DNA of 64,000 nt from a virus. Made by a program: the position numbers and the translations under genes. The DNA lies in IMG/VR virus record IMGVR_UViG_3300036845_000196, positions 1 to 64,000 of that record, one strand, 5' to 3'. The notes under the pieces are model-generated. The model saw only the letters and a list, made by a program, of their open reading frames with translations. It ran no database searches and was not told the origin of the DNA. Shown here one piece after another: positions 1 to 64,000 of the stretch (position 1 is its first letter; each line of letters starts with the position of its first letter).

Positions 1-114
1 ATCAGGTTCCGCAAGCGCGCCAAGGTTTATTTGCGCGGCGACGGCTGGCAGCGTCAGCAGCAAACATTCCGGGCGCCTAATACCGAGATCGCGGCATCAC
101 AAAGTGGAGGTTAA
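1..114 (+). CDS. 3' end of a hypothetical protein (cut by window edge)
   Basis: Frame 1 is open from the first base to a TAA at 112-114, giving the last 37 residues of a basic protein (begins IRFRKRAKVYLRGDGW). The next gene follows after 5 bases, and its Shine-Dalgarno GGAGG lies in the last codons of this one, so the two are probably cotranscribed. No family is recognisable from the fragment. Confidence 0.5.
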   Translation: MRFRKRAKVYLRGDGWQRQQQTFRAPNTEIAASQSGG

Positions 115-119
115 GAAAC

Positions 120-281
120 ATGCGATGGCGGCGAGACCTCAGCTACGATCTGATTTGGGAGCCGCGATGGAGCGGGTGGCGCCTGCCAGACCCGCTCTGG
201 TTCTGGAAAGAGACGAAACAGCCGGCCGCGCTTTTCGCGCTGGAAATGCGGCGCGGCATCAATGTGAAGTTTTACGCCTAA
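120..281 (+). CDS. small Trp/Arg-rich hypothetical protein (53 aa)
   Basis: The ATG at 120 sits 6 bases after GGAGG. The product begins MRWRRDLSYDLIWEPRW and is rich in Trp and Arg. A longer reading in another frame (104-301) has no ribosome site and is taken as a shadow. No domain recognised; the ribosome site and tight spacing support a real gene. Confidence 0.55.
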   Translation: MRWRRDLSYDLIWEPRWSGWRLPDPLWFWKETKQPAALFALEMRRGINVKFYA

Positions 282-311
282 CGTGTCGTGACTGCGGCTA
301 AGTAGGGCCAC

Positions 312-340
312 TTGACACATAGGGCCAACTGTGCTATGCT
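312..340 (+). promoter_or_regulatory. sigma70-type promoter
   Basis: TTGACA (312-317) and TATGCT (335-340) are separated by 17 bp, in a gap between two plus-strand genes and 45 bp upstream of the next start (386). The -35 is perfect and the -10 matches 4 of 6. It should drive the small-gene cluster 386-2715. Confidence 0.7.
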
Positions 341-385
341 CTTTAAATCGGAAGGGCAATCCTGCCCGCTGATAGGAGAGAGAAG

Positions 386-577
386 ATGACCAAGAAAGCA
401 AATCTGCACGTTGATGATCTGGTCCGCGTCATACAGGACGACGGCGCGCTCGGCCCGACGCTCTACATGATCGAATGGATGGGAGAGCGAGGTTACTGTG
501 TCATCCGGGAGGCGGGCAACCCCCTCGCTGGCGGCAAGGAGTTTGATACGTCCCTACTCCAACAGGTCCCTCGGTGA
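386..577 (+). CDS. hypothetical protein (63 aa), first gene of the 386-2715 cluster
   Basis: ATG preceded by AGGAGAGAGAAG. The product begins MTKKANLHVDDLVRVIQDDG and resembles a small SH3-like or KOW-like fold in composition, but no family is recognised. Its stop overlaps the GTG start of the HTH gene by 4 bases, so translation is probably coupled. It lies directly behind the promoter at 312-340. Confidence 0.65.
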   Translation: MTKKANLHVDDLVRVIQDDGALGPTLYMIEWMGERGYCVIREAGNPLAGGKEFDTSLLQQVPR

Positions 578-777
578 CCGGCAAACAATTCAGCGCGGCT
601 CTCAACCGCCTCGGGCTAAGTCAGCTCGGGGCGGCGAGGCTGTTCAAGGCCAACGGCCGCACGGCGCGGCGTTGGGCCTTGGGGGAGAGATCGGTCCCGG
701 AGCCTGTCGCGATACTTTTGCGCTTGATGCTCGCCGGCAAGATCACGGCCGTCGACATCGAGCGCGGTCATCAGTAG
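574..777 (+). CDS. small helix-turn-helix DNA-binding protein (67 aa)
   Basis: Starts at a GTG that overlaps the previous stop (GTGA). Residues 10-40 carry a Cro/XRE-like helix-turn-helix pattern (LGLSQLGAARLF then NGRTARRWALGE), and the C-terminal part resembles the PVAILLRLM segment often seen in phage and host HTH proteins of this size. Probably a small transcription regulator or antitoxin-like protein; no toxin partner is evident next door. Confidence 0.7.
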   Translation: MTGKQFSAALNRLGLSQLGAARLFKANGRTARRWALGERSVPEPVAILLRLMLAGKITAVDIERGHQ

Positions 778-788
778 TTGGCGACGCC

Positions 789-968
789 ATGTGGGAACTA
801 TTTGCACTCGACAACGGCGAGCGGCACGTTATCCCGCAGGACGATTTATGTTTGCACGATGCCACGCCAGACTGCCTCTGCTGTCCATTCGACGATGACG
901 GCGTATGGATTCATAATTCTGCCGATGGCCGCGAACAGTACGAGCGTAAGCAGTTGCGACGACACTGA
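789..968 (+). CDS. hypothetical Asp/Cys-rich protein (59 aa)
   Basis: ATG at 789, product begins MWELFALDNGERHVIPQDD. It contains an HDATPDCLCC segment with three cysteines that could bind metal, and ends in a basic tail (KQLRRH). It lies 11 bp after the HTH gene and 21 bp before the next start, in the same orientation. No family recognised. Confidence 0.55.
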   Translation: MWELFALDNGERHVIPQDDLCLHDATPDCLCCPFDDDGVWIHNSADGREQYERKQLRRH

Positions 969-989
969 CATCACATTAGGAACGCCGAT

Positions 990-1367
990 ATGAGCGACCA
1001 CGAGGAGCTGGCAGAGAACTTCCCGCGTATCTGGCTCGGCCCGCGATGCCAGACGGAGGAACGGTCTTGGTGCGAGGACCCGCAGCCGTGCGACGATTGC
1101 GGGGAGCAGGCGGTTGAATATCGTCGGGCTGACCTCGTTGACGCTGAGATCGAGCGCCTGCAAGACGACGCCAAGATGATCGCCCGCGCCGATTTCAGCA
1201 CGCAGGAGCGCATCGCTGAGCAGGATGCGGAGATCGCCAAGCTGCGGGCGGTGCTCAGTGCTATCGTTCATACTTATGAGCATGAACAGGATTTGCCAGA
1301 CGGCATCACGGTTGGCTTCGCCATGTACGAAAAGGCGCTCGGCGCGAATGAGCAGGCGCCGACATGA
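990..1367 (+). CDS. hypothetical protein with Cys cluster and coiled coil (125 aa)
   Basis: Begins MSDHEELAENFPRIWLGP. Residues 20-45 hold four Cys (C-x7-C-x3-C-x2-C) that may form a small zinc site, followed by a long charged helix (ERLQDDAKMIARADFSTQ and on) that looks like a coiled coil. The stop overlaps the next ATG by 4 bases, so the pair is translationally coupled. This layout is common in small early-region phage proteins of unknown role. Confidence 0.6.
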   Translation: MSDHEELAENFPRIWLGPRCQTEERSWCEDPQPCDDCGEQAVEYRRADLVDAEIERLQDDAKMIARADFSTQERIAEQDAEIAKLRAVLSAIVHTYEHEQDLPDGITVGFAMYEKALGANEQAPT

Positions 1368-1573
1368 GTGAGCTAGTTGAATATCGAACGGAACACGGGG
1401 TCTACTATGTGACGCCGGAAGATGCGGCGTTGCTGAGTAACGACTTGGCCTTCGGAACCTGTGTCATCAAGACGGAATTGATCGGCGACCGAGTCATAGG
1501 AACCCGGGTAGACCCAGCGAACATTTTTGCTGATGTTCTTGATGAGCAGATAGCGCGCGATGAAGATCATTGA
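1364..1573 (+). CDS. hypothetical acidic protein (69 aa)
   Basis: Overlaps its upstream neighbour by ATGA and its downstream neighbour by 14 bases. The product begins MSELVEYRTEHGVYYVTPED and is acidic throughout. No motif or family recognised; assigned by operon position and coding continuity. Confidence 0.55.
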   Translation: MSELVEYRTEHGVYYVTPEDAALLSNDLAFGTCVIKTELIGDRVIGTRVDPANIFADVLDEQIARDEDH

Positions 1574-1952
1574 CCCGGGTCACGAATACTTGTTGGAGGG
1601 CGTTGGGAAAAACGCCCAAGATCAGCGCGTGGTTTTCGTCAAAAACCAAGGCGCCAAATATCCAGGCAATACCGGGTATCATTCCGGCGTAATAACGCAA
1701 GAACTTCTGCGGGTATGCATCGACAGAACCAAATACCTAAACAATCAAGGTTCCTGTCTGGAAACAGAAATGGCTTTGGCGGCGTTGCGTCAGGCCCTTG
1801 CATGGTATGAGGTACGAGCCGCAAGGTGCCGAGGAACGCATATAGAGGCCGAACACGCCGCTGATATAGACCGGATGCCGACCTGCCCGATATGCGGGCA
1901 CTGTCAAGATCATCGGCAAGAACATGAGCGTCTGCCAGGAACGGTCAGATGA
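1560..1952 (+). CDS. conserved phage hypothetical protein with C-terminal Cys/His cluster (130 aa)
   Basis: Begins MKIIDPGHEYLLEGVGKN. The pattern PGHEYLL, FVKNQG, YPGN and then QELLRVCIDRTKYLN matches a small protein family I recall from many tailed phages of proteobacteria, whose function is unknown. The C-terminus CPICGHCQDHRQEH is a probable zinc-binding site. It overlaps the previous gene by 14 bases, which argues for coordinated expression. Confidence 0.7.
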   Translation: MKIIDPGHEYLLEGVGKNAQDQRVVFVKNQGAKYPGNTGYHSGVITQELLRVCIDRTKYLNNQGSCLETEMALAALRQALAWYEVRAARCRGTHIEAEHAADIDRMPTCPICGHCQDHRQEHERLPGTVR

Positions 1953-1989
1953 CAAACAAACACCCAAATAAGCGATTAGGGTGGAGCAC

Positions 1990-2250
1990 ATGAAGCAGAA
2001 AACCATAGATCGGATCGCGGCTAGTCCCGGCGGCCTCAAAGAGCAATTGGAGGGTCGCAATGCCGAAATTGTCCGGTTGCGAGCGGCTCTTGAATTGGTG
2101 CGAGATTATATTCACGATCAGCCCATCGCGAATGCAATTGTCCCGATCATTGGCAAGAAACTTACTGGAAAAGAGCCGAGTTTGATTCAGACGATAGACA
2201 CCGCGCTTCGCGCAAATGGGCAATTAAGAAAATCGGAGACGGAGGGCTAA
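1990..2250 (+). CDS. hypothetical coiled-coil protein (86 aa)
   Basis: The ATG at 1990 follows GGTGGAG closely; a GTG at 1981 in the same frame is an alternative start. The middle (EQLEGRNAEIVRLRAALELV) is a heptad-like helix of the sort seen in many short phage early proteins. The last bases contain the GGAGGG ribosome site of the next gene, which starts directly after the TAA. Confidence 0.55.
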   Translation: MKQKTIDRIAASPGGLKEQLEGRNAEIVRLRAALELVRDYIHDQPIANAIVPIIGKKLTGKEPSLIQTIDTALRANGQLRKSETEG

Positions 2251-2367
2251 ATGATAGAGGGATTTGCGCTGGGGGTTGGAGTAGGCTTCCTGCTCGGCTT
2301 CAAAATAGCCAGCCATATGGGCAAGAAGCATCTTGCGCGGATGCGAGCGATTTGGATGCAGTCTTAG
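2251..2367 (+). CDS. small single-pass membrane protein (38 aa)
   Basis: ATG directly abuts the previous TAA, with GGAGGG 5 bases upstream. Residues 5-20 (FALGVGVGFLLGFKIA) form one hydrophobic segment with small-residue packing, followed by a basic tail. Probably an inner-membrane microprotein; function unknown. Confidence 0.5.
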   Translation: MIEGFALGVGVGFLLGFKIASHMGKKHLARMRAIWMQS

Positions 2368-2490
2368 ATGAGGACCGCGTGCATGGGCGAGCCGCCCGAT
2401 CTTAAAGCTCTCTACCTGCACGGAGAGAGTGATCCCTGGGTGACCTTGGATTGGCCGGGCGGCTCACCCATGTTCGCAAACAAGAGATGA
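2368..2490 (+). CDS. hypothetical microprotein (40 aa)
   Basis: ATG directly follows the stop of the membrane microprotein. The product begins MRTACMGEPPDLKALYLHGE. There is no clear ribosome site, so expression would rely on coupling; an in-frame ATG at 2383 is another possible start. Low confidence. Confidence 0.35.
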   Translation: MRTACMGEPPDLKALYLHGESDPWVTLDWPGGSPMFANKR

Positions 2491-2496
2491 CCGCTA

Positions 2497-2715
2497 ATGA
2501 AAATTGACGACAACCCACCTGGACTGATTGGCCGCCGAATGCTCCGTGTCGGCGACGGCAAGGTGGTCGTGCAGGAAGAATGGAACATCGACACGCCGGG
2601 ATGTCCCATGATCCGCTCGCCGTGGCACCCACCGCCGCCGAACAGTGGCCCTCTCTGGATTCGCCAAGTCACGATGACAGAGGAAGAATACCGAGACGCT
2701 TTCCCTAATGCCTAA
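2497..2715 (+). CDS. hypothetical protein (72 aa), last gene of the left plus-strand cluster
   Basis: Begins MKIDDNPPGLIGRRMLRVG and contains a Pro-rich HPPPPNSGPLW segment. It ends 6 bp before the end of the convergent minus-strand gene, so this is where the two transcription units meet. No family recognised. Confidence 0.55.
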   Translation: MKIDDNPPGLIGRRMLRVGDGKVVVQEEWNIDTPGCPMIRSPWHPPPPNSGPLWIRQVTMTEEEYRDAFPNA

Positions 2716-2721
2716 CTTGCG

Positions 2722-3156
2722 CTACGGCACGATCTCGAACGCGATGGGCGGCTGCGTGAACACTGCAGTCTTTATCGGATTGATCTGGTAAAGCCCTTGG
2801 AAAATATAGCTGTGTTTTCCGGTCTCCAAATCAGCGGGGAGCTTGATCGGCCTGTCGTGCTTGGTGCACCCCGTCGCCGGGAAAATATAATTTTCACTCA
2901 TGAATCTCAGATAGCCATCCTGCGGTCCCTTAATCATCCGCACGCCGGTTCCTGGCACGCCTGGCCGCACCTGACAAATATCGACGTGGAGCGTCACGAC
3001 ATCGCCGGCATGGATCGGACCGTCGTGCAGGATTGAGACGCTATTGATCTTGACCGGATCGGGGTTGTCGAGAAACCACCAGTAAAAGGCCATGCCGGCC
3101 ATGATCGCCCAACAGACGGTGGAAATCTTCATCAGGCACGAAATGATGCGCCTCAT
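2722..3156 (-). CDS. membrane-anchored hypothetical protein (144 aa)
   Basis: The ATG at 3156 overlaps the previous stop (ATGA), which I prefer to a longer reading from 3234. The N-terminus has a hydrophobic segment (about residues 10-28, CWAIMAGMAFYWWFL) that is a signal anchor, followed by a soluble part of about 110 residues with beta-type sequence (SVSILHDGPIHAGDVVTLHV). It is the last gene of the long leftward unit and sits beside the lysis genes, so a periplasmic lysis or superinfection role is possible but unproven. Confidence 0.6.
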   Translation of the reverse strand: MRRIISCLMKISTVCWAIMAGMAFYWWFLDNPDPVKINSVSILHDGPIHAGDVVTLHVDICQVRPGVPGTGVRMIKGPQDGYLRFMSENYIFPATGCTKHDRPIKLPADLETGKHSYIFQGLYQINPIKTAVFTQPPIAFEIVP

Positions 3157-3398
3157 CGTGGAGTGATTTTTACCCATCCCGTTACGACACCCCATACGGC
3201 TGAGCCTCCAACTATAACGGCACCGATGATCCACAGAATCTTGCCGAGCAACGTGCTGGCTTTGTAGAAATCAACGGCTGGCTTGGCGTCCTCTTGAAAG
3301 GCTTTCCGGCTCTGAATTTCGGATGCCAACGCCCTTTCGAGATTCCCAATACGTTCGTCGGCACTTAGCCGATCATCCCAAGACCCGTGGCCCGACAT
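3153..3398 (-). CDS. small C-terminally anchored membrane protein (81 aa)
   Basis: Charged N-terminal helix (DERIGNLERALASEIQSRK), then one transmembrane segment near residues 50-72 (LGKILWIIGAVIVGGSAVWG). This topology fits phage holin-accessory or superinfection-exclusion proteins, and it lies in the lysis end of the genome, but no specific family is recognised. It overlaps the next gene by ATGA. Confidence 0.6.
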   Translation of the reverse strand: MSGHGSWDDRLSADERIGNLERALASEIQSRKAFQEDAKPAVDFYKASTLLGKILWIIGAVIVGGSAVWGVVTGWVKITPR

Positions 3399-3410
3399 CC
3401 TTATATCCCA

Positions 3411-3439
3411 ATTGTAGGCAGTAGAATAGGGGTAAGCAA
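3411..3439 (-). promoter_or_regulatory. possible leftward promoter
   Basis: On the minus strand TTGCTT is followed after 17 bp by TACAAT, just upstream of the gene starting at 3398. The gap 3399-3517 contains no gene. The -10 is good and the -35 poor (3 of 6). Confidence 0.35.
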
Positions 3440-3517
3440 TACGAAAGGACTATGCCACAATCTTCGGTCTGCTCCTATCGGTACTAAGGTCCCGGTACTT
3501 TTGGATAATATGTCTTT

Positions 3518-3862
3518 TTACGCAGGGCCACGTTGAACAACCTTGAGTCGCCCCGGATCAACATCCGGCATCTGCTGTGACCCGCGCTGGGGCTCGACCG
3601 CGTGCATGGCCTCGCCGCTCATGGCGTTGATCTGGCGCATTTTGGATTTGAGCAGATGAAGCTCGCGCTGTGCGGCGTCTAGCCGGCGGACGATTTTCTC
3701 GCGCGAGGTCCGCAGCGATTCGTTCTCGGATGACACCGCCTCGAATCCGGCGCGGTAGGAATCGCACTGGCCTTTGAGCAGCGTATTTTCATCGTGCAGA
3801 TCGGCCATCATGGTTTGGAGCGCGCCTGCGAGTTGCACGGCGTCGTCGCGGTCATCGGACAT
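3518..3862 (-). CDS. coiled-coil hypothetical protein (114 aa)
   Basis: I take the ATG of MSDDRDDAVQLAGALQ at 3862 instead of the upstream start at 3922, which would run into the preceding gene. The middle is a long predicted coiled coil (DENTLLKGQ, SENESLRTSREKIVRRLD, LHLLKSKMRQ). The tail is Pro/Gln-rich. No enzymatic motif; it lies between a small Cys protein and the terminal membrane genes. Confidence 0.6.
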   Translation of the reverse strand: MSDDRDDAVQLAGALQTMMADLHDENTLLKGQCDSYRAGFEAVSSENESLRTSREKIVRRLDAAQRELHLLKSKMRQINAMSGEAMHAVEPQRGSQQMPDVDPGRLKVVQRGPA

Positions 3863-3864
3863 GG

Positions 3865-4197
3865 CTAGGATGCCTCTCGCATTGTTGCTGCGGCGGTAAC
3901 CGCCTCGTGTTTTTTGGCCCACGCTTTAAGCATGTATTCATCGTAAACGCAGGCATCGCATGTGATGGGAGCCGTAAGCCATGAACGGCATACACTGCAA
4001 TCGCCTTGATGCGGTTCGGCGCCCGAACGCTTTACATAATTGTGGCACCAATCGAGGCCCATTGCTGGCTGCTCTGCGACCATTAATTCGGCGGCGATTA
4101 ATTCGACTTCGGCAATCGTTCTGCTCCAATCTCCGGTCTTGCCCCGTATCCAACGCAAATCGAGGCCAGCAACACCAACCGAGTTTCTAACACTCAT
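3865..4197 (-). CDS. hypothetical protein with Cys cluster (110 aa)
   Basis: ATG at 4197 has a strong GGAGG 6 bases upstream, which decides the start over a much longer open frame extending to 4707. Product begins MSVRNSVGVAGLDLRW. Cysteines in WCHNYV, GDCSVCRSW and ITCDACVYDEY suggest a zinc-ribbon-like fold. It follows the terminator of the outer-membrane gene by a few bases. Confidence 0.65.
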   Translation of the reverse strand: MSVRNSVGVAGLDLRWIRGKTGDWSRTIAEVELIAAELMVAEQPAMGLDWCHNYVKRSGAEPHQGDCSVCRSWLTAPITCDACVYDEYMLKAWAKKHEAVTAAATMREAS

Positions 4198-4205
4198 GGC
4201 ATCCT

Positions 4206-4234
4206 CCAAAAAACCAGCGGGCATTTGCGCCCGC
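4206..4234 (-). terminator. rho-independent terminator
   Basis: On the minus strand GCGGGC-GCAAAT-GCCCGC forms a 6-bp GC stem with a 6-base loop followed by TGGTTTTTT. It sits 16 bp after the stop of the outer-membrane protein gene and should end that transcript, at least partly, before the Cys-cluster gene. Confidence 0.7.
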
Positions 4235-4249
4235 CTTATCCCCCGACGC

Positions 4250-4957
4250 TTAGTATTTGAACGATACGCCCGTCTTATAGCGCGTACCGAGCTTGGGGCA
4301 CATATTGGCGCCGAGGCAGAGCGAATTGCTTTGGAGCTCCACGCCGGCATAGGTGTCCGCCACGATGACGGTCTTGTTCGTCGAAACGAGATTGAACAGA
4401 ATGCCGGTGCCGACTTCCGGGGAGACCAGCCATTGGTGGGCGGTGGCGAGTCCGAACTGGCTGGAAATGTCGTCCACGTCCACGGCGCCGTACACGTAGT
4501 TTGCCGGGGTGCCGACGACACTGTACTGCGGCGGCAGCACAGGCAGGCTCGGGGCGGTCCCGGTATTGAGGCCCGGCCAGAGCGACGCCATGAACGGGAT
4601 GAGCGAGGTTTGGATGCCCACTCGACCCTCGCCATGGAACGGGCCGGACAGGCTGAAACCGTTATTGCCGGCGTTGAGGTTCTGGAAGTCGAAGATGGCT
4701 TCCGCAAACCATGGGGTCGATGCCGCGACGCAAGCGTAGCCGACTAGAACGCCAATGTCACCGCCGATGACGGTCGTGCCCGCAGGGGCGTTGGGGACGA
4801 CGCCCGCGCCGCCTTCCGCGTTGATGCCGTAGTAGACGCCGCATTTGGTGGGGTAACCAGCGGCCAGCGGCGGGGCTTTGGTGGCCATATCAGCCGCGTG
4901 CGCAGCCGACATTGCGGACAGGACCGCGGCGAGAATTCCAAGCGCGAGCTTTTTCAT
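4250..4957 (-). CDS. outer-membrane beta-barrel-like protein with signal peptide (235 aa)
   Basis: The ATG at 4957 has GGAG 6 bases upstream and begins a classical Sec signal peptide (MKKLALGILAAVLSAM then AHA-AD). The mature protein starts ADMATKAPPLAAG, close to the ADLAVKAPP-type start of rhizobial Omp25/Omp31-like porins, and ends in the aromatic C-terminus SFKY expected of an outer-membrane barrel. Four Cys are present (CGVYYG, YACVAAS, LCLGANMCP), which is odd for a small barrel. It is followed by a terminator. A phage-carried host-like barrel could alter the lysogen surface or receptor; that is inference. Confidence 0.7.
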   Translation of the reverse strand: MKKLALGILAAVLSAMSAAHAADMATKAPPLAAGYPTKCGVYYGINAEGGAGVVPNAPAGTTVIGGDIGVLVGYACVAASTPWFAEAIFDFQNLNAGNNGFSLSGPFHGEGRVGIQTSLIPFMASLWPGLNTGTAPSLPVLPPQYSVVGTPANYVYGAVDVDDISSQFGLATAHQWLVSPEVGTGILFNLVSTNKTVIVADTYAGVELQSNSLCLGANMCPKLGTRYKTGVSFKY

Positions 4958-5034
4958 GTCAGTCTCCATAGCCGTAAATGGCATGGGGATAGTACGCACA
5001 ACTAGGTGTGGTAAGTCCGCAACACCGAATGGAA

Positions 5035-5226
5035 TTATTGGCCGATGCCGCCGCCAGATTGGCCGCCGGCGCCCGGCGGCGGCTGGTGTGCCTGCACCGT
5101 CGCGATAATGGCCGAGATATGCGGCCACAGCTTCAAAGCTGGGCCAATACCGCCCACCGCGCCGATCAACGCTTCCAGGTCGGAACTGTTCTTGACGGCA
5201 ATAGCCGCGATCAGGGACGGGTCCAT
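5035..5226 (-). CDS. small hypothetical protein of the lysis region (63 aa)
   Basis: Begins MDPSLIAAIAVKNSSDLEAL and has a Gly/Ala-rich amphipathic helix plus a Pro/Gly/Gln-rich tail (QPPPGAGGQSGGGIGQ). A ribosome-like AGGAG lies about 10 bases upstream of the ATG. It sits directly behind the holin-like gene. No family recognised. Confidence 0.5.
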   Translation of the reverse strand: MDPSLIAAIAVKNSSDLEALIGAVGGIGPALKLWPHISAIIATVQAHQPPPGAGGQSGGGIGQ

Positions 5227-5238
5227 TATGGTTTGCTC

Positions 5239-5544
5239 CTACGCCGGGGCGGCGGGTGTCGGGGACGGCTGGCTGTGACCGTTGCCGCCAGGAGACGGAT
5301 TAGCGGTCAACGCTGCGATCGTCTGGTCCTTGGTAGCCGACGTGCGGGACGAACCGAAGTAGAACGTCACCACCATGCCGGCAAAGCCGCCGAGCGTACC
5401 AACAAGGGTATTGAGGACGGCTGTAGCTGCCGAGTCCGTTGACGGCGGATGAAGCATCCACACAAAGATGACGACGATAAAAGCCGCCACGACCACAAAG
5501 GCCAGAAGCTTTTGCGTGTCGTTCCAAGACGTGGTTTCTTGCAT
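5239..5544 (-). CDS. holin-like membrane protein (101 aa)
   Basis: Two transmembrane segments (about residues 13-31, LLAFVVVAAFIVVIFVWML, and 43-65, VLNTLVGTLGGFAGMVVTFY) separated by a short turn, followed by a Ser/Thr/Pro-rich hydrophilic tail. Size, topology and position immediately downstream of the endolysin suggest a class II-type holin or a phage membrane protein of the DUF-type found beside lysozymes. Identity as the actual holin is inferred from context. Confidence 0.6.
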   Translation of the reverse strand: MQETTSWNDTQKLLAFVVVAAFIVVIFVWMLHPPSTDSAATAVLNTLVGTLGGFAGMVVTFYFGSSRTSATKDQTIAALTANPSPGGNGHSQPSPTPAAPA

Positions 5545-5574
5545 GGTGCTAAATCCCCCAGTCCAGATTGAAGA

Positions 5575-6429
5575 TTATGCTGCCTTCAACTTGGCGTCAA
5601 TCGCAGCCCAAGTTGCCGGACCAGCAAGCCCGTCGACCGCCAATCCAGCCTGCGTTTGGAAGGCCATAACGGCTCGGCGCGTCATGCGTCCGAAGGAACC
5701 ATCGACAGTCAATTGCGGGTCGGCGCCAAGCTTATTAAGATCGGTTTGCAATGTCGTTGCATCATGCAGTCCAACAGGAACCGGCGCAGGGACGATAGAA
5801 GGCGCTTGCGGGACGTGAATGATCGGCGACCCAATAGCAAGGCTGGGATGGCGACGGACCAATTCCAGATACATCGCTACAGTGCCGGGCTGCGGATCGA
5901 GTTTGCTTGGGTCCCATACACCGTCGGCGACATATTTGCCACCGAGGCCATGACCACCGTAAGCCGCCGTGTCATAGGCATCGGTGCATGACCACAGATA
6001 GCCGCTCAATCGGCCATGTGCGCGTGGCCCGAATCCATTCCAATGTTCCCAATCGAAGCAGGCAAACGGAAGAGTCCATGTCACGCCAGCCGGCAATGCG
6101 TCTATGTGGTCATAGTGTAGATAGAACTTGTCTGCGGCGGCCTTAGATGCAAACGGTCCCTCACCGCGCGGAACATGCACCGAAGTTCGATTCCATGGAT
6201 CACCCTGCCCAATGCCGCATCGCGGATTGCAGTCACTCTCCCGACAATCGGTCGGTCCAATCCAGGCTGCCGGAACGCCGTTATCTGCCGCCGTCTGCTC
6301 ATAGCTCGCCAGCACGCGCTCAATCTCATCAACGCCGCGCGATACGACTTGAGACCGCGTGACTCTCACGGAGCCAAGCAGTTTTTCGTATTCGGGCTGG
6401 AGAGCCGCAAATGGATATTGCATGGTCAT
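5575..6429 (-). CDS. endolysin: muramidase-like domain plus peptidoglycan-binding domain (284 aa)
   Basis: The N-terminal ~185 residues match the phage/rhizobial lysozyme-like family I know by its CRES, GQGDPWNRTSVHVP and GKYVADGVWD blocks; Glu in DCRES is the likely catalytic acid. Residues ~215-282 are a PG_binding_1 repeat (LQTDLNKLGADPQLTVDG, FGRMTRRAVMAFQTQAG). There is no signal peptide, so it would need the neighbouring holin-like protein. The start overlaps a 15-codon ORF (ATGA). That ORF carries the usual N-terminus of this family in another frame, see findings. Confidence 0.8.
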   Translation of the reverse strand: MTMQYPFAALQPEYEKLLGSVRVTRSQVVSRGVDEIERVLASYEQTAADNGVPAAWIGPTDCRESDCNPRCGIGQGDPWNRTSVHVPRGEGPFASKAAADKFYLHYDHIDALPAGVTWTLPFACFDWEHWNGFGPRAHGRLSGYLWSCTDAYDTAAYGGHGLGGKYVADGVWDPSKLDPQPGTVAMYLELVRRHPSLAIGSPIIHVPQAPSIVPAPVPVGLHDATTLQTDLNKLGADPQLTVDGSFGRMTRRAVMAFQTQAGLAVDGLAGPATWAAIDAKLKAA

Positions 6430-6473
6430 TTCCAGCGGTTGGCGTTGGCGGTTTTGAGGGCGGCGATGTTCAT
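6426..6473 (-). CDS. 15-codon ORF carrying the usual endolysin N-terminus
   Basis: ATG at 6473 with AAGAGGT 7 bases upstream encodes MNIAALKTANANRWK and stops at a TGA that overlaps the endolysin ATG. From memory, related endolysins begin with MNIxALKxANAxRW, so this looks like the displaced start of the endolysin. It could act as a coupled leader, or mark a natural or programmed -1/+1 shift, or a sequencing error. Confidence 0.4.
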   Translation of the reverse strand: MNIAALKTANANRWK

Positions 6474-6694
6474 GCGTCGTACCTCTTTTCGCGGGGAGGG
6501 CCAGGCACCGCGGGCACCACCCCTTGCGAAATCACCATGGCGCCATGACGGGTGAGCGAACAGCCGCCGTCGAGCGCGAGATACGGCCCCAGCGCAAGGC
6601 GATGTTCGGTCGAAAGGCCCTGGTTGACGATGACGGCGATGCCTTCGATGCCCGGTTCGAAGCCGATCCACAGCGTCTTGACTTCATTCCACAT
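6470..6694 (-). CDS. hypothetical protein (74 aa)
   Basis: Begins MWNEVKTLWIGFEPGIEGIA and contains two short hydrophobic stretches without clear membrane character. The TGA overlaps the 15-codon ORF start by ATGA. No family recognised; operon position upstream of the endolysin supports expression with the lysis genes. Confidence 0.5.
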   Translation of the reverse strand: MWNEVKTLWIGFEPGIEGIAVIVNQGLSTEHRLALGPYLALDGGCSLTRHGAMVISQGVVPAVPGPPREKRYDA

Positions 6695-6747
6695 GGTCTA
6701 GACCTTTACTTCGTCGGCTGGACCGTGACTCGGCGGATATGATTCGG

Positions 6748-7005
6748 TCAAGAGTCGGAAGGAGGTTTTGGGCCGTCTTTCCGTAGCCTTTCCACCATCG
6801 CGATAAGAGCTTCACCGGAAAGAGGGGCGCCGTAGCGGCCGAAGCCGAAGAATTGGTCGGAGGGGATTTCGATGGAGCGGCGGCGGCCCTTGCGGTTGCC
6901 GGATTTGGACCAGTAGGCGACGACTTCGATCAGGGTCGGCCACGCCTCATCGGCTTCAATGCTTCGAGCTTTGGCGAGGTCGCCGGATGGTGCAGGGCGA
7001 GGCAT
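6748..7005 (-). CDS. hypothetical basic protein (85 aa)
   Basis: Begins MPRPAPSGDLAKARSIEADE and has a basic middle (KSGNRKGRRRSIEIP). No family recognised. It lies immediately beyond a family-A cassette (7031-7433), so it was probably once directly adjacent to the polyvalent protein gene at 7441. Confidence 0.5.
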   Translation of the reverse strand: MPRPAPSGDLAKARSIEADEAWPTLIEVVAYWSKSGNRKGRRRSIEIPSDQFFGFGRYGAPLSGEALIAMVERLRKDGPKPPSDS

Positions 7006-7030
7006 ATTCTTGGTTTCCTTTGGAGTCGTT

Positions 7031-7087
7031 TGGTTAGCTTGGCTACCTTGGCCCTCACGCGACCGCTAGGATTTTACGGCCATAGAG
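7031..7087 (+). repeat. family-A boundary repeat, left copy of cassette 1
   Basis: 57 bp beginning TGGTTAGCTTGGCTACCTTG and ending TTACGGCCATAGAG. It is the inverted partner of 7376-7433; the two outer blocks are conserved and the central ~17 bp differ. On the minus strand it encodes the last residues (SMAVKS) and stop of the enclosed gene. Confidence 0.85.
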
Positions 7088-7365
7088 ACTTGCAAGGGCC
7101 ACGAAAGCCAACGGTTTATCCGATACTGCAAAATCACGCGGCTGCGTTCTTTTCTTACTATGCTGTATTCAATACCGAGAAAATCCACGCGCCATTCAAA
7201 ACAATCCCTCAGTGGAAGCCAGCGGATTTCAAAACCGCGGCGGTAGTACGGCCAACCTTCGCGATCATCACGACTCCACCCAATGCGGAACGACCATGTG
7301 TTTGTCATGGTCCCAAAATCCATTCGATTAAATGCAACCCCGCACTTTTCGCCGCGCCAAAACAT
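7066..7365 (-). CDS. cassette gene: hypothetical Trp/Arg-rich protein (99 aa)
   Basis: ATG at 7365 lies behind GGTGGAGAAA, which is part of the segment joined to the right repeat. The product begins MFWRGEKCGVAFNRMD and ends SMAVKS, where the last six codons come from the left repeat. It is richer in Trp and Arg than its neighbours. The gene is the only content of a 403-bp element with inverted family-A ends. No family recognised. Confidence 0.55.
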   Translation of the reverse strand: MFWRGEKCGVAFNRMDFGTMTNTWSFRIGWSRDDREGWPYYRRGFEIRWLPLRDCFEWRVDFLGIEYSIVRKERSRVILQYRINRWLSWPLQVSMAVKS

Positions 7366-7375
7366 TTTCTCCACC

Positions 7376-7433
7376 CTCTATGGCCGTAAGAATCTCACAG
7401 AAAAATCGCGCGCCAAGGTAGCCAGTCTACCCA
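7376..7433 (-). repeat. family-A boundary repeat, right copy of cassette 1
   Basis: 58 bp; on the minus strand it starts TGGGTAGACTGGCTACCTTG and ends ACGGCCATAGAG. It is upstream of the cassette gene and ends 8 bp before the stop codon of the 826-residue gene. Confidence 0.85.
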
Positions 7434-7440
7434 AAAACTT

Positions 7441-9921
7441 CTACCCCTCCGCCTCCAAATCCCCATGCCCATGAGGAATAGGCTTCACATCGGCATCCTT
7501 CGGCTCGTTCGTAAACGGCCCTCTTTCCAACTTCGATTCCTGCCCTCGACACCACGCCGACCACCCATTCCAGTCAACCCCTATTTTCCTCGCGTGCGCC
7601 CGCTCATTCGGAGTGCCGGATCGGTTATGCGCTTTGAGATAAATTTTCTTACGCTCCGGCGTCGAAGGTTCGCGCTTGTGCAGACTTTTAAATTCTCTCA
7701 GCAAGTTTTCCAAATCCTCACGCTCCGGCACCTCGTGATGCAGCAGCACATCGTCCACGTCGACGGTCTTGCCCTTGATGTTCGCCGTCGCTGGAATGTT
7801 TTTGTTCTTATACATCGTCGCGCCGTCGATCGACATGCAGGACATCCACGGGCCGTCGTGGGTGGCGTCGATTTTGACTGTACTCACGCCCTTAGCCGGC
7901 TTGGTCGTATCGCCGTTTTCCAGCCAGTGCTTAAAACCATCGACCGGCATTTCCGTGACATGGCCCATGCGTTCACGGCCGCGACCGTCGGAGAACGCGG
8001 CGCGATAGGTTTTGTTGACCTGTGCCCGCGATGCAAAACCGAGAAACGCTTTGTGCTCGTCGAACTTTCTGGAGTCCGCGTTCACCTGATCGACGATGTA
8101 AACCGTGGGCGCTTTCAGATGCGGCCCGATGTAAACGTCAACGTGATCCTTGTCCTTGCCGACGGTGCCTTTGATGTAGCCGTAGTGAGCTGGCATCTTC
8201 ACCGACCACGCCTTGCCACCTTTATCCACGCCGCGCCGGTAATGACCCTTGGCGTTTTCAATGGTGATGTCGAGACCGTGAACGTGAATGTGGTCCTTGG
8301 CGTAATTGCCCGCTTTCTTCTGCGCCTCGGTCGGCTCGTGTTCGATGTTGGAGGCTTCGACGCGACCACCAGCAGCGCGCTCGGCAGCCCTCCGCTCCCA
8401 AAATTTACACACAGCCCACGGCGAGATTATTCCGCGCACAGCACTACATGAACTAGGCGCAACAAACATGCTGCAAGTCCCGCATCGACGCTGCCCCGTG
8501 CCCCCACGGTAGACCGCCTGCACCTTCGTCACCTTCCCCGAAACCGCGCCACCTGTCGCCATGCCTTGATCGGCAAACGGGTCGTGATCGACCGGAGTGG
8601 TGGAAAAGTGCGCGGCGTTGCCTGCAATCAGGCCGGCGATGCCGTATTTTTTTACGATGTTGATCGTATTGGGATCGAAGACCACGAAATTACTCGTCTG
8701 CGGTTGTTTCAATTGACCGCGAAGGCTGCCGATTTTATCCTGAATATCCTCGATATGCCTTTGGTCTACGTTGCCGTTCGGGTCGGCTCCGCCTTTGCGG
8801 AGATATTCGATGTCGGCTTGGTGGGATGCAATCTTGTTCTGAATATCGGAATCGCTTAAACGCCGCGACCCCTGATCCAGATATTTGATGCCGGGGATGC
8901 CTGCTTGGCGAAGGGCCTGTGACGAATAAGCCGGATCATGATTTCCTAATCTAAGAACGCGAGACTTATCGCCGCCGACCATCGCAAGGGATTCGTCGTA
9001 TGTGTTGCCGCCTTGCTTCCATAGCGACTGCGGATTATCGCGGATCGGATAGGTATATTTCGTCATGCCACCGACAATTGAACTGCCGCTAAGGTCATCG
9101 TCGGCCAATTTCATCTTTTCCCACGTTTCCGGGGAATAGTCCGATTTTTGGGTCTTGCCAGCGAGATAATCCGCGAGGGCGCCCTTGATCTCTGGCGTGA
9201 CGCCAAGCGCCTCCTGCACCTTCGGGTGCTGCTCACTCAGCGGCTTATCCCAGTCCAAAAAATGATCGGGATCGGCGGCTATGTTGACTTCGTACATGCG
9301 ACCGCGCTGCGGATCGTTCGCAATCAGATTCTTCGCTTCTTGTTCCGTTAAGCCATTCGTCTTTTCGTTTGTTTGATGTCTGCCGCCGCCGGCATATTCA
9401 ACCGTATAGGTGCCATCATCCTCCCTCACCATGTATGGTTCCGGGGATAGCGCTTTTTTATATTCCTCGCTTACCGCCGGATTCTCCGCAAAATACAATC
9501 CATGCCCGTACGCCTGGGCGCCCTCTCCGGTTCCTATCTTGGACAGGTCGAACTTGTCGAAGTCGTAGGGGGAACCGTGATAGGCGCGGATGCCTTGGGG
9601 GATAATATCTTCGGCCGCTTCCGCGATTGGTTTTAGCGCCCGCGCTTCCGGCGCCATCAACGCGGGCACCGCCCCCAGCGCGAACATCTGGGCTTCCTCT
9701 GGCGTCATATTTCCGCGTAGCGCACTCACGGCATCGTTGATTCCCAGTGCAGACCCGACACCGCCTGCGATTGTTGATGGCGCCTGCGCCATTTCGGCGG
9801 GGATGTTCTGTTGTGGGATTGTCTGGCCGGATTTTGGTGTTGGGGCGTCGGCGAACTGGGGAGTGTAGTTCACCGGCATCAGATCGTAATCGGGGGGAGT
9901 ATTAAGGTTTGGGTCATCCAC
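7441..9921 (-). CDS. polyvalent virion-associated protein: ART-like, HiPIP-like and pyrophosphatase-like domains (826 aa)
   Basis: Residues ~112-425 resemble the ADP-ribosyltransferase domain of phage polyvalent proteins (AYHGSPYDFDKFD, GLYFAENPAVSEEYKKA). Around 475-510 is a high-potential iron-sulfur-like Cys pattern (CGTCSMFVAP, CSAVRG, VCKFWE). Around 535-690 is the polyvalent-protein inorganic-pyrophosphatase-like domain (HIHVHGLDITIENAKG, MPAHYGYIKG, DHVDVYIGPH). The C-terminus (VDVDDVLLHHEVPE, IYLKAHN) resembles the polyvalent metal-dependent hydrolase segment. Such proteins are thought to enter the host with phage DNA. It follows two very long virion proteins, which fits an ejected protein. 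Confidence 0.75.
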   Translation of the reverse strand: MDDPNLNTPPDYDLMPVNYTPQFADAPTPKSGQTIPQQNIPAEMAQAPSTIAGGVGSALGINDAVSALRGNMTPEEAQMFALGAVPALMAPEARALKPIAEAAEDIIPQGIRAYHGSPYDFDKFDLSKIGTGEGAQAYGHGLYFAENPAVSEEYKKALSPEPYMVREDDGTYTVEYAGGGRHQTNEKTNGLTEQEAKNLIANDPQRGRMYEVNIAADPDHFLDWDKPLSEQHPKVQEALGVTPEIKGALADYLAGKTQKSDYSPETWEKMKLADDDLSGSSIVGGMTKYTYPIRDNPQSLWKQGGNTYDESLAMVGGDKSRVLRLGNHDPAYSSQALRQAGIPGIKYLDQGSRRLSDSDIQNKIASHQADIEYLRKGGADPNGNVDQRHIEDIQDKIGSLRGQLKQPQTSNFVVFDPNTINIVKKYGIAGLIAGNAAHFSTTPVDHDPFADQGMATGGAVSGKVTKVQAVYRGGTGQRRCGTCSMFVAPSSCSAVRGIISPWAVCKFWERRAAERAAGGRVEASNIEHEPTEAQKKAGNYAKDHIHVHGLDITIENAKGHYRRGVDKGGKAWSVKMPAHYGYIKGTVGKDKDHVDVYIGPHLKAPTVYIVDQVNADSRKFDEHKAFLGFASRAQVNKTYRAAFSDGRGRERMGHVTEMPVDGFKHWLENGDTTKPAKGVSTVKIDATHDGPWMSCMSIDGATMYKNKNIPATANIKGKTVDVDDVLLHHEVPEREDLENLLREFKSLHKREPSTPERKKIYLKAHNRSGTPNERAHARKIGVDWNGWSAWCRGQESKLERGPFTNEPKDADVKPIPHGHGDLEAEG

Positions 9922-9937
9922 GGCCGAATGTCCTTGA

Positions 9938-9954
9938 ACTCAGTGCGGTCACCC
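9938..9954 (-). repeat. family-B boundary element (B3 type)
   Basis: On the minus strand this is GGGTGACCGCACTGAGT, 16 bp upstream of the start of the polyvalent gene. It pairs in inverted orientation with the B2 element at 10052-10096. Confidence 0.7.
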
Positions 9955-9959
9955 AACCG

Positions 9960-10031
9960 TCAAATATTAAACGGTTCTCTTGTGGGGTGCTTTGACGTTA
10001 TGCCCTGCGTGAATCGGCGTGTGTCCTGCAT
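9960..10031 (-). CDS. possible 23-residue ORF between family-B elements
   Basis: ATG at 10031 preceded by GGGGTGGTT; reads MQDTRRFTQGITSKHP and stops at 9960. It lies inside the B3/B2 bounded interval and overlaps both arms of a 20-bp inverted repeat. Expression is uncertain, and it may only be filler of an otherwise empty cassette. Confidence 0.25.
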   Translation of the reverse strand: MQDTRRFTQGITSKHPTREPFNI

Positions 10032-10054
10032 AACCACCCCACAAGAGAACCGTT
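9970..10054. repeat. perfect 20-bp inverted repeat with 45-bp spacer
   Basis: AACGGTTCTCTTGTGGGGTG at 9970-9989 is repeated exactly in inverted orientation at 10035-10054. The arms are immediately inside family-B elements and carry no T-run, so this is not a simple terminator. Confidence 0.85.
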
Positions 10055-10096
10055 GACCGAGTCCGGTGCCGCTGCACCCAAAGCCTCTCGTGACCC
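10052..10096 (+). repeat. family-B boundary element (B2 type)
   Basis: GTTGACCGAGTCCGG followed ~15 bp later by CCTCTCGTGACCC. It lies just beyond the stop of the gene 10114-12585; on the minus strand it would be upstream of the 23-residue ORF. Confidence 0.8.
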
Positions 10097-10113
10097 AGAA
10101 TCTTACCCTAATT

Positions 10114-12585
10114 TCAACGCGGCACAACTAACAAGAATTTACCCGGCCGTGCCCTATCTTCGACATAATCTCGCCCGTCTTTTGCCGTTCTTGCCCCTAT
10201 GAGTGAACCTTGATGTTTCACCCCACCGCCCTTCGCGCGCTGTTGCTGCTGTATGCGACCGCCGTTTTGCTGTTGATCTTCTACCCTTGGAACATTCTGC
10301 TGCTGTGGCTGGGCGCCCGCGCTGCCTGGCAACTGGATTTGCGGCAGGCTGGAACCGCGCTGCGCCCCGAAATACCCGGAAGCCCGCGACGCGAGATTAC
10401 GCAAACCATCGGCCACCCGCTGATTCTTGGTCGCGATCTGGAGCCCCCGCATCAACTCCGACGGATCGTTGGACGCCAATAACCGCGCCACTTCGCCCGC
10501 CGTGCGGCGGTCCACATAGCCCAACGCCGTCTTGGCACCCGTCAGCACGCCGTGGCGAATCAGCCCTGACGCCCCACCCGCAAGGCCGGCGCCCGCAGCG
10601 GTCCCCGCCGCCTCCAACGTCTCGCGCGGATCACCGCCCGACAGGAATGCCCCGCCAGCCCCTCCGGCCAGGCCGGCCTCGATCATCTGCCGCGCCGTCG
10701 TCGAATTCCCCAAAGCCTTGCGCGCTGCGTCGAAGATACGCTCGCGATTGACGAACGCCTGCATGGTGTCGATGCCCTGCGGCCCGAACACCGCGCCGAT
10801 GATCTTGCGCTGCTGCGGCGAGTTGAATATCGAATTTGTGATGTCGCGGTTGTCGCCCGCGCTTTCGGCCTTGCGCGCCAGGGCATCGGCAAACGATTCC
10901 TGGAACATGCCCTGTTCGGCCGGCTTCATGTTGTTTACGATGAGTCGCAATTGTTCCGGGGCGATGGCCTTTCCGTTGGCGTCCTTCCCGCTAAGCGCCT
11001 TCACACCGGCATCAATGGCATTGTTGCCACCGAAATACCTTGCTGCGACCCCCCGCGCATCGGCAAATTGTGGAACCTGCTTGTCAAGCTCGGCTTTGAG
11101 CTGCCCAGCCAAACCACCAACTTGCGCCGCCGCCTGGTTGTCACCGGTGCGCTGCGCCCGCGAAGCCGCATCGCTCAGATTACGCTGGGCATAATCCCAT
11201 AACTGCAAATTTGGATATGCCGGAACGCCGGTCTCCGGCTTGTAGGCACTCGGCGGCGCCGGCGCCTGCGTTCCCGCACCAAAATCTTGTTCCCTCTGCA
11301 CTCGGTCCCAAAAACCTTCACCGGACGGCGTCTTTGGCGGATTCTTTGACCAGATGAAGCGCCCATCATCGGTGACCTGAACGGGAGAATTCATGCCGCC
11401 GAAGCCGTCCCGGACCTGCCAATTCTTCCAGTTTGTGATGGCGTCCTGGAGCGCGCTGGTCACCACTGGCGCCCCCGCCAACCGTTCCAATTCCGGCGAC
11501 CAGATCGGCCGATCGCCAGCCTGGTACGCCTTGCCGTAAGCCGCCCCACGTTCCGCATCGTACTCCGCTTCCAACTGCGCCTTGGTCTTAAGCGTGTTGG
11601 CGCCCCCCGGAATAAGGCTGCGCGCCGTCACCCCGGCGCGGTCGTTCTGCGCCTGAAACCTATCTTGGATAACGCTATTCAACTCCGCGCGGCCTTCCGG
11701 CGACGTATTAGCCGCCGACCGCATCAAGGCGCGGGTCGTCTCGCCGCCCAAATCCATGAGCGACACAGGCTCGCCTGCGGCCTTAGCCGTGGCCCACTGT
11801 TGGGGTGTCAAGCCCAAGGCTGTTCCGCCGCTCACTTGCGGATAGTCGCGGTAGAGCGCCCCTGCAACCCGCCGCGCGGCCTCTTGTGCGGGATCGGTCC
11901 AGCCGCGGATCGTCGCCGCGATCGGTTGGCCGATGTAGCCGTAAGCCGCCGAGCCAAGACGCCCCAGCGCGGTCCCGCCAACCTCGCCGGCCGCGCCACC
12001 GACTCCACCTTCAATTCCGCCCTCGACAGCCCCGGTCAAAGCGCCCGGCAAGCCACCTGTGCCGGCACCTTCCGACGCGCCGCTTGCCGCGCCATATCCC
12101 GCGCCAACTTTCATCGCCTGTCCGACGCGCCCTGCAAGTGTGGCCGCCGCTTCCTCTGGGCCAGCCAGCATCATCGACGCCCCAGCCCCACCCAATTCTC
12201 CGGCCCCGTAAGCGTAAGGGTGTTTCGCCTTCATCGCCGTCGTTTGCTTTTGCAGCGCCGCCATGGTGGCATCATACGCTTGGCTGGCGCTTCCCGGTGT
12301 TCCCGTAAAGTGTTCATAGGCCAAGCGCGCGGCGCCGACAGGCATTCGAATCAGCGGACTGACAAGCGGCGGCAACCCCGAGGCGGATGCCGCAGCACTC
12401 CCTTCGTCAGCCCATCCGGCAGTTGCGCCGTGGACAAGACCGGCCGCCCCCGATTCCAGTATATCCGGATCAGCAGTGGCCGCCGGGGGCGCAGTCGGCG
12501 GCTTCGGCGGAATCAAATCGTCATACGTCCCCCCACCCGCCGGGGGCGGCGAAGCAGCGGGCACCAGATCGTCAAACATTCCCAT
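10114..12585 (-). CDS. long internal virion / DNA-ejection type protein (823 aa)
   Basis: Begins MGMFDDLVPAASPPPAGGGT and repeats YDDLIP, a start seen in internal virion proteins of podoviruses. Residues ~150-230 are glycine/alanine-rich with membrane-active character (GAGYGAASGASEGAGTGG), and ~640-680 is another Ala/Gly-rich stretch. The C-terminus has the basic RAKGGGVKHQG motif shared with other virion proteins here. It sits between two other long virion genes, with only one base between it and the upstream gene. Role as an ejection protein is inferred from size, position and composition. Confidence 0.6.
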   Translation of the reverse strand: MGMFDDLVPAASPPPAGGGTYDDLIPPKPPTAPPAATADPDILESGAAGLVHGATAGWADEGSAAASASGLPPLVSPLIRMPVGAARLAYEHFTGTPGSASQAYDATMAALQKQTTAMKAKHPYAYGAGELGGAGASMMLAGPEEAAATLAGRVGQAMKVGAGYGAASGASEGAGTGGLPGALTGAVEGGIEGGVGGAAGEVGGTALGRLGSAAYGYIGQPIAATIRGWTDPAQEAARRVAGALYRDYPQVSGGTALGLTPQQWATAKAAGEPVSLMDLGGETTRALMRSAANTSPEGRAELNSVIQDRFQAQNDRAGVTARSLIPGGANTLKTKAQLEAEYDAERGAAYGKAYQAGDRPIWSPELERLAGAPVVTSALQDAITNWKNWQVRDGFGGMNSPVQVTDDGRFIWSKNPPKTPSGEGFWDRVQREQDFGAGTQAPAPPSAYKPETGVPAYPNLQLWDYAQRNLSDAASRAQRTGDNQAAAQVGGLAGQLKAELDKQVPQFADARGVAARYFGGNNAIDAGVKALSGKDANGKAIAPEQLRLIVNNMKPAEQGMFQESFADALARKAESAGDNRDITNSIFNSPQQRKIIGAVFGPQGIDTMQAFVNRERIFDAARKALGNSTTARQMIEAGLAGGAGGAFLSGGDPRETLEAAGTAAGAGLAGGASGLIRHGVLTGAKTALGYVDRRTAGEVARLLASNDPSELMRGLQIATKNQRVADGLRNLASRASGYFGAQRGSSLPQIQLPGSAGAQPQQQNVPRVEDQQQNGGRIQQQQRAKGGGVKHQGSLIGARTAKDGRDYVEDRARPGKFLLVVPR

Positions 12586-12586
12586 G

Positions 12587-15500
12587 TCACAGCCCGGACG
12601 GATCGACGCCGTTGGCGCGCAATCTCTGGATCACGGCATCGCGGGGCGCACCAGCCTGGATGGCAGCGCGAGCTTCGATCAAGGCCGAGTCTCCGGTGCT
12701 GCCGCCCAAACGAGTGATGGCTTCCTGCGCGTGCGGCGAAAGCAACGTCAACGGCGAGCGCGTCGTTCCCATGCCGCGATTATAGGTATCGCCGACCGCT
12801 TCGATGCGGGATTTGAGCAGATCGACCGCCGACTTGACCGCCGCGTGAAGCGCCTGCGGCGAATCCGCTGAATTCAATGTTTGCTCCCACCCGACGATGT
12901 CATGAACGTTACCGCCCGAACCGCGGAACGCCCGCGTCAATTCGTCGGTCACGGCCTGGCGCTTTGCCATGAAATCTTTTTGCGCCGCCTGGAACTGCGT
13001 ATCGCCCGTCGCCGACTTTCCGGCCTGCAGCATCGGATTGAGCCAACCGAATCGGGTGTTGCCCAGCGGTTCGATGGCCTTGTCGAGCGAATCCAAATGC
13101 CCGATCGCCGTATTGAACGAGGTAATGTTTTGCGCCGATTTTCCCGCCACAAAATCCGCCCGTGTCTTTGCTCGCGCATTGTAGTTCACGGCATCGAACG
13201 ACGGATCGTACTGCGAGACCAGCCGCAGCATATTTTGCCAATAGGGCTTGCTCAGTGCAAAGCCCGTCGGAAATGCCATGCGGCCTTCGTCGAGCGCCTT
13301 GATCTGCGCCGCCATGTTTGGCTCGAGCGCGCCAAGAACTTCGGGGCGAATACCGGGCGGCATATCGCCAGCCGTCGGCGACGATGTGCCGGGGAGTTGC
13401 TGCTGGCTTGTCGGCACGGATGGACCTGCCGGCGCTGGCGTCATTGGCGCCACGGGTGCGCCCGTTCCCATCGGCGTGACATGACCGCCAAGCTGCGTTG
13501 GATCAATACGGCGGAAGCCCCCAGGCACACTCGGATCGCGCACGGCGTAAATATCCGTGCCGGTGGACATATCGGTGCCGACCTTGACGGGCTGTTGTTC
13601 CTGGCGCTGTGCTTCGCGGTTTCTGAATTCGTTTTCGGCAATCTGTGCTGCCGTCATCTTGGTATAAGGATCGTTCTCTTTCTTGGTTTCCAGCGCAATC
13701 TGATCCTGATGCTGCTTCGCCTCTTGCTTCAATTTCGCAACCGCGAGATCGACGTTCTGTTCGTCTTTCTTCAAGCCGGTATAGCTTTGCAAGCCTTGCA
13801 AGCCGCCCTCGCCGACAGCCACCCCTGCATATGGCGAGCGCGACGCCATCATACCCAAGCCGGCGGCGATCAGTCCATACTTTGCTTCCGGCGAGATACT
13901 GTTAAAACCGAACGTGACGCCCTGCGGACGCTTAATATGATCTGCGGGAGAATCGTCGGTGGCAGCGGGTGGCGCCTGCTGTGGCGCTGGCGGCGGAGTC
14001 TGCAAGCCACCTGTCGGCTGCTCATTGTCGAATGCAAGCGTGGTGGTGCCCAGCCCCTGCTGTTGCGGCGGCGGCGAATCTGTGGGCACCAATCCCGTGT
14101 CGGTCAAATTGGCCAGCGCATATTTGGGGTCACGGCCCGCAGCAACCGGCGAGTAAATGCTGTTGTCGGGATCGGACGCATCGACCGGCGCACCACCCAA
14201 GCCAGGAAGCGTCTGGGGAAAATTCTGGGCGATGTAGCTGTTGGCCGACAGGTCGTCATCATCTGCGGTCGGCGCACCACCGGAATCATAACCCTTGCGC
14301 GGCACGAACGAGGCAAGCCCCAAGCCCGCGCGCACCGGCACGCCCCCGCGACGTAATTGGATGCGGTTTTGTTTCGGCAGTGCAAGCCCGCCATAGGCCC
14401 GCGCGATTCGGCCGCCGCGATTGGCAAGTGCCAACATCGGCAATAGATCGGCAATTGAACTCGCGCCAGCGCCTGCTGCCGCCACGTCGCCGGTCGCAGC
14501 GGCGTCGGCCGCCAATCCCGCGGTGTCCCCCGCGCCAGACGCTACAGCATCGGTCCCGTAATCCGCCGCCGTCAGTCCCGGCAGTGGGTTTGCGGCCGAA
14601 CCGCCAAAGGCGTCGCCGGTAAACGCATTGCCGCCGCCATAAGACGGGCTATCAGGCAGTGCTTTCCCAAGAAGGTTTTCACCGCCGCTAAAGGCTTTTC
14701 CCATCGAAGCGGGAGTCAAACCAGGAATACCGGCCACATTGGTGCCTGCAGCTTGCGTAGTCGGAGTCTTGGGCGCGGCCGGCGCCTTGATATTCAATGG
14801 CGTAATCGCGCCCGCAGTCGGCACCCAGCTTGGAAACCCGTCGCCACCGAACGGCGTTGACGGCGCACCGCCGCCCGCTAGTTTTTGAATGCGACCGCCG
14901 CGATTGGCAATCGCGCCCAGAGCCGCAATGCCCAACCCAGCGGCCTGCGTATATGGATTTGGCGGCGGCGGCGTTGTGGTTGACGTGCCACCCATGGCAC
15001 CCCCAAGACCCGTAAGCTCGCCAGTTTCCCAGCCGAGGGTTTGGAACGGATAGGCCAGCGCCTGCATGTACTGCTGATAAGCCGCCGTATCCTGCGCCTG
15101 CTGTGTTTGCTGTTCCAGCGTTCCGGCGCCGACTTGGGCGTTGGCGCCCGTCAAGCCCGCATTCTCCAACGATGTTCCGGTTGAGCCAAGACCATAAGCG
15201 ACTGCTTCCGGGTTTTGCTGAAATTGTTGCTGCGCATATTGGACGGCCTGATTGTAGCCAGTGTTTTCAAGGCCAGCAATGGTTGGCGCCTCTTGCGCCT
15301 GCTGTTGTCCGGCGAGTACCGCCTGTGCTACCGCAGTTCGGTCGCCGCCGAGCGCACCCTGCGATGCGGCGTTGCCAAGCACTTGCTGCTGTTGCTGTGC
15401 GTTCGTGTTTGCGAACTGATTTTCGGTCGCCTGCACGACCTGCTGCTGATAAGGGCTGTAATACTGTTGAACTTGTTCCGGCGTCAGCGGCTGACCCGCG

Positions 15501-15733
15501 CTGGTCAACATACCACCGGCCTGCTGCAGATACGGAATGGCGCCGTAGGCGTTGCTGTTGATGCCAGCGATGCCAGTCGCCTGCTGTTCATTGGTGGGCG
15601 CAACAAGTTGGCCACCGAACGCCTGATATGGAGTAGACCCTGCTGCCTGAATCTGCGGCAGCAAATTGTAATACGCCGACATCGCCGCCGGGTTGCCGGA
15701 TGTTTGGGTCGTGGTCGATGTGTTCTTTCCCAT
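12587..15733 (-). CDS. very long Gln/Ala/Gly-rich virion protein (1048 aa)
   Basis: N-terminal ~230 residues are Gln-rich helices (QVQQYYSPYQQQVVQAT, LGNAASQGALGG). Two copies of ANRGGRI occur near residues 280 and 440, followed by LRRGGVPVRAGLG. The last ~300 residues form an alpha-helical domain (FNTAIGHLDSLDKAIEPLG, KRQAVTDELTRAFRG). Length and place between the tail genes and the polyvalent protein fit a podovirus internal-core or tail-needle-associated protein. No exact family is recognised. Confidence 0.6.
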   Translation of the reverse strand: MGKNTSTTTQTSGNPAAMSAYYNLLPQIQAAGSTPYQAFGGQLVAPTNEQQATGIAGINSNAYGAIPYLQQAGGMLTSAGQPLTPEQVQQYYSPYQQQVVQATENQFANTNAQQQQQVLGNAASQGALGGDRTAVAQAVLAGQQQAQEAPTIAGLENTGYNQAVQYAQQQFQQNPEAVAYGLGSTGTSLENAGLTGANAQVGAGTLEQQTQQAQDTAAYQQYMQALAYPFQTLGWETGELTGLGGAMGGTSTTTPPPPNPYTQAAGLGIAALGAIANRGGRIQKLAGGGAPSTPFGGDGFPSWVPTAGAITPLNIKAPAAPKTPTTQAAGTNVAGIPGLTPASMGKAFSGGENLLGKALPDSPSYGGGNAFTGDAFGGSAANPLPGLTAADYGTDAVASGAGDTAGLAADAAATGDVAAAGAGASSIADLLPMLALANRGGRIARAYGGLALPKQNRIQLRRGGVPVRAGLGLASFVPRKGYDSGGAPTADDDDLSANSYIAQNFPQTLPGLGGAPVDASDPDNSIYSPVAAGRDPKYALANLTDTGLVPTDSPPPQQQGLGTTTLAFDNEQPTGGLQTPPPAPQQAPPAATDDSPADHIKRPQGVTFGFNSISPEAKYGLIAAGLGMMASRSPYAGVAVGEGGLQGLQSYTGLKKDEQNVDLAVAKLKQEAKQHQDQIALETKKENDPYTKMTAAQIAENEFRNREAQRQEQQPVKVGTDMSTGTDIYAVRDPSVPGGFRRIDPTQLGGHVTPMGTGAPVAPMTPAPAGPSVPTSQQQLPGTSSPTAGDMPPGIRPEVLGALEPNMAAQIKALDEGRMAFPTGFALSKPYWQNMLRLVSQYDPSFDAVNYNARAKTRADFVAGKSAQNITSFNTAIGHLDSLDKAIEPLGNTRFGWLNPMLQAGKSATGDTQFQAAQKDFMAKRQAVTDELTRAFRGSGGNVHDIVGWEQTLNSADSPQALHAAVKSAVDLLKSRIEAVGDTYNRGMGTTRSPLTLLSPHAQEAITRLGGSTGDSALIEARAAIQAGAPRDAVIQRLRANGVDPSGL

Positions 15734-15738
15734 CTAAA

Positions 15739-16446
15739 TTATCCATTCACCACGAGCGGCAGCATCGGCAGCGGCGTGGTGGTCATCATTGCACTGGTGA
15801 GTGCAGGCAGAAGCTGCGCCACATTATCGTTGTCCTTTGGCGTCTTTCGTTTGATGAATTTTTCAATCATCGCCCAGCCCCTGTCGGCATCGCCGTCGCC
15901 CAAGCGCACCAAGGTTTCCTGCGGCACGTAACGAGCGCCACGTGGCATCTTGTCTTTTTCAAACATTGCCGCCCATACAGCCGGGTTTGTCTGTTCATTG
16001 GACCACTTCGCGTTATAGACAAAGATCACGCCTGCCGGTGAGCCCAACTTGCGGCGATAGAGCCGTGTCTTTGCTTCAAGTTTTTCATTTGTGAGGATGC
16101 CGGTCACCAACGGCAGACCGAGCGCCTTGGCGCATTGTTGATTGAACGCAATGAGATCGTTGTGATGCGACGAATGACGGAACTGTGGCTTAACAAACAA
16201 CAACAGTTCTTCAAGGTGGTAGTGGTCATCGTACCAAATTGTTGTGATGAGAATCACCGTAGCGGCTTCGATGCCGTTCGGCCCGTCAATCACACCGATG
16301 ATGCCGCCGCGTTTCTCGAACGCGCGATGCAGCATTTCGGTCACCATTGCGTCGTTCATTGCGCCAAGGCCGTTCTCGGCGTGCAATTCGTGGCACAGCG
16401 CGAGCAACTGCGGTTCGTCGGCTTTGGTGGCGAGGCGAGGGGTCAT
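15739..16446 (-). CDS. GNAT-type acetyltransferase-like virion-region protein (235 aa)
   Basis: Begins MTPRLATKADEPQLLALCHE, a typical GNAT start, and continues with a beta strand IIGVIDG and the HLEELLLFVKPQFRHSSH segment that resembles the strand-4 and acetyl-CoA loop region of phage GNAT proteins. The last 40 residues are hydrophobic/Pro-rich. Similar GNATs are frequently placed next to internal virion proteins in podoviruses; substrate unknown. It overlaps the upstream gene by ATGA. Confidence 0.65.
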   Translation of the reverse strand: MTPRLATKADEPQLLALCHELHAENGLGAMNDAMVTEMLHRAFEKRGGIIGVIDGPNGIEAATVILITTIWYDDHYHLEELLLFVKPQFRHSSHHNDLIAFNQQCAKALGLPLVTGILTNEKLEAKTRLYRRKLGSPAGVIFVYNAKWSNEQTNPAVWAAMFEKDKMPRGARYVPQETLVRLGDGDADRGWAMIEKFIKRKTPKDNDNVAQLLPALTSAMMTTTPLPMLPLVVNG

Positions 16447-17531
16447 GATTTTACTGGCGGCTTTAACTTGGAAAGTGTTTTTTGATGTTCTTTACGCATC
16501 GACATGATCCAAGCGTCCAGCGCTTGATGGCCATGCTTGATGTTCCCATTTCCAATGGCACGGACGGAATCTGGCCCGATGATGTATTCGCCGCCCGCCA
16601 CAATCACAGGCACGCCTTCGCCACCGCCTTCGCCGCGCGATCCGCCCGCATCCATGAGACCCATCGGCTTTGGCGGACGCGGGAGCCCCATTCCGTGACC
16701 GATGCGCGGCATACTCGCGCCGCCCGGCGCGGAACCGAACATGCGACCAAGCACGCTCATGCCGGCCATCGTATTCCCTTCGCCCAAATGTCCAACCTCT
16801 TCTGATGGTACTACGTAGGAACCGCTGGGCACAGAAATTGAGTGACGGTCTGTTCGTCCCGGCACGGCGCTCATCACCGGACCTGTGTGGAGCATTTCGC
16901 GCGACTCGGCCCGCTGATACCAAGGCGGCGATGCCATCCCACCCGCCGCAAACGCCGCCGGATTCTGATTCTGCGGCACAGTTTGTCCGTTAACAGCCCC
17001 AAGCCCCGCCGTCGCTGCCGGCGCCCCACTGAAACTCGCGGGATTGGCCGGCGTAGTCGGCGCCTGCATCGCCGTCGCAGGCTGCAGCCCCGACACCACC
17101 GAAGCCGGCGCTTGAGCAGCTCCGATACCAGCCCCCGCCGTAGGCGCGGGCTGTGCGCTTGCTGGAGTCGTCGGGGCTTGAATCGCCGTCGCGGGCATCA
17201 GGCCAGACACCGCAGGTGGGGATGCGGCTGGAGCCAGAGCAGTTGCGGTCGGCGCCGGCGTAGCGTTCGTCGCGTTGCCGAGCGGATTGGACCCGTTGGC
17301 CGCCGCGCCAAAACCGCCGCCCTGCTGCAAGGCGTTGATGACCGCCTGCACAGGATCGGAAGTGGTTGCGGCACCGCCCATGTCGCGGTGTTTGGCGCGA
17401 CGCTGGGTGGCATACGCGACTGCGAGGGCCTGAGCGCGCGATTGAACGTGGGGGCTTTTGCCTACCTCATGCATCAATGTGCGGACGTTGCGCTTGAACG
17501 AAGAAGGAGTTTCGGAGTGTTCAATTGGCAT
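16443..17531 (-). CDS. Ala/Pro-rich virion-associated protein (362 aa)
   Basis: The N-terminus contains RAQALAVAYATQRRAKHRDM, a short motif recurrent in phage structural clusters. The middle (~residues 70-190) is an Ala/Pro/Thr-rich region with repeated blocks (SGLMPATAIQAPTTPA and SGLQPATAMQAPTTPA). The C-terminal half contains PVIVAGGEYIIGP, a compact beta-type segment common in such proteins. It overlaps both neighbours slightly, so the cluster 12-18 kb is probably one operon. Confidence 0.55.
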   Translation of the reverse strand: MPIEHSETPSSFKRNVRTLMHEVGKSPHVQSRAQALAVAYATQRRAKHRDMGGAATTSDPVQAVINALQQGGGFGAAANGSNPLGNATNATPAPTATALAPAASPPAVSGLMPATAIQAPTTPASAQPAPTAGAGIGAAQAPASVVSGLQPATAMQAPTTPANPASFSGAPAATAGLGAVNGQTVPQNQNPAAFAAGGMASPPWYQRAESREMLHTGPVMSAVPGRTDRHSISVPSGSYVVPSEEVGHLGEGNTMAGMSVLGRMFGSAPGGASMPRIGHGMGLPRPPKPMGLMDAGGSRGEGGGEGVPVIVAGGEYIIGPDSVRAIGNGNIKHGHQALDAWIMSMRKEHQKTLSKLKPPVKS

Positions 17532-18201
17532 TTTTTTCTAACTCCTCACGCGCATCATCCACAAGCTGCCAAGGAAGAAGCGTATCCCACCCGCCTTGGA
17601 GCAGTCTGGTTCCCGGATCAGCGCCCGTGCGCCCCTGCGCTCCCCTCTGATTTAGCCATTTCATGTTTTCTACAATAAACGATTCCACCGCCAAATCTTC
17701 TTGAGTTGCGCGCCCGTCAACTTTGGTAGCCGCCCACGCATGAACCAACAAAATCTGATCGCTCTTTACCCTAACAAACGGCTCTACGGCCACTAACAAT
17801 TCCACTACCCGCGACCCAGCAAAGCGCCATACCCAAGTTGGACTCCAATTTGTCTTTTCTTTCGGCCTATACAAAGACGCAATGTCGCCGCCGCCCACCG
17901 TCGCGCTTATCCATTGCAAGAGTTTTAGGTCCGTATTTACAATCAAAACTCGCGGGAAAATGCGTCGAGCGCCGCCAGCTTGACGGGCGAATTGAATACA
18001 GCCTTCTCCGTCAATTATTCCGGCAAGGTATGCAGCGTCCGTTTGCTTAAACTGAACGCGCCAGTCGCTACGGTGTCGGCAACTCTCATAGTCCGCCCCC
18101 AACAGCTTATAGAGCAAATCGCGCGGCGAAACGGAAGGTGATACGTCGCCACCGTTTTTCAAGAATTCGCGCAAAGTCGTTTCTCCAAACGGCCTAGACA
18201 T
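17521..18201 (-). CDS. LAGLIDADG homing-endonuclease-like protein embedded in a small phage ORF (226 aa)
   Basis: Residues ~50-70 carry the LAGLIDADG helix (AAYLAGIIDGEGCIQF), followed by the usual alpha/beta body and the MKWLNQRG ending of one-motif enzymes. The flanks, MSRPFGETTLREFLKNGG at the N-terminus and TRLLQGGWDTLLPWQLVDDA at the C-terminus, look like phage protein sequence, and the central coding part is more AT-rich. The C-terminus overlaps the next gene by 11 bp. Start taken at the ATG at 18201, 11 bases after GAGGA; an upstream ATG at 18228 is possible. Intein residues are not seen. Confidence 0.65.
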   Translation of the reverse strand: MSRPFGETTLREFLKNGGDVSPSVSPRDLLYKLLGADYESCRHRSDWRVQFKQTDAAYLAGIIDGEGCIQFARQAGGARRIFPRVLIVNTDLKLLQWISATVGGGDIASLYRPKEKTNWSPTWVWRFAGSRVVELLVAVEPFVRVKSDQILLVHAWAATKVDGRATQEDLAVESFIVENMKWLNQRGAQGRTGADPGTRLLQGGWDTLLPWQLVDDAREELEKNAN

Positions 18202-18287
18202 CACGGTGCATTTCCTCGTGGATGACATTTTATGGGCTTTCGGTTATGGGCATAAGTTTGTCTCATTCTCGCATCGTCGCGCGACAA

Positions 18288-18303
18288 CTCAGTGCGGTCA
18301 CCC
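18288..18303 (-). repeat. family-B boundary element (B3 type)
   Basis: On the minus strand GGGTGACCGCACTGAG; its TGA is the stop codon of the enclosed gene. Inverted partner of 18584-18620. The stretch 18202-18287 beyond it holds no gene. Confidence 0.75.
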
Positions 18304-18594
18304 ACGCGAAAGTGAAACGCTGGATATATCCTTCCACATTCGCAAGCCGGCTACGAGTTGGCTTCTAGGCACGACTTCAATTTCCTCTATCGCAAACTCG
18401 CCCAACAAATTATAGCCGGTCACCGTAAATCGACAGGGATGCGCGGCCGAAGTGAGGGCAATTCCATCGCGCGGAAACACCAACGATGCCTTGATTGGCA
18501 TCAGACTCGCCGCGCGCACGATTGCCGGCGCCACAACCAAACTAGCCGCAGCACCAAAAAAGAACCCGCGCCGACTGAGACTAGTTGACCGCAC
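18298..18594 (-). CDS. small exported protein with twin-arginine-like leader (98 aa)
   Basis: The GTG at 18594 has GGAG 8 bases upstream, both within the family-B element. The N-terminus LSRRGFFFGAAASLVVAPAI is a twin-arginine-type signal (S-R-R-x-F-F) with an AxA-like site near residue 30 (VRAAS). The remainder is a beta-rich domain of ~65 residues (HPCRFTVTGYNLLGEFAIEE). The gene fills a cassette bounded by B1 and B3 elements. A second protein with the same leader type is at 39103-39531. Confidence 0.6.
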   Translation of the reverse strand: MRSTSLSRRGFFFGAAASLVVAPAIVRAASLMPIKASLVFPRDGIALTSAAHPCRFTVTGYNLLGEFAIEEIEVVPRSQLVAGLRMWKDISSVSLSRG

Positions 18595-18620
18595 CGTTAT
18601 CACTCCGCCCTCGTGACCCA
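18584..18620 (+). repeat. family-B boundary element (B1 type)
   Basis: GTTGACCGCACCGTTATCAC followed by CCTCGTGACCCA. On the minus strand it supplies the ribosome site GGAG and the GTG start of the exported protein. Confidence 0.8.
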
Positions 18621-18636
18621 AAACCCCTACCTGATT

Positions 18637-19194
18637 CTACGGCCCAAACCACCCTTGGGCATTGCATATTACGGTAGAAATCCCCGTTGACAACGAGAAA
18701 GTGAGTGCTGACCCCACTGCCGTCCGTAGCGGTGTGGGAAACACCATAGGCTGAAAGCTCGTGGTGGCCAGAAAGAACCGCGAGGTCGCCAGATCATTGA
18801 GGGTCACCACGCAGGAAGCGGTCGCCTGGTTGCTGAACTGCAGGCTGTTGATGTAGTATCGCGCCGTCGAGATTGCGGCAAAAAGCTGCACTGCGGTCGT
18901 CGTCGCCGAGGTTGTGGACGCACTCACCATGATCGAGGTGGCGACCTGCACCGTCACCGGCAGGATCACCAAGGCCGTCGCGATCGAAACCGGCAGGACG
19001 CTCTGGTCCGACGCGATCACCACCGGCAGCGACGTGGCCGAAACCTTTTGGCCGAGCGTCAAGGCGGTTCCGCTGACTTGCGTCAGGTTCACCGGCACAA
19101 CCGGGAGCACCGTCGTTCCCAGTTCCTGGCTGATCTGGCCAAGATTGGTGACCACGTTTTTGAGCGTTGAGTTTACGTCGTCGAGCGACGCCAC
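18637..19194 (-). CDS. virion structural protein, Thr/Val/Ser-rich (185 aa)
   Basis: GTG start preceded by AAAGGACAC. Begins with NSTLKNVVTNLGQISQEL, then a low-complexity beta-type Val/Thr/Ser region and ends with a compact domain. Composition matches the other tail or fibre proteins of this block. The N-terminal helix is nearly repeated in the 50-residue protein directly upstream (NNTLKDVVTNLSTIVTNI), suggesting a partial duplication. Confidence 0.6.
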   Translation of the reverse strand: MASLDDVNSTLKNVVTNLGQISQELGTTVLPVVPVNLTQVSGTALTLGQKVSATSLPVVIASDQSVLPVSIATALVILPVTVQVATSIMVSASTTSATTTAVQLFAAISTARYYINSLQFSNQATASCVVTLNDLATSRFFLATTSFQPMVFPTPLRTAVGSALTFSLSTGISTVICNAQGWFGP

Positions 19195-19195
19195 G

Positions 19196-19348
19196 TCAGA
19201 GTGTCCTTTTTTTACTGATCGGGATGTTTGTCACGATAGTGGAAAGATTGGTCACCACGTCCTTGAGCGTGTTGTTGATGTTGGCGCAGTCTTGGTTTGG
19301 CGGCTGCGCCGTGGTCGCCGTGTTGTTTGGTGGAAGCGGCTGGGCCAT
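19196..19348 (-). CDS. small protein resembling the N-terminus of its neighbour (50 aa)
   Basis: ATG at 19348, begins MAQPLPPNNTATTAQPPNQD and continues with NNTLKDVVTNLSTIVTNI, a close copy of the first helix of the protein encoded immediately downstream. It stops one base before the neighbour's GTG. The start is only 2 bp from the left end of a family-A cassette, so its own upstream region may have been replaced. Confidence 0.5.
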   Translation of the reverse strand: MAQPLPPNNTATTAQPPNQDCANINNTLKDVVTNLSTIVTNIPISKKRTL

Positions 19349-19349
19349 C

Positions 19350-19407
19350 TGGTTAGCTTGGCTACCTTGTCTGTCACGTCACCGCTGGACTTTTACATGC
19401 CATGGAG
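19350..19407 (+). repeat. family-A boundary repeat, left copy of cassette 2
   Basis: 58 bp beginning TGGTTAGCTTGGCTACCTTG, ending TTTTACATGCCATGGAG; the right block is diverged from the ACGGCCATAGAG consensus. On the minus strand it codes the end of the cassette gene (QASMACKS). Confidence 0.75.
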
Positions 19408-19649
19408 GCCTGGTTCTTTTCCCGCTCGCGCCTCGCCCATTCGTGGGCATCCTCAATGCGGCCAGATTCTAATTCGTCCGCGAGGACACGCAACCCAGCC
19501 GGGGTGATGCACGCAAAGCCACCATCCTCTGTCTTCAGTAATCCCCGCTTGACCAAACTGAGCGCCACTTTATCTGGAACGATCAACGCACAACTTGGCG
19601 ACGCAAGAGCCCGCAGCAAACCCCGCTGTTTTGTCCCCAAATGAACCAT
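19374..19649 (-). CDS. cassette gene: winged-helix-like protein (91 aa)
   Basis: ATG at 19649 behind GAGGGTGATA. The segment LSLVKRGLLKTEDGGFACIT then PAGLRVLADEL has the layout of a winged helix (recognition helix, wing, final helix). It is the only gene of a 365-bp element with inverted family-A ends, and its last codons lie in the left repeat. Role unknown; a small DNA-binding regulator is plausible. Confidence 0.6.
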   Translation of the reverse strand: MVHLGTKQRGLLRALASPSCALIVPDKVALSLVKRGLLKTEDGGFACITPAGLRVLADELESGRIEDAHEWARREREKNQASMACKSPAVT

Positions 19650-19656
19650 TATCACC

Positions 19657-19714
19657 CTCTATGGCCGTAAGAATCTCACAGAACTTTCGAGCGCCAAGGT
19701 AGCCAGTCTACCCA
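19657..19714 (-). repeat. family-A boundary repeat, right copy of cassette 2
   Basis: 58 bp, on the minus strand TGGGTAGACTGGCTACCTTG to TTACGGCCATAGAG. Nearly identical to 7376-7433, including the central TTCTGTGAGATTC block. Confidence 0.85.
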
Positions 19715-19722
19715 AACAAACC

Positions 19723-21978
19723 TCAACGCCTCCCACTCGGCGCATACCGATACCTGATCCGCCCCAACCGCCAGAAACTCCCCGCATCCGACGATGCGAC
19801 TTGTATTGCCATCTGCCTTCCCCTAAATCTCACCGACAACCATTCCGGCGATGACTGTGTCACAGTATAGGGTCCATAGACCGTAGGCGAATCACCCGGA
19901 TAGTTCACCACAAGAAACGACAACTGGATATTGGCCGTCTGCGCCGCCCCGAAGAATCCCCACTTGAAGTCCGGCAATATCTGATCGATGAAGGCAAAAT
20001 CCTCGCCTTCCGACAGGAAGAAATATCCCGTCGTAAAGGACACCGCCATCGGCTGACCCGCAGCATCGTTCGAAGTTTCGTGCTGGTAGATCGTCCCGCC
20101 AGCCACCGCCCCGATCGGATTGCCTAGGATACTCTGATCTGTCCACGCCGATCTGGCCAAAAGTCCACAATCCCACGGCGCCCCCTGCTCCGTGATGTTG
20201 AACTTGACGTAGGAATCGTTCTCCCCCGACACGCTCGACGTTGACGGAAACTCCCAGCCCACCTCGTTGAACGGCGTGTTCGGGATCGACCGCACGTTCT
20301 GCTGGAACAACGGATTGATCCGTTGAAACACAAAATCCCACACCGGGCACGGGATCACCGCGACGCCATTGCTGGTCATGGAATAAAAATTACTCGGCCC
20401 CATCCAGTAGACGTTGCCTCTCAGTTCCATGACCGCGTGCGACGACACCGCTCCCGCCCCAGCTCCGATCTTGTTGAAGCCGAACACGAACGGCAGTCCA
20501 GAATAGTTCATCGCCCACGCATCTTCGTCGGTGATGATGAGATTCTGATTCGGCGTGGATAGTCCACAGATGATCTTGGAACCATTCGACAAACGATACG
20601 ACCCAGCCTCCGTCGTCGCCAGCACCTGAAAATTCGTGTAGTCACCGATGGTGGACCATCGCACCAGCAACGGGTCTTGGGTGATGCCGATGTTCTGCGC
20701 CACGGTGGAACCCCAGCACACCAATATCTGCTGCTGCGTCGAGACGAAGATGCCGCCATTGAAGAACGGCGCCGTGGCCACAAGACCAGCGGTTGAAAAC
20801 CCGGTGTTCGGCGTCCACGCATAGACACCTCCGCCCATCGGACAGGCCAAATAAGTCTGCCCCCAATTATCCGAGGTCCAATCGGTCGCCGTGATCGGCG
20901 TGCCGGTCATCTGCCCCGTCGCCGCGCCAGTACCGAATCCCCCAGACCCGAACGCACCGATGCCGAAACCGGAGCCACCACCCGCAGGTCCGATGTTGAG
21001 ATAATAAACAATCTCCGCTTTGCCGGCGTTCATCACCACGACGGTGCTTGACGAAGCCTGCGCATTGACCGTGATCGAAAAATTATTAATGTCGGTGACA
21101 GACACCACGCTATAGGTGCCGACGATAGCCACCCCACCGACCGTTGTTGAAATCGGAAAGTTCACTGTATTGCCGACGACCTGGCCATGCGCCGCCAGAA
21201 ACACGTTGACGGTGGCACTTCCAGACGTGGGCGTAAACACGGGAACGGAGCAGATAACGATATTGTCGCCGCTGCCAACACCGGCCCCCGCCGCGTTGTT
21301 GGTCATGACGATGGTACTACCGGTCGTTGACAACACCAGCGTACTCGCTGGAATCGACGCCGGCGTAGTCAGGTCGAACACCACCATATTGGCGATGACC
21401 CACGCGGGCGTCGCAACAAAGTGCAGCGTCGCATTGCCTGCCGCCGTTGTATTATTGGTGGCGAACGGATTGGTTTCCGTCGTCGTCGCGTTGGCTGCCG
21501 CCGTGATCTGATATTGCGTCGTACCTTGCACCAAGGTGACCGGATAAGCGCCGCTCAAAATCAAACCGCCGACCGAAACCGGCACGTTGAAATAAACCGA
21601 ATCATTGGTCGTCAGCGTCGCGGTTAGATTGGGATCGATGATGGTGACGATGGGTGAACTTGCCACCGTCGAAAAGTTCGGCGCGAAGTCCGATGTGAAA
21701 GTCTGCGGGGTGATATTCTGCAGCGACCCCGACGTGATGACGCCAAGCATGGTGGTCGTGCCGACGCCGAGGTGATTGATCTGATTCAAATCCTCCCAGG
21801 CGTGCAATTCGCGGGGAGTGCCGGCGACATTGGAATAGAAGATCGTCCAGCCGCCCAGTTTCTGCACCAAGCCGTCGCGATAGCGGATCAGTTGCGAGAC
21901 CGACACACCGGCTTTGAGCAGCGTTGGCGTCTGCTCTACGTCAACTCCGGGGATCAGCGTGACCGAACCGTAAGGCAT
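19723..21978 (-). CDS. P22 gp10-like packaged-DNA stabilisation / stopper protein (751 aa)
   Basis: Begins MPYGSVTLIPGVDVEQTPTL and continues ALLKAG-type then IRYRDGLVQKLGGW, the signature start of the gp10-like head-completion proteins of P22-type podoviruses. The rest is beta-rich with many Gly/Thr-rich strands, consistent with the beta-propeller body of that family, although it is longer (P22 gp10 is about 470 residues). The extra length may be an inserted Ig-like or beta domain in the region ~120-330 (VNVFLAAHGQVVGNTVNF). Located with the tail genes. Confidence 0.7.
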   Translation of the reverse strand: MPYGSVTLIPGVDVEQTPTLLKAGVSVSQLIRYRDGLVQKLGGWTIFYSNVAGTPRELHAWEDLNQINHLGVGTTTMLGVITSGSLQNITPQTFTSDFAPNFSTVASSPIVTIIDPNLTATLTTNDSVYFNVPVSVGGLILSGAYPVTLVQGTTQYQITAAANATTTETNPFATNNTTAAGNATLHFVATPAWVIANMVVFDLTTPASIPASTLVLSTTGSTIVMTNNAAGAGVGSGDNIVICSVPVFTPTSGSATVNVFLAAHGQVVGNTVNFPISTTVGGVAIVGTYSVVSVTDINNFSITVNAQASSSTVVVMNAGKAEIVYYLNIGPAGGGSGFGIGAFGSGGFGTGAATGQMTGTPITATDWTSDNWGQTYLACPMGGGVYAWTPNTGFSTAGLVATAPFFNGGIFVSTQQQILVCWGSTVAQNIGITQDPLLVRWSTIGDYTNFQVLATTEAGSYRLSNGSKIICGLSTPNQNLIITDEDAWAMNYSGLPFVFGFNKIGAGAGAVSSHAVMELRGNVYWMGPSNFYSMTSNGVAVIPCPVWDFVFQRINPLFQQNVRSIPNTPFNEVGWEFPSTSSVSGENDSYVKFNITEQGAPWDCGLLARSAWTDQSILGNPIGAVAGGTIYQHETSNDAAGQPMAVSFTTGYFFLSEGEDFAFIDQILPDFKWGFFGAAQTANIQLSFLVVNYPGDSPTVYGPYTVTQSSPEWLSVRFRGRQMAIQVASSDAGSFWRLGRIRYRYAPSGRR

Positions 21979-22033
21979 TTTTTATTTTCTCTTAGGTCTT
22001 GTCAAGTCCGTAATGCCACGATACGGTAGCACC

Positions 22034-22573
22034 ATGAAGTGGAAACCAGTCGTCATCCGGGGCATCCTGCTACCATTTGAGGTCAGCGACATCGGTCGCG
22101 TTCGCAGCATAGACCGTCCGGATGCAATTGGAAGACGCCGCAAAGGCAAGTTAATAAGCCCCCAAATCGTTGCTGGAGGGTACGTGCAAGTAACAATTAA
22201 ACATAATTTCATTACCTACCATCCCCTAGCGCATACACTAGTCGCTTTCGCTTTTCTTCCGCCGCCACCCTCCGAATACGGACGACACAAAATAGCGATT
22301 AATCACATTAACGGAGTAAAAACGGACAATCGACCTAACAATCTTGAGTGGGTAACTTATCGACAAAATAGTGAACACGCTTCACGCGCCGGCCTTATGT
22401 TGATCGGAGAAAATAACCCAAATTCACGCATGACGGAAATCGATGTCAGGAAGATGCGAAAGCTTCACGCCGACGGCGTCGCTATAAGAAAACTCGCGAG
22501 AGATTTCGGATACAGCCGATTTGCCATCAAACTCGCCTGCGACAGGATTACTTGGAAACACATCAAAGATTGA
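22034..22573 (+). CDS. HNH homing endonuclease, opposite strand (179 aa)
   Basis: The only plus-strand gene between 2.7 and 34.7 kb. Domain order: NUMOD4-like start (MKWKPVVIRG then VSDIGRVRS), HNH core (HKIAINHINGVKTDNRPNNLEW), and a C-terminal resolvase-like helix-turn-helix (VRKMRKLHADGVAIRKLARD). The ATG at 22034 gives the canonical NUMOD4 start; 22013 is an alternative. The coding sequence is more AT-rich than its neighbours. Its 3' end overlaps the 3' end of the tail-collar gene by 150 bp in antisense. Confidence 0.8.
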   Translation: MKWKPVVIRGILLPFEVSDIGRVRSIDRPDAIGRRRKGKLISPQIVAGGYVQVTIKHNFITYHPLAHTLVAFAFLPPPPSEYGRHKIAINHINGVKTDNRPNNLEWVTYRQNSEHASRAGLMLIGENNPNSRMTEIDVRKMRKLHADGVAIRKLARDFGYSRFAIKLACDRITWKHIKD

Positions 22574-23566
22574 TCTAGCTAGCACAGTTAAGAGAATGGC
22601 CGTTTTTATGAAAGTCATGCCGTGGACGAGGCCGGGCGGGATATTGCCGGACGTTCCAGTGCCGGAATTGTTGACCGACAGGTTCGTCGTAGCGTTGGCG
22701 GTCAAAGTGCCAAGTCCGCCGGTAGTGACATAGAAAAATTGCACGCCGCCGCCGCCAGCCGAAAGCGCCTGAGCCAAACCGTGCTGGTGACCCGGATCGG
22801 TGACCGTGTGGTTGTGTTGCTGTAGCTGCTGGCTACCTCCAGACGCGCCCCACGTCGTGCCGTTGATGCCGGCACCGGCCACGGTGATATTTCCAGCGGC
22901 ACCGTTGGCACCCTGATTATCCAGCGGAATGCGATAGCGTGCGCGCAGATCGGGTACGGCAAATGTGGTGACGCCATTGCCCCCGAAGGCGGAGCCGACC
23001 AGCGCAGCGAGCGCCGTGAAAGTTGAGGTCGAATAAAGCGAGCCATCACACACGAGCCACGGCTGCACAGTGCAACGCACAATCCACGCAGGGGTTGCCG
23101 ATACTGCCAAATCCATGAACGACCCGACTTCCGGCATATCGACAAAATCTATGTCGGTGCCATCAAAGTAAACGTGCGTTTTTCGTCCTGGTGGAGCAGA
23201 GATCGCGTTGCCGCCTGCGGGGTTTGGCTGCAACTGCACATTGAAAGCGGTGCCTACTACGCATTTATTCTCGATAATATAAAAACCAGGCAGCGTGAAT
23301 TGGACGGCAATGTTTCCCGTGAGCGTCCCAGTGAATCGGATGAGAGAATTCTGACTCTGATTTGGTCCCGCTGCGGCCGACACAACGCCGGTCGAAGGCG
23401 TCGTCAGTAGCACCGTGGAAGCCGCAGACAAGCCCAACGTCACCGCGCCACCAAAGCGTCCATCGAGCGCAATTGCGTTGCTATTTAAAGGCGAGTCCCA
23501 AGTTCCACTGTCCGAGCCGCGGGTCGGCGTGGATAACAGAATGTTGCCAGTAGTCGGGTCGGCCAC
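22424..23566 (-). CDS. tail collar-domain fibre protein, C-terminus altered (380 aa)
   Basis: Begins MADPTTGNILLSTPTRGSDS. Residues ~165-215 hold a phage tail-collar-like domain (PAWIVRCTVQPWLVCDGSLY, FAVPDLRARYRIPLD) and ~240-310 the His-rich distal part (QQHNHTVTDPGHQHG). Normal members end shortly after a GMTFIKTAI-type strand; here the frame continues ~65 codons antisense through the HNH gene. The true end was probably near 22600 before the insertion, so the annotated tail may be non-native. Confidence 0.7.
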   Translation of the reverse strand: MADPTTGNILLSTPTRGSDSGTWDSPLNSNAIALDGRFGGAVTLGLSAASTVLLTTPSTGVVSAAAGPNQSQNSLIRFTGTLTGNIAVQFTLPGFYIIENKCVVGTAFNVQLQPNPAGGNAISAPPGRKTHVYFDGTDIDFVDMPEVGSFMDLAVSATPAWIVRCTVQPWLVCDGSLYSTSTFTALAALVGSAFGGNGVTTFAVPDLRARYRIPLDNQGANGAAGNITVAGAGINGTTWGASGGSQQLQQHNHTVTDPGHQHGLAQALSAGGGGVQFFYVTTGGLGTLTANATTNLSVNNSGTGTSGNIPPGLVHGMTFIKTAILLTVLARSIFDVFPSNPVAGEFDGKSAVSEISREFSYSDAVGVKLSHLPDIDFRHA

Positions 23567-23579
23567 TGCACTTTTCCTT

Positions 23580-24305
23580 CTACGTTCGCGGCGGCGTCGC
23601 CAGCGGCGCCGGAGTTTTCGACGACCAGCCCTCCGAGGTGAATTTCTTCATCGCTTCCTCGGTCTGCGCCGATTTGAGCAGCGTCTGCGTATGCGCCATC
23701 CAACTCGGCCCCATCTGCGGGTTATCGACATAACCGGAGGCGCCAAAGTTTTGTTGATATGCCGACAAAAAACTCATCGAAGCCGCCAACGTCAAGTCTG
23801 GAAAATACACCGAAAGCAACGTGGTCACATTGGTGGACGACAGCGGCTTTGGTCGGTATGTGCCGACCACCTCAGCCTGATAGTTCTGATCCGGCCACGG
23901 CGCGATGATGTAGGTCGTCTGCGATGACGGCGCAAAATACTGCGGCACGCCTGAGCCAACCGAACTCGGAAACGTAAAATCCATGAACTCGCGCGAGCTT
24001 GGCGTTAGCGCATTGCGCGTGCCGAGATTCGGGTTGCTCTGCCCAGCCGGGGTAATCGCATAAATATTATTGACCACGATGAACGTTCCATTCGCAGACG
24101 GCAACGAAAACTGCCGCAAGCCGGCGACAAACGTGGTCGATGAATCCGACGTGATGGTGTTGAGCAATTGCAGTTCGCGATAAAGCATTTGCTCCATGTC
24201 GTCGATCGTATTTGGGAGCGCAGCCTGAAAGCCGGGATCGTTCGAGGGGATGCCCTGGAGCATGTTGGCGAGGCTAGAGACCAGTGTGGAATAGTTGAGG
24301 CTCAT
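23580..24305 (-). CDS. tail adaptor-like structural protein (241 aa)
   Basis: The ATG at 24305 (MSLNYSTLVSSLANMLQ) overlaps the previous stop by ATGA; an upstream MDGGG start is less likely. The layout NTIDDMEQMLYRELQLLNT, a beta-rich middle, and a C-terminal helical hairpin matches a phage adaptor-like family found with gp10-type proteins (comparable in position to P22 gp4). Function inferred from this resemblance and position. Confidence 0.6.
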   Translation of the reverse strand: MSLNYSTLVSSLANMLQGIPSNDPGFQAALPNTIDDMEQMLYRELQLLNTITSDSSTTFVAGLRQFSLPSANGTFIVVNNIYAITPAGQSNPNLGTRNALTPSSREFMDFTFPSSVGSGVPQYFAPSSQTTYIIAPWPDQNYQAEVVGTYRPKPLSSTNVTTLLSVYFPDLTLAASMSFLSAYQQNFGASGYVDNPQMGPSWMAHTQTLLKSAQTEEAMKKFTSEGWSSKTPAPLATPPRT

Positions 24306-26014
24306 CGGCCCACCACCGTCCAATGAGACCCGTTATACCAACCCAGCACGGTAGACCCCCCGCTGCCGGCGATGTTCGCACCAAATGCAGTGGTGTTGGA
24401 ATCGGTGACGCAGGCTATCATGCCCGCTTGAGGCGCACTCGGCAACGCCGTGAACACGCTATTGCCGACGGCTGGCGTGGCTGAATCCGACAAACCCATT
24501 TTTTGCGAAAACCCGGCCGACATATTCGGCGGCCACGTCACGCTCTTGTCGCCGACAATCTGAGCCGCCCTCGTCATGAAAAATTGCTGGCCCGAGATTC
24601 CGGTCGTATTACCAGTGAAGGACAGCGGCCCACTGACGTCGATGAGCGCACCGGAATCGCCAACCAACAAAGCATTTGTCATTCCAAACGTTCCGTTGAT
24701 GCGAAGCGCGATTTGCGGCTGGCAAACGGCCCGATCTGTAAGACTGATAAAAGCTGAGGCCGTACCGCTCAGGCTATTTCCAACTCCAACATTTATTGAA
24801 ACTTGATTTGACCCAGCTACGTCATTGCCGTTCGGACCATTCAGGCCAAAATCACAATTGTTGATATCGACGATGCAAAACTGACCGCCAGCATTGATAA
24901 AGGTACAGGCACTCGTTCCGCTATTCGAAAATCCAATTCCGTCAAATCCCACGGAATTATAATCCGTCAGCGACAGCGCCGTTTGATGGTCTGCTATCTG
25001 CCACGCACACGCAGTTGCGCTGGTCAGGTTGCCAAAGATCGTGACCTGGCTGCCACCTTGCGTCAGTGCGCCGCTCACACTAACATTCTCGGCGACCGGA
25101 ACGGAAGTCGTCTGCGGCAACTGAATACGAATCAAATTGCCGCCCTGTTGCAACGTCTGATTCTGAATGACGGAGAACGCGTGTTGTATTGTTTTGAAAG
25201 ACCCAGTGCCGCCCTGCGCACCGAGCCCGTCGTTGACCGACGAATCGGTCCCATTGACATTATCGACGTTAAAGGTGATGGACGAGCCAACTCTCAGCGA
25301 CCACGGTTGAATGCCTGGCGACACGATCCATTTGTTGTTGTCATTGATAAGCAACAAACTCTGCTGCGGCCACAGAATCGAAGTCGCAATCCCGTTGAGC
25401 AGCATCGTCTTGCCGCGTCCGGTATCCTCGTTATAAATCTGGCACCAGAAATTTGACTCATAACCGCTTGCGGTATTGGCCGTCAGTTGAAACAGCGTGT
25501 TTCCGCCCAGAGCGATCAACTTGCCGAAATCCGTGGTGGCGAGCGTGTAATTTGCCGTCTGCGCGTTGCGGCCGAACAGCAAACTTGCCGGAATCTGCCA
25601 CGATGGCGGCGATGTCGAGCCTTGGCTGGTGAGAACTTGATTTGCCGTGGTGGCGCCAACAACGCTCAGCGCGCTCGTTGCGTTGCCCAACACCACGCCA
25701 TCAAGCGCAAGTGCGGCAGTGCCGATGCCGCCGTTGACGACGCCAAGCACGCCAGTCACGTTGGCCGTCGTGCCGAGATTGAGTTGCTGAAAACTCGGCG
25801 CCGTCGCCGTACCGTTAGCAATGAGCGGCAACCCCGTCGCACCGTTCGGCAGGATGTACGACGCCAGCGCGGACGCCGTCATCTGATAGTTGATGCCGTT
25901 AGATGCGTTGCCGGGCGAGACTACCTCCAGCAGTTCAGAGCCGGACAACGAGCCCGTGAATTGCTGCAGCGAGGTCAGCCGACCGTCGGAGGGATATGTC
26001 GAGGGATTTGCCAT
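24302..26014 (-). CDS. tail fibre/spike-like beta-helical protein (570 aa)
   Basis: Begins MANPSTYPSDGRLTSLQQFT, a start shared in style with the neighbouring fibre genes. The N-terminal ~100 residues are an anchor-like region (SELLEVVSPGNASNGINYQ); the middle from about 230 to 460 has the ladder of short strands and turns seen in right-handed beta-helix spikes (SVSGALTQGGSQVTIFGNL). The end (TDSNTTAFGANIAGSGG then GWYNGSHWTVVGR) is a small beta domain that I recognise from many phage fibres. Likely receptor-binding. Confidence 0.65.
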   Translation of the reverse strand: MANPSTYPSDGRLTSLQQFTGSLSGSELLEVVSPGNASNGINYQMTASALASYILPNGATGLPLIANGTATAPSFQQLNLGTTANVTGVLGVVNGGIGTAALALDGVVLGNATSALSVVGATTANQVLTSQGSTSPPSWQIPASLLFGRNAQTANYTLATTDFGKLIALGGNTLFQLTANTASGYESNFWCQIYNEDTGRGKTMLLNGIATSILWPQQSLLLINDNNKWIVSPGIQPWSLRVGSSITFNVDNVNGTDSSVNDGLGAQGGTGSFKTIQHAFSVIQNQTLQQGGNLIRIQLPQTTSVPVAENVSVSGALTQGGSQVTIFGNLTSATACAWQIADHQTALSLTDYNSVGFDGIGFSNSGTSACTFINAGGQFCIVDINNCDFGLNGPNGNDVAGSNQVSINVGVGNSLSGTASAFISLTDRAVCQPQIALRINGTFGMTNALLVGDSGALIDVSGPLSFTGNTTGISGQQFFMTRAAQIVGDKSVTWPPNMSAGFSQKMGLSDSATPAVGNSVFTALPSAPQAGMIACVTDSNTTAFGANIAGSGGSTVLGWYNGSHWTVVGR

Positions 26015-26028
26015 CGGTTAGGTTTTCT

Positions 26029-26124
26029 GGGTCACGAGGGCGGAGTGGCTACGGTGCGGTCACCATATCTCTGAAGACCGTTGACCGAGTCCGGTCTCTC
26101 CAACAAACAAACTCTCGTGAAACC
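26029..26124. repeat. paired family-B elements with nothing between them
   Basis: An inverted B1 element (26029-26063, gggtcacgagg through gtgcggtcacc) is followed after ~16 bp by a forward B2 element (26080-26124, GTTGACCGAGTCCGG through CTCTCGTGA). No ORF fits in the interval. Elsewhere the same pair encloses a gene, so this looks like an unfilled or emptied cassette. Confidence 0.75.
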
Positions 26125-26138
26125 AATCTTTCCTTTCC

Positions 26139-26579
26139 TTAAGAAGTTGCCGCCTGCATATAGATCGTCGAAGTCTCCAACGCTCGCGCCCGCGACGGTT
26201 GTTGCGTGTTCGGCACCGGATAGGCCGCACTCATTGTCGTGCCTTCCAGATATTTCGGCAGCGCATCGCCCACGCCGCTCGGATCGGTCGTATTGGCTTC
26301 ATACATCCGCACCCACACTTCATCGATCGGGTAAGGCTCGATGCGCGCATTCGGGATAGACACCGGATCGGGCGGCAGGATGATGGAGCCGAGCTGGCGG
26401 TTTGGTACGTCGAGTTGATCGGCGAAGCATAGGATTCTTTTGTTAATTAACTGCGTTCCGGCCCAATCGTATTGCCACTGCAAATCCACCTGATTCCCGA
26501 TGAAGCCAGATTTATCATCTGTCGCCCATGCGCGCGGATGATTGGTGTCTGTTTGAGTTCGGCGAGGATGAGGGCGCAT
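26139..26579 (-). CDS. virion structural protein, adaptor-like (146 aa)
   Basis: ATG at 26579 with AGGAAGG upstream. Product has a Trp/Asp-rich core (VDLQWQYDWAG, DEVWVRMYEANTTD) and Pro-rich turn segments. The composition and neighbours (adaptor and fibre genes) suggest a head-tail connector or tail tubular component. No specific family recognised. Confidence 0.5.
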   Translation of the reverse strand: MRPHPRRTQTDTNHPRAWATDDKSGFIGNQVDLQWQYDWAGTQLINKRILCFADQLDVPNRQLGSIILPPDPVSIPNARIEPYPIDEVWVRMYEANTTDPSGVGDALPKYLEGTTMSAAYPVPNTQQPSRARALETSTIYMQAATS

Positions 26580-26598
26580 TTTACCTTCCTACAACCTT

Positions 26599-27312
26599 TC
26601 AGCGAAAATAAGAATTCAAATTTGGCGCGAGAAGGAGCGGCACGTTTTCCGTATCCTGCGCCGCCGCGATTCGCCACGCTTCCTCCGCGTCATCTTTACA
26701 CAATTTTCGGAACGTCAGCCCGTCCATTCCGGGCGGCGGTGGATAAAGCCGCGAGAACCGCGACGTGAGCCCGGACACCATGGCATCGAGCCAACGGTAG
26801 GGCAGGTTCGGCGTCTCACCCCCAGCAAGCCCGGCGTCCTGAATCTGCGTGCACGAGAAATAATCGAACGTGTATGGCCCATTGCTGTCCGGCACTGGGT
26901 AGAACGTCACGGTCGGCGCTATGAGCCTATCCATCCAATATACTGTGACGCTGCCTTGAGTTTGTTGATTTGCGTAACTTAAATACTCAGTTCGGGAGAT
27001 CGGCGTAATATATCGACGCGACTCTTGGGATGTCCCAAAATTTAGAACCACGGAAGCATCAAGAATCAAAACAGTTTGCAAGGGTAAATTAATTGTTGCC
27101 ACACCAGGCGTCAGAACGACCTGATTCCTAACAACGGACCATAAATTTACTTGCCGATTGGACCACTCAACAAACAACAAATTAATTTCGCGCCTCGCGG
27201 TAAGCATATGTTCTTGGCGAATTTCGGGGGCACGAATATAAACTCTCTCAAATGCCGCAAGGACACATTCTCCATTACTCGGACTGAATATAAAGGTGCC
27301 AGAACTAGCCAT
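26599..27312 (-). CDS. virion connector-type protein, reconstituted after homing-endonuclease insertion (237 aa)
   Basis: ATG at 27312 overlaps the stop of the GIY-YIG ORF (ATGGCTAG). Residues 1-35 (MASSGTFIFSPSNGECVLAA, then FERVYIRAPEIRQEH) are nearly identical (30 of 35) to the first 35 residues of the upstream ORF but use different, AT-richer codons; this region extends to about 26930 before returning to the usual GC-rich style. The body (LLFVEWSNRQVNLWSVV, YRWLDAMVSGLTSRFSRLYP) resembles podovirus head-tail adaptor proteins such as P22 gp4-like. Confidence 0.65.
   Translation of the reverse strand: MASSGTFIFSPSNGECVLAAFERVYIRAPEIRQEHMLTARREINLLFVEWSNRQVNLWSVVRNQVVLTPGVATINLPLQTVLILDASVVLNFGTSQESRRYITPISRTEYLSYANQQTQGSVTVYWMDRLIAPTVTFYPVPDSNGPYTFDYFSCTQIQDAGLAGGETPNLPYRWLDAMVSGLTSRFSRLYPPPPGMDGLTFRKLCKDDAEEAWRIAAAQDTENVPLLLAPNLNSYFR
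27206..27312 (-). repeat. recoded second copy of a 35-codon 5' gene segment
   Basis: Codes the same peptide as 28104-28210 with five conservative substitutions, but many third codon positions differ (for example CGGATGTAG against CGAATATAA on the plus strand). It restores the start of the interrupted virion gene. Confidence 0.85.
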
Positions 27313-28210
27313 CGCACCACTCAAACGATAAACCGGCCGCTGCGCCACCCGCCACAGGACGCTTATCGCGCAGCGCGCGCTGGAGAGTATCGTGTTTCAT
27401 TCCATAAAACCGCACGGCGGCTTTCATGCTTTCATAAACCACACCATCAGTTAGACACCGGATCGCCTTCATTCGTTTTTTATTGGCGCCCCTCATATTG
27501 GTCAGCCATATCTCTAACGTTTCTGGCGTCGGCGCCTTGGGAGTGGGCCAGAATGGCCGACTAGCGGCGATCTTCGCAACGGTCTCGGGACTGCGCTTTT
27601 TACCAAGCCAATAGCGCGACGGGTTTAATGCGCGCGACGCCGTTCGCTTGGCAATGGATTCCGCTGAGAGCGTTGCGCCCAATCTTCCGCTAGGTTTCCC
27701 CTTGCGTGACTCACTCATTCTCTTTCGCGATTCTTCGGAGTGTTTCCAACCTTGCGGGCCAGACAGGCCACCAGCGGCGATATTGTACTGCGGCTTATGC
27801 TGTTCGATGAGTTCCCTCTCACGGCGTAAAGCGGTTTTGGTATCAACACACGCTTCTAAAATCGAAAATTCAAAATGTTCGGCGCCGTACTTCCGCAACG
27901 CTCTGTTAAATGCCCCTTCATAACCAGCCCTCGCGGAGGCCCGATGCCCGCGCGACCGGACGCGCAAACCCCTTGCGGTCATGCCAATATATCGCTTGCC
28001 GTTTATCTTGTTAACGGCTTGATACACAATGATTAATGGACCATCTTCCATATCGGAAATATAGCACAAATCGGGAACTTCCGCAAGTCTTCCGCAGCGC
28101 CTGATGTGTTCCTGGCGCAGTTCCGGCGCGCGGATGTAGACGCGCTCGAAGGCGGCGAGGACGCATTCGCCGTTCGAGGGGCCGAAAACGTAAGTGCCAG
28201 AACTCGTCAC
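27305..28210 (-). CDS. GIY-YIG homing endonuclease fused to a duplicated virion-gene start (301 aa)
   Basis: Residues 1-35 are the virion protein start (MTSSGTYVFGPSNGECVLAA). After a ~20-residue junction the GIY-YIG domain follows (LIIVYQAVNK, RYIGMTARGLRVR), with the catalytic-type Arg and a Glu further on (RRERELIEQHKPQYN). Then NUMOD3-like repeats (SESRKGKPSGRLG, LGKKRSPETVAKIAASR) and a C-terminal DNA-binding element (YESMKAAVRFYGMKHDTLQ). An internal ATG at 28051 could start the nuclease alone. The enzyme interrupts the original gene, whose function is restored downstream. Confidence 0.8.
   Translation of the reverse strand: MTSSGTYVFGPSNGECVLAAFERVYIRAPELRQEHIRRCGRLAEVPDLCYISDMEDGPLIIVYQAVNKINGKRYIGMTARGLRVRSRGHRASARAGYEGAFNRALRKYGAEHFEFSILEACVDTKTALRRERELIEQHKPQYNIAAGGLSGPQGWKHSEESRKRMSESRKGKPSGRLGATLSAESIAKRTASRALNPSRYWLGKKRSPETVAKIAASRPFWPTPKAPTPETLEIWLTNMRGANKKRMKAIRCLTDGVVYESMKAAVRFYGMKHDTLQRALRDKRPVAGGAAAGLSFEWCDG
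28104..28210 (-). repeat. original copy of the 35-codon 5' gene segment
   Basis: GC-rich coding in the style of neighbouring virion genes; this is likely the ancestral 5' end of the connector gene, now separated from its 3' part by the endonuclease. Confidence 0.85.
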
Positions 28211-29119
28211 TTAAAATCCCCAATAAGCGTGTTGATTGCTATTAAGCGCCGTGCGCTGGGTGCCGGTGAAGGCGACGTTGTCCCAGGCGCCACCTTCTGT
28301 CATTTCGGCTGTAACAGTCCCCTGCGTAAGGCCCACCAAAGGAGCGGCAGTAGTTGTAGAACCTGTTGCTGTGTTAGTAGCCTCCGTTCCATCTACATTT
28401 AAGACAGAACTTGTACCAGTGATAACTCCGTTACCGGCGTGCCAGGAGCCATCTGCAACACTGGTTCTCGCAACAAATCCAGACGTTCCTCCAACTATTC
28501 TCCATACGTTGGCGGCGGCGTTCGCGATAATTCTATTTCCCGCCGCGGCTCCGCCGGCATTTTCACCGGCAAACACAAAAGCCGCCGTGCCGGTTGTACG
28601 ATTGGCAACTGTACTGAGAGAAACCACACCAGTTGCTGGTGTGAAGTTCCCAGAGGCAGACATTGTAGCAGATGAATTTGAAAAATTAAGACACGGCAAC
28701 GCGCCGAGCGCATTTAACACCACCGCAGGCTGGTTAGCCGCCGTCGGCTGCACGACGTGATTACCGTTGCCGGTTTGGTCATACAGCTTAGAACACGTTC
28801 CCGTTGTCGCCGCCAAAAACGTTGTCAACGTCGCAACGTCGAGATTGCCGTTGGCAAGAACATTGATCGTGATGGTCGTGCTATCCGAAGCCCGAAGCAC
28901 GTCCATCGCCGGATTGTTGCCCGGCGCCGCATAGGCTGCGCTATAGCCGCGCAATCCCCACCACATCGAAGCGCTGGCGACAAGATCGCCAGGTCCGACA
29001 TAACTGGCTGGAGGCGCGGACGTTCCCGGCAACACGGTATTATCGCCCGTTGGCGCACCGTTGACGATTCCTGCCGTACTCGCCGTCAGGACCGAGTTAT
29101 TTCCCGTCGGATCGGCCAT
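28211..29119 (-). CDS. fibre protein with arabinofuranosidase/concanavalin-like domain (302 aa)
   Basis: Begins MADPTGNNSVLTASTAGIVN, the same MADPTG start used by the next gene. From about residue 60 the pattern WGLRGYSAAYAAPGNNPAMD, ADGNLD-type, FLAATTGTCSKLYDQTGNGN, and a lectin-like strand set (CLNFSNSSATMSASGNF, GSWHAGNGVITGTSSVLNVD) matches phage and bacterial proteins of the ArabFuran-catalytic/concanavalin-A-like fold. This suggests a glycan-binding or depolymerase fibre. The catalytic residues cannot be judged here. Confidence 0.65.
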   Translation of the reverse strand: MADPTGNNSVLTASTAGIVNGAPTGDNTVLPGTSAPPASYVGPGDLVASASMWWGLRGYSAAYAAPGNNPAMDVLRASDSTTITINVLANGNLDVATLTTFLAATTGTCSKLYDQTGNGNHVVQPTAANQPAVVLNALGALPCLNFSNSSATMSASGNFTPATGVVSLSTVANRTTGTAAFVFAGENAGGAAAGNRIIANAAANVWRIVGGTSGFVARTSVADGSWHAGNGVITGTSSVLNVDGTEATNTATGSTTTAAPLVGLTQGTVTAEMTEGGAWDNVAFTGTQRTALNSNQHAYWGF

Positions 29120-29123
29120 AAGT

Positions 29124-29753
29124 TCACCGCCGCCGTCGCGCCTGCATCACGCCGTAGACGGCGGTCGTTGAAGTCGCAAACGTCCCCAGCGCATTCAAAA
29201 ACGTGGTGCCAGCCGCAGCAAGACTGATACGCGTCGGCCCTACATTCACGCCGGTATCGACGCCACCTGTGAGCCCCGCACCCAAGCCAAGTTGGAATTC
29301 GGCGCCAGAGGTCAGGCCCGGTAACGCCGTATTCGAGACTGTGCTGATGCCGACCGCGAGACCTGTCAGCACCGTGAGAGATTGGACGTGAACGAAGCCG
29401 GAGCCCCACACATCCCAGTCGCCGGCGCTCAGCACCATTGATGCGACGCTGGTTGCCACACCATTTGACATAAGAATCGCCGACGCAGCCGATAGCGCCA
29501 CGCTGGTATATTCCCCAACGTTGCCCGCAGACGCAGCACTTGACGTGGCCACACCGGGAATTTGGCCAAGGATTGCAGTGCCCGCTGGGCCGATCGCCAC
29601 ACCGTTCGAACTGATGACCAGGATATTCGTCGTACCGCCTCCGCTCGACAGGTCGCCGCCAAATGCGGGCATGACCGTAGAGGACAACGTTCCCGTCGTG
29701 AGATTCGACGCGTTATTCGGAACCTGACTATTGATACCCGTCGGGTCCGCCAT
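29124..29753 (-). CDS. fibre-associated structural protein (209 aa)
   Basis: Begins MADPTGINSQVPNNASNLTT. A beta-rich protein with a YTSVALSAASAILMSNGVAT-type motif typical of phage tail proteins that trimerise. It sits 4 bp from the next fibre gene and shares its N-terminal signature, so both may attach to the same tail position. Function not resolved. Confidence 0.55.
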   Translation of the reverse strand: MADPTGINSQVPNNASNLTTGTLSSTVMPAFGGDLSSGGGTTNILVISSNGVAIGPAGTAILGQIPGVATSSAASAGNVGEYTSVALSAASAILMSNGVATSVASMVLSAGDWDVWGSGFVHVQSLTVLTGLAVGISTVSNTALPGLTSGAEFQLGLGAGLTGGVDTGVNVGPTRISLAAAGTTFLNALGTFATSTTAVYGVMQARRRR

Positions 29754-30413
29754 TTACGGACTCCCGATGCCGGTCTGGATTCCAGTGGCGCGCACGGAAC
29801 CCGTACCCGCGCTGATCAAAAGCCGCCACGCCGTGATGGGGTCATTCGAGGCGCCATCGATGGTCGCTGTTGCATTGACGATGGACGGCTGATTGAACGG
29901 TTGCGGAAACGCCTGCCCCACCGCCAGATTATTTGGATCGTCGTAGGTGTATTGGATCGAAAACGTTGCCGCCCCGGTCGCGAGCTGACAGGCAAACGAA
30001 ATATTCGACGGCATCGCGTGCCAGTTCATGATGTTCCAGATGCTCGACCCCACGCCGTTGACGCCAACCGAAACCGTCGCCGCGGTCGAAGCATTCGTTT
30101 GCGCCACCGATGAGTTTGACGGCTGCACCGAAACGACGGTGAGATAATCCATATTCGACTGCACAGCGCCGGCCGTCGCGTTGCCACCGGCAAGATACTC
30201 CGAAGCCGGGAAGCCCGCTTGGTTGGTGCCGACAATGTGAAAATAAATCGCCGAATCATTACCCGACGACGTGATCAGCAAGCGCCGCTGCCACACGCCG
30301 GGCACATTCGCGGTCGCAAGCGCCAGCGCACTCGTGGTCGCCGCCCCGGCATTAACGACGCTCGACGCATTGCCGGCTACCAGATTGTAGTTGTTGACGA
30401 CAATCGGCAGCAT
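29754..30413 (-). CDS. virion structural protein (219 aa)
   Basis: Starts MLPIVVNNYNLVAGNASSVV directly after the stop of its upstream neighbour. It is beta-rich, with NASTAATVSVGVNGVGSSIW and a distinct distal block (FSIQYTYDDPNNLAVGQAFP). Composition resembles head decoration or tail tube proteins, but the family is not recognised. Confidence 0.55.
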   Translation of the reverse strand: MLPIVVNNYNLVAGNASSVVNAGAATTSALALATANVPGVWQRRLLITSSGNDSAIYFHIVGTNQAGFPASEYLAGGNATAGAVQSNMDYLTVVSVQPSNSSVAQTNASTAATVSVGVNGVGSSIWNIMNWHAMPSNISFACQLATGAATFSIQYTYDDPNNLAVGQAFPQPFNQPSIVNATATIDGASNDPITAWRLLISAGTGSVRATGIQTGIGSP

Positions 30414-30665
30414 CTAGTGCATCCTGTCCGAACGATGCCTCACCGCGCCACCGTCCATTCTGTGCTGCTCGTCGTGTTGTTTGATGCCGGGAAATTTCTT
30501 GTGGACTTTTGCGCGAATCTTCGCCTTCAACTCCGGATGAAACTGCGACGCGCGAGCCAACGCGTTCCTGGCGTGAGAGGCATCCTGAATCGGGAATGAC
30601 CGATCCGGCCCCGCAAAATCCTTGGTGGGAATTTTATTACGCCGCGCCGCAATCAACCGCGCCAT
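30414..30665 (-). CDS. DUF6582-like small virion-region protein (83 aa)
   Basis: ATG at 30665, 18 bp downstream of a family-B B2 element. The core IPTKDFAGPDRSFPIQDASH, ARNALARASQ and IRAKVHKKFP matches a small domain found in many phage and prophage proteins (I recall it as DUF6582). It ends with DGGAVRHRSDRMH, the GG-x-V basic motif shared across virion proteins here. Confidence 0.65.
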   Translation of the reverse strand: MARLIAARRNKIPTKDFAGPDRSFPIQDASHARNALARASQFHPELKAKIRAKVHKKFPGIKQHDEQHRMDGGAVRHRSDRMH

Positions 30666-30683
30666 CTTGAACCCCAGCGGGAT

Positions 30684-30728
30684 GTTGACCGAGTCCGGCG
30701 CCTATCCCGCAAAGGCCCTCTCGTGAGG
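30684..30728 (+). repeat. family-B boundary element (B2 type)
   Basis: GTTGACCGAGTCCGG then CCCTCTCGTGAGG. On the minus strand it lies directly upstream of the DUF6582-like gene. No inverted partner is seen at the other end of that gene. Confidence 0.75.
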
Positions 30729-30739
30729 CAAACGGTGCC

Positions 30740-31159
30740 TCAGTCCGACATGCCGCCCTCTTGCGTCTTCGGCGAGGACTCCGCAGACGCCGTGCGATGC
30801 GCGCTCGACAGCGGCGACGTATCCGCTCCCACACCACCACCACGCTTGCGCCCGGGACGACTGTGGCTCATCGAATGACCGTGGCGATTCTTCATCTCGT
30901 GGCCATCGTCATGAGCGCCCGCCACATGCCCCCCGCGTTTGAAGCCAGCCCGATCGGAGCGATGCTTCACCCCACCGCCGGTCATCAGACCGAGAACTTT
31001 GCCGCCGGCCGCGCGCTTCTTATGCACCTTGCCGCCGCGCTTTTTCTCGTCGCCCTTGGCATATTCTTCCTTGCCTTCGGCTTCCTTGATCACATCGGGA
31101 TTGCCCGACGCCACCATGTTCAAACGACCGCCGCCGGCCTTGTGTCTTGCTCTGCTCAT
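30740..31159 (-). CDS. basic Gly/Lys/His-rich virion-associated protein (139 aa)
   Basis: Contains five or more copies of a short motif: RGGKV, AGGKV, GGGVKHRSDR, RGGHV and RGGGV, with runs of Lys/His/Arg between them. The protein is likely largely disordered and DNA- or capsid-associated. The GGGVKHRSDR motif recurs in the neighbouring 83-residue protein and the 240-residue protein at 41768. No domain recognised. Confidence 0.55.
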   Translation of the reverse strand: MSRARHKAGGGRLNMVASGNPDVIKEAEGKEEYAKGDEKKRGGKVHKKRAAGGKVLGLMTGGGVKHRSDRAGFKRGGHVAGAHDDGHEMKNRHGHSMSHSRPGRKRGGGVGADTSPLSSAHRTASAESSPKTQEGGMSD

Positions 31160-31179
31160 GGCGCTACTTGGCCTCCAAG

Positions 31180-32472
31180 TTAGGTAGTCGAGTTGGTCAC
31201 ACCGAACATCGGAATGAGATTGTTCGGATTGGTATTGATGATGGCATTAAGCGACGGTGTCTGCTCAATGTAAAGCCGTAGCACATTATTGGTCGTCGCC
31301 TGGCTGGAGATCGGCGTGCCGTTGCCGGCAAAGCCTGAAAGCTGCAGCGTGCCGCGCACATCGCCCGTCGTATTGGTCGCCGGCGTGGTCACCGCCGCAA
31401 TGTAACCGACGCTACTGGAAAGCGCGGTATTGCCGGCCCACGCCTGGAGCTGCTGCACTTCATCCGACCGCTGCGGAAACGAGAAGGTATCGCCGATGCC
31501 AAGCGTGAAACTCGCCGCCTGCGTGGTCTGCGGCACGGCATTGAGGATATATTTGAAGCCCTTCTTGCCGCCCTCGACCGTCGTGCCCGACGCCGTGAGC
31601 AATTCCGTCATCAACTGGCCCCACACGTCATAGCCAGTCACCAGAATGGTCGCCGTGCCCCCCGTTGACGCGCTCGCTGCCACAACGACATTGCGCGCAA
31701 GCTGCTCGCGCGGGTTATGAATCCGCAGCAACCCAGCCTGCAGCGTCTTGCTGACCGCCGTCGCCGAGGCATTCGCCGGACCAAACTGCGTCGCCGGCGG
31801 CAGCAGCACCGAACCCCACAGATTGGCGCCCCCAATCGGAACACCCAAGGCCGTCGCCGGAAGCAACGGCCCCACCGTCAACGTCGTCCCGTTAGCCGAA
31901 ACAGACTGGACCTGCGTGATGAGACTCGCGGTGCCCGCCACGTTTGCCACGTTGCCGACCACAATCCACTGCCCTGCGGTATAGATCGTGTTGTCCGGCA
32001 CGTTCACGGTCGATGAATTCGCCGTGGTGGTGCCGGTGCCAAACCCAAAGTCGAGCGCGATGACCGTCGTGACGACTGTCGTCCCTTGCGGAATCAGCGG
32101 CACACCGACCGCGATCGAAGCCGCGCCGGCCGAGAAGTTCGACGCCGCGATCGTCGCCAGCGCCATCGGCGTTAGTGCAGTCACAACCTGCGCCGCCGCC
32201 AGTGCCGTGGTGGACGCCGCCTGCGGAACGGCATCGATGGTGACCATGTTCGGCGCCATCAGAAACGCCGGCGCGCGACCGGGCAGTAGTCCGTCCTTGG
32301 CGAACGGATAGGCGCGCGGATCGAGAAAGCCGACGCCCTGATAGAAATAGCTCGGCCCATCGAACGGCTGCACACTGGCGGTGCCGAATGTCGTGGTGCC
32401 GACACCGCCGCCGGAATCGGCTTCGGTCGCTCCCATCGCGCCGATCGGGCCTCGGAAATTGGTGTCAGCCAT
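31180..32472 (-). CDS. virion structural protein next to the capsid gene (430 aa)
   Basis: Starts MADTNFRGPIGAMGATEADS. An extended N-terminal arm is followed by a long beta-rich Thr/Ala/Val region and a defined distal domain (GGTATILVTGYDVWGQLMTE, GFAGNGTPISSQAT). Proteins of this kind are encoded next to the major capsid protein in related podoviruses and may be a decoration or tail tubular protein. Located 41 bp from the capsid gene. Confidence 0.55.
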   Translation of the reverse strand: MADTNFRGPIGAMGATEADSGGGVGTTTFGTASVQPFDGPSYFYQGVGFLDPRAYPFAKDGLLPGRAPAFLMAPNMVTIDAVPQAASTTALAAAQVVTALTPMALATIAASNFSAGAASIAVGVPLIPQGTTVVTTVIALDFGFGTGTTTANSSTVNVPDNTIYTAGQWIVVGNVANVAGTASLITQVQSVSANGTTLTVGPLLPATALGVPIGGANLWGSVLLPPATQFGPANASATAVSKTLQAGLLRIHNPREQLARNVVVAASASTGGTATILVTGYDVWGQLMTELLTASGTTVEGGKKGFKYILNAVPQTTQAASFTLGIGDTFSFPQRSDEVQQLQAWAGNTALSSSVGYIAAVTTPATNTTGDVRGTLQLSGFAGNGTPISSQATTNNVLRLYIEQTPSLNAIINTNPNNLIPMFGVTNSTT

Positions 32473-32513
32473 CGCCTATGCTCCGTACCTGTTTGTTTGC
32501 TCCGTGAGCATAG

Positions 32514-33428
32514 TCACGATGTGGGGAATTCGCCCCAAGCTGCGCGTGGATCGTTGTAACCGAACGAATATCTTTCATAGGCTTTCACGAGAAGGTTGTC
32601 CGTGACATTATCGACCCACAAATCCGACTCATACGGAATCCGAAGCATATGAATCAGACCATCGATGTTCGTCGTGAGGAACCACGCGAAGTTCGACGTG
32701 AGGAAGTCGAGCACGATGTGCCCTTCCGGCAAACCGCCCGACAAAGTCAGAATCGCGTTCACGTCGTTGTCAGCCGTGCCCGGTCGCAATTCGGTCTTGG
32801 TCAGGCGAATCGCAATCCCTTCCAAGTTCGGCGGAACAACGAGTCGGCGCGCGCGAGAAAGAATGCGCAGACCGCGTTCGTTGACGAACTGCGTGCGGAC
32901 GTTGGTCATGTCGGCGAGCAGCGTCGATTCGTTCAAAGACTTCGGCGTGTTCGAGGTGTTGGCCCACGTGCCTCCATCGTAAGGATGTGCGATTGAGAAC
33001 AGCGGCTGCCCGTCGCCGATCTGTGACGGATTGTAGGTCGCGCCCAAGTTGAGGATATTGGCGCCCTGGATTTCCTTGAACTGCGCGAAGGCTTCCTGCA
33101 GTTTCAGGTTGGTCGGGTTGAACTGCGCCTTGTAGAGCATATCGTCGATCGCCTTGCGGGTGATCGAGTAGCCGAGCGCGACTTCAATATGCACGAAGGC
33201 CCAAGTGAAGCGTTCGCCGGCGGCGTTGTCGAACTGGGTGGCGGCGCCTTCGTCTTTCAGATACGGCAGCGCGACGAACGCCATTTGGGTCGAGCGTTCC
33301 ACCGCCATGTTCGATTTGTGGGTGGTGAACACCTTGTCCCACTGCCGCGGGATCATGTCGTATGAGCCGCGAACGTCGAACAGGCCGGGCAGCAGTTCGG
33401 AGCGGACTTGAGCTAACGAAACGGGCAT
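32514..33428 (-). CDS. major capsid protein (304 aa)
   Basis: The sequence LLPGLFDVRGSYDMIPRQWD, then KSNMAVERSTQMAFVALPYL with EGAATQFDNA, and FVHIEVALGYSITRKAIDDM match the Mu gpT-like major head protein pattern I know from podoviruses and Mu-like phages. Length is typical (about 300). It sits downstream of portal, GroES-like protein and scaffold candidate, separated from them by two glycosyltransferase genes. Identity rests on sequence pattern plus position. Confidence 0.75.
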   Translation of the reverse strand: MPVSLAQVRSELLPGLFDVRGSYDMIPRQWDKVFTTHKSNMAVERSTQMAFVALPYLKDEGAATQFDNAAGERFTWAFVHIEVALGYSITRKAIDDMLYKAQFNPTNLKLQEAFAQFKEIQGANILNLGATYNPSQIGDGQPLFSIAHPYDGGTWANTSNTPKSLNESTLLADMTNVRTQFVNERGLRILSRARRLVVPPNLEGIAIRLTKTELRPGTADNDVNAILTLSGGLPEGHIVLDFLTSNFAWFLTTNIDGLIHMLRIPYESDLWVDNVTDNLLVKAYERYSFGYNDPRAAWGEFPTS

Positions 33429-33460
33429 TGGTTAATCCTCTGATCCTGTCCGGTTGCTAC

Positions 33461-34069
33461 TTAGCCCGCGAACGAGCGGTTCATTTGGAAGTTGAAGCTG
33501 CAAATGACCCAGTTGAACGGGGTCGTGGGGTCGGAGCCGTTGCCGACGCCTGGATAAAGGCCGATGACCCGGAACGGCAGGACCGACGTGGTGGTGCCGG
33601 TCGATGTCGCCGTCGATTGATCGAGTGTGGCGATGGAGAAGCCGGCGCCGGTGGTTGCGGCGGAGCCGCTGGCGAACGAGATAAGGTTGCCGATGTTCGC
33701 CGAGGTGATGGCCGTGTTGAGGGCTGCGACCAGGAACTGCGCGTTGGGCGCGTCGATTACGTAGGCCGTGCCGTTGGCACCCTGTGCAGCGCCAGGCCAG
33801 AAGTTTGACCACACCGGAGCGCCACCGCCTGACGGGATGAGCTGGCAGCCCTGAAAGATACCCACCATGGGCAGCGTTCCGGTTGCGAGGGTCGCCGTGT
33901 ATTGGGTGATGAACGGCGACGTGGTGTTGACGTAGCCGACCGGATCGCCGAAGCCGATGGCGGTGGTGTTGGACGATGAAATCGCGTAGGTGCGAAGCTG
34001 GTAGTCGGGAGCGCCACCGCCAAGATAACCGATGTGCTTGAACCCGAATTGGGCTTGGGTATTTGCCAC
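33461..34069 (-). CDS. capsid-associated (decoration-like) protein (202 aa)
   Basis: Begins MANTQAQFGFKHIGYLGGGA and is beta-rich (FGDPVGYVNTTSPFITQYTA). It is directly upstream of the major capsid gene in the transcript. The position and size fit a head decoration or minor capsid protein; no exact family is recognised. The gap 34070-34175 on the far side contains no gene. Confidence 0.6.
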   Translation of the reverse strand: MANTQAQFGFKHIGYLGGGAPDYQLRTYAISSSNTTAIGFGDPVGYVNTTSPFITQYTATLATGTLPMVGIFQGCQLIPSGGGAPVWSNFWPGAAQGANGTAYVIDAPNAQFLVAALNTAITSANIGNLISFASGSAATTGAGFSIATLDQSTATSTGTTTSVLPFRVIGLYPGVGNGSDPTTPFNWVICSFNFQMNRSFAG

Positions 34070-34175
34070 AGGCAGACTCCGAGCGGGGTTTTCTTTTGAA
34101 ACCCGGCCCGGCAGGCGCTGCCAAGGCTAGTGGGGAGGGTGGGACCGTCCGGCGCGGACAAGTCTTTAGGGTTTG

Positions 34176-34367
34176 TTAGGTTGATTCGATTCCGGGGGTG
34201 TTGTCAACGGGTTTTGGTGTGGTGGGTGTGGAAAGGTTTTTTGGGTCCGCACCTGGCTTGAAAGCATCCGGTAGAACAATGGTGAAATCGTAGCCGCGCT
34301 TCCATACTCCGGGACCGCTTTCGATGCGGATTCCGTTGGGTAGAGTTTGGACGTATTTTTGAGTCAT
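34176..34367 (-). CDS. hypothetical protein (63 aa)
   Basis: Begins MTQKYVQTLPNGIRIESGPG and has a Pro/Thr-rich tail (NLSTPTTPKPVDNTP). It lies immediately downstream of the single family-A repeat at 34377-34433, whose ribosome-like AAAAACCTTC end is next to its ATG. No family recognised. Confidence 0.5.
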   Translation of the reverse strand: MTQKYVQTLPNGIRIESGPGVWKRGYDFTIVLPDAFKPGADPKNLSTPTTPKPVDNTPGIEST

Positions 34368-34376
34368 GAAGGTTTT

Positions 34377-34433
34377 TGGGTAGACTGGCTACCTTGGCGC
34401 CCACGCCGCCGAGAGGGTTTTACGGCCATAGAG
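34377..34433 (+). repeat. family-A boundary repeat, solo copy
   Basis: 57 bp from TGGGTAGACTGGCTACCTTG to TTTTACGGCCATAGAG, between two minus-strand genes. No inverted partner is found nearby, so it may be a cassette remnant or a single-ended copy. Confidence 0.8.
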
Positions 34434-34434
34434 G

Positions 34435-34683
34435 CTACACCATTGCTCCTGGCATCCCGTAGGTTGCCGCTATGCGCGCATCCCAGAATTCTTTTTGCGA
34501 AGCGCAGTATTCCATGATTTCAGTTCGACGCCAGCCGTACATTTCCTGCAGGATTGGATACACATCCTCGGCGTTGCGCAAAATCTCCCATAGCAGCCAA
34601 TCCGTGATGATTTGTTGTTGCGCGACCGGAAACAGGAATGGCCGAAACGCTTTGGGGAAGATGCCGCGGAGTTCTTCGGCCAT
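34435..34683 (-). CDS. hypothetical helical protein (82 aa)
   Basis: I use the ATG at 34683 with AAAGG 5 bases upstream; the open frame extends to 34914 but that part is antisense to a membrane gene. Product begins MAEELRGIFPKAFRPFLFPV and is helical and aromatic-rich (ILQEMYGWRRTEIMEYC). Ends against the solo family-A repeat. Confidence 0.5.
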   Translation of the reverse strand: MAEELRGIFPKAFRPFLFPVAQQQIITDWLLWEILRNAEDVYPILQEMYGWRRTEIMEYCASQKEFWDARIAATYGMPGAMV

Positions 34684-34716
34684 GGAACCTTTTACTCCGC
34701 CGCGCGTTCCCCACCC

Positions 34717-34929
34717 ATGATAAGCACACTCATCACCCTCATCATCTATCTGCTGATCGTCGGCGTCATCTGGTATGCCGTCACGACCATCATGGCCGTC
34801 CTTCCGCTGCCGGAGCCGATTAAGACCGTCATCAACGTCCTGCTGATCGTGGTGCTGTGCCTGATCGTGATTTTTGCTTTGCTCGACTTGCTCCCCGCTT
34901 GGATCGGGCCGCATTGGCGATTATCTTAG
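34717..34929 (+). CDS. two-segment small membrane protein on the plus strand (70 aa)
   Basis: Begins MISTLITLIIYLLIVGVIWY, followed by a turn with PLPEPIKTVINVLL and a second hydrophobic stretch (IVVLCLIVIFALLDLL). I recognise this MIST-LLTLIIYLL-type family from alphaproteobacteria and their phages. It is one of only two plus-strand genes in the minus-strand block. Its 3' end overlaps the 3' end of the convergent glycosyltransferase/methyltransferase gene by 98 bp. No strong ribosome site is visible. Confidence 0.6.
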   Translation: MISTLITLIIYLLIVGVIWYAVTTIMAVLPLPEPIKTVINVLLIVVLCLIVIFALLDLLPAWIGPHWRLS

Positions 34930-36364
34930 CGGCGCCGTTGGTGCGCTTTCTTTCCGCACGGCGTTTTCCCACAGCGATGATCGTCTTATCTATGGACGCC
35001 GGCCGCCACGGCACCTCAATCAAATCCGGACCAACAATCGTTTCTTGAGTCACGAGCGTAACGACTCGATTGGACACCATCCACGACCCGTCGCCGAACG
35101 TCTGTTCCGGCTTCCCGAACGCTTCGGTCACCGCACGTTTGATGCCGGAAAAATATTCGATGTCGTTGTAGTCGTGCCCCGCGATGACGCCGCCGTCCTT
35201 CACGAGCTTTCGCGCAATCGCAATGTCCTTCGCCACGGCGTCATAGGAGTGATCGCCGTCGATGTAGACCATATCGAATTGGGCCGACGGCAGATGCTGC
35301 AGCGCGTCGGGGCTCGCGCCTTGGATAGCGGCAACGTTCGGGTACTTCGACATTCGCAGCTTGAATTCTTCCAACGCCCGCGCATCCGGCCAAGTATCCA
35401 CCGTGTAAACTTGCTTGCAGATAAGCGCGAAGGCTTCAGTCGAAACGCCCTTGTGGGCGCCAATTTCCAAGACGGTTTCGGGTTTGACGGCGTTGATCAG
35501 GTCGATCAAGCCGCCGACCTTGTTGCTGGCATCGTTCGGGCCGTTTTCGTGGCGGAATTCTTGGGCCAAGTCGGCCAGCCGCTGCCTGGGATCGACCTGC
35601 GGCTTCACCGCGTTCTGTTGTGCCGTGAGTAATGCCTGCGCCATGGCTTCCTGGCGCTGCGATTCGCCGGCCGTGCGCTCGGTGACTTCCAGATAGCTTT
35701 GGCCGTAGTCGTAAGGTCCGACGTGGCTGATCTTGTAGTTGATCGCCGCCCACACCGTGCCGCCGCATTGCCGATGGCGGATGCAGAACGACAGGTCTTC
35801 CGACACCATGCCGCGATCGGGGATGTCCATTTTCTCGAAGACGCGAAGCAGCCGATTGGTGCCGCCCGATTGCAGAATCTTGGCGTAGGGCTGCATCGCG
35901 ATTCGCGTGTCGTTGAGTTCGGGATATTTCTGCACGATGGCGTGCATGGCGTCGCGGCGAATGAGCGTGCAGCCCATGCCGACACCCTCGACCTCCATGA
36001 AATTACCGCGGCGCGCGGTTGAGGTTCCACCCGTTCCAGAACCTGCCCACGAGACTGGAAGATTGCGCTGCGGATAGATTGCTCCAACCACGCCTTCGTC
36101 GAAATGGAGCATGTCGAGCACCATGTCGGGCGGGAATCCCATGTCGGAATCGATGAACAACAGATACTGAAACTCCGGCATCGAGTCGTACCAGATCGTC
36201 GCGATCATCGAGCGCAGTTCGGCGATGTCGGGAAACGATAGCGTTGAGATCGACGACTGGATGCCCTTCGCCGTGAAGGATTGCTGCAAGGCGTGTGTGG
36301 TCATGAAGGTCGCGGCGGTAACCTGCTGGCCGAAGGCGGGCACGAACATGAAGATTTTTTTCAT
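34832..36364 (-). CDS. fused glycosyltransferase-methyltransferase (510 aa)
   Basis: Residues ~1-240 form a GT-A-type glycosyltransferase (MKKIFMFVPAFGQQVTAATF, and the metal-binding DSD in FIDSDMGFPPDMVLDML). Residues ~285-440 are a class I SAM-dependent methyltransferase of the Methyltransf_24 type (ETVLEIGAHKGVSTEAF for the SAM loop, DMVYIDGDHSYDAVAKDI for the acidic motif). The C-terminus is a basic Lys/Arg-rich tail. Lying in the head module, it may modify virion proteins or DNA-linked sugars; the target is unknown. Confidence 0.7.
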   Translation of the reverse strand: MKKIFMFVPAFGQQVTAATFMTTHALQQSFTAKGIQSSISTLSFPDIAELRSMIATIWYDSMPEFQYLLFIDSDMGFPPDMVLDMLHFDEGVVGAIYPQRNLPVSWAGSGTGGTSTARRGNFMEVEGVGMGCTLIRRDAMHAIVQKYPELNDTRIAMQPYAKILQSGGTNRLLRVFEKMDIPDRGMVSEDLSFCIRHRQCGGTVWAAINYKISHVGPYDYGQSYLEVTERTAGESQRQEAMAQALLTAQQNAVKPQVDPRQRLADLAQEFRHENGPNDASNKVGGLIDLINAVKPETVLEIGAHKGVSTEAFALICKQVYTVDTWPDARALEEFKLRMSKYPNVAAIQGASPDALQHLPSAQFDMVYIDGDHSYDAVAKDIAIARKLVKDGGVIAGHDYNDIEYFSGIKRAVTEAFGKPEQTFGDGSWMVSNRVVTLVTQETIVGPDLIEVPWRPASIDKTIIAVGKRRAERKRTNGAAKIIANAARSKRGASRAKQKSRSGTAPRSAGR

Positions 36365-36371
36365 TGGTCAA

Positions 36372-36596
36372 CTATCCAGACTGTGCGTCAGCGGGAGGCG
36401 GCGGAATCGGCGTCCAATGCGTGACGCCGCACCATTCTGACCAAGTATCCCCGTCATAGTGAACCCAGTATTTTTCGCAACCGCAGTATTTGATAACCGC
36501 GTATTCCTCACCCTCGCCGTCAGAACCAAGTGCCCCATAACTGAGGATTCTTGTTCCGTCCTTGGGCGCAGTCTCTATCGGTTGTCAGTCGCTCAT
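36372..36596 (-). pseudogene. DUF551-like gene with in-frame TGA at codon 4
   Basis: The frame from the ATG at 36596 reads MSD-stop-QPIETAPKDGTRILSY and ends THWTPIPPPP. The DUF551 family starts MSxWQPIETAPKDGT, so a TGG (Trp) codon has become TGA. No alternative start lies within the next ~20 codons, so the gene is probably dead, unless there is readthrough or a base error. The ATG overlaps the upstream stop (ATGA). An intact relative is at 48159-48407. Confidence 0.75.
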
Positions 36597-37513
36597 CCCA
36601 CCCTCGGCAACGCCACGATATTATCCGGCGGCAATAGCGCCGTGCGGTACGCATTGGCTTCCTGCGCCGGCATGGTCGCCAGCAGTTCGTCGATCATGGC
36701 AGCCGCAGCCTGTCGGCATTTGGTGTAGCCTTCGTCGGGCGCGTGGGTGACGCCGTAGCCTTCGAGTTGGCGGGCTTGGCCGCGCACGTTATCGTTGATC
36801 CAGCGCGACCGGAATTCGTGCAGCGGAGCATTGCCGATCAGGATCAGCTTGCGCCACTCCGGCTCGTCCATCGCCAGCATGATCTTCGCCGCCTGTTCGC
36901 GCCGCATTCGGTAGGCCGCGTCGAACCACGTTCCCCACCATGCGAGTTCGCGGAGGTTTTGTGTTTGCGGCTTTCCACCCGGCGGATACTCCAGCGCAAA
37001 GTCGCACAGCGCCATGCGGTCGATGCGGCGCGCGATTTCGTCCACCCAATGGTCCCAGAACCAGTAGCGGAAATACGGCGGCGAATAGTAGCCGAGCAGT
37101 TTATAAAGCGGCTTGGTCATCACGTACATATCGGAGAACGAGGCGTTGCGCATCGGATTGACGACTACGCCTATGCCGTCTGGGAACAATTTTGCGGTCT
37201 CGATGATCTTGGTGTCGAAGCCGGGCGTGACGATGGGCGTGTAGTCGGAGAGATTGCCGATGAGGTCCGGCTCGAATTCCAGTGCGCGATTGTACTTGGC
37301 GCTGGTGGCATCTTCTCTCGGCTTGATCGAGAGTTTGACGTTGGTGTGCTTGCCGAAATGGTGGTGGATGAATTCGACAGTCGGCATGTCGTCGATGTCG
37401 GCCGACACCATGATCAGCGTGTCGGGATTGGCGATGTTGGGCAGCGTGCGGTCCAGGGTGGATTTGACAAGCTGCGGACGGCCGCGCGTGACGAGATTGA
37501 TGATGAGGCGCAT
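36593..37513 (-). CDS. glycosyltransferase-like protein (306 aa)
   Basis: Begins MRLIINLVTRGRPQLVKSTL, the first strand and loop of GT-A glycosyltransferases, with a DIDD motif (MVSADIDDMPTVEF) in the position of the DxD metal site. The body contains WFWDHWVDEIARRID and other conserved aromatic segments. It is the second such enzyme in the head module; its stop overlaps the defective DUF551 gene. Function inferred from fold-like pattern. Confidence 0.6.
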   Translation of the reverse strand: MRLIINLVTRGRPQLVKSTLDRTLPNIANPDTLIMVSADIDDMPTVEFIHHHFGKHTNVKLSIKPREDATSAKYNRALEFEPDLIGNLSDYTPIVTPGFDTKIIETAKLFPDGIGVVVNPMRNASFSDMYVMTKPLYKLLGYYSPPYFRYWFWDHWVDEIARRIDRMALCDFALEYPPGGKPQTQNLRELAWWGTWFDAAYRMRREQAAKIMLAMDEPEWRKLILIGNAPLHEFRSRWINDNVRGQARQLEGYGVTHAPDEGYTKCRQAAAAMIDELLATMPAQEANAYRTALLPPDNIVALPRVG

Positions 37514-37540
37514 GGGACTCTTTGGGGTTTGTTAGGTTCG

Positions 37541-37574
37541 GGTCACGAGGGCGGAGCGATTATGGTGCGGTCAA
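37541..37574 (-). repeat. family-B boundary element (B1 type)
   Basis: On the minus strand TTTGACCGCACCATAATCGC then CCTCGTGACC. Its TGA is the stop of the 88-residue gene. Pairs in inverted orientation with 37767-37812. Confidence 0.75.
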
Positions 37575-37826
37575 ACGTTCTTTCTTCGCTTTCTCCCGAT
37601 AGGCTTTGAAGAACTTAGCAGCACGTTCGTCTATTTCAACGGGACTACGCGCTCTGTCGATAAGACGCATGAGCGTTCGTTTTATCTTCGCCCTGTCTGA
37701 AAGCAAATCGTATGGGATCGGAATAAACGTCAACCCAATCTGTATCCACCGCTCCGAAAGCGGAATGTTGACCGAGTCCGGCCCATCAACTCGCGCATGA
37801 CTCTCGTGACCAAAATGCCTAGCCAT
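37560..37826 (-). CDS. basic small protein whose ends are encoded by boundary elements (88 aa)
   Basis: ATG at 37826 with GGAGG 4 bases upstream; it overlaps the neighbour stop as ATGGCTAG. The first 20 residues (GHESHARVDGPDSVN) are translated from the B2 element, and the stop lies in the B1 element. Between them is a basic helical domain (DRAKIKRTLMRLIDRARSPV). Boundary elements have thus been absorbed into the coding sequence. A longer ORF to 37883 is unlikely. Confidence 0.5.
   Translation of the reverse strand: MARHFGHESHARVDGPDSVNIPLSERWIQIGLTFIPIPYDLLSDRAKIKRTLMRLIDRARSPVEIDERAAKFFKAYREKAKKERLTAP
37767..37812 (+). repeat. family-B boundary element (B2 type)
   Basis: GTTGACCGAGTCCGG then GACTCTCGTGACC, read through as the N-terminal codons of the minus-strand gene 37560-37826. 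Confidence 0.8.
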
Positions 37827-38055
37827 GAATCCTCCGCGTGGTGTGCTGCACTTTCGGCGGCTCAGTCGCCGGCGGCGCTTCAAGAACTTTTTGCGCTATC
37901 ACCCGCATTCGTTTCATGTGGCTGCAGTTCCACACCTTTGGATCACGGGCCGCTTCGCACAAGTGTTCGCACGTTCCCTTTGGTTTTGACTCTGGGCAAT
38001 CCACCGCACACAGAGCCAGCGCGACACCATTGATCTTCGTTTGATCGACCGGCAT
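37819..38055 (-). CDS. Cys-rich, probably metal-binding small protein (78 aa)
   Basis: The segment LALCAVDCPESKPKGTCEHL then CEAARDPKVWNCSHMKRM carries six Cys and a His, suggesting a zinc or Fe-S site. Start at the ATG 38055 is not supported by a clear ribosome site; a GTG at 38076 is possible. A competing frame over 37943-38341 is rejected. The stretch 38077-38186 upstream contains no convincing gene. Confidence 0.5.
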   Translation of the reverse strand: MPVDQTKINGVALALCAVDCPESKPKGTCEHLCEAARDPKVWNCSHMKRMRVIAQKVLEAPPATEPPKVQHTTRRIHG

Positions 38056-38186
38056 TGAGAAAATCCGAAAGTTCACAAAGGCCGGCCATTAATGCGTTTG
38101 ACGGGGGCGTAGCATAGCGACCGCTTTTCTTGCATTTAGCCAGCCACGCAGCTTCGAGACCAGTTGCAAATAGCGCCATAGCCGAT

Positions 38187-38453
38187 TTAGTTCGTCGCAA
38201 ATCTCGAATGAACCGAACCGTTTTCAATAGACGGTTCCGTTCTCCAGTACAGCGTATCAGTTTTTCCATCCGCAAGTTTGATGGTTTCCATAAGCCACCA
38301 AGCGGCCAGTGGGTCTTCCGATGTATTTTGATGCGAACCACCGCTCACAGCAATGTACGGCTCACCGTTTGGTGCAAAAGCGGTGTCTCCGCCACGAACC
38401 ACGTTTTGAAAACGCAGCTCGAATTGCTTTTGATTTGTCTTCAAATTTGCCAC
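38187..38453 (-). CDS. hypothetical protein (88 aa)
   Basis: GTG start at 38453 with GGAG 7 bases upstream. Begins VANLKTNQKQFELRFQNVVR and is beta-rich with NTSEDPLAAWWLMETIKLAD. No family recognised. It lies between the 206-residue virion-region protein and the Cys-rich protein. Confidence 0.5.
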   Translation of the reverse strand: MANLKTNQKQFELRFQNVVRGGDTAFAPNGEPYIAVSGGSHQNTSEDPLAAWWLMETIKLADGKTDTLYWRTEPSIENGSVHSRFATN

Positions 38454-38485
38454 TTCCAGTCTCCGTTGTTGTGTTTGCTCAGTCG

Positions 38486-39106
38486 CTATTCGCCCGGCTC
38501 CGCAAGTTGGTGCGACGGACGAGACACATCCAATCCCGGATCGATCTGCATCCGCACCGCCGTCCCACGCCGATCACCCGTTCCACGAACCGGAATGCCT
38601 TGACCCTCGACGCCGCGAAGATTCGCCGCGCCGCCCATCAGCGCCTGGTCGCGGTCGCGCATTTGCTGTACGGCGTTGCGGTAGTCTTCGTCGCGCGCTT
38701 CCTCGCACATTTCTTTCGGCCGCTCCATGAGCATCTGGTCGCGAACGATGATCGGCCCCGCTTCGCCTTTCGGCATGAAATAGCCGTCGTGGCGATTCGC
38801 AGGGACCGGACGCCAACCGTTCTGATGAAACTCGATGTTCATCGTGCGGGTGATTTCCTTGTTGCCGAGCGAGGCAACCGCGCACCACTGGTATTCCCAG
38901 TTCGGCGGGCAGAAGTTCTTCGGCACGTCGAAAGGATCGATGCCCGACTTGCGCGTGCGGGTCAGCACCTCGTTGTCGCGGCCCTGGTATTGGCCGTGGC
39001 CTTCGACGCGGGCTGATTCGCGGCTGTTGGGACGCGCGCTCGGTCCACGGCCGCGACGGCGCGGGGTAGCGCCGATGTCGCCTAGCATTTCGTTGTCGTC
39101 GTTCAT
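38486..39106 (-). CDS. conserved phage hypothetical protein of the head module (206 aa)
   Basis: The middle contains PNWEYQWCAVASLGNKEITR and GWRPVPANRHDGYFMPKGEA, a pattern I know from a conserved protein in head modules of rhizobial and related podoviruses. The N-terminus is Arg/Gly-rich (RRRGRGPSARPNSRESARVE) and probably disordered. Its stop overlaps no neighbour; it is 4 bp from the exported collar-like protein. Function unknown. Confidence 0.6.
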   Translation of the reverse strand: MNDDNEMLGDIGATPRRRGRGPSARPNSRESARVEGHGQYQGRDNEVLTRTRKSGIDPFDVPKNFCPPNWEYQWCAVASLGNKEITRTMNIEFHQNGWRPVPANRHDGYFMPKGEAGPIIVRDQMLMERPKEMCEEARDEDYRNAVQQMRDRDQALMGGAANLRGVEGQGIPVRGTGDRRGTAVRMQIDPGLDVSRPSHQLAEPGE

Positions 39107-39531
39107 GATGTAGCCTCGTTTGCGATATGGATTCCAGAGACCTGCACGTTATCGGGAATTACCATAGAAAAAGTGGTGTAGCGGTCCACGGTCGGCAACT
39201 GCGCTGTGAGGGTATGAGTCATCTCGTCGTGCATGATCGACAGATAGTCGTCGTCCGGGTTGGTTGGCGGCCTGCCACGAACTGCTTGATATAATTCCGG
39301 CCAATCAAAACCATTCACCAAACGTCCGTCGCACGGGATCAGCACGGACGGCGCTGATCCATTTGCCATGATGATTTCACCGGCCCCGAGACCAGCGCCT
39401 CGGATATACATTCGCGGCGTGAGTTTTGCGGCACTGACTCGCATGATGCTATCCGGCCGCACGACCGCAGGCGCCGCAACTAACAGCGCGCCAAGTCCGG
39501 TCAGAAATGATCGACGCGACGGCACCAACAC
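39103..39531 (-). CDS. exported collar-like protein with twin-arginine-like leader (142 aa)
   Basis: GTG at 39531 with GGAG 8 bases upstream, one base after the scaffold stop. The N-terminus VPSRRSFLTGLGALLVAAPA is a twin-arginine-type signal (S-R-R-x-F-L) with an AxA-like region after it. The remainder (LGAGEIIMANGSAPSVLIPC, DGRLVNGFDWPELY) resembles a short phage tail-collar domain. Such a leader in front of a phage structural-type domain is unusual and parallels 18298-18594. Confidence 0.6.
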   Translation of the reverse strand: MLVPSRRSFLTGLGALLVAAPAVVRPDSIMRVSAAKLTPRMYIRGAGLGAGEIIMANGSAPSVLIPCDGRLVNGFDWPELYQAVRGRPPTNPDDDYLSIMHDEMTHTLTAQLPTVDRYTTFSMVIPDNVQVSGIHIANEATS

Positions 39532-39532
39532 G

Positions 39533-40531
39533 TCAGTTCTCCAGAAACGTCTTGTCGTACTGCCCACCGTCCTGCAGCGCAGCCTTGCGACGGGCCATCT
39601 CCTCAATTCCAATAGGGTCGCCCTTCTTGAAACGATTCTTACCCGTTGGATCATTGTAGTTGAAAATTAACGTCCCGTCCGTGGCGGATCGCGCTTCTGC
39701 GGCCGTCAGATTCACCACGCGTCCACCGCCATTCATGCCGCCGCCTCCATTCTGCACCGGCGCAACCGGCGCCGTCGAACTGCGCCGCTGTTGCTGCTGC
39801 CGCGGCTGTTCTTTCGTCATGCCGAGAAACTTTTCGACGTGCTGAAAATAATCCGTGGTGCCGCGCGTCAAGCCTTCCGCCACCGCGTCGGCATCCGCCG
39901 CGTTGATCTTCATTCCCCGCCGGGATGTGGGATCGGTCGCGAGAATGCGCGCCTCGTCAGGATGGCTGCGCAGCCACGCTTGCGTGCCGGTATCGCGTCC
40001 GCCGATGAAGGCTTCGACCGGATCGGCAGCGGTCCTTTGCTGTTCCTGCTGGCGTCGAATCGGCGCCTGCGTCTTGGCGATTTCCAGATCGGCCTTGGCG
40101 ACTTCGAGTTGCGCCGACCGCGCTTCGGCCCGCGCGAGCTTGCGCTGTTCCTGTGCCGCGCGTTTCCAGTCGCCGGCTTCCTGCGCCGCCGTGTAGGCCG
40201 CTTCCGCCGCGTCCGCTTCGGTCTTGGCCGCTGCAATGCCTTGCTCGACGGTATCGAGCCGCGATTCGGTCACCTCGGTGCGGGTTTGGTCGCGTTCCTG
40301 TTCGGCGCGTTGGCGGCCTGCCGCTTCCTCGTTGACACGCAGCAGAGCGGCAGCCTTCTCGCCGCGCTCGCGTTCGGTCTCGGCCTGCAGCGTCTTGTAT
40401 TGCGAGCGCAGGTCTTCGAGGGCCTCGTTCTTGACCGGCGGCGCCCCGCCGTTGGTCTCGACCTTCTGCGTCACGCCTTCCGGCGCGGGCGCTTCTTTCT
40501 CGATTTCGACGGTGATTGCTTCGTCTGCCAT
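39533..40531 (-). CDS. capsid scaffolding protein candidate (332 aa)
   Basis: Residues ~40-165 are a long Glu/Arg/Gln-rich coiled coil (RSQYKTLQAETERERGEKAA, AAQEQRKLARAEARSAQLEV). The C-terminal third is more structured, with a Gly-rich hinge (GGGGMNGGGRV). The order portal, GroES-like, this protein, then capsid matches the usual scaffold position, and coiled-coil acidic proteins of ~300 residues are typical scaffolds. No protease is seen nearby. Confidence 0.65.
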   Translation of the reverse strand: MADEAITVEIEKEAPAPEGVTQKVETNGGAPPVKNEALEDLRSQYKTLQAETERERGEKAAALLRVNEEAAGRQRAEQERDQTRTEVTESRLDTVEQGIAAAKTEADAAEAAYTAAQEAGDWKRAAQEQRKLARAEARSAQLEVAKADLEIAKTQAPIRRQQEQQRTAADPVEAFIGGRDTGTQAWLRSHPDEARILATDPTSRRGMKINAADADAVAEGLTRGTTDYFQHVEKFLGMTKEQPRQQQQRRSSTAPVAPVQNGGGGMNGGGRVVNLTAAEARSATDGTLIFNYNDPTGKNRFKKGDPIGIEEMARRKAALQDGGQYDKTFLEN

Positions 40532-40545
40532 GGGTTTGTTCTCGT

Positions 40546-40995
40546 TCAGTAGATCGCTTCGGGATTCTGCACGCGCCCGCGAATCAGCCGCTGCTCGATG
40601 ATCCGCACCGAGTTTCCATCGAGTCCGGTTTTCTTGTCCACAAAGAAAAACTCATCGGCATCGGACGCGCGATACATGATCCAATCACCCGTCTTGATCG
40701 GCGTCGGAAATGGCCCTGGATATTTCTCGGTGTTGACGCAGTGGCCGCACTTGAGGACCAAGCCCACCTTGCCCTGGAAGCGATCCTCGGCGCGTGTCCT
40801 GTCGCCCCCGATGATGATGCCGCCCTTGGTGCGGTCGCCGGCAACGAACGTTGCCACCAGCACTTCGTCGTAGGACGGCTCGAACTGGTCGATGATCTTT
40901 TGCCCAATGGAATCGATCAGCGTCCGGCGCGGATCGCCGCCGAGGCCGATCTTCGCGGCGATGTCGGCGAGCTTGCGGGTGGCGACGATGCCCAT
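40546..40995 (-). CDS. GroES-like co-chaperonin-type protein (149 aa)
   Basis: Residues ~35-85 match the co-chaperonin fold pattern: FEPSYDEVLVATFVAGDRTK, GGIIIGGDRTRAE with FQGKVGLVLKCG, the GroES mobile-loop and strand order. The rest is a ~60-residue extension ending RIIEQRLIRGRV. It is adjacent to the scaffold candidate, like T4 gp31-type capsid folding factors. No GroEL partner is visible in the window, so the host chaperonin would be used; this is inference. Confidence 0.6.
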   Translation of the reverse strand: MGIVATRKLADIAAKIGLGGDPRRTLIDSIGQKIIDQFEPSYDEVLVATFVAGDRTKGGIIIGGDRTRAEDRFQGKVGLVLKCGHCVNTEKYPGPFPTPIKTGDWIMYRASDADEFFFVDKKTGLDGNSVRIIEQRLIRGRVQNPEAIY

Positions 40996-40997
40996 GC

Positions 40998-41168
40998 TTA
41001 TCTCTTTTCTTCCGGTGCCTTAAGTGCGGCAACTTCGCTTTCCAACGCTGCGACTCGCTCTTGCAGACGATCCGTCGTTCTTTTCGCTATCCACTCTGAG
41101 CGGGTATAAATCTTGCCGCCATAATCTATGCCGCGAATATTGTCAGGCAAATCGTCCTCGTCATCCAT
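40998..41168 (-). CDS. small charged coiled-coil protein (56 aa)
   Basis: ATG at 41168 with AGGAAC upstream. Begins MDDEDDLPDNIRGIDYGGKI and ends in a short coiled coil (RLQERVAALESEVAALKAPE). It ends 2 bp before the GroES-like gene. No family recognised. Confidence 0.5.
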   Translation of the reverse strand: MDDEDDLPDNIRGIDYGGKIYTRSEWIAKRTTDRLQERVAALESEVAALKAPEEKR

Positions 41169-41170
41169 GC

Positions 41171-41410
41171 TTATTTGTTCCTTTCGGTCAATTCGCGATC
41201 GATGTCGAGGCACATCTGAATAATTTCGTCGAGCATTAGCACCTTGCCGCGACGCTCATCGTCAGACGTAGTGATGGGGGGGCCGAGAAATTCCTCCAGG
41301 GCCTGCTCACGCCGTTTTTCCAAACGCTTGCGCAACGTGTCGGCCATCGCTGGATGGTCGAGCGGGAAGATTCGCACTGCGGATGGGGTGGGGGCGCCGC
41401 CGGATGCCAT
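41171..41410 (-). CDS. small hypothetical protein (79 aa)
   Basis: Begins MASGGAPTPSAVRIFPLDHP and contains a long helix (LRKRLEKRREQALEEFLGPP). Its stop is 2 bp upstream of the next ATG, so the two are coupled. The start lies 15 bp from a family-B element. Confidence 0.5.
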   Translation of the reverse strand: MASGGAPTPSAVRIFPLDHPAMADTLRKRLEKRREQALEEFLGPPITTSDDERRGKVLMLDEIIQMCLDIDRELTERNK

Positions 41411-41424
41411 GGTGATTCAGGTTT

Positions 41425-41460
41425 GGTTCACGAGAGGTTTGTGGTTACGGTGCGGTCAAC
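41425..41460 (-). repeat. family-B boundary element (B1 type)
   Basis: On the minus strand GTTGACCGCACCGTAACCAC then CTCTCGTGAACC. It encodes the C-terminal codons (VDRTVTTNLS) and stop of the upstream gene. Opposite-facing partner is at 42511-42558. Confidence 0.8.
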
Positions 41461-41709
41461 ATTGGCAATTACATTTACCTTTTCTTGAAGCCCATCAAGA
41501 TGGTCACTCATGAGCAGGATCATTCCTGCCTTTGCTGCGGTGATATGCGTGTTGTCATCGATAGACTGCCGAAGAATGGCGAAGCCGTACTTTCCGTTTC
41601 GACTAATTACCAACGCATCGTGGTTCCATTGGATGTCAATTCGACAGTCGCCCGGCAACTCAATAGCCGCAGCCAAATCCTCGGCAACTTGCAGCATATT
41701 TCTCGGCAT
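41428..41709 (-). CDS. hypothetical protein ending inside a boundary element (93 aa)
   Basis: Begins MPRNMLQVAEDLAAAIELPG. A compact alpha/beta protein (CRIDIQWNHDALVISRNGKY) whose last ten codons are family-B sequence. No family recognised. It shares a cassette-like interval with the following 240-residue gene. Confidence 0.5.
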   Translation of the reverse strand: MPRNMLQVAEDLAAAIELPGDCRIDIQWNHDALVISRNGKYGFAILRQSIDDNTHITAAKAGMILLMSDHLDGLQEKVNVIANVDRTVTTNLS

Positions 41710-41767
41710 GCGATTGACCGTGATGACGCGCAGCCAACGCTGGCCGCGAATGAACCAAACCTAAAAA

Positions 41768-42490
41768 CTACGCCGCCTTATAATCGCGCCGCGCACGTTT
41801 CTCTTTGACCAGGCGCGCCTCGCCACCACCGGAACCGCCCGGCAGTTTGGTGGCTTTGTCCACACCTTGCGGCGATTCGATCTTGCCGCCGCGCGCATAC
41901 GTGACCGGCTTGCCGCGGAACATATCGCCGAGGTCTGACTTGCCCGGAGTATGGGTCGGCTGCGTTCCGTTCTTCACGCCCTCTTTCCACGCGGGGCCGT
42001 CCTTGACACTACCGCCGCGCGCCCGCATCGGCATTCCCGGCGGCATCATCGGCGGACGCGGAGGCATCCCCGGAGCGCCACCTGGCGGCGGCATACCACC
42101 GGGAGGCATTCCAGGCGGACCTGCAGCACCCATCGGCGGAGCACCCATCGGGGGCATCGGCGGATGGGGCGGCGGCATGGGCATTCCACCGGGCGGCATC
42201 ATCGGACCTGCGCCCGGACCATTGGGGTGCGAGGCGTTGATGATATTGACCGTGGTGCCCTTGTGCTTAACCTTGCCGCCGCGCGCCCGCTTGTCGGCCC
42301 GATGTTTGACCTTGCCGCCGTGCATCCGCAGCGAGTTCGGCTTGACCAGTTTCTTGACCAACTTCACATCGGCTTTTTCGTCGGGGTGATTCGCGGGGAC
42401 AGCGCCACCGTGGGCGTAGCCTTTGGTAAGGCGCTTGGCGCGACTGTGTTCGACGATGGATTGGCGATGGGCGGCGTGGGGGTGCGGCAT
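41768..42490 (-). CDS. Pro/Gly/Met-rich basic virion-associated protein (240 aa)
   Basis: The centre (residues ~90-155) is a collagen-like Pro/Gly/Met repeat (PPGGMPPPGGAPGMPPRPPM). Flanks carry the repeated GG-x-V/I motif: HGGKVKHRADKRARGGKVKH, RARGGSVKDG and YARGGKIESP. The protein is probably disordered and DNA- or capsid-associated. The ATG is preceded by GGGAGAAAATTAA and lies just after a B2 element. Confidence 0.55.
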   Translation of the reverse strand: MPHPHAAHRQSIVEHSRAKRLTKGYAHGGAVPANHPDEKADVKLVKKLVKPNSLRMHGGKVKHRADKRARGGKVKHKGTTVNIINASHPNGPGAGPMMPPGGMPMPPPHPPMPPMGAPPMGAAGPPGMPPGGMPPPGGAPGMPPRPPMMPPGMPMRARGGSVKDGPAWKEGVKNGTQPTHTPGKSDLGDMFRGKPVTYARGGKIESPQGVDKATKLPGGSGGGEARLVKEKRARRDYKAA

Positions 42491-42748
42491 TTAATTTTCT
42501 CCCGATGAAACGTCGACCGAGTCCGGCGTGTCAGACGGCACAGACTCTCGTGACCCAAACACCTTTACAGCCTTGATATAATACCACGGCTGGGCCGGTT
42601 CAGGCCACACCGGAACAACAAAAACCTCAGCGCAAGTATCGATCAAAGCCCTTGCGGCCATCGCTTCTTTTTCCGTCAGGAAAGCCTGCACAGGGCCCGA
42701 ATGGCCCTCAACGCCGTTATTCACTGCGATTACCCAGATAGATTTCAC
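42491..42748 (-). CDS. small hypothetical protein downstream of the portal gene (85 aa)
   Basis: GTG at 42748 overlaps the portal stop (GTGA). Begins VKSIWVIAVNNGVEGHSGPV, with PVQAFLTEKEAMAARALIDT in a helix. The C-terminus VFGSRESVPSDTPDSVDV is translated from a B2 element. No family recognised. Confidence 0.5.
   Translation of the reverse strand: MKSIWVIAVNNGVEGHSGPVQAFLTEKEAMAARALIDTCAEVFVVPVWPEPAQPWYYIKAVKVFGSRESVPSDTPDSVDVSSGEN
42511..42558 (+). repeat. family-B boundary element (B2 type)
   Basis: CGTCGACCGAGTCCGG then GACTCTCGTGACCCA. On the minus strand it is immediately upstream of the Pro/Gly-rich gene and encodes the end of the 85-residue protein. Confidence 0.8.
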
Positions 42749-44928
42749 GGTGAACTATTTCCCGAATCTGTTGGCGTCGGCGGGTTTAAAACTTGATGCA
42801 CATCCAACGCATGTTGCGCAAGGTCCAAATTTTGGTCATGCACCGATTGTGACGTTTGCAGCCCCAATTGTTTGTTGTCGTGGGCGGCGTCGGCCTGGTG
42901 GATGACCAGTTCCTTGGCCAAGTCGGTTTTGGCGATTTCCGCCTCGGTGGCGACCTTCTGCTGGTCGATCTGCAGCTTACCGGCGCCCAACTGCGCATCC
43001 GTCTGCGCCTTGGTCTGCGCGGTATTTGCCTGGGTCACCTTGGCTGCGGCGGCGATAGCCTGCGGATCGGGCGGCGGCGGTCCTTGCGGCTGTGCCGGCA
43101 TGATCAGATTCGTCGGATCGACGCGGATGATGCCGAGAATGCGCTGCAGCGCCTCGCGCGGATCGAGCACCTGCGCAAACGACGGAATCTGGAACAACTG
43201 CGACAATCCCAACGCCTTTGCCACCCGATGGATATGCGACGGCGTATTCGGATCGGCGCGCGGGATCAGATTGTAGTCGTTCAACGCCTGCTGGAACCGC
43301 TCGACGGTGCCGTAGACCTTCGCGAGCTTATTGCCCGACATGAAATCTTCCGGCGACTCGCGTAACAGATCGATGATCATGCCAATTTCTTCGGCCTGCG
43401 CCTTGTACTGCCCGCGATGGGCGGCGGCGATGACTTTTGTCGCCTGCTCGATTTGCGCGAGCATGGTGCCGACTGGGACGTTCTGCAGCCCCTCGGATGT
43501 CGGTAGGTCGCCTGTCCCGCCAACGTCTTTCGCCTGCGCGGTAATTTGTTGAATCAGCGACAACATCCCCGGCGTGATGTCGCGGTAGGGATTCGGCGCG
43601 ATGATATTGCCGATGGGCTGGCCGTTCGTTTCAATGGGCGACCAAGTTCCCGGTCCCAATCGAATGTCGGACGTATTCTGCCGGCCGCCCAGCTTCGCAA
43701 TCAACCCCGCCGGAAAATTCGCAAACATCGCGCAGTCGAGCGCCAGCCGCCACGCCGCCGTCATCGCCTGCGAACAGTTGCCCAGGATATTGAGCAAGCC
43801 CGTACCATAGAAACCCGGTCCCGGAATGTACGGAAACTTCACATACATGCGCTTGCGCTTGCAATCGTCGTCGTCCTCTTTCCAATCACGGCGCAGCGCC
43901 AAAATCTCGCGCGATTCCTTGTCCATCGTTACGAGATACGGCAGCGGAATATTGCGCTCGGCGTATTTCTTCGGGTTTGAGCGCAGATCAAGTTCACACT
44001 GGGTTTCCCAGATGGTGTAGGGCTGATTCTCCGGACGTTCACGACGCGCGGGATTGGTGCCCTGGATGCCCGCCACCTTGGCCTCGACAGGACCGGGCGC
44101 CTGCTCGGTCGGCTGCGGCGGCAAGTGATCGCGATAGGCGCCTGCCAAAATCATGCGCTGCATGACCGAAGGCCGCATCTTGATCTGGTGCGTGATTCGC
44201 GCGCAGGATTTTAAATCTTTCGTCGTATCCGAGACGATAAAATCCTCGACGGCAATACTCTGCGATGTTGGCCTGCGCAGCAGCGGACAGCGATAGATTT
44301 TCTTGATGCCGGAGCCGCCGAAATACACACTCCAAAGCAGCATGTGTGACGTGTCGGGGTAGTATTCCGTCATCACGTCGGTAAAGAAATAATTCACATC
44401 GCGCTCGAACGCTTCGGCCACCTGGTCTTCGGCGGTCGTCGCGGAGTTTTCCTCGTCGATCTTGACCGGCCCCTCGGACGGCAGCAGTTCGGCTTCCGCG
44501 TTGGCCCAACCTTTCAAGCACGCTTCGAGCAATAGCGGATTGGTGACCTGCGATTGGCCCTCGATCGCAGCAGATGTATCGCCTGCAGCAGCGCGTGGTT
44601 CTTTCAGTTCAAGGCCGAGGAAATCCATGGCGCGGGCGCGGATGGCCAATGTCTGCTTGCGCGAATCGTCGTCGGCTTGGATTTGCTCGTAAAGGTCTTC
44701 GGCGATCTTGCTGAGTTCTCCAGCCGCCAGATCATCCACAAGATTGCAGTCGAAGGCTTCAGGCTCGCCCTTGGCCTGCGGCCGATGCGCGTCGAGTTGC
44801 ACCACCACGCCGCCGCCTTCCTGCGGGGTTGCGATCGTGCCGCTGACCGGATCGACCGTGACGTTGCCGGTATCGTCTTCGACGACGACCTGGATGCCTT
44901 GGGTGGGTTGGACTTGGGGGTCAGCCAT
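42745..44928 (-). CDS. portal protein, P22-type (727 aa)
   Basis: Length and pattern match the P22-like portal family of rhizobial podoviruses: an acidic start, EGQSQVTNPLLLEACLKGWA and SHMLLWSVYFGGSGIKKIYR in the clip/wing region, KFPYIPGPGFYGTGLLNILG and PAGLIAKLGGRQNTSDIRLG, then a long Gln/Ala/Asp-rich helical barrel tail (QIDQQKVATEAEIAKTDLAK). It follows the terminase genes, as expected. No transmembrane or enzymatic motif. Confidence 0.85.
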   Translation of the reverse strand: MADPQVQPTQGIQVVVEDDTGNVTVDPVSGTIATPQEGGGVVVQLDAHRPQAKGEPEAFDCNLVDDLAAGELSKIAEDLYEQIQADDDSRKQTLAIRARAMDFLGLELKEPRAAAGDTSAAIEGQSQVTNPLLLEACLKGWANAEAELLPSEGPVKIDEENSATTAEDQVAEAFERDVNYFFTDVMTEYYPDTSHMLLWSVYFGGSGIKKIYRCPLLRRPTSQSIAVEDFIVSDTTKDLKSCARITHQIKMRPSVMQRMILAGAYRDHLPPQPTEQAPGPVEAKVAGIQGTNPARRERPENQPYTIWETQCELDLRSNPKKYAERNIPLPYLVTMDKESREILALRRDWKEDDDDCKRKRMYVKFPYIPGPGFYGTGLLNILGNCSQAMTAAWRLALDCAMFANFPAGLIAKLGGRQNTSDIRLGPGTWSPIETNGQPIGNIIAPNPYRDITPGMLSLIQQITAQAKDVGGTGDLPTSEGLQNVPVGTMLAQIEQATKVIAAAHRGQYKAQAEEIGMIIDLLRESPEDFMSGNKLAKVYGTVERFQQALNDYNLIPRADPNTPSHIHRVAKALGLSQLFQIPSFAQVLDPREALQRILGIIRVDPTNLIMPAQPQGPPPPDPQAIAAAAKVTQANTAQTKAQTDAQLGAGKLQIDQQKVATEAEIAKTDLAKELVIHQADAAHDNKQLGLQTSQSVHDQNLDLAQHALDVHQVLNPPTPTDSGNSSP

Positions 44929-45178
44929 TTAGGTTTTTTGGATCACGAGAGGCTGGGGTTAGGGTGTGGTCAACCACGGGAGGCGGCCTCACGCGGTCCT
45001 TGATGTCGCGGAATGATTCGCCTTGGGATACAGCGCCAGCCGCCGACAGCAGGCGCTCGATCGCCATTGCCGCCTCGCGCATGATGCTGGCACAGATTGA
45101 AGCATTATGCGACGCCGGATTATTTTCCACGTCGTTGGCGCGCACGCGCAGTCGTTCGATGAGATCAACGTCGGTCAT
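44921..45178 (-). CDS. hypothetical protein (85 aa)
   Basis: ATG at 45178 behind GAGGAAACCC. Begins MTDVDLIERLRVRANDVENN and is helical; the C-terminus (VDHTLTPASRDPKNLNG) comes from a B1 element and overlaps the portal start as ATGGCTGA. The next upstream protein begins with a similar MTDVDVDELR, suggesting duplication. Confidence 0.55.
   Translation of the reverse strand: MTDVDLIERLRVRANDVENNPASHNASICASIMREAAMAIERLLSAAGAVSQGESFRDIKDRVRPPPVVDHTLTPASRDPKNLNG
44941..44974 (-). repeat. family-B boundary element (B1 type)
   Basis: On the minus strand GTTGACCACACCCTAACCCC then CTCTCGTGATCC; the most diverged B1 copy. It is read through as the tail of gene 44921-45178. Confidence 0.7.
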
Positions 45179-45380
45179 GGGTTTCCTCACTGCGATGCCG
45201 CATGATCGTTTCCATCGCTTTGTCACACGCCAAGATGGCGCCTGCGCGAATAGCACGCAGGCGCTCGATTTCATTGGCGGCCATTGTCAGCAATTCCGCA
45301 AGACAATCGTCGCGATATTCGCCGGGCTGGCGTTTTAACTCCGCCATCATCCGCAATTCGTCCACGTCAACGTCGGTCAT
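45165..45380 (-). CDS. hypothetical helical protein (71 aa)
   Basis: ATG at 45380 with GGAG 8 bases upstream. Begins MTDVDVDELRMMAELKRQPG and has a long helix (LLTMAANEIERLRAIRAGAI). Overlaps both neighbours (ATGA upstream, 14 bases downstream). Shares its start with 44921-45178. Confidence 0.55.
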   Translation of the reverse strand: MTDVDVDELRMMAELKRQPGEYRDDCLAELLTMAANEIERLRAIRAGAILACDKAMETIMRHRSEETHDRR

Positions 45381-45472
45381 GGGCGAGTCTCCAAATAGTG
45401 GTAAAACGCGCCAGCCGCCACGACAGCGACGACTCCGATAAACGCCAACAACAGATAAGCAGCATTGATCAT
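45377..45472 (-). CDS. 31-residue single-pass membrane microprotein
   Basis: ATG at 45472 with GAGG 8 bases upstream; MINAAYLLLAFIGVVAVVAA is one transmembrane helix followed by a short polar end. It overlaps both neighbours by ATGA, which strongly supports it as a translated ORF in this operon. Function unknown. Confidence 0.6.
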   Translation of the reverse strand: MINAAYLLLAFIGVVAVVAAGAFYHYLETRP

Positions 45473-45756
45473 AGCCGCGGCCTCACTTTCATCACCGGCA
45501 TTGTCGAATCACCCTCATCGGTCACCCGCTCCAGAATGCGTTTCTTCAACGCATCGCAGCCGAGATTGAGCGATCCTGCGTCCGTCCCGCCGATGGTCGT
45601 GGCAAAGCCGGTCTTCATGCAGACCACGATGCCGACGGTGTAGATGTTGCCCTTCTTGGCTTCCTCCAGGCATTCCTCCAGCTTGCCGAGACAGTCGAGT
45701 TGGTCGTCGTTGAGCGGGGTGGGGGAGAGAAGGATGAAGGGGGTTTTTGGGGTCAT
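45469..45756 (-). CDS. hypothetical protein (95 aa)
   Basis: I start at the ATG 45756 (MTPKTPFILLSPTPLNDDQL); the frame extends upstream to a TTG at 45795 inside a B3 element. The core is alpha/beta (GNIYTVGIVVCMKTGFATTI). Its TGA overlaps the ATG of the membrane microprotein. No family recognised. Confidence 0.55.
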   Translation of the reverse strand: MTPKTPFILLSPTPLNDDQLDCLGKLEECLEEAKKGNIYTVGIVVCMKTGFATTIGGTDAGSLNLGCDALKKRILERVTDEGDSTMPVMKVRPRL

Positions 45757-45777
45757 TCGCGGTCTTTCGTGTTGCGG

Positions 45778-46012
45778 CTCAGTGCGGTCACACAAACTCA
45801 GATCGAAGCACGGACGATATTTCCCGAGGGTGTTAAGGCTTCCGTGACGCAGCCCACCGCCGGTATCGTCCGCTTCGCTTCATGTTGGCCCGCTCCCTTG
45901 GTGCCCGAGTAACGGATGCGCGGCTGCCATCCAAGAACGTCCCGCGCCTCATGCCTGGTAGCTGGTGGGCCTGGTGGATTCAGTTTTCTCCGCGCATGGG
46001 TGACCGCACTGC
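45778..46012. other. non-coding interval flanked by inverted B3-type elements
   Basis: Begins with the inverted B3 element (ctcagtgcggtcac, 45778-45791) and ends with a forward one (gggtgaccgcactg, 45998-46012). The ~200 bp between have no convincing ORF on either strand, although one minus-strand frame without a start (ending GNIVRASI) is open across it. It may be a decayed cassette gene or a small RNA. It separates the terminase genes from the 44.9-45.8 kb cluster. Confidence 0.5.
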
Positions 46013-46051
46013 GATTCGGGATTCCACTCCCCGCGAATGATACAAACCCAC

Positions 46052-47911
46052 TTATACGTTGTATAGGGCTTTCGGACGCGGCCTGTGCGTAATCCGCTCC
46101 CGCTCCGCCACCTTGATTTCTTCATCGGTCGGCGCCAGCCCCACCATCCGCAAGTGCCGCAGCGCCAATGTGGCCGAATCCGTCAGGTCCATGTATTTGC
46201 CGCGAGGGAAGGATTCCATTTCTTCCATGCAGATTTCGGCCCAATCCTTGATCGGCGACCAAACCTTCCCCTGCGAGAACATCGGTTGCACCGACAGTGC
46301 GCGTGCGTACTTATCGCCCTTCACGGGCGACAACTGCACTCCCCAAGGCTCATCGGCGTACAACCGCTGAATCTCCTGTGCCACCGCGATGCCGGTTTTC
46401 TCCGACTCGATGATCAGAAGATCAACGAGATGATAGCGGCACGAGAATGCGATCCACTCGACCAAGCCCCACTCGCCGCCGCAGCGATTGCGCCACATCA
46501 AATCGCGTTGCCGCCTTTTGTTGATCGTGTCCCCCATCTGCGGAATTTCCATCGCCTGGCGCGGCATCAGCACACCATGCAGTTTCAATCGCTTGCGCCA
46601 CGCATCGATCAACATGATCGCATTGTTGTCGGGATTGTCGGGGTGACGGAACGTGCCCCAGATCGTAAAGCCGGACGGACAGTTTTCTTCTTTCTCGGTC
46701 GCGGCTGCGTCCAAAGACGCCAGCACGTAGTCGAACTGCGGCCAATGGCCGTCTTCGGGCGACCAGATGCGCCATTGATCGCGACGGAATAGGCCGCCGC
46801 CGCGGGGGGAAGGGCGCTGCTGGTATTGGCCGGCCCAACCGTACTCGCCGAGTTCACGCTGCAGCCGCGCCATCTGGTCGTTGGGGAATCGTTCAGGCCA
46901 CGCCGGCACGCCTTGATTGGGCAAGTCGCCGTTCTTTTCGTAGACCACGAAGCCCTCGTCATCGAGTTCGAGGCGCGGATCGATCCATCCGATTTCGTTC
47001 AGGTACGGTTCATCGGTTTCCTCGTTGACAATGCGTTCGGGTTCAAACTCCCACGGGATCATGCAGTGGCAATAATCAAATTCAGGACCAAGCGCGACGC
47101 CGCTCACGTCGGACTCTTGGACTCGCTGCATGATGATCACGAGCGCGCCGGTTTCCAGATTGTTAAAGCGTGACGAGATTGACTCACGAAACCACCGCAC
47201 GGTCTCATCGCGCACCCGTTCCGATTCCGCTTCTTGCACAGAATGGGGATCATCGATGATGATGCGGTCGCCGCGCTCGCCAGTCGCGACGCCGCCAACA
47301 GACGACGCGAGCTTCCAGCCGGTGCGCGTGTTCATCACCTTGATCGTGGTTTTGTTGCGTAGTTGGACTTTACCTTCGGCATCAACCTCGCTGACTTGTT
47401 CGGTCCCTTCGATGCGCTTTGTGCGCAGCGGACCATATGATCGCTGATAATCTTCGGATGTAATCAGCGTGCGAAATCTATCGTTATCGCGTTCTGTAAG
47501 CGACGCCGAATATGAAAACGCCACGTAACGGTAGTGGGTTTTCTTCATCGGCCCCCACTCCCACGCGGGCCAGAAACAATCAACGATAATGCTTTTGGCA
47601 AACCCTGGCGGGACATTAATTAAAAGCCGCGTAATCTCACCGAACGTCACCGCTTCGAGATGCTCGCACATCGCCCACAACGGCCACCCATCAACGAACG
47701 GCGTCTCCGGCTCCAGCACATGCCAAAAATACCGCACGAACGCGATCAGCCCACCCTCGCGCCGACAGCCCACGACGTAATGCTCGAACCGTTCGCCGTC
47801 GCGCTCGTACCAGCCTCGTTGAGACTGCAAATCCTTGGCGACACGACGCAGATATTCTTCCGACAGCGCGCGGAATTTTTTGAGTTTTGTCTGGTCGAGC
47901 GGGGCGTTCAT
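46052..47911 (-). CDS. terL: terminase large subunit (619 aa)
   Basis: The ATG at 47911 overlaps the previous stop (ATGA). Walker A-type INVPPGFAKSIIVDCFW and Walker B DRIIIDDPHS identify the packaging ATPase, with coupling motif VIIMQRVQESD; the C-terminal nuclease has the YVLASLDAAATEKEE acidic motif and a late acidic cluster (KYMDLTDSATLAL). Length is typical. It translocates DNA into the prohead and cuts concatemers at the portal. Neighbours are the small subunit upstream and portal downstream. Confidence 0.9.
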   Translation of the reverse strand: MNAPLDQTKLKKFRALSEEYLRRVAKDLQSQRGWYERDGERFEHYVVGCRREGGLIAFVRYFWHVLEPETPFVDGWPLWAMCEHLEAVTFGEITRLLINVPPGFAKSIIVDCFWPAWEWGPMKKTHYRYVAFSYSASLTERDNDRFRTLITSEDYQRSYGPLRTKRIEGTEQVSEVDAEGKVQLRNKTTIKVMNTRTGWKLASSVGGVATGERGDRIIIDDPHSVQEAESERVRDETVRWFRESISSRFNNLETGALVIIMQRVQESDVSGVALGPEFDYCHCMIPWEFEPERIVNEETDEPYLNEIGWIDPRLELDDEGFVVYEKNGDLPNQGVPAWPERFPNDQMARLQRELGEYGWAGQYQQRPSPRGGGLFRRDQWRIWSPEDGHWPQFDYVLASLDAAATEKEENCPSGFTIWGTFRHPDNPDNNAIMLIDAWRKRLKLHGVLMPRQAMEIPQMGDTINKRRQRDLMWRNRCGGEWGLVEWIAFSCRYHLVDLLIIESEKTGIAVAQEIQRLYADEPWGVQLSPVKGDKYARALSVQPMFSQGKVWSPIKDWAEICMEEMESFPRGKYMDLTDSATLALRHLRMVGLAPTDEEIKVAERERITHRPRPKALYNV

Positions 47912-48108
47912 TCGGATGTATGCTTGATCGCCTTCATCAGTTCGTCGATGACCCACCGAGGCACTGGGACCATCTCCATAAGTGTGTTGTGGTCGCTCGA
48001 CGCCGTGCCAGGGCGAGCACCGGCCAAGATGCGCTTTATCTCGTTTGTCGCCGCAAGAAGCGTTGGCTTTGCTCTTTGCCTAAATGTTTGGTCGAATGGG
48101 GTGTTCAT
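47908..48108 (-). CDS. small protein upstream of the large terminase (66 aa)
   Basis: Begins MNTPFDQTFRQRAKPTLLAA; the start MNTPFDQT resembles the MNAPLDQT start of the large terminase immediately downstream, perhaps a partial duplication. It overlaps the terminase ATG by 4 bases. Upstream it is bounded by a family-A cassette. No family recognised. Confidence 0.5.
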   Translation of the reverse strand: MNTPFDQTFRQRAKPTLLAATNEIKRILAGARPGTASSDHNTLMEMVPVPRWVIDELMKAIKHTSE

Positions 48109-48123
48109 TCTTTGTTGTTTATT

Positions 48124-48180
48124 TGGTTAGCTTGGCTACCTTGGCCCTCACATTGCCGCTAGGATTTTACGGCCATAGAG
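48124..48180 (+). repeat. family-A boundary repeat, left copy of cassette 3
   Basis: 57 bp, TGGTTAGCTTGGCTACCTTG to TTACGGCCATAGAG. It lies between the two terminase genes' neighbourhood and codes the C-terminus ASMAVKS of the enclosed DUF551-like gene. Confidence 0.85.
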
Positions 48181-48407
48181 GCTGGAAGCGGCGGCAAAGG
48201 CATCCAATGTGTCGGCGAATAATAGTGTTCATACGAACCACCTTCGCCAATGAACACACCATCAAACACAATTTCAAATTGTCCTGAACTGTTAGCCCAA
48301 CCATCGTAGCGAATAAATCTAATGCCGTAGTTCGGATCAAAACCCAAAAGCCGCTCTTTCTGCGTTTGATCCTTTGGTGCCGTGTCAATTGGTTGCCACT
48401 GATTCAT
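48159..48407 (-). CDS. cassette gene: DUF551-like protein (82 aa)
   Basis: ATG at 48407 behind GGTGGAGAAA. The product has MNQWQPIDTAPKDQTQKERL at its start and THWMPLPPLPAS near its end, the two hallmarks of DUF551-type proteins found in many phages. Its last residues (SMAVKS) come from the left repeat. It is the only gene in an inverted-repeat element inserted between TerS and the small pre-terminase gene. A defective relative is at 36372-36596. Confidence 0.7.
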   Translation of the reverse strand: MNQWQPIDTAPKDQTQKERLLGFDPNYGIRFIRYDGWANSSGQFEIVFDGVFIGEGGSYEHYYSPTHWMPLPPLPASMAVKS

Positions 48408-48417
48408 TTTCTCCACC

Positions 48418-48475
48418 CTCTATGGCCGTAAGAATCTCACAGAATGATCGCGCGCCAAGTTAGCCAAGCTAACCA
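48418..48475 (-). repeat. family-A boundary repeat, right copy of cassette 3
   Basis: 58 bp, on the minus strand TGGTTAGCTTGGCTAACTTG to TTACGGCCATAGAG, nearly a perfect inverted match of the left copy's outer block. It ends 7 bp before the TerS stop codon. Confidence 0.85.
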
Positions 48476-48481
48476 AATCTT

Positions 48482-49174
48482 CTAAGACTGCGAATCCCCA
48501 AACCGATACGACAAATCGATCTCGATCCCCAACTCCCGCGCCTGGTTGGCAAGCTGCGAGATAATCTCCTTGTCGCTCAACCGCTCGAATCCCGCTTCAC
48601 CATCCCGCGTCGGCGCCCCGATTCCCAATAGCGCCCGCAATTCCTTCGACGCCGCCAGCGCCGAATACGTCCGCATGGTCAGCCGGCCCTTTTCATCGAA
48701 CGTGATCGCCTCGATGCACTTGCGGATGTCGTCGGGAATATCGCTCAACAGTCGCGGTCGCTGGACCTTCTTTTTCAAAGGCTGCCCGTCTTCACCCAAA
48801 ATCGGCTTGCCGTTCTTGTCGGCCTTTTCCACCTCGATGGTCTCGTACATCAACCCCGGATCGGCATCGTGAATGAGCCACAGCCGTTCCTCGATGCGCT
48901 TGCGCTTTTCCGCGAGCATTTCATCGTCGAGTTGCCGCAGGTAGCGGATGCGCTTTTGCACCTCAGGAAGCGATTCCCATTTGGTGCCGGAACCATTCTC
49001 AGGGCGACCGCCGGCGCGACGCACGGCTTCGCGCTGCGAACAGCCCAAGGCGCGCTCGAAGGCGTACTTTTCGTGCAAATCGCTCCGCAGCGGCGTCGCC
49101 GGATCGTGAGGCAACGCTATGAGCGACCTACACTTTTCCGCTGTGGCCGATTCCGAATGATTCCCGTTCGCCAT
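48482..49174 (-). CDS. terS: terminase small subunit (230 aa)
   Basis: Immediately precedes the large terminase region in the transcript. Residues ~30-60 (KYAFERALGCSQREAVRRAG) look like the N-terminal HTH DNA-binding part of small terminases, followed by a coiled coil (LRQLDDEMLAEKRKRIEERL). The body has an insert with KADKNGKPILGEDGQPLKKK and a helical end (KEIISQLANQARELGIEID). Recognises the packaging site and stimulates TerL; assignment from position and domain layout. Confidence 0.75.
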   Translation of the reverse strand: MANGNHSESATAEKCRSLIALPHDPATPLRSDLHEKYAFERALGCSQREAVRRAGGRPENGSGTKWESLPEVQKRIRYLRQLDDEMLAEKRKRIEERLWLIHDADPGLMYETIEVEKADKNGKPILGEDGQPLKKKVQRPRLLSDIPDDIRKCIEAITFDEKGRLTMRTYSALAASKELRALLGIGAPTRDGEAGFERLSDKEIISQLANQARELGIEIDLSYRFGDSQS

Positions 49175-49189
49175 AGTTTATCCACAACC

Positions 49190-49229
49190 GCAAAAGCCGC
49201 CGCTTCCTGTTCAAAGGAAACGACGGCTT
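49190..49229 (-). terminator. possible rho-independent terminator upstream of TerS
   Basis: Arms 49194-49207 and 49216-49229 pair over 14 bp (two G-U pairs) with an 8-base loop; on the minus strand the stem is followed by TTTTG. It would end the early leftward transcript (54.3 to 49.3 kb) before the packaging genes. The rest of 49175-49284 contains no gene. Confidence 0.5.
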
Positions 49230-49284
49230 CGCACAGGAGGGACAACAACAGGAGCTACGCAAGCCCATTAAACAGATTCGCCGG

Positions 49285-49470
49285 TCAGTCGTCAAGTTCG
49301 CCCATCAGGCGCTCGCTAAGGCGCTTGTCGGCTTCGGTGGGCTGGACGTTGTAATGCCCGCGCGGAGCCGACTGGCGGCGGATTACAGCCCGCTGCAGCA
49401 CCTTCCAACGCCGATCGTCGTCCGCGTTGCGCTCGGCTTCGGTGTAGGGCTGGGCGGAGGCGAATTTCAT
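49285..49470 (-). CDS. small hypothetical protein (61 aa)
   Basis: ATG at 49470 overlaps the previous stop (ATGA). Product begins MKFASAQPYTEAERNADDDR and is charged and helical with GHYNVQPTEADKRLSERLMG. Last gene before the presumed terminator. No family recognised. Confidence 0.55.
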   Translation of the reverse strand: MKFASAQPYTEAERNADDDRRWKVLQRAVIRRQSAPRGHYNVQPTEADKRLSERLMGELDD

Positions 49471-50153
49471 GCTCGCTTGATCAGTTGGGGGCCGAACGGT
49501 AGTGGCAGTCCCTTTTTATCGACTGTCGCGGTCGCCATCACCCGCTGATCTAGCACTCGCACTGCCATAGCGCCGCGCAAGTTCTCATCTTGAACCGCCT
49601 TGAGCATATCGGCAAGCCGCTCCGGGTCGTCAAGTACACCATCCCACCTGGCGATTTGCTTCTGCGCCTGCATGGCCCTCATTCCAGTCGCACTGGCCAA
49701 CCAGCGGGCACCTTGATCGCCAAGCCAAAACGCAGCCGCTTGTCTCGGAGTCAGAGTAATAGAAGATTCTTTTACACTTACGTTATTACCACGGCTAAGG
49801 TCTTGATTCGAGGCGTGCGATTTCAATGACTTATCGCCGCGCAAATCCCGGAGTCGCGCTGTCCGAGTCATTCGCTGGTGCGCAAATTCAAGTTGTGCCG
49901 TGATGTGGGGGTGGAAGATATGGTCGCCGTCAAATCGGAGCTTTTCCGTAAGAACCAAGCGCACGCGCCTCCACTGACGCGCGTTCATTTTGGCGACTTT
50001 CGCCAGTTTAGAGGGGTCTTTGGTCAACCTGCCGCCGTGACGCCACAGCGCCCACTTGATTCGGGTGTAAGCGCCCAGAGCCTCGGGGGTCATTTCGTCG
50101 GCGTCGAGCAGAGCCTGATCCACATCCTCGGAACGAAAGCGGGGCTTTTTCAT
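49467..50153 (-). CDS. DUF1376-type (YdaU-like) replication-associated protein (228 aa)
   Basis: ATG at 50153 overlaps the previous stop by ATGA. The first ~100 residues (RFRSEDVDQALLDADEMTPE, LGAYTRIKWALWRHGGRL) match the DUF1376/YdaU N-terminal domain found in early phage genes and replication-initiator neighbourhoods. The remainder has a helical region (ATGMRAMQAQKQIARWDGVL). The upstream gene has a similar first domain but an HNH in place of the second, see 50150-50719. Confidence 0.65.
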   Translation of the reverse strand: MKKPRFRSEDVDQALLDADEMTPEALGAYTRIKWALWRHGGRLTKDPSKLAKVAKMNARQWRRVRLVLTEKLRFDGDHIFHPHITAQLEFAHQRMTRTARLRDLRGDKSLKSHASNQDLSRGNNVSVKESSITLTPRQAAAFWLGDQGARWLASATGMRAMQAQKQIARWDGVLDDPERLADMLKAVQDENLRGAMAVRVLDQRVMATATVDKKGLPLPFGPQLIKRA

Positions 50154-50719
50154 GATACAAAACCCAGAGCGCTCATATACTCGCTGACCCACCCCGGCCT
50201 ACTCGCGTTCCTATAATCAGAGTCGGTCGTCATCTTTGATTTATTGCAGCGATCACAAAGCGGTTGCAAATTGGCGACACAATCACACCCGCCCCGCGCC
50301 AACGGCACCACATGGTCTTTGGTCGTCTCGCGGGTCCCACAACGCGCACACCCATCAAACAAAGACACCATGACATTCCATTCGAAAGGCGTGTGTGTAC
50401 CCAATTCTTGGCCCTTCAATAAACGCTCATAGCGCCGCGCGCCGGGTGTCCCGTCGTCTTTGACTGTTACGTTGCCCAGCGACGAGCATGTTGCGCGGCC
50501 GTCGATTACCTCAAAGAAACGCTTGAGCGAATCGTAAATGCTGGGGAAGTGGTCGCCAGCACGCGAGTGACGCGCAAACTCATTGGCCGGAAGCCAACCG
50601 CCGTTCAGTGTCATAGCCCATTTGAGGCGGCAAAACGCACCCAGTTCCTCGTTGGTGAGGTCATCGCTATCGGCCATTGCTGATTCGACGTGTTCCGAGC
50701 GGTAGTGCAGTTTAGTCAT
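50150..50719 (-). CDS. HNH endonuclease fused to a DUF1376-like domain (189 aa)
   Basis: Residues 1-80 (MTKLHYRSEHVESAMADSDD, LGAFCRLKWAMTLNGGWLPA) are homologous to the start of the next gene. Residues ~120-170 carry a complete HNH nuclease: CARCGTRETTKDHVVPLARG, then NLQPLCDRCNKSKMTTD, with the His of DHV, paired CxxC and the Asn. It looks as if an HNH gene replaced or was inserted into one copy of a duplicated DUF1376 gene. Function: DNA cleavage, perhaps homing or recombination. Confidence 0.75.
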   Translation of the reverse strand: MTKLHYRSEHVESAMADSDDLTNEELGAFCRLKWAMTLNGGWLPANEFARHSRAGDHFPSIYDSLKRFFEVIDGRATCSSLGNVTVKDDGTPGARRYERLLKGQELGTHTPFEWNVMVSLFDGCARCGTRETTKDHVVPLARGGCDCVANLQPLCDRCNKSKMTTDSDYRNASRPGWVSEYMSALGFVS

Positions 50720-51090
50720 TACCTTCCCCCACCAACACCGACTGTTCTGACCTTCTGCCCGTCGTCGAACTGCCCCAGTTCATCCGCACACATTTGCGCC
50801 GCCGATCCGCAGCCTGACCACATCACTTCGGATGGAAACGCAGTTGGCCAGATAACGCTGGTATCCACAATGGCGCCGAGGGTGAATCTTTCTGTCCCAG
50901 CTTTCCGCGCGTCCAGCATGGCATGAGCGAACGCCAGATTCATTTCCCGGCAGTGATCATAGGTGAAATATCCGGGGATGGTGTTGTTGTTTGGTGGCTT
51001 TTGTGGCGGCGGATTGCAGACGATACAGATGCCGTTGGTGATCCAGCTCAACGTGTTCTCTTTGGCGCAGCGTGCACAGGTTAATTGCAT
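50719..51090 (-). CDS. Cys-rich hypothetical protein (123 aa)
   Basis: ATG at 51090 follows GGAGAGGGGAGTCAC; a longer frame to 51168 is not supported. The first 30 residues hold CARCAKENTLSWITNGICIV plus a final C, a probable zinc ribbon. The rest (HAMLDARKAGTERFTLGAIV) is an alpha/beta segment. Its TAA shares one base with the next ATG (TAATG). Confidence 0.6.
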   Translation of the reverse strand: MQLTCARCAKENTLSWITNGICIVCNPPPQKPPNNNTIPGYFTYDHCREMNLAFAHAMLDARKAGTERFTLGAIVDTSVIWPTAFPSEVMWSGCGSAAQMCADELGQFDDGQKVRTVGVGGGR

Positions 51091-51102
51091 GTGACTCCCC
51101 TC

Positions 51103-51202
51103 TCCCTTATAGTAAGATTTTAGATTTATTTCATTCGCGGTCCAGTGTTTGTTCGTCGGTGCGGTCACAGCGGCTCAAGCGCAATGACTGCGCGCCTCCC
51201 AC
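51103..51202 (-). other. intergenic gap with a family-B fragment and a promoter-like patch
   Basis: Contains a partial family-B motif on the minus strand (TGACCGCACCG, near 51158-51169) and, closer to the next gene, an AT-rich stretch TGGACC-16 bp-TAAAAT. The promoter reading is weak. No ORF. Confidence 0.25.
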
Positions 51203-52144
51203 TCAGCCTGATTCGTTGCCCCAAGCACTCCATCCGTCCCGCGCGGGGCCGCGGCGGTTGAGTTCTATTTTTGGGAGAGTTGGAAAATACTCGTCGATCA
51301 TTTCCAGAAAACATTCAGGCTTTGCCGAGTGTATGCTTTTCGGAGCAAGCACCAACGACTCCCATTGCGTACCAGGAGCCGGACAAGGCGGCGCACCGCG
51401 CGTGCCTATCAACAAGAGTTCATGCTTACCGCGCTGCCAGCGGCCTAAACTGATTCGATCTTTGCCCCAGCAATAGTTCGACTTGTATTCAAAGCCCCAT
51501 GCTCGCATCACGTCGATACCGATGGCTAGGTGTTGATTCGTTACCCAAAGCCAGAGCACGCAATCCTTTGCCGCGATCGAGGCCACATCTCGCCCTGCAA
51601 TAATTTCTGCCGTACTGGTCGGGTAGTGATTCGCCGCGTGCCTATCCATGCCGGTCTCGGTGCCCCACACTTCGTCGTTCCATTCAGGGTCGGCGACAAT
51701 TACTCCGAATTTCTTTTCGGGGAGAGCGCGTTGCTTTTCGCCGAGGTCTTGTTCTCGCTGTTCACGGCGGAGAAGCTTGCGGCGTTGCGCCAGTTCGCGC
51801 GCTTCCATATCGGGATTGATTGTGCCGTCTTTGATTCGCTCCGCGAATTCGTCATCGTCCAGCTTTGTCAATTCAACAAGGCTTGAAACATGCGGCGGCA
51901 AAAACGACAAATTGGACGTATTTGAAAGTTTAGGGTCTCGGGCGATGTCCATAAGCCTCTGCGCCGTTCTTAGGCCGAACGGCAAAAGATCATCAGCCAT
52001 TCGCATCCATTCGCCGTGCGCCAGATTATTCTTGGCATCGATGCAAAGCCGACCAGTCTCGATAACCGCCTCAGCCGAACGCGACCATGAAGCGCGAATC
52101 AGTCGCGCCCATTTTTCCGTTTCGGGCTGGGCGACGGCGTTCAC
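51203..52144 (-). CDS. MT-A70 family adenine-N6 methyltransferase (313 aa)
   Basis: The N-terminal half is helical (DUF3102-like). The catalytic half contains the MT-A70 motif region FGVIVADPEWNDEVWGTETG with DPEW in place of the usual DPPW, the substrate segment GMDRHAANHYPTSTAEI, CVLWLWVTNQHLAIG, and the terminal motif KIELNRRGPARDGWSAWGNE. It probably methylates adenine in phage DNA; the altered motif is discussed in findings. Start MNAVAQPETE at 52144 overlaps the previous gene by 4 bases. Confidence 0.75.
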   Translation of the reverse strand: MNAVAQPETEKWARLIRASWSRSAEAVIETGRLCIDAKNNLAHGEWMRMADDLLPFGLRTAQRLMDIARDPKLSNTSNLSFLPPHVSSLVELTKLDDDEFAERIKDGTINPDMEARELAQRRKLLRREQREQDLGEKQRALPEKKFGVIVADPEWNDEVWGTETGMDRHAANHYPTSTAEIIAGRDVASIAAKDCVLWLWVTNQHLAIGIDVMRAWGFEYKSNYCWGKDRISLGRWQRGKHELLLIGTRGAPPCPAPGTQWESLVLAPKSIHSAKPECFLEMIDEYFPTLPKIELNRRGPARDGWSAWGNESG

Positions 52145-52521
52145 GCGGCCTTCCTCCGCTTCACCATGCTCAAACTCGCGGGCTCTAAATCAAAAATCGG
52201 CTTCCCCGCTTTCTCGAAAACCTCGATTTCAATGGCGACTCCCTTGCTCGTTTCCCATGAGGGGAGGTGCGCCACGATGAGCGAATCGCAAACGTCCATC
52301 ATCGCTTGGTCGAACGGCATCCATATCGCGTGATCATGGGGATCGATGTCGCCATGGATGGCCACCGGGTGGGTATGGGCTATCGGGCTGTAAACCTTGA
52401 TGCCGGCGCGTAGAAGCTGGGCGGTCAGCTTGGAGGCAGCGATGAATGCCGCCTCGATCCCGTCAGGAAATTTCGAATACGGCGTCGCGAGATATGCCAG
52501 CCCCACTTTGAATCCCCCCAT
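52141..52521 (-). CDS. DUF1937-type nucleoside-deoxyribosyltransferase-like protein (126 aa)
   Basis: Begins MGGFKVGLAYLATPYSKFPD, with the LATPYS and VYSPIAHTHP motifs and the late DSLIVAHLPSWETSKGVAIE of the DUF1937/DUF4406 family, which shares the nucleoside 2-deoxyribosyltransferase fold. Acts on nucleotides or cell-wall intermediates; the exact substrate is not known. ATGA overlap with the methyltransferase gene downstream. Confidence 0.75.
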   Translation of the reverse strand: MGGFKVGLAYLATPYSKFPDGIEAAFIAASKLTAQLLRAGIKVYSPIAHTHPVAIHGDIDPHDHAIWMPFDQAMMDVCDSLIVAHLPSWETSKGVAIEIEVFEKAGKPIFDLEPASLSMVKRRKAA

Positions 52522-52533
52522 TTTGCTTTCCCC

Positions 52534-52794
52534 TCACAAACCCGTGAATGACCCTTCCCGAATCACAGCCGGTGCATGACCCAACACCTTGATTTCCTTA
52601 CATTCCAACGGCCGCAGCGTCTCAATTGCCAGCGAAAGACTGGCCGCCCGCTCCAAGATTCGCTGCATCTGTGCCTCGCGCGCCCGGACGTGTCGTTTGT
52701 CGCCCTCATGGCGTATAGCCGCGCATTGGCAGGTTTCCAGCTTGCGCATGGCGAGGCGTAATTGGTGGGTGAGGTCGGTGATGATCTTGTCCAT
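52534..52794 (-). CDS. hypothetical coiled-coil protein (86 aa)
   Basis: Begins MDKIITDLTHQLRLAMRKLE and is helical and basic (KRHVRAREAQMQRILERAAS). A Cys pair (TCQC) and the CKE near the end are present. No family recognised. Located between two small early leftward genes; ribosome site weak. Confidence 0.5.
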   Translation of the reverse strand: MDKIITDLTHQLRLAMRKLETCQCAAIRHEGDKRHVRAREAQMQRILERAASLSLAIETLRPLECKEIKVLGHAPAVIREGSFTGL

Positions 52795-52815
52795 GAAACG
52801 TCAGGTTTTTTGGGG

Positions 52816-53049
52816 TCATTTGAGGGTCTTCGCACCCGAATCACCGGGAAGGTCATCCGATCGCTGCGGGCCGCGCGGGAAGCTAAAGGATGTCAGCGCC
52901 TCGACGGTCGGATCGGTGTCCGGGCCGTGCCAGCCGCCGGCGTCGAAGCCGTGGTAGAAGCCTGACATGGGGACGGAAGCAAATATGGCCCGCGCGATGT
53001 AGCGGGCGACGACGAGGGCGCAGACGATGCCGATGAGCGAGTAAGTCAT
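52816..53049 (-). CDS. small membrane protein (77 aa)
   Basis: ATG at 53049 overlaps the upstream stop by ATGA. The N-terminus MTYSLIGIVCALVVARYIAR is one transmembrane helix; the rest is soluble and Gly/Pro-rich. A longer frame to 53136 starts inside the neighbour and is rejected. Unknown role in the early leftward operon. Confidence 0.5.
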   Translation of the reverse strand: MTYSLIGIVCALVVARYIARAIFASVPMSGFYHGFDAGGWHGPDTDPTVEALTSFSFPRGPQRSDDLPGDSGAKTLK

Positions 53050-53318
53050 TGTCGCGGTTCCCCCAGCAACGCGCGGTCGCGCTGGTTCGGCCGCACGGTG
53101 GGATGGGGAAAATATTTGGTTTTGGCGCCATTCCATATTCCAGGCTTGCCTTCCTCGGGGTGTAGAACAGCGTTACGCCGCGCCGCGCGATAAGTGCTGC
53201 GAGCGCGAGGCGGCTTCGTCCGGCGCTTTAGGGATGGCTGCGGTTCTCGGATACCGGCGCGCTTGCGCATCACTCGCGCGATAGCCTCATCGTCGAGGTG
53301 TCTTTCAAGTCGTCCCAT
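53046..53318 (-). CDS. basic hypothetical protein (90 aa)
   Basis: Strong GGAGG 6 bases before the ATG at 53318 decides the start; an upstream start at 53357 (MFHVKH) reads the parS-like palindrome. Product begins MGRLERHLDDEAIARVMRKR and is Arg/Lys-rich (RRTKPPRARSTYRAARRNAV). Probably nucleic-acid binding. Overlaps the next gene by ATGA. Confidence 0.55.
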   Translation of the reverse strand: MGRLERHLDDEAIARVMRKRAGIREPQPSLKRRTKPPRARSTYRAARRNAVLHPEEGKPGIWNGAKTKYFPHPTVRPNQRDRALLGEPRQ

Positions 53319-53805
53319 GGGTTGCCTCCATTTTGGGTGATGTTTCACGTGAAACATGGGCCCCCGCGCGCATTTGAGTGGCAGGCGTGTTCAAAAGTTT
53401 GAAATAACCAAAAGGACTTAGGCCGACAAACTGACATCCGCGCAGCACCACGCCGATAAGCGCAACGTCGCCGCGCTCCAGATGCCTGATTGTACCAGGA
53501 AACACCCCAAGCGCCTTCGCAGCCTGCTTCTCATTATGGCCCATAAGGTAGCGCCGCAGTCTAAAGGCCAGCGAAAACACGCCAAAATCGAAATCCGACG
53601 GTTCCGGGATAGGGTGAAGCAGCTCCGGGGTCGGGTCAAACCGGATGGCCGCGCAGATGCGCAGGAAGGCCACAGCACCGACCGGACGCGCCGCTATGGC
53701 GTTGGCCATCTGGCGGGGCGTGACGCCGGCTACGCAGGCCCAGTGTGCTACGTCGCCGATGGGATCGAGGGCGTGGGCTAAGCTGTCGCGGGGGGAGAGG
53801 GTCAT
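53305..53805 (-). CDS. helix-turn-helix regulator (166 aa)
   Basis: Residues ~88-125 form an XRE/Cro-type helix-turn-helix: MGHNEKQAAKALGVFPGTIR then HLERGDVALIGVVLR. The N-terminal ~80 residues have a Trp/Ala-rich helical region (VTPRQMANAIAARPVGAVAF), itself reminiscent of a second HTH. The parS-like site lies inside its last 15 codons (VSRETS). It sits next to the Cro-like gene, so it is a candidate repressor or lysogeny regulator. Start at 53805, overlapping its upstream neighbour by ATGA. Confidence 0.65.
   Translation of the reverse strand: MTLSPRDSLAHALDPIGDVAHWACVAGVTPRQMANAIAARPVGAVAFLRICAAIRFDPTPELLHPIPEPSDFDFGVFSLAFRLRRYLMGHNEKQAAKALGVFPGTIRHLERGDVALIGVVLRGCQFVGLSPFGYFKLLNTPATQMRAGAHVSRETSPKMEATHGTT
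53341..53356. promoter_or_regulatory. perfect parS-like centromere site
   Basis: TGTTTCACGTGAAACA is a perfect 16-bp palindrome and matches the conserved chromosomal parS consensus (TGTTNCACGTGAAACA) bound by ParB in most bacteria. It lies at the end of the HTH regulator gene. No ParA or ParB gene is in the window. Confidence 0.85.
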
Positions 53806-54131
53806 TCGGCAACCTCCGTTTCCGTGAGGCGTCCCGCGATATAATCAACGTAATGGCGACCAAACCACTCGCCGGCGAGAACCCAGTGTTTATAGCCGGG
53901 GCCGAGGCGACGTATATCAAGGCCATAAAAATCTCGCAGCGCAGCAATCCGGCCGCCGTCATCGCGAGACCCAGTCAACCTAGATGCCGCAAGGTCAACC
54001 GGAGAACCTTTTCGAGCGTAGAAAAAATCATACATTGAACGCAACTTGGTGCCCTGCCGCGGAATAGGGTGGCGGGCAGCGTTTCGACCCATTCTGTCTG
54101 CCTTGGCTTCGGCTGCGCTTTCGGTTTTCAT
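53802..54131 (-). CDS. hypothetical basic protein (109 aa)
   Basis: ATG at 54131 with GGAGG 7 bases upstream; the frame to 54236 is not used. Begins MKTESAAEAKADRMGRNAAR. The second half (LRDFYGLDIRRLGPGYKHWV) is a compact alpha/beta piece. No family recognised. ATGA overlaps join it to the Cro-like gene and the HTH regulator. Confidence 0.5.
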   Translation of the reverse strand: MKTESAAEAKADRMGRNAARHPIPRQGTKLRSMYDFFYARKGSPVDLAASRLTGSRDDGGRIAALRDFYGLDIRRLGPGYKHWVLAGEWFGRHYVDYIAGRLTETEVAE

Positions 54132-54340
54132 TCCGCCGCCTCCCGCGCCGGATATACGTCCGGCCGCAAAAGGTGTCGCGAAACCCCCGTAATGCGCTCG
54201 ACTTGGAGCACCCGCAGCGGGGGCACGCGGTCCCACTGCATGATCGCCTCGCCGCTGATCTTGAGCCTGCGCCCAAGCGCGGTAAAGCCGCCAGCGGCCT
54301 CGACGGCGCGTTTTAGAGCTTCTTTTGGGGTTTCTGCCAT
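54128..54340 (-). CDS. Cro/YdaS-like transcriptional regulator (70 aa)
   Basis: ATG at 54340 with AGGA 8 bases upstream. Sequence EALKRAVEAAGGFTALGRRL, KISGEAIMQWDRVPPLRVLQ, VERITGVSRHLLRPDVYPAR is the classic YdaS/Cro small regulator: helix 2, the IxxWxxVP recognition helix and the EIxTGxxRxxLRPDxYP end. It is first gene of the leftward early operon and lies next to the operator region 54341-54491, so it probably represses one or both divergent promoters. Confidence 0.8.
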   Translation of the reverse strand: MAETPKEALKRAVEAAGGFTALGRRLKISGEAIMQWDRVPPLRVLQVERITGVSRHLLRPDVYPAREAAE

Positions 54341-54491
54341 ATTACATCCTAAGCACAAGTTAGGACAGGCTACAAGTTCCTAAGCTATACTTAAACCGCA
54401 ACCCTGCCATGCACTCCTAAAGCTAAGTTTTCCTTTGCTTTCCGGCTAAGGTTCGCTTAGTGTCTGATTATCGAATTCAGGGAGACAGCAG
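54341..54491. promoter_or_regulatory. divergent operator/promoter region with TCCTAA(A)GC repeats
   Basis: Between the Cro-like gene (left) and the first rightward gene. TCCTAAGC occurs at 54347-54354 and 54379-54386, TCCTAAAGC at 54416-54424, and reverse-type GCTTAG/TTAGGA copies at 54361-54366 and near 54457. Repeated sites in a divergent region next to a Cro-like gene fit an immunity operator array. No gene lies within. Confidence 0.6.
54363..54392 (+). promoter_or_regulatory. rightward early promoter candidate
   Basis: AGGACA (54363-54368), an 18-bp spacer and TATACT (54387-54392). The spacer contains one TCCTAAGC operator copy, so a bound repressor would block it. Confidence 0.5.
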
Positions 54492-54650
54492 ATGACCAAG
54501 CAAGACAAAATTAATTCACTCTTGGCGTGGGCGCTTTGTGGGTGCCAGATTTCCGAGAGGAACCGTACTCTTTTGTACGCGCAGTTCTCAGCCATGGCGG
54601 AGGACGAAATCGACCGCAGACTTGCGATGCAGGCGCGCCGTCGCGCTTGA
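54492..54650 (+). CDS. small hypothetical protein, first rightward gene (52 aa)
   Basis: ATG at 54492 with GGAGACAGCAG upstream. Begins MTKQDKINSLLAWALCGCQI and is helical with a Cys pair. The TGA is the first bases of a B1 element (54646). It is the first gene behind the early promoter, so it may be a regulator, but no motif supports this. Confidence 0.6.
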   Translation: MTKQDKINSLLAWALCGCQISERNRTLLYAQFSAMAEDEIDRRLAMQARRRA

Positions 54651-54681
54651 CCGCACCGTAACCACCAACCCCTCGTGAACC
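54646..54681 (+). repeat. family-B boundary element (B1 type)
   Basis: CTTGACCGCACCGTAACCAC then CCTCGTGAACC. It carries the stop of the previous gene and ends ~25 bp before the next ATG. Confidence 0.8.
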
Positions 54682-54706
54682 AAAACCTTCCCTTAGGAGC
54701 CTCACA

Positions 54707-55123
54707 ATGTCCACCACCTTCACCCCCCTGCGCGGCGAGTACGATGTGTTCGAGGCGCCGACGCAAGTTGTGCCATCCAATCCGATCGCCGTGGCGCAAG
54801 CCGATATGATCGCGGAGCTGGCGCGAATTGTTGCTCCGGTTATCTCGGTGTCGCCGTCGCCGGGGCAGTTCGAGGATGTGGCCGACTATGTCGAGCGCAT
54901 GGTGCGGGTGATGGATCGGTGGTTGCTGGCGGTGGGTGAGGAAGCGCAGTCGAATTCGACAACGCAGATCGACATGGGAGATTTTAAGGATAAGTTTTTC
55001 GAGGCGGTTGATGGTTTTGCAACGCACGAACTGGATCGCATCGCGCAGGATTTGGCCGACGAACATCCCGATGGGCAACGCTACTGTCCGACGCGGCGTG
55101 GGTGGTACGCGGTGGGAAGGTAG
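54707..55123 (+). CDS. hypothetical acidic protein (138 aa)
   Basis: ATG after TTAGGAGCCTCACA. Begins MSTTFTPLRGEYDVFEAPTQ and has helical segments (FEDVADYVERMVRVMDRWLL). No family recognised. It ends immediately before a family-A cassette, so its downstream neighbour was probably inserted. Confidence 0.55.
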   Translation: MSTTFTPLRGEYDVFEAPTQVVPSNPIAVAQADMIAELARIVAPVISVSPSPGQFEDVADYVERMVRVMDRWLLAVGEEAQSNSTTQIDMGDFKDKFFEAVDGFATHELDRIAQDLADEHPDGQRYCPTRRGWYAVGR

Positions 55124-55132
55124 GAAGGGTTT

Positions 55133-55189
55133 TGGGTAGACTGGCTACCTTGTCCCCCACACCACCGCTAGAATTTTACGGCCATAGAG
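55133..55189 (+). repeat. family-A boundary repeat, left copy of cassette 4
   Basis: 57 bp, TGGGTAGACTGGCTACCTTG to TTACGGCCATAGAG, upstream of a plus-strand cassette gene. Same orientation relative to the gene as in the minus-strand cassettes. Confidence 0.85.
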
Positions 55190-55207
55190 ACTGAAGCAAA
55201 CAACACC

Positions 55208-55459
55208 ATGACAATCCGCCGCGAAGGAAAACGTCCGCCGGTTATTTCATGTGACGGCTGCGGCGTCGTGGCAGACAAAACAAAGTTGGAGGGCTACGCC
55301 GTATTCAACTATGCCGCCCGATGGGACGAAGCCAAAGCGGCCGGATGGACCGCGGCGAGAAAACCGGAAGGCAAGGACTGGAATCATATCTGCCCGGACT
55401 GCTCATCACGAGCCCCTATGGCCGTAAAGCCCAAGCAGGACAATCGAGAGCCAAGGTAG
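55208..55459 (+). CDS. cassette gene: small Cys-cluster protein (83 aa)
   Basis: The coding region begins MTIRREGKRPPVISCDGCGV, with CDGC and a second pair (HICPDCSSR) forming a zinc-ribbon-like site. It resembles a small family I know from rhizobial phages (CDGCG...). Residues 70-83 (APMAVKPKQDNREPR) are encoded by the right repeat. It is the only gene within an inverted-repeat element of 337 bp. Confidence 0.6.
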   Translation: MTIRREGKRPPVISCDGCGVVADKTKLEGYAVFNYAARWDEAKAAGWTAARKPEGKDWNHICPDCSSRAPMAVKPKQDNREPR

Positions 55460-55469
55460 CCAAGCTACC
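55414..55469 (-). repeat. family-A boundary repeat, right copy of cassette 4
   Basis: About 56 bp; on the minus strand GGTAGCTTGGCTACCTTGG to TACGGCCATAG. Outer blocks conserved, centre diverged (GCCCAAGCAGGACAATCG). Ends ~15 bp before the next gene start. Confidence 0.75.
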
Positions 55470-55485
55470 GAATAAGGAGCGTAAC

Positions 55486-56364
55486 ATGCCAGCTACCCGA
55501 CACGGTTCAATCGGCTCGATGGTCGATGAGATTGTGGACCGCACCAACCATTCTCTGTTGGCGCAAGAACACGCCCGCCGCGTGGCCGACAAGTACATCC
55601 CGGCCGTGAACCGCGACGTGACGCGCAACGACAACGCGCCGCCAAGCGGCTTCGCCATCGCACAGGCCCAGGACACCACCACCGAGGTTTCAGCGTTCCT
55701 GAAAGAGACGCCCGCCGTGACCAGCCCCGCCGAGTGCAAGCAAGGCGACGCCTGGATTGAGCGCGTGCGAATTAACCTGCAATCAATGGAAGATGAGCGG
55801 AAGCCTCGTGTTGAGCCGCTGAACGCCCAACTCGCTGCGATCAACGAGCCCTACCGCCTGGTGCGCCAGCCGTTGGAGAAAATCTTCAACGAACTAAAGC
55901 GCCGCGTGACCGTGTTCAAGAACAAGATCGAGGCCGAGCGCGAAGCCGAAGCCGCGCGGGTGCGGCACGCCGCCGAGGAAGCCGCCCGCATCGCCGCCGA
56001 AGCTGCTGCTGCCGCCGATGATGCCGTGGCCTGCGCGGACGTTGGCGAGTGCACCGACGCGGGCGCCGCGATCTTCGAGGCCCACCAGGCCGAGCGCGAA
56101 GCCGGCAAGCTCGACCGCATGGCGTCGCGCGCCGAGAATTCCGTGTCCTATCGCAACGCCTCAATCGCTGGCGGCAAGGCGATGTCGATGCGTACCGTGA
56201 CGGTCATCAATATCGCCGATCCCGTCGCCGCCGTAAAGGCACTGTGCAGCAGCGGCGTGCCGGAGAAACTTGCGACCGCCATTCGCCAGTTGTCGGTCGC
56301 CTTTGAGGAAGCCTATGGCGTGCTGCCGGACGGCGTGACCAAAACCACAGAACGGAGAATGTAG
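55486..56364 (+). CDS. conserved phage early protein with Ala/Glu-rich coiled coil (292 aa)
   Basis: ATG at 55486 behind AAGGAGCGTAAC; the open frame extends far upstream through the cassette. Residues ~75-240 form a long coiled coil (SMEDERKPRVEPLNAQLAAI, RHAAEEAARIAAEAAAAADD) and the C-terminus is alpha/beta (GGKAMSMRTVTVINIADPVA). I recognise this pattern from an early protein common in rhizobial phages, often beside recombination genes; its biochemical role is unknown. Confidence 0.65.
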   Translation: MPATRHGSIGSMVDEIVDRTNHSLLAQEHARRVADKYIPAVNRDVTRNDNAPPSGFAIAQAQDTTTEVSAFLKETPAVTSPAECKQGDAWIERVRINLQSMEDERKPRVEPLNAQLAAINEPYRLVRQPLEKIFNELKRRVTVFKNKIEAEREAEAARVRHAAEEAARIAAEAAAAADDAVACADVGECTDAGAAIFEAHQAEREAGKLDRMASRAENSVSYRNASIAGGKAMSMRTVTVINIADPVAAVKALCSSGVPEKLATAIRQLSVAFEEAYGVLPDGVTKTTERRM

Positions 56365-56368
56365 GGTA

Positions 56369-56411
56369 TCACGAGAGAACGTTCGTGGGACTGGCACCGG
56401 ACTCGGTCAAC
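56369..56411 (-). repeat. family-B boundary element (B2 type)
   Basis: On the minus strand GTTGACCGAGTCCGG then TTCTCTCGTGA; on the plus strand TCACGAG through CGGACTCGGTCAAC, upstream of a 49-residue gene. Confidence 0.8.
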
Positions 56412-56429
56412 GGGATACAGGGGTTTAAG

Positions 56430-56579
56430 ATGACGCACGAAGGCGAAAGACTGGACCGCAAAATCAAACGGCTCGAACGCGATCTTGAGAAACCGATCAC
56501 ACCGGAATGGCGCCGCGCCACCCAAGAGGCCATCAACCACCTCAAGGCACAAAAGCATTCTTGGGAGCGGCCACACTGA
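56430..56579 (+). CDS. cassette-B gene: small charged helical protein (49 aa)
   Basis: ATG at 56430 with AGGGGTTTAAG upstream. MTHEGERLDRKIKRLERDLE is a charged coiled coil; the rest is helical. It is bounded by an inverted B2 element and a forward B3 element, as in the minus-strand block. An earlier start (MGLAPDSVNG) would read the element itself. Confidence 0.5.
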   Translation: MTHEGERLDRKIKRLERDLEKPITPEWRRATQEAINHLKAQKHSWERPH

Positions 56580-56583
56580 GATT

Positions 56584-56601
56584 GGGTGACCGCACTGAGA
56601 T
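56584..56601 (+). repeat. family-B boundary element (B3 type)
   Basis: GGGTGACCGCACTGAGATC, right boundary of the preceding small gene; same sequence as at 9938-9954 and 18288-18303. Confidence 0.8.
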
Positions 56602-56653
56602 CGTGCACCACCAGATAGAGAATGAGACCAACTAAACTAAACAGGAGCAAGCC

Positions 56654-57121
56654 ATGAACGCCGAACACGCCACAGTGACCGTGCAATACGTCAACCAGCC
56701 CAAGGGCGCCGCAGTGTCTGGGTCGATCAAGGACGCCAACGGCGATTACTATGGCGTGCACAAAAGCGCGCTCAATCGGTTCCAGGAAGGCGGCAAGTAC
56801 GAATTCGAATTCCGCACATCGGACTCCGGTTTCCGCAATGTCGATGTCAAGACAATCCAGCCGGTCATGAACGGCGGGACGCCACGCGGCCAGTACGAGG
56901 TGCACGAGCAGCGCCAGCCGGTTGCTGCAGCACCGCAGCCGCAAGCGGTTCGGCCGACACAGTACCGCCAGCCCGTGACGCCGGCAGAAGCCAAAAGCAT
57001 GTTTCGCACGTCCTGCGTGAACGCGGCCATCCAAAGCCGCCAGGTGGTGTTGACGCGCGACGGCATCGCGGCGTTGATCGTCGAGATTGACGCGGCATAT
57101 GATATGGCGGCGGGCGAATGA
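56654..57121 (+). CDS. OB-fold-like early protein, possible ssDNA-binding type (155 aa)
   Basis: Begins MNAEHATVTVQYVNQPKGAA and has an N-terminal beta region (SGSIKDANGDYYGVHKSALN) compatible with an OB-fold, a Pro/Gln-rich linker and a helical end (SMFRTSCVNAAIQSRQVVLT). The layout is similar to small phage SSB-like or hypothetical early proteins, but no exact family is assigned. Overlaps the next gene by ATGA. Confidence 0.5.
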   Translation: MNAEHATVTVQYVNQPKGAAVSGSIKDANGDYYGVHKSALNRFQEGGKYEFEFRTSDSGFRNVDVKTIQPVMNGGTPRGQYEVHEQRQPVAAAPQPQAVRPTQYRQPVTPAEAKSMFRTSCVNAAIQSRQVVLTRDGIAALIVEIDAAYDMAAGE

Positions 57122-57321
57122 CCGAGCGCCAAAAACAGGAAGCCCTCGACAGCATCGCCACCCGCATCGCGCGGGCCGAATACCGCGGGCTGCGTGCCAC
57201 GGCGCAATCATGGCGCGAGCTTTACACGACCGTTGCATTGCGGCCGGCGGGGGAGATAGTTATGGGGACGCAGTTGTTTGGTGGGACGGTGGAAAAGGTT
57301 AGTGTCACGAGGGTTTGTTAG
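57118..57321 (+). CDS. hypothetical basic protein (67 aa)
   Basis: ATGA overlap with the previous gene. Begins MTERQKQEALDSIATRIARA, a helical basic N-terminus, followed by a short beta part. The stop lies inside the following B2 element region (SVTRVC is translated from the start of it). Confidence 0.5.
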   Translation: MTERQKQEALDSIATRIARAEYRGLRATAQSWRELYTTVALRPAGEIVMGTQLFGGTVEKVSVTRVC

Positions 57322-57345
57322 TTTGAGCGGCCGGACTCGGTCAAC
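57304..57345 (-). repeat. family-B boundary element (B2 type)
   Basis: On the plus strand GTCACGAGGG through GGCCGGACTCGGTCAAC; upstream of the gene at 57364. No clear B3 partner at the gene's other end. Confidence 0.8.
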
Positions 57346-57363
57346 GATACACAGGGGTTCAAG

Positions 57364-57636
57364 ATGGGCGATCACAGGCCGAAAATCACTGCCGACTTTG
57401 AAATGCACGGCCATAAAGCGCACTACGACTATGGCTGGTGCAATTGGAGTGACAATGGCGACGGGATAGATCAACGCATTGTTGATTGGTTCCGCGAACA
57501 AGTCGAGATTGCCATGAACAAATACCACGAACGAGTCCACGAGTCCCAACGTGAACAACGCCAGCGCGACGATGAACAACGGGATCGCGCGGAATTTGCG
57601 CGCCTCAAAGCAAAATTTGATACAGAGCGCAAGTGA
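57364..57636 (+). CDS. hypothetical charged helical protein (90 aa)
   Basis: ATG preceded by AGGGGTTCAAG. The first 45 residues are His/Trp/Asp-rich (HGHKAHYDYGWCNWSDNGDG), which could bind metal; the rest is a highly charged helix (QREQRQRDDEQRDRAEFARL). Its context mirrors the 49-residue cassette-B gene. Downstream, 57637-57669 contains a degenerate CCTCATGACCC that resembles the end of a family-B element. Confidence 0.5.
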   Translation: MGDHRPKITADFEMHGHKAHYDYGWCNWSDNGDGIDQRIVDWFREQVEIAMNKYHERVHESQREQRQRDDEQRDRAEFARLKAKFDTERK

Positions 57637-57669
57637 CCTTCCCAGCGCAACGGACGCGAAGGACGCCTC

Positions 57670-57804
57670 ATGACCCAAAACCCCTTCATCTTCCCGGAAC
57701 GCTCCATGCTCAACCTCCTGTTCGGCATCGTCGTCCCCGTTTCAACCCTAGTCGGCTGCATCGCCGCCGTGGCATATTATCTGATCATGGGACACACCCT
57801 ATGA
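57670..57804 (+). CDS. small membrane protein (44 aa)
   Basis: Begins MTQNPFIFPERSMLNLLFGI and has one transmembrane segment (FGIVVPVSTLVGCIAAVAYY). Its stop shares bases with the ATG of the HNH-like nuclease (CTATGA). Ribosome site is weak; coupling supports it. Confidence 0.45.
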   Translation: MTQNPFIFPERSMLNLLFGIVVPVSTLVGCIAAVAYYLIMGHTL

Positions 57805-58241
57805 AACACCACCCGCAGCGAATCTCCCCCATCGCCCAGCCGAACGAATTGGCCAAGCGCCTTCCCGGCACCACGGCGCGCATCCGCCTGCGGGATACCG
57901 GCGACCGGGACGAAACCTACCTGGCGCTGATCCGGCAATGCCCCTGCCTCAAGTGCGGCCTTGATCCATGTTGCGAAGCGGCCCACGTGAGATTCAATTC
58001 AGGCGCCTTCAACAAGCACAACGGCATGGGCAAGAAGCCGGCGGACAGATTCGCGGTACCTCTCTGCCCCCAGGATCATCGCGAGTCCAACGACAGCCAG
58101 CACAAAGTCGGCGAGCAAGCGTTCTGGCATTACATCGGTATAAACCCGCTGTTGACCGCAACGAGACTCTATGCAGCGCGCGGCGATTTGGTTAAGATGC
58201 GGGCCATCGTGATTCAGACCATCGCGGAGCGGCAGACATGA
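57801..58241 (+). CDS. HNH-like / DUF968-type recombination nuclease (146 aa)
   Basis: The core CPCLKCGLDPCCEAAHVRFN, then KKPADRFAVPLCPQDHRESN with QHKVGEQAFWHYIGINP, matches the HNH-like YbcO/DUF968 family of phage recombination nucleases: two Cys pairs, the AAHVR His and a second His. Probably a structure-specific or nicking nuclease for phage recombination or replication; substrate inferred from family. ATGA overlap with the next small membrane gene. Confidence 0.7.
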   Translation: MKHHPQRISPIAQPNELAKRLPGTTARIRLRDTGDRDETYLALIRQCPCLKCGLDPCCEAAHVRFNSGAFNKHNGMGKKPADRFAVPLCPQDHRESNDSQHKVGEQAFWHYIGINPLLTATRLYAARGDLVKMRAIVIQTIAERQT

Positions 58242-58360
58242 TCGGACGCGCCGTCTTGTTGCTGATCCTGGTGAGCGTCGCGATCGCGCTGGCAAGCCTC
58301 AACGGCATCGGACACTATCGCGCGCTGCAATATCAGGATGTGCATCGGGATCGCCATTGA
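58238..58360 (+). CDS. small membrane protein (40 aa)
   Basis: Begins MIGRAVLLLILVSVAIALAS with one transmembrane helix, then a polar His-rich end. ATG overlaps the previous stop (ATGA). Unknown function; one of three tiny membrane proteins in this early segment. Confidence 0.5.
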   Translation: MIGRAVLLLILVSVAIALASLNGIGHYRALQYQDVHRDRH

Positions 58361-58397
58361 AGCCGAAACGCAAATGATTGATTAGGGAGAATGAAAA

Positions 58398-58562
58398 ATG
58401 CCTTTCGCCGGTGCATTCCTTTTCGTGATTTTGGTCGCGGCTTGGGTGCTTTTCTGGGCTGACCGCTCCATTACCGTCGAGAATGAGTTGCAGTCCAAGG
58501 CTTGTATGTTTTTGGCGTTCCTGCCGGGTTTTTGTTTGTTGGCAGCAATGCTTTCGCACTAA
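58398..58562 (+). CDS. two-helix small membrane protein (54 aa)
   Basis: ATG at 58398 behind TAGGGAGAATGAAAA. Two hydrophobic stretches, FAGAFLFVILVAAWVLFWAD and CMFLAFLPGFCLLAAML, with a short turn. Same leader (TTAGGGAGAATG) precedes the gene at 62640. Function unknown. Confidence 0.5.
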   Translation: MPFAGAFLFVILVAAWVLFWADRSITVENELQSKACMFLAFLPGFCLLAAMLSH

Positions 58563-58578
58563 CCAAGGCTGACTGCTA

Positions 58579-58833
58579 ATGAAATTTGCCCCGGTCCACA
58601 CGCTCGACGACCTGGATAGCCTCGACGATACCGAGATGCAGGAGGGCTATCTATCGGCCGAGCGTGGCGACCCGGAACCCGGTGAGAACCGAGGTCGCGC
58701 TTACTGGCACGGCTGGCGCTGCAGGATGATGGACTACCACGAACTTCCGATTGACCGTGGCCACATGAAACTCGTGGACGAGTGGGTGAAGCGTGAAGGC
58801 GAGCGCCGCGCGTTATCCCAAACGAGAACTTAA
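58579..58833 (+). CDS. Rmf/CrpP-like small protein (84 aa)
   Basis: The segment EGYLSAERGDPEPGENRGRA then YWHGWRCRMMDY follows the EGYxxGxxGxPxxxNRxRSYWHGW pattern of ribosome-modulation-factor/CrpP-like phage proteins. The role of phage members is unknown (ribosome or stress-related in RMF itself). It is in a run of small early genes behind the HNH-like nuclease. Confidence 0.6.
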   Translation: MKFAPVHTLDDLDSLDDTEMQEGYLSAERGDPEPGENRGRAYWHGWRCRMMDYHELPIDRGHMKLVDEWVKREGERRALSQTRT

Positions 58834-58835
58834 CG

Positions 58836-59135
58836 ATGACGGAAACGCTACGAGACCCGGTTGAGCATCAGGAGTTCGTGGACGGCAAACGCCGAAAGCG
58901 AATGGATGAGATCGACCGTCAGCCGCCGGCTATCCGCGCCTGCGTTCATGAATACGGCTGGTCCGTCGTGCGCGCCTGTCTCGATCTTGGGATCAGGGAG
59001 CCGCGCCACATCCGGCATCTGGTGGAAACGGTGTTGAACGAATTTAGCCCGACGCGAGGAAGCTTTGCCTCCCAAGGCATCCGTACACAGCTTCTTGCGC
59101 CGCCCGCGGTTACTGGGGAAGAACGCAAGCCATGA
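58836..59135 (+). CDS. hypothetical helical protein (99 aa)
   Basis: Begins MTETLRDPVEHQEFVDGKRR. Region CVHEYGWSVVRACLDLGIRE, then PRHIRHLVETVLNEF, is a compact helical domain reminiscent of small DNA-binding or anti-repressor proteins. Stop overlaps the next ATG by 4 bases. No family recognised. Confidence 0.55.
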   Translation: MTETLRDPVEHQEFVDGKRRKRMDEIDRQPPAIRACVHEYGWSVVRACLDLGIREPRHIRHLVETVLNEFSPTRGSFASQGIRTQLLAPPAVTGEERKP

Positions 59136-59365
59136 AGTGGGATCGATCATACGGCGGAGGACATGCTTACGAAAGCGAAGATGGTGGAATTAAATTCCAA
59201 ATCTGGAAGTCAAACGATGCAGGCTTCGGCCTGACTGCCCGCCGTATATCGGATGGAAAGAATCTTACGAGCTCGCCGTCGATTGCTTGGTGCCGCACCA
59301 AAAAGCGGTGCGTCGCGTATGCTGAGAAAATTCTTAGAATACAGTTGGCGCTAACTAGGACGTAG
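59132..59365 (+). CDS. hypothetical beta-rich protein (77 aa)
   Basis: Begins MKWDRSYGGGHAYESEDGGI and alternates strands with KFQIWKSNDAGFGLTARRIS. One Cys-containing late segment (AWCRTKKRCVAYAEK). ATGA overlap with the previous gene. No family recognised. Confidence 0.5.
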   Translation: MKWDRSYGGGHAYESEDGGIKFQIWKSNDAGFGLTARRISDGKNLTSSPSIAWCRTKKRCVAYAEKILRIQLALTRT

Positions 59366-59404
59366 GGCAAAACCCCAGCTGTAACAATTCGTGATAATAG
59401 CCTA

Positions 59405-59433
59405 TTGACATATCCGCGAATATGCGAAATTGT
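59405..59433 (+). promoter_or_regulatory. possible plus-strand promoter
   Basis: A perfect TTGACA at 59405-59410 with a 17-bp spacer, but the -10 (AATTGT) matches only 3 of 6. It lies in the short gap before the gene at 59439. Confidence 0.3.
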
Positions 59434-59438
59434 AGGAC

Positions 59439-59960
59439 ATGCCAAGGCGACCAGGAAACCACGGACGGTTTATCCCTCGGGATCGCAAGTTGCTTCGGCG
59501 GTTGTATTGGAAGGAGCAAAGGACGCTGACGGAACTCGCAGCGATGTTCGATGTAACCCACAAATCAGTCCATCGTGTTTTTGAGCAACTGGGAATCACC
59601 ACGCGCTCAAAATCCAAAAAAATAAATCGGGGCTGCATCGAATGTGGCAAAAGAGTTTTCCTAGTCTGGCACGCCAAACATCGTGTTTGGTATGGTAGAC
59701 GATGTAAGTCTCACTGGAACAAACATCGAGCGGCCTTGGCTAAAGCGGAGTTCAACAGGCCGGGCGCACGAGAGAAAAAACAGGCCCACATGCGGCGTTG
59801 GTATCTCTCAGGTCCCATAAACCCCAAAGGAGAAAGACAGTGGCTCAGAAAAAGTCGTCACACGCTGCGAACCCTCAAGCGCGAGTTACAAAAGCCAAGC
59901 CTCGATCGGCTGGCCTTGCAGAACACGGCGTCCAAACTGGATCGCAGTTTGCGCGCTTGA
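59439..59960 (+). CDS. HTH-plus-zinc-type DNA-binding protein (173 aa)
   Basis: ATG follows GTAGGAC. The N-terminal ~55 residues hold a helix-turn-helix pattern (LYWKEQRTLTELAAMFDVTH, KSVHRVFEQLGITT). Then GCIECGKRVFLVWHAKHRVW with RRCKSHW offers a Cys/His metal site. Resembles transposase/HNH-associated DNA-binding proteins without the catalytic HNH. The C-terminal 40 codons overlap the next gene in another frame. Confidence 0.55.
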   Translation: MPRRPGNHGRFIPRDRKLLRRLYWKEQRTLTELAAMFDVTHKSVHRVFEQLGITTRSKSKKINRGCIECGKRVFLVWHAKHRVWYGRRCKSHWNKHRAALAKAEFNRPGAREKKQAHMRRWYLSGPINPKGERQWLRKSRHTLRTLKRELQKPSLDRLALQNTASKLDRSLRA

Positions 59961-60133
59961 TGTCTGCGCTGATGAGCGACATCATCGCTGGGCGAGTTAC
60001 GCCAGCGGTTGGCAACGCTGCGTGCAACGCTGGCGGCAAACTACTCAAGGTCGTCGAAATGCAGTACAAGTACGGCACGCAGAGTGGCAACCAAGGCGAC
60101 CGTATCCTCACGCTGGCGCCAGCCGAAGGTTAA
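59840..60133 (+). CDS. hypothetical protein (97 aa), GTG start
   Basis: The GTG at 59840 has a strong AAGGAG 8 bases upstream. Begins VAQKKSSHAANPQARVTKAK, a basic N-terminus, then SGSQFARLMSALMSDIIAGR and VGNAACNAGGKLLKVVEMQY, typical of small DNA-binding proteins with ~65-residue helical cores. It overlaps 59439-59960 by 121 bp, so one of the two C-termini or starts may be shorter than annotated. Confidence 0.6.
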   Translation: MAQKKSSHAANPQARVTKAKPRSAGLAEHGVQTGSQFARLMSALMSDIIAGRVTPAVGNAACNAGGKLLKVVEMQYKYGTQSGNQGDRILTLAPAEG

Positions 60134-60137
60134 GCCA

Positions 60138-60332
60138 ATGACGCCGGACGATGTCCGAACCATGCTGCGGCGCGCCTGTCGAGAGGCAGGCGCCGCCGTG
60201 TCCTGGGCTAAGGCCCACAAACTATCGCCGGCCTATGTCAGTGACGTTCTAAATGGTCGCCGCGATCCTGGGCCGGCAATATGCGACGCGCTCGGCATTG
60301 AGGCCGAGATGACGTATCGGAAATCAAAATGA
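60138..60332 (+). CDS. small XRE-type HTH regulator (64 aa)
   Basis: ATG at 60138. Contains MLRRACREAGAAVSWAKAHK, then LSPAYVSDVLNGRRDPGPAI, a clear XRE helix-turn-helix. It overlaps the integrase start by ATGA, an arrangement typical of excisionase or directionality-type or repressor-type neighbours of integrases. Role inferred from position. Confidence 0.7.
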   Translation: MTPDDVRTMLRRACREAGAAVSWAKAHKLSPAYVSDVLNGRRDPGPAICDALGIEAEMTYRKSK

Positions 60333-61336
60333 CCCTCTCCGACCTCATAGCCGCCTACCGGAGCGACCCGGATTCGTCCTACCGCAAGCTTCGCTTCCGG
60401 TCGCGCCAGCACATGGATGGTCTCTGCGGCAGGATTGACGCCGACTACGGCACTGTCGAGATCGCCGACATTCGAGGGCGCCAGCTTCGCCGCTGGCACG
60501 AAGATTGGATTGTGGCCGTCAAGGCGAAGCGCCCGACCGACCCGCACGCGGGCATCACCATGGCGCACGGCCTTATGGGAATGCTGCGGACGCTCGTAGG
60601 CTTCGGCTTCACAATCCTCGAAAACGAGGACTGCGGCAAAGTCTCGATGCTACTGCATGGCCTCAAGTTTGAAATGGCCAAGCCGCGCACTGTCGTTCTG
60701 AGCGTTGGCCAAGTGATCGCCGTTCGCCGCATGGCACACGCAATGGGGCGTCACTCTGTCGCCTTGGCGCAGGCCCTCCAATTTGAGGGAACTCTACGGC
60801 AAAAGGACATTATCGGCGAGTTTGTTCCAGTCACTGAGCCGGGCCGCAACTATCTGGTCACCAAAGACGGATGGAAATGGCTTCGTGGCATCCGCTGGGA
60901 AGAAATCGACACCGAGCTTGTGCTTCGCCATGTCACGTCGAAGCGCCAGAAGGAAATCGAGATAGACCTGAAACTCGCGCCGATGGTCCTTGAGGAATTG
61001 CAGGACAAGTTCGGCTTGATGTCGGAACTGCCGCGACGCGGCCCCGTCATCATTTCCGAGCACAGCGGGCTTCCCTACACCGCGCCATCTTTCCGCTATC
61101 TCTGGCGCACGATCGCTCGCGCCGCTGGTATCCCCGATGACGTGCGCAATATGGACACGCGCGCCGGCGCGATCACCGAGGCGACGGATGCTGGCGCGCC
61201 GCTTGAGCTTGTGCGCCATGCGGCAACGCACAGCGATGTCTCCACGACGGGGCGCTATTCGCGTGGTGCGCCGGCCAAGACTGCGGAAGTCATGAGAATG
61301 CGCGTTGCGGCGCGGCAGCAGCAAGAGGTGGCGTGA
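60329..61336 (+). CDS. int: tyrosine recombinase / phage integrase (335 aa)
   Basis: N-terminal core-binding domain (residues ~1-125) and C-terminal catalytic domain. Visible catalytic residues: Arg in LQFEGTLRQKD, Lys/Arg segment in SKRQKEIEIDL, Arg in MDTRAGAITEA, His in RHAATHSDVSTT and Tyr in GRYSRG. The HxxR box reads M-D-T-R, lacking its usual His, as I recall from other rhizobial phage integrases. It would catalyse integration and excision; attachment site not seen. Partners: the small XRE gene just upstream. Confidence 0.8.
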   Translation: MTLSDLIAAYRSDPDSSYRKLRFRSRQHMDGLCGRIDADYGTVEIADIRGRQLRRWHEDWIVAVKAKRPTDPHAGITMAHGLMGMLRTLVGFGFTILENEDCGKVSMLLHGLKFEMAKPRTVVLSVGQVIAVRRMAHAMGRHSVALAQALQFEGTLRQKDIIGEFVPVTEPGRNYLVTKDGWKWLRGIRWEEIDTELVLRHVTSKRQKEIEIDLKLAPMVLEELQDKFGLMSELPRRGPVIISEHSGLPYTAPSFRYLWRTIARAAGIPDDVRNMDTRAGAITEATDAGAPLELVRHAATHSDVSTTGRYSRGAPAKTAEVMRMRVAARQQQEVA

Positions 61337-61509
61337 TGGAGCAATTGAATGAATTTTTGGAATCAGATCGGCAGTGGCCGCGTCATCTGCGTATCGAACA
61401 TGCTCGATACGAGCTGCGCCGGGCAAGTGCGGCTGCTACTCAGGCGCAATGCGTAGAACAGCAAACTTTTTGGCACGCCGTGCTAAAAGCAAACGGCTTT
61501 TACGACTAG
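61336..61509 (+). CDS. small hypothetical protein (57 aa)
   Basis: ATG at 61336 shares the last base of the integrase stop. Begins MEQLNEFLESDRQWPRHLRI; helical throughout and ends with HAVLKANGFYD. No family recognised. A possible excisionase-sized protein, but no HTH evidence. Confidence 0.5.
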   Translation: MEQLNEFLESDRQWPRHLRIEHARYELRRASAAATQAQCVEQQTFWHAVLKANGFYD

Positions 61510-61538
61510 CGTAATTCGGTCATTAGCGCGGACGGAAA

Positions 61539-61694
61539 ATGGAAAAGATCATTACCAGCTTCATCTACCCGCCGATCCCAATCCGGCAGTTCGACTGGTG
61601 CGCGCACTACGACAATTACGAGCCTGGATGCCCAATGGGCCACGGGGCGACCGAGCAAGAGGCCATCGAGGATTTAAAGAGCCAAGATGAGTAG
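61539..61694 (+). CDS. small hypothetical protein (51 aa)
   Basis: ATG at 61539 with ACGGAAA upstream. Begins MEKIITSFIYPPIPIRQFDW and ends HGATEQEAIEDLKSQDE, a C-terminal pattern I have seen in several tiny early phage proteins (HGxTxEEAIxDL). The stop overlaps the next gene start by 8 bases. Confidence 0.5.
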   Translation: MEKIITSFIYPPIPIRQFDWCAHYDNYEPGCPMGHGATEQEAIEDLKSQDE

Positions 61695-62421
61695 CCGGCG
61701 CACCATAGTTTGGTTTTCCTGTGGGGCGGCGTCCGCCGTAGCAGCCAAGCTATGCCCAGAGGCGCAGCCGGTCTATTGCGAGACTGGCGCAGAGCATCCT
61801 GACAATGCCCGCTTTCTAGCCGACTGCGAGCGATGGTTGGGGCGTGCCGTAGAGCGCATCGCATCGGACAAATACGCCGACACTTGGGCGGTGTGGGAAA
61901 AGACCCGCTATCTCGCCGGCATTGACGGCGCCCGCTGCACCATAGAGCTAAAGGTCAAGCCCCGGCTGGCCTTCCAGCGCCCCGACGATATTCATGTGTT
62001 CGGCTACACGGCTGACGGTCCCGATTGCGACCGCGCCGACCGTCTCCGCGCTGCATACCCCGAATTGACCATCAAGACGCCGCTGGTTGAGCGCGGCGTG
62101 ACTAAGGCCGCCTGTATCGACATGGTGCGCCGGGCTGGCATAGAGCCGCCGCCGCTCTACGCAATGGGCTTCCAGAACAATAACTGCCTACCCTGCGTCA
62201 AGGCGACCAGCCCCGCCTATTGGGCGCTGGTGCGCAAATGTTTCCCCGACAAGTTCGAGCGCATGGCCAAGCTGTCACGCTCACTCGATGTGAGGCTATG
62301 TCGCCTCGGCGGCGAGCGGTCCTTTATTGACGAGATACCGGCCGACTATCCGACCACAAATCCGATCCAGCCCTCATGCGATTTTCTCTGCCACATAGCC
62401 GAGACGGAGTTTGCAACATGA
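61687..62421 (+). CDS. PP-loop ATP-pyrophosphatase, PAPS-reductase-like (244 aa)
   Basis: The N-terminus TIVWFSCGAASAVAAKLCPE is an SxGxxSxV-type PP-loop of the PAPS reductase/DndC-like superfamily, followed by VYCETGAEHPDNARFLADCE. Cys residues (ARCTIELK, NCLPCVKAT, LCHIAE) may hold a metal. Such genes occur in many phages, sometimes in DNA modification settings; the substrate is unknown. ATGA overlap with the following Cys-rich gene. Confidence 0.7.
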   Translation: MSSRRTIVWFSCGAASAVAAKLCPEAQPVYCETGAEHPDNARFLADCERWLGRAVERIASDKYADTWAVWEKTRYLAGIDGARCTIELKVKPRLAFQRPDDIHVFGYTADGPDCDRADRLRAAYPELTIKTPLVERGVTKAACIDMVRRAGIEPPPLYAMGFQNNNCLPCVKATSPAYWALVRKCFPDKFERMAKLSRSLDVRLCRLGGERSFIDEIPADYPTTNPIQPSCDFLCHIAETEFAT

Positions 62422-62627
62422 ACGCCTGTCGAGAGTGCCGATTCTTCGATGACGAGTGGGGATTTCAGTGTCGGCATCCGCAGATAATTGTTCCCGACGC
62501 TATCCACGGCGCCGTGATGCAGGGCTGTCGCGAGGCGCGCAAAACGGAGCCATGTGGGCCAGATGGAAAGTTGTGGGAGCGTCGGCAATCCGTACTTTCT
62601 CGTCTAGCAGCCCTAGTTGTGCATTAG
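62418..62627 (+). CDS. Cys-rich small protein (69 aa)
   Basis: ATG at 62418 overlaps the previous stop. MNACRECRFFDDEWGFQCRH contains C-x2-C and C-x8-C, and QGCREARKTEPCGPDGK adds two more. A zinc-binding or Fe-S fold is likely. It is coupled to the PP-loop gene, which suggests they act together. No family name assigned. Confidence 0.55.
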   Translation: MNACRECRFFDDEWGFQCRHPQIIVPDAIHGAVMQGCREARKTEPCGPDGKLWERRQSVLSRLAALVVH

Positions 62628-62639
62628 GGAGAATGGAAA

Positions 62640-62885
62640 ATGACGACGGCCACGGAACTGTACAAGCGAGACCGAGACGCTATCGATCAACGCATTTTTG
62701 AGCAAATGATGGAAGCGTTCTGGAAGCGATGGGCGCCGGACGACAAATACGAGGCGGCCACCTTCCATGCCGAGCTTTCATCGCTCATTCGGCGCGTCTA
62801 CATCGACGCCCAGGAGCCTCTTTCGAAGCAGATCATGGCGATAATGTCGGCGATGCCGATACCATTCAACCTAACCGCTCCTTAA
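62640..62885 (+). CDS. hypothetical helical protein (81 aa)
   Basis: ATG at 62640 behind TTAGGGAGAATGGAAA, the same leader as at 58398. Begins MTTATELYKRDRDAIDQRIF; amphipathic helices throughout (HAELSSLIRRVYIDAQEPLS). No family recognised. Confidence 0.55.
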   Translation: MTTATELYKRDRDAIDQRIFEQMMEAFWKRWAPDDKYEAATFHAELSSLIRRVYIDAQEPLSKQIMAIMSAMPIPFNLTAP

Positions 62886-62898
62886 TGCCGAGAGAAAA

Positions 62899-63642
62899 AT
62901 GGGCGAAAACAGCAAAATCGAATGGTGCGATCATACTTTCAACCCGTGGATCGGATGCACGAAGGTCGGACCTCCATGTGACAATTGCTACGCCGAGGCG
63001 ATGATGGATCATCGCTACGGCAACGTGCGCTGGGGCGCGGGCGAGGATCGCAAGCGCACGTCTGCGGCCAATTGGGCATTGCCCCATAGGTGGAACCGCA
63101 AGGCCATCGCTGACGGCGCCAGGCCCTTTGTGTTTTGCGCGTCTCTCGCTGACGTGTTTGACAACGAGGTTGACCCACTCTGGCGCCGCGACCTTTTCGA
63201 TATGATCAAAGCCACGCCGGCCCTTGTGTGGCTACTGCTGACAAAGCGGATCGGCAATGTGCCGAAAATGACCGATCCCCTGGCCGGCAATCTTCCGCTG
63301 CCAAGGAACGCGGCGGTCGGCGCCACAATGGGGGATCAAGAAGAATACGACCGCGACCGGATGAAACTGCGCTATGTCGCCGATCTGTGCGGCCCGCTGT
63401 TCACATTCGCCAGCCTTGAACCGCTGCTTGGTCCAATCATTCTAGACTGCAATGCACCGAACTGGATCATCGTTGGCGGCGAGAGTGGGCGTAACGCTCG
63501 CAACATGAAGCCGGAATGGGCGCGCGACTTGCGCGACGCCAGCGGCAGATTCGGGCGAGCGTTCTTTATGAAGCAGATGACCGGAAAGGCGCCGATACCG
63601 TCCGATTTGTTAGTGCGGCAATTTCCGAACCATGCGCTCTAA
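62899..63642 (+). CDS. phage Gp37/Gp68-type (DUF5131) protein (247 aa)
   Basis: The opening KIEWCDHTFNPWIGCTKVGP, then PCDNCYAEAMMDHRYGN is the diagnostic three-Cys start of the Gp37/Gp68 family, radical-SAM-like proteins found in many phages. Further family blocks are FCASLADVFDNEVDPLWRRD, LLLTKRIGN and WIIVGGESGRNARNMKPEWA. The role in phage biology is not settled (RNA or DNA modification has been proposed for relatives). No ATP or methyltransferase motif. Confidence 0.8.
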   Translation: MGENSKIEWCDHTFNPWIGCTKVGPPCDNCYAEAMMDHRYGNVRWGAGEDRKRTSAANWALPHRWNRKAIADGARPFVFCASLADVFDNEVDPLWRRDLFDMIKATPALVWLLLTKRIGNVPKMTDPLAGNLPLPRNAAVGATMGDQEEYDRDRMKLRYVADLCGPLFTFASLEPLLGPIILDCNAPNWIIVGGESGRNARNMKPEWARDLRDASGRFGRAFFMKQMTGKAPIPSDLLVRQFPNHAL

Positions 63643-63665
63643 CGCGCCCTGACCGTGGATAAAAA

Positions 63666-64000
63666 ATGAATGTCCTCGACCTCTTTAGCGGCATCGGCGG
63701 CTTCTCCCTCGGGCTCGAAAGAGCCGGGATGCGAACCATTGCGTTCTGCGAATCCGATCCATACTGCCAAGCCGTCCTCAAAAAGCACTGGCCAAGGGTT
63801 CGGTGCTATCCCGATGTGCTTAGTTTGCCGCCCCACGGAGCCGATGTCGTCGTCGGCGGACCTCCCTGCCAAGCGACAAGCGTTGCTGCCGCTGTTTCAG
63901 GAAAACGTACAGGCGCCACTCTCTGGCCCGCTATGCGGCTCGTCGTTGAGCAAGCCTGTCCCAACTGGGTCGTCGTCGAACAGCCGGCCGGCAACGCGGA
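63666..64000 (+). CDS. C5-cytosine DNA methyltransferase, 5' part (cut by window edge)
   Basis: ATG at 63666. Begins NVLDLFSGIGGFSLGLERAG (SAM motif I FxGxGG), and continues VVVGGPPCQATSVAAAVSGK with the catalytic PCQ Cys of motif IV, and then WVVVEQPAG at the motif VI position (EQP instead of the usual ENV). The frame is open to the last base, 111 codons in. It would methylate cytosine in phage DNA; the target recognition domain is outside the window. Confidence 0.85.
   Translation, partial: MNVLDLFSGIGGFSLGLERAGMRTIAFCESDPYCQAVLKKHWPRVRCYPDVLSLPPHGADVVVGGPPCQATSVAAAVSGKRTGATLWPAMRLVVEQACPNWVVVEQPAGNA

Follow-up and report, generated by a model that had tools for sequence, protein, structure and literature searches.

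We found that the start of a connector gene is present twice in a 64,000-nt stretch of phage DNA (positions 1 to 64,000 of IMG/VR record IMGVR_UViG_3300036845_000196, a metagenome-derived virus record of 65,847 bases; hereafter the window), once on either side of a GIY-YIG endonuclease gene. The explanation that we consider probable is that this free-standing gene was copied in from a donor phage together with the adjoining connector start, with the native start left behind as a scar. The architecture, the identity of the native copy, a break in composition and the occurrence of the same endonuclease–connector arrangement elsewhere are the established part of this explanation, the evidence on the window's own element coming from one metagenomic contig.

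Two copies of a connector gene start flank a GIY-YIG endonuclease gene

With the complete connector protein as query we obtained 31 viral contigs carrying a connector relative, and more using alignments; the comparative set comprised 79 distinct connector genes, and L-numbers (L001 and so on) denote the viral contigs or loci that carry connector relatives. The protein has no Pfam family match and matches PHROG 12985, of unknown function. Its relatives in annotated phages are named tail adaptor, adaptor, 'Pam1 adaptor protein' or portal-adaptor, and the gene lies downstream of that for the major head protein. Because PDB profile searches with the connector matched no solved structure (nor did those with the endonuclease), the name connector, or tail adaptor, rests on these annotations and on gene position.

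The first-pass annotation had placed the first 35 connector codons both at 28104–28210 and at 27206–27312, describing the former as GC-rich and in frame with the endonuclease and the latter as AT-richer with mostly synonymous changes, and it had taken the inserted gene for a GIY-YIG endonuclease; all of this, coordinates included, holds (Table 1). Between the two copies 10 codons are the same, 19 are synonymous and six are replaced, a similarity far above chance (protein search E = 2e-16). The copy fused to the endonuclease frame starts with GTG and has a GC3 of ~0.8, versus ATG and 0.31 for the start of the complete gene.

Table 1. Features of the connector–endonuclease locus in the window.
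Feature	Position	Strand	Basis or remark
Upstream structural gene, stop TAA	28211-28213	-	GTG of remnant comes immediately after
Native remnant, connector codons 1-35, GTG start	28104-28210	-	74/107 nt identity to 27206-27312; pairs with L001 in tree
Possible further remnant, net 4-nt loss just after codon 35	28089-28103	-	Gapped alignments to L001, L012 and L016 extend through
Open frame fusing remnant and endonuclease, 301 aa	27305-28210	-	Predicted open frame
GIY-YIG/NUMOD3 endonuclease gene, 248 aa, own ATG at 28051	27305-28051	-	Pfam and PHROG matches
Endonuclease stop overlapping connector ATG, ATGGCTAG	27305-27312	-	Sequence
Complete connector gene, 237 aa, ATG at 27312	26599-27312	-	Open frame
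Probably imported AT-rich 5' part of complete connector gene, codons 1-125	26937-27312	-	GC3 and change point
Native 3' part of connector gene	26599-26936	-	GC3 0.71; pairs with L001 in tree, support 0.997

A stop-free segment of 52 bp separates the 35-codon remnant from the endonuclease ATG, and the endonuclease gene is followed by the connector with no gap. The in-frame fusion may be incidental, since the endonuclease has its own ATG; speculatively, the GTG of the remnant may now drive endonuclease translation, as inspection revealed no obvious ribosome-binding site ahead of that ATG. A promoter scan listed none just upstream of the endonuclease, with no excess over shuffles. The remnant may extend ~15 bp beyond codon 35, to ~28089, and the left junction of the import would lie within 28089–28103 or at 28104, that is, placed to ~15 bp. 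Directly upstream of the remnant, 28211–29119 (minus strand) encodes a virion protein with a partial match to arabinofuranosidase B (Pfam, 5.9e-8), for which no counterpart was seen at the equivalent place in L001. Elsewhere in the window, a NUMOD4/HNH endonuclease gene (22013–22573, plus strand) lies on the opposite strand to an ORF at 22424–23566 and overlaps its end.

The endonuclease matches the Pfam families GIY-YIG (1.1e-11, above the curated cut-off) and NUMOD3 (5.9e-8), a modular DNA-binding part, as well as PHROG 314, homing endonuclease (4.9e-32), and has in common with the endonucleases of L036 and L037 the GIY-YIG motif and the conserved R, H, E and N positions of the catalytic domain. 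No Rfam family, introns included, reached its gathering threshold in the window, and a group I intron was rejected both for this reason and because the flanks of the endonuclease gene leave no room for one. The gene thus lies outside any intron or intein, beside the connector, and has the same placement upstream of the connector in other phages. It appears to be of the free-standing (intronless) homing type, with predicted homing activity.

The copy fused to the endonuclease is the native one

In the nearest relative, L001/L002, the connector gene is uninterrupted. Over the 35 codons, L001 is 94% identical in amino acids and 76% in nucleotides to the endonuclease-fused copy, compared with 83% and 68% to the start of the complete gene, so that a relative without the insert matches the upstream copy better. 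In a tree of codons 1–125 the remnant pairs with L001 (support 0.81) and the window's complete gene falls outside the pair (0.93), supports that are modest over so short a stretch, and in the tree of codons 126–237 the window's connector itself pairs with L001 (Table 1). Codon usage along the locus breaks inside the complete gene, GC3 being 0.38 over codons 1–125 and 0.71 thereafter, with the best change point at codon 125 (~26937); its score was reached in 0 of 2000 permutations and is the highest among the 79 connector genes. Close relatives lack such a 5' block except for L018, which has a dip in GC3 and itself carries an upstream endonuclease, while GC3 is 0.54–0.77 in neighbouring structural genes and 0.57 in the endonuclease.

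Since L001 is closer to the fused copy and GC3 changes abruptly at codon 125, the fused copy is the native remnant, and the endonuclease plus ~375 bp of gene start are probably the import. The first-pass annotation had seen the AT-rich tract as reaching into the gene by co-conversion of flanking sequence, which our analysis bears out, with a length by change point of ~375 bp rather than the ~280 bp it gave. At the thresholds used, no duplicated connector start was found in the viral contigs of the relatives. The apparent start codon of the L001 connector gene (L001:2182) is the rare ATT; AGGAG lies a few bases before it, and a stop codon in the same frame closely precedes the gene.

The presence of the same 35 codons in two adjacent copies could also reflect a tandem duplication of the start within the phage, in which the endonuclease inserted between the copies and one of them then drifted to AT-rich codons. 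We rejected this very unlikely course of events because the composition tract continues beyond the duplicated part, extending 90 codons past it and stopping abruptly inside the gene. Moreover, the remnant pairs with L001 rather than with the other copy, and the overlap between endonuclease and connector genes is already present in other phages (see below).

The probably imported start differs no more than its codon usage predicts

Synonymous divergence of the complete gene's start has reached saturation, and its codon choice is shifted towards AT. When synonymous codons were shuffled within the AT-rich tract, the expected number of codon matches to the remnant was 6.8 (10 observed), and that of matches to L001 over codons 1–125 was 31.7 (34 observed). 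Directed recoding for immunity, by which the element had been proposed to protect itself from its own cleavage, is therefore unsupported, the differences being no larger than codon usage predicts; resistance to the enzyme through divergence of the start is plausible. The mostly synonymous character of the changes, and the diverged AT-rich patches at other connector ends near endonucleases (in L018, and at the 3' end in L096 and L101), would fit an adaptive immunity patch, that is, a start recoded in place by selection for enzyme resistance. We nevertheless regard recoding in place as unlikely, given that matches to the codons of the remnant and of relatives do not fall below chance for the codon usage, that the ~375-bp tract far exceeds an endonuclease target, and that the duplicate would still require import or duplication.

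Related endonucleases adjoin connector genes in other phages

The nearest endonucleases in viral contigs, 33–36% identical to that of the window, also lie directly upstream of a connector gene. Seven of the 79 connector genes have a GIY-YIG-family gene in this position (the window, L006, L018, L036, L037, L104 and L105, the last with the catalytic part lost), and in all seven the endonuclease stop overlaps the connector start, the overlap being ATGA in L006, L018 and L105, ATGGCTAG or ATGGCTAA in the window and L104, and ATGCCTCAGACCACTAG in L036 and L037. A GIY-YIG gene lies directly downstream of the connector in 12 of the 79, including L104 and L105 (the others being L016, L019, L022, L027, L032, L056, L064, L071, L096 and L099). 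These upstream and downstream occurrences point to the connector gene as a repeated target, and it is a putative homing hotspot on both sides.

The stop/start overlap shared by distant phages indicates that an endonuclease with an adjoining connector start is an old arrangement that predates the window. Because the same family occurs free-standing upstream with an overlap elsewhere, the endonuclease and its adjoining start seem to be the unit of transfer, with the extra start as a scar. The first-pass reading of an insertion that interrupts the gene but brings a restoring start was thus right about the imported start and the displaced native one, but the element is more than a simple gene-interrupting insertion. 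The metagenomic origin of the record might raise the suspicion of an assembly chimera of two related phages from one sample; this is highly improbable, as the exact sequence common to the copies (74/107) is too scant to mislead an assembler and the endonuclease–connector overlap is exact and is found again in contigs independent of this one.

For the window itself the only empty-site comparator is the more distant L001, but empty and occupied alleles at one site are found in the close relatives L134 (without endonuclease) and L078/L079 (with). The connector of L134 overlaps the gene before it by ATGA, and the endonuclease of L078/L079 sits exactly at that junction. The first ~28 bp of their connector differ strongly from L134, whereas the following 170–185 bp are 94.6% (L078) and 89.5% (L079) identical to it. 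The insertion in L078/L079 is thus clean on its left side and on its right brings a short new start for the gene, and the window appears to follow the same pattern, with a longer right tract and a faulty left junction.

Other candidate regularities were rejected. An upstream endonuclease does not entail an AT-rich gene start, which is clear only in the window and L018, with little or no AT shift in L036, L037, L104 and L105. Nor could we maintain that starts beside an endonuclease are more diverged: all four usable pairs point in this direction (values of −0.21 to −0.35, the controls having a mean of −0.01 and an sd of 0.12), but some control pairs were as extreme. The segment SSTYGFLP upstream of the endonuclease in L104 was too short to be claimed as a second remnant.

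Variation was also seen elsewhere in connector genes. In L058 (1024–1731) the 3' end, from codon ~213 on, is AT-rich (GC3 0.29) and ~30% diverged from the near-identical siblings L055–L057; no endonuclease now follows the connector there, sibling L056 has a GIY-YIG gene exactly at that place, and the diverged end may be the trace of a lost endonuclease. Compared with other relatives, L027–L031 and L130–L133 carry ~75 extra codons inside the connector gene near codon 75, which are in frame in L027 and L031, while L130 reads as two frames there.

A proposed origin for the window's element

The import that we favour would start from a donor phage with the endonuclease directly upstream of the connector, its stop codon overlapping the connector start. 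The enzyme would have cut the recipient's connector gene near codons 36–41; the adjacent codons 26–37 are among the top conserved of 225 windows, other stretches being equally conserved. On the right side, homology repair with the donor connector, resolved near codon 125, would have replaced the start by the diverged donor version. On the left, joining that used microhomology or no homology at all would have attached the broken native end in front of the endonuclease gene, possibly at a net cost of 4 nt. The outcome would be a complete connector gene, with ~35 native codons kept as a scar that forms the leader of the endonuclease frame.

Searches for the donor in viral contigs, phage records and GTDB genomes found none, and one uniformly AT-rich donor is not obvious, because the endonuclease is less AT-rich than the imported start. 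Both points count against the import account, as do the small or absent AT shift in L036, L037, L104 and L105 and the restriction to one contig. Tentatively, and with rather less confidence than we attach to the import itself, it is possible that across a broad phage group the connector start and the GIY-YIG gene overlapping it from upstream travel as a single mobile unit, which supplants the start of the recipient's gene at each transfer, the borrowed start giving resistance and tying the element to an essential gene.

Discussion

Mobile ORFs that carry a duplicated gene end are known from fungal mitochondria, in atp6 of Allomyces macrogynus and in atp6, atp9, cox2 and nad3 of Glomus sp., where the ORF supplies a C-terminal end of foreign origin, diverged mainly at synonymous positions, and the native end stays behind (PMC3630166). 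The window likewise combines an endonuclease ORF with an apparently imported, synonymously diverged gene end, the native end being kept on the far side of the endonuclease as a duplicate that matches relatives. In the fungi, however, the 3' end is replaced, in mitochondria and mostly by LAGLIDADG enzymes (GIY-YIG in atp9), whereas here it is the 5' end, in a phage and with a GIY-YIG/NUMOD3 enzyme. Judged from its sequence, the window's element thus appears to join the free-standing (intronless) homing kind with a 5' mirror image of the fungal gene-end-replacing elements.

In intronless homing by the seg genes of phage T4, flanking sequence is inherited along with the endonuclease gene. The available part of the published account describes these genes (segF/gene 56, segG/gene 32) as free-standing GIY-YIG genes that cut the adjoining essential gene and are inherited at high frequency (PMC2988022). 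To that extent they resemble the window, where a free-standing GIY-YIG gene also lies beside an essential gene that is its predicted target, and we count them as a precedent for the import mechanism; the same part describes neither a duplicated start nor a left-behind scar. The window differs further in that the endonuclease stop overlaps the start of the target gene and in belonging to a phage group unrelated to T4. In relatives of phage ICP1, according to the portion of that study available, islands of homing endonucleases cluster around core genes and mark the edges of genetic exchange (PMC10448857). Endonuclease genes cluster around core genes here as well; those of the ICP1 relatives are of the T5orf172 type with multi-gene cargo, and that portion describes no gene-start scar. 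A limited search of the open-access literature found no phage report of a comparable scar.

The window preserves an event that homing normally erases, with the native start, the endonuclease and the probably imported start side by side, and from this juxtaposition one can read the probable region of the target, where the left junction lies and how far co-conversion extended. The overlap of endonuclease and connector genes in distant phages suggests a placement where clean loss would damage an essential gene. The gene-end replacement of fungal mitochondria would thereby extend to phages, at the opposite end of the gene.

Follow-up and report, generated by a model that had tools for sequence, protein, structure and literature searches.

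Chromosomal-type parS sites recur in tailed phages and are candidate loading sites for host ParB

Introduction

Work on ParABS has so far dealt with chromosomes and plasmids that themselves carry the genes for this machine. ParB is loaded onto DNA at parS, closes with CTP and then slides along (PMC12704722), and the parS consensus of chromosomal systems is the palindrome TGTTTCACGTGAAACA (as cited in PMC10197239). In Pseudomonas aeruginosa, a relocated parS sustains segregation only if it lies within ~650 kb around oriC (PMC5098823). Centromere sites also occur on the DNA of phage-plasmids, such as P1 and the extrachromosomal mycobacteriophage prophages, which encode their own ParB (and ParA; PMC7157519). 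A segregation system may, moreover, be borrowed: SGI1 integrative mobilizable elements hijack the ParABS of IncC plasmids, with sites that are bound by IncC ParB and that make the element more stable and the helper less so (PMC10954446). A ParB-family clamp operating near an HTH regulator is known from plasmid RK2, which encodes KorB together with its own operators (KorB–KorA; PMC11790492).

Here, we describe a parS site in a tailed phage known from an IMG/VR virus record (IMGVR_UViG_3300036845_000196; 65,847 bp in full), the first 64 kb of which constitute the stretch of DNA analysed (the window). The site is identical to the 16-bp palindrome of chromosomes; unlike chromosomal parS, it resides on a phage genome, away from a chromosomal oriC and without parAB. 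As in phage-plasmids, a centromere site sits on phage DNA; in contrast to them, neither ParA nor ParB was found in the window phage. SGI1 comes closest as a precedent, being likewise a mobile element that carries parS mimics of another replicon without the matching ParAB, so the borrowing of another replicon's ParB is in itself already known. Yet, SGI1 is a conjugative element read by a plasmid ParB, whereas the chromosomal consensus is here found on phages, including at least one that is described as lytic. With respect to RK2, the comparison provides a model for a regulatory role, except that these phages lack a KorB-like protein of their own. In the openly accessible literature, we found no report of phages, whether lytic or not, that carry a host-type parS but no ParB. 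Phages with parS alone would mean that viruses, possibly including abundant ocean phages, use the host segregation clamp and, if true, would offer a testable handle on the placing or regulation of phage genomes in the cell.

Results and discussion

A perfect parS lies in an early regulator gene

The site, TGTTTCACGTGAAACA, occupies positions 53341–53356 (palindromic; no strand), matches the chromosomal-type consensus at 16/16 positions and is the sole match at three or fewer mismatches within the 64 kb, as compared to a mean of 0.23 such matches in dinucleotide shuffles. By hand estimate, between ~6e-6 and 1.5e-5 exact copies of the 16-mer are expected in 64 kb, based on composition or on uniform base frequencies. 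The site falls at the 3' end of an HTH-type regulator gene (53305–53805, minus strand; 166 aa), where it is read as V-S-R-E-T within a poorly conserved C-terminal tail. An earlier note on this DNA had described a perfect 16-bp parS at the end of an HTH regulator gene, both of which we confirm, and had put a chance occurrence at about 1 in 70,000 windows, to which our estimate comes close. The HTH protein itself gave weak matches (PF13560, E = 0.001, below the cut-off; phrog_2328 repressor, E = 0.0045), and its AlphaFold model (mean pLDDT 49.9; residues 130–166 below 50) was too poor for a fold search.

The window phage encodes a terminase, portal, methyltransferase, endolysin, exonuclease and tyrosine integrase. 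The HTH gene is third in a leftward early operon that is led by a Cro/YdaS-like regulator (54128–54358, minus strand; PF15943, 1.6e-12; PF14549, 9e-9) starting ~1.0 kb from parS. Replication genes follow, among them one for a primosomal-type protein (49467–50192, minus strand; phrog_3992, 1.1e-7), and the terminase genes come last: the small subunit (48482–49174, minus strand; phrog_51, 1.7e-4; homologues in relatives) and the large subunit, TerL (46052–47956, minus strand; phrog_38, 1.2e-70), which starts 5.4 kb downstream of parS. Judging from the ORF layout, the leftward and rightward genes presumably share a divergent control region (54359–54706, no strand) at ~1.0–1.35 kb from parS; the HTH-parS gene is located near this region, outside its bounds. 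In the rightward early operon, an exonuclease gene (55321–56364, plus strand; phrog_10477, 9e-21) is kept together with the HTH-parS gene in 4/4 relatives.

The tyrosine integrase (60329–61336, plus strand; PF00589, 1.9e-8) has homologues in two relatives (43% in G001, 42% in G002) and is 45% identical to that of a Bradyrhizobium phage record, which starts with a partial tRNA-Asp. As a weak hint, the integrase points to a host among the Alphaproteobacteria; two rhizobial phages with related integrases contained no parS, and no prophages of the window phage family were found in bacterial genomes. A phosphoadenosine phosphosulfate reductase-like gene adjoins the integrase gene (61687–62421; phrog_424, 8e-40).

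Three local explanations for the site were set aside. First, an overlapping 103-aa ORF from the ORF list (MFHVKH..., 53046–53357, minus strand) has its ATG within parS; it returned neither relatives nor matches in Pfam or PHROG and is unlikely to be a gene; with homologues not found, it was rejected as the cause of the site. Second, we think it unlikely that parS is attP, because the integrase gene lies 7 kb away. Third, the cumulative GC-skew minimum of the window (52,685) falls 0.7 kb from parS; it tracks the switch of gene direction, detrended minima fall elsewhere and relatives disagree, and a parallel to oriC was dropped.

The DNA of the site is conserved beyond the needs of the protein

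A profile search returned HTH-gene homologues from four further phages, all distinct, at 47–53% protein identity, labelled G001 (L122/L152), G002 (L123/L155, also contig L124), G020 (L153) and G021 (L154). Three of them (L153, L154 and L155; 47–51% identity) carry a perfect parS at the same place, leaving the site invariant in 4/5 homologues with the window counted. In the fourth, from G001, parS has two mismatches, both within one half-site, so the site can be dispensable.

Across the window gene and the three homologues with an intact site, the longest invariant run of DNA is 17 nt and corresponds to parS, followed by a run of 8 nt. All five VSRET codons are identical in the four genes, as opposed to 16 of the 61 other degenerate columns with an identical residue. 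The codon preceding VSRET varies (CAT, AAT, CGT), as does its residue, but the T is retained, and the linker ahead of parS differs in both length and sequence. The VSRET codons are rare in the window phage, with a combined probability of 1.3e-4 under phage codon usage. At the level of gene comparison, these data show that selection acts on the parS DNA itself and not on the protein. The earlier note had held that strict retention of every one of the 16 bases, over and above what the protein sequence demands, would speak for function, and three of the four other homologues behave in this way.

In the same three relatives, the HTH protein runs on past parS, whereas the window version stops 11 residues after VSRET. 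The additional C-terminal domain resembles a separate window gene (52534–52794), and parS there lies in a linker between the two parts of a fused protein.

G020 and G021 share the HTH–exonuclease–primosomal early module with the window phage, and no homologue of the window TerL was found in either; parS therefore travels with the early module. In the contigs L122 and L123, the TerL proteins are nearly identical, the HTH genes are strongly different and the L122 parS is degraded, pointing to exchange of early modules between phages.

Most carriers lack a recognisable ParB

Neither ParB_N and HTH_ParB (PF02195, PF17762) nor the ParA-type AAA_31 domain (PF13614) had a match across the 65,847-bp record; the control genomes were matched. 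The earlier note's observation that no phage ParA or ParB is encoded nearby is thus borne out for the whole record. With neither a parB nor a parA linked to the site, a self-encoded ParABS module is absent, and what is left is an orphan parS mimic without a cognate ParB of its own, as in SGI1-like hijackers. Nor does the record resemble a phage-plasmid, given a tyrosine integrase, no ParAB and replication genes that are only partly annotated. The three domains were likewise missing from the relatives tested and ParB_N from 22 further records, and 39 of the 44 parS contigs of at least 20 kb (among the matches listed) lacked it. A selected parS without its own ParA or ParB makes host ParB the natural reader. 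We consider it probable, on these comparative grounds, that the site is a conserved orphan loading site for the host's chromosomal ParB that is exploited during infection.

parS recurs upstream of terL in distant phages

In IMG/VR, at least 120 contigs contain the exact 16-mer, versus one for the reversed palindrome of the same composition. Around 33 of the 120 matches listed fall with the window phage into one broad terminase lineage, with sites mostly upstream of terL and often at most 150 bp away; in marine relatives, the distance is often 18–150 bp. For 15 marine loci in which parS lies close to terL, picked for having it, mean pairwise identity was 99% in the site and 33% in the 20 + 20 nt flanks, an independent second instance of a conserved site amid diverged DNA. 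The GGGGNCCCC motif seen beside marine sites does not occur in the window.

As these sets had been picked by parS, sampling by TerL was added. In a TerL-chosen sample of one type, 6/80 loci had parS at no more than one mismatch, all upstream of terL, and none of 29 shuffled palindromes reached this threshold. In a closer TerL clade, 14 of the 39 loci with enough sequence carried parS at most 200 bp upstream of terL (up to two mismatches; reversed control, 0). Mapped onto a TerL tree, the parS label needs at least 11 changes and is present in only 15/93 relatives, figures to be read with the caveats that upstream sequence is often incomplete, making absence uncertain where it is short, and that long branches weaken parts of the tree. 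A distant relative (L141; TerL ~40% identity) has a perfect parS 5.5 kb upstream of terL, in an apparently noncoding stretch that is non-homologous to that of the window. These genome comparisons show that distant phages carry parS repeatedly and that it mostly lies upstream of terL.

A site as short as 16 bp might in principle reflect chance or a fragment of host DNA, but no result of the analysis spoke for this. The probability of this account is close to nil: only ~1e-5 copies are expected per window, and the site is invariant among homologues at ~50% protein identity. A chance origin was rejected by the reversed-palindrome control, the conservation of the site within the HTH gene, the TerL-chosen sample of 80 loci and the marine flank comparison, and host contamination at 53341–53356 was rejected because four other phages have the HTH gene. 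A further account, namely that a phage protein unrelated to ParB reads the palindrome, as an operator or otherwise, and that the likeness to parS is a coincidence, draws on the frequency of palindromes among phage operators and on the location of the site in or near regulators. We regard it as scarcely likely, as the exact bacterial consensus recurs in unrelated genomic contexts, a shared DNA-binding gene beside the site was not found and variants in these phages are those of parS, such as TGTTCCACGTGAAACA in the closer clade, itself a known parS variant. Phage variants matching those of the host itself (e.g. GTTTCACGTGGAAC in Streptomyces phages) would favour host ParB as the reader.

A cultured lytic phage carries the site

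Pelagibacter phage HTVC027P contains CGTTTCACGTGAAACA at 16412–16427, with one mismatch and an intact 14-bp core, between gp31 and gp32 in the terS–terL stretch, and has no ParB_N. HTVC027P is described as obligately lytic (PMC12753301), which speaks for a use of the site outside lysogeny. Together with Ca. Pelagibacter HTCC1062, it forms a cultured pair for testing.

This bears on vertical segregation, i.e. stabilisation of an extrachromosomal prophage by host ParABS. SGI1, stabilised by a plasmid ParABS via orphan parS-like sites (PMC10954446), provides the parallel, and extrachromosomal maintenance is possible for G020 and G021, in which no tyrosine or serine recombinase was detected. We nevertheless deem vertical segregation highly unlikely. 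An integrase is encoded by the window phage and by two relatives, the lytic HTVC027P has parS, the window ORFs scanned contained no recognisable plasmid replicon gene, and the ~650 kb limit in P. aeruginosa implies that an extra parS, once integrated, could be costly. Of the interpretation originally put forward in the earlier note, the selected parS without its own ParA/ParB stands, and the segregation of an episomal prophage as its reason is disfavoured by the window integrase and the site in HTVC027P; its alternative, silencing or the loading of host ParB near the regulatory region, may hold.

What host ParB might do on phage DNA

If host ParB is indeed the reader, ParB-CTP would bind the phage parS during infection, close as a clamp and slide onto adjoining phage DNA. 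Phage genomes would thereby gain a host ParB complex open to host ParA and SMC. The benefit would most likely lie in the infectious cycle or in establishment, where phage genomes would be placed within the cell or kept apart, rather than in segregating a plasmid prophage vertically. If loading of host ParB is granted, the role we favour, at slightly less than even likelihood, is the positioning or condensation of phage genomes by host ParA/SMC, because one site suffices for it and because it suits lytic and temperate phages alike. Regulation of phage transcription by the ParB clamp is a tentative second and comes close behind, and nothing in the analysis separates the two. Titration of ParB away from the chromosome would be a rather improbable outcome of loading, and other roles (DNA entry, packaging, anti-defence) more improbable again.

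Taken as the explanation of the site in its own right, regulation would have host ParB at parS either block nearby promoters as a sliding clamp or be locked at them, akin to a KorB–KorA-like long-range repressor with a borrowed clamp. Its targets would be, in the window phage, the divergent early promoters and, in marine phages, the terL/late promoter, with ParB being diluted as phage copies rise. KorB can travel as far as 1.5 kb along DNA, and an HTH protein locks it at promoters (PMC11790492). A regulatory clamp fits the location of the phage sites: the window parS is embedded in an HTH regulator gene at ~1.0–1.35 kb from the divergent control region, and marine relatives often place theirs 18–150 bp ahead of terL. 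However, the position varies, with ~1.6–3 kb to the homologue of the divergent gene in relatives. Moreover, chromosomal ParBs are usually weak silencers. We hold this explanation to be unlikely.

Several short marine contigs have three to five perfect parS clustered in ~0.7–0.9 kb on the upstream side of terL (L016, 2657–3444; L043, 10535–11462; L052, 240–961). Such multiple sites would suit a decoy, whereby many replicating parS-bearing genomes pull ParB off the chromosome, upsetting segregation or division in the host; at high copy number even one site per genome would be enough, which fits lytic phages. Most carriers have a single site, though, and a decoy strikes us as improbable. Returning to loading of host ParB, its broadest form holds that host-type parS was gained again and again, and then retained, by a wide tailed-phage lineage that includes lytic SAR11 pelagiphages, in most cases at a place upstream of the terminase gene. 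Host ParB clamps would thereby be put on phage DNA during infection, amounting to hijacking of the host centromere in the lytic cycle, either to position genomes or to provide a regulatory switch sensitive to copy number. We judge the case for this generalisation, drawn from genome comparison, to be evenly poised.

Three minor observations concern the database contigs. An 11.7-kb contig (L070) has perfect parS copies at 132 and 11579, i.e. at opposite ends and with inverted flanks, representing either terminal inverted repeats or an assembly palindrome. G052 (contig L086; 116,662 bp) contains 24 parS-like sites between 91.7 and 110.7 kb, mostly of the actinobacterial type TGTTTCACGTGGAACA; it may well be host-derived, perhaps a host chromosome near the origin that was classed as virus. 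Finally, in the marine clade a G-run/C-run palindrome, AGGG(G)NCCCC, recurs right before the terL start with or without parS (L244, L245, L246, L252, L258, L268 and others), and is possibly a promoter, operator or packaging element.
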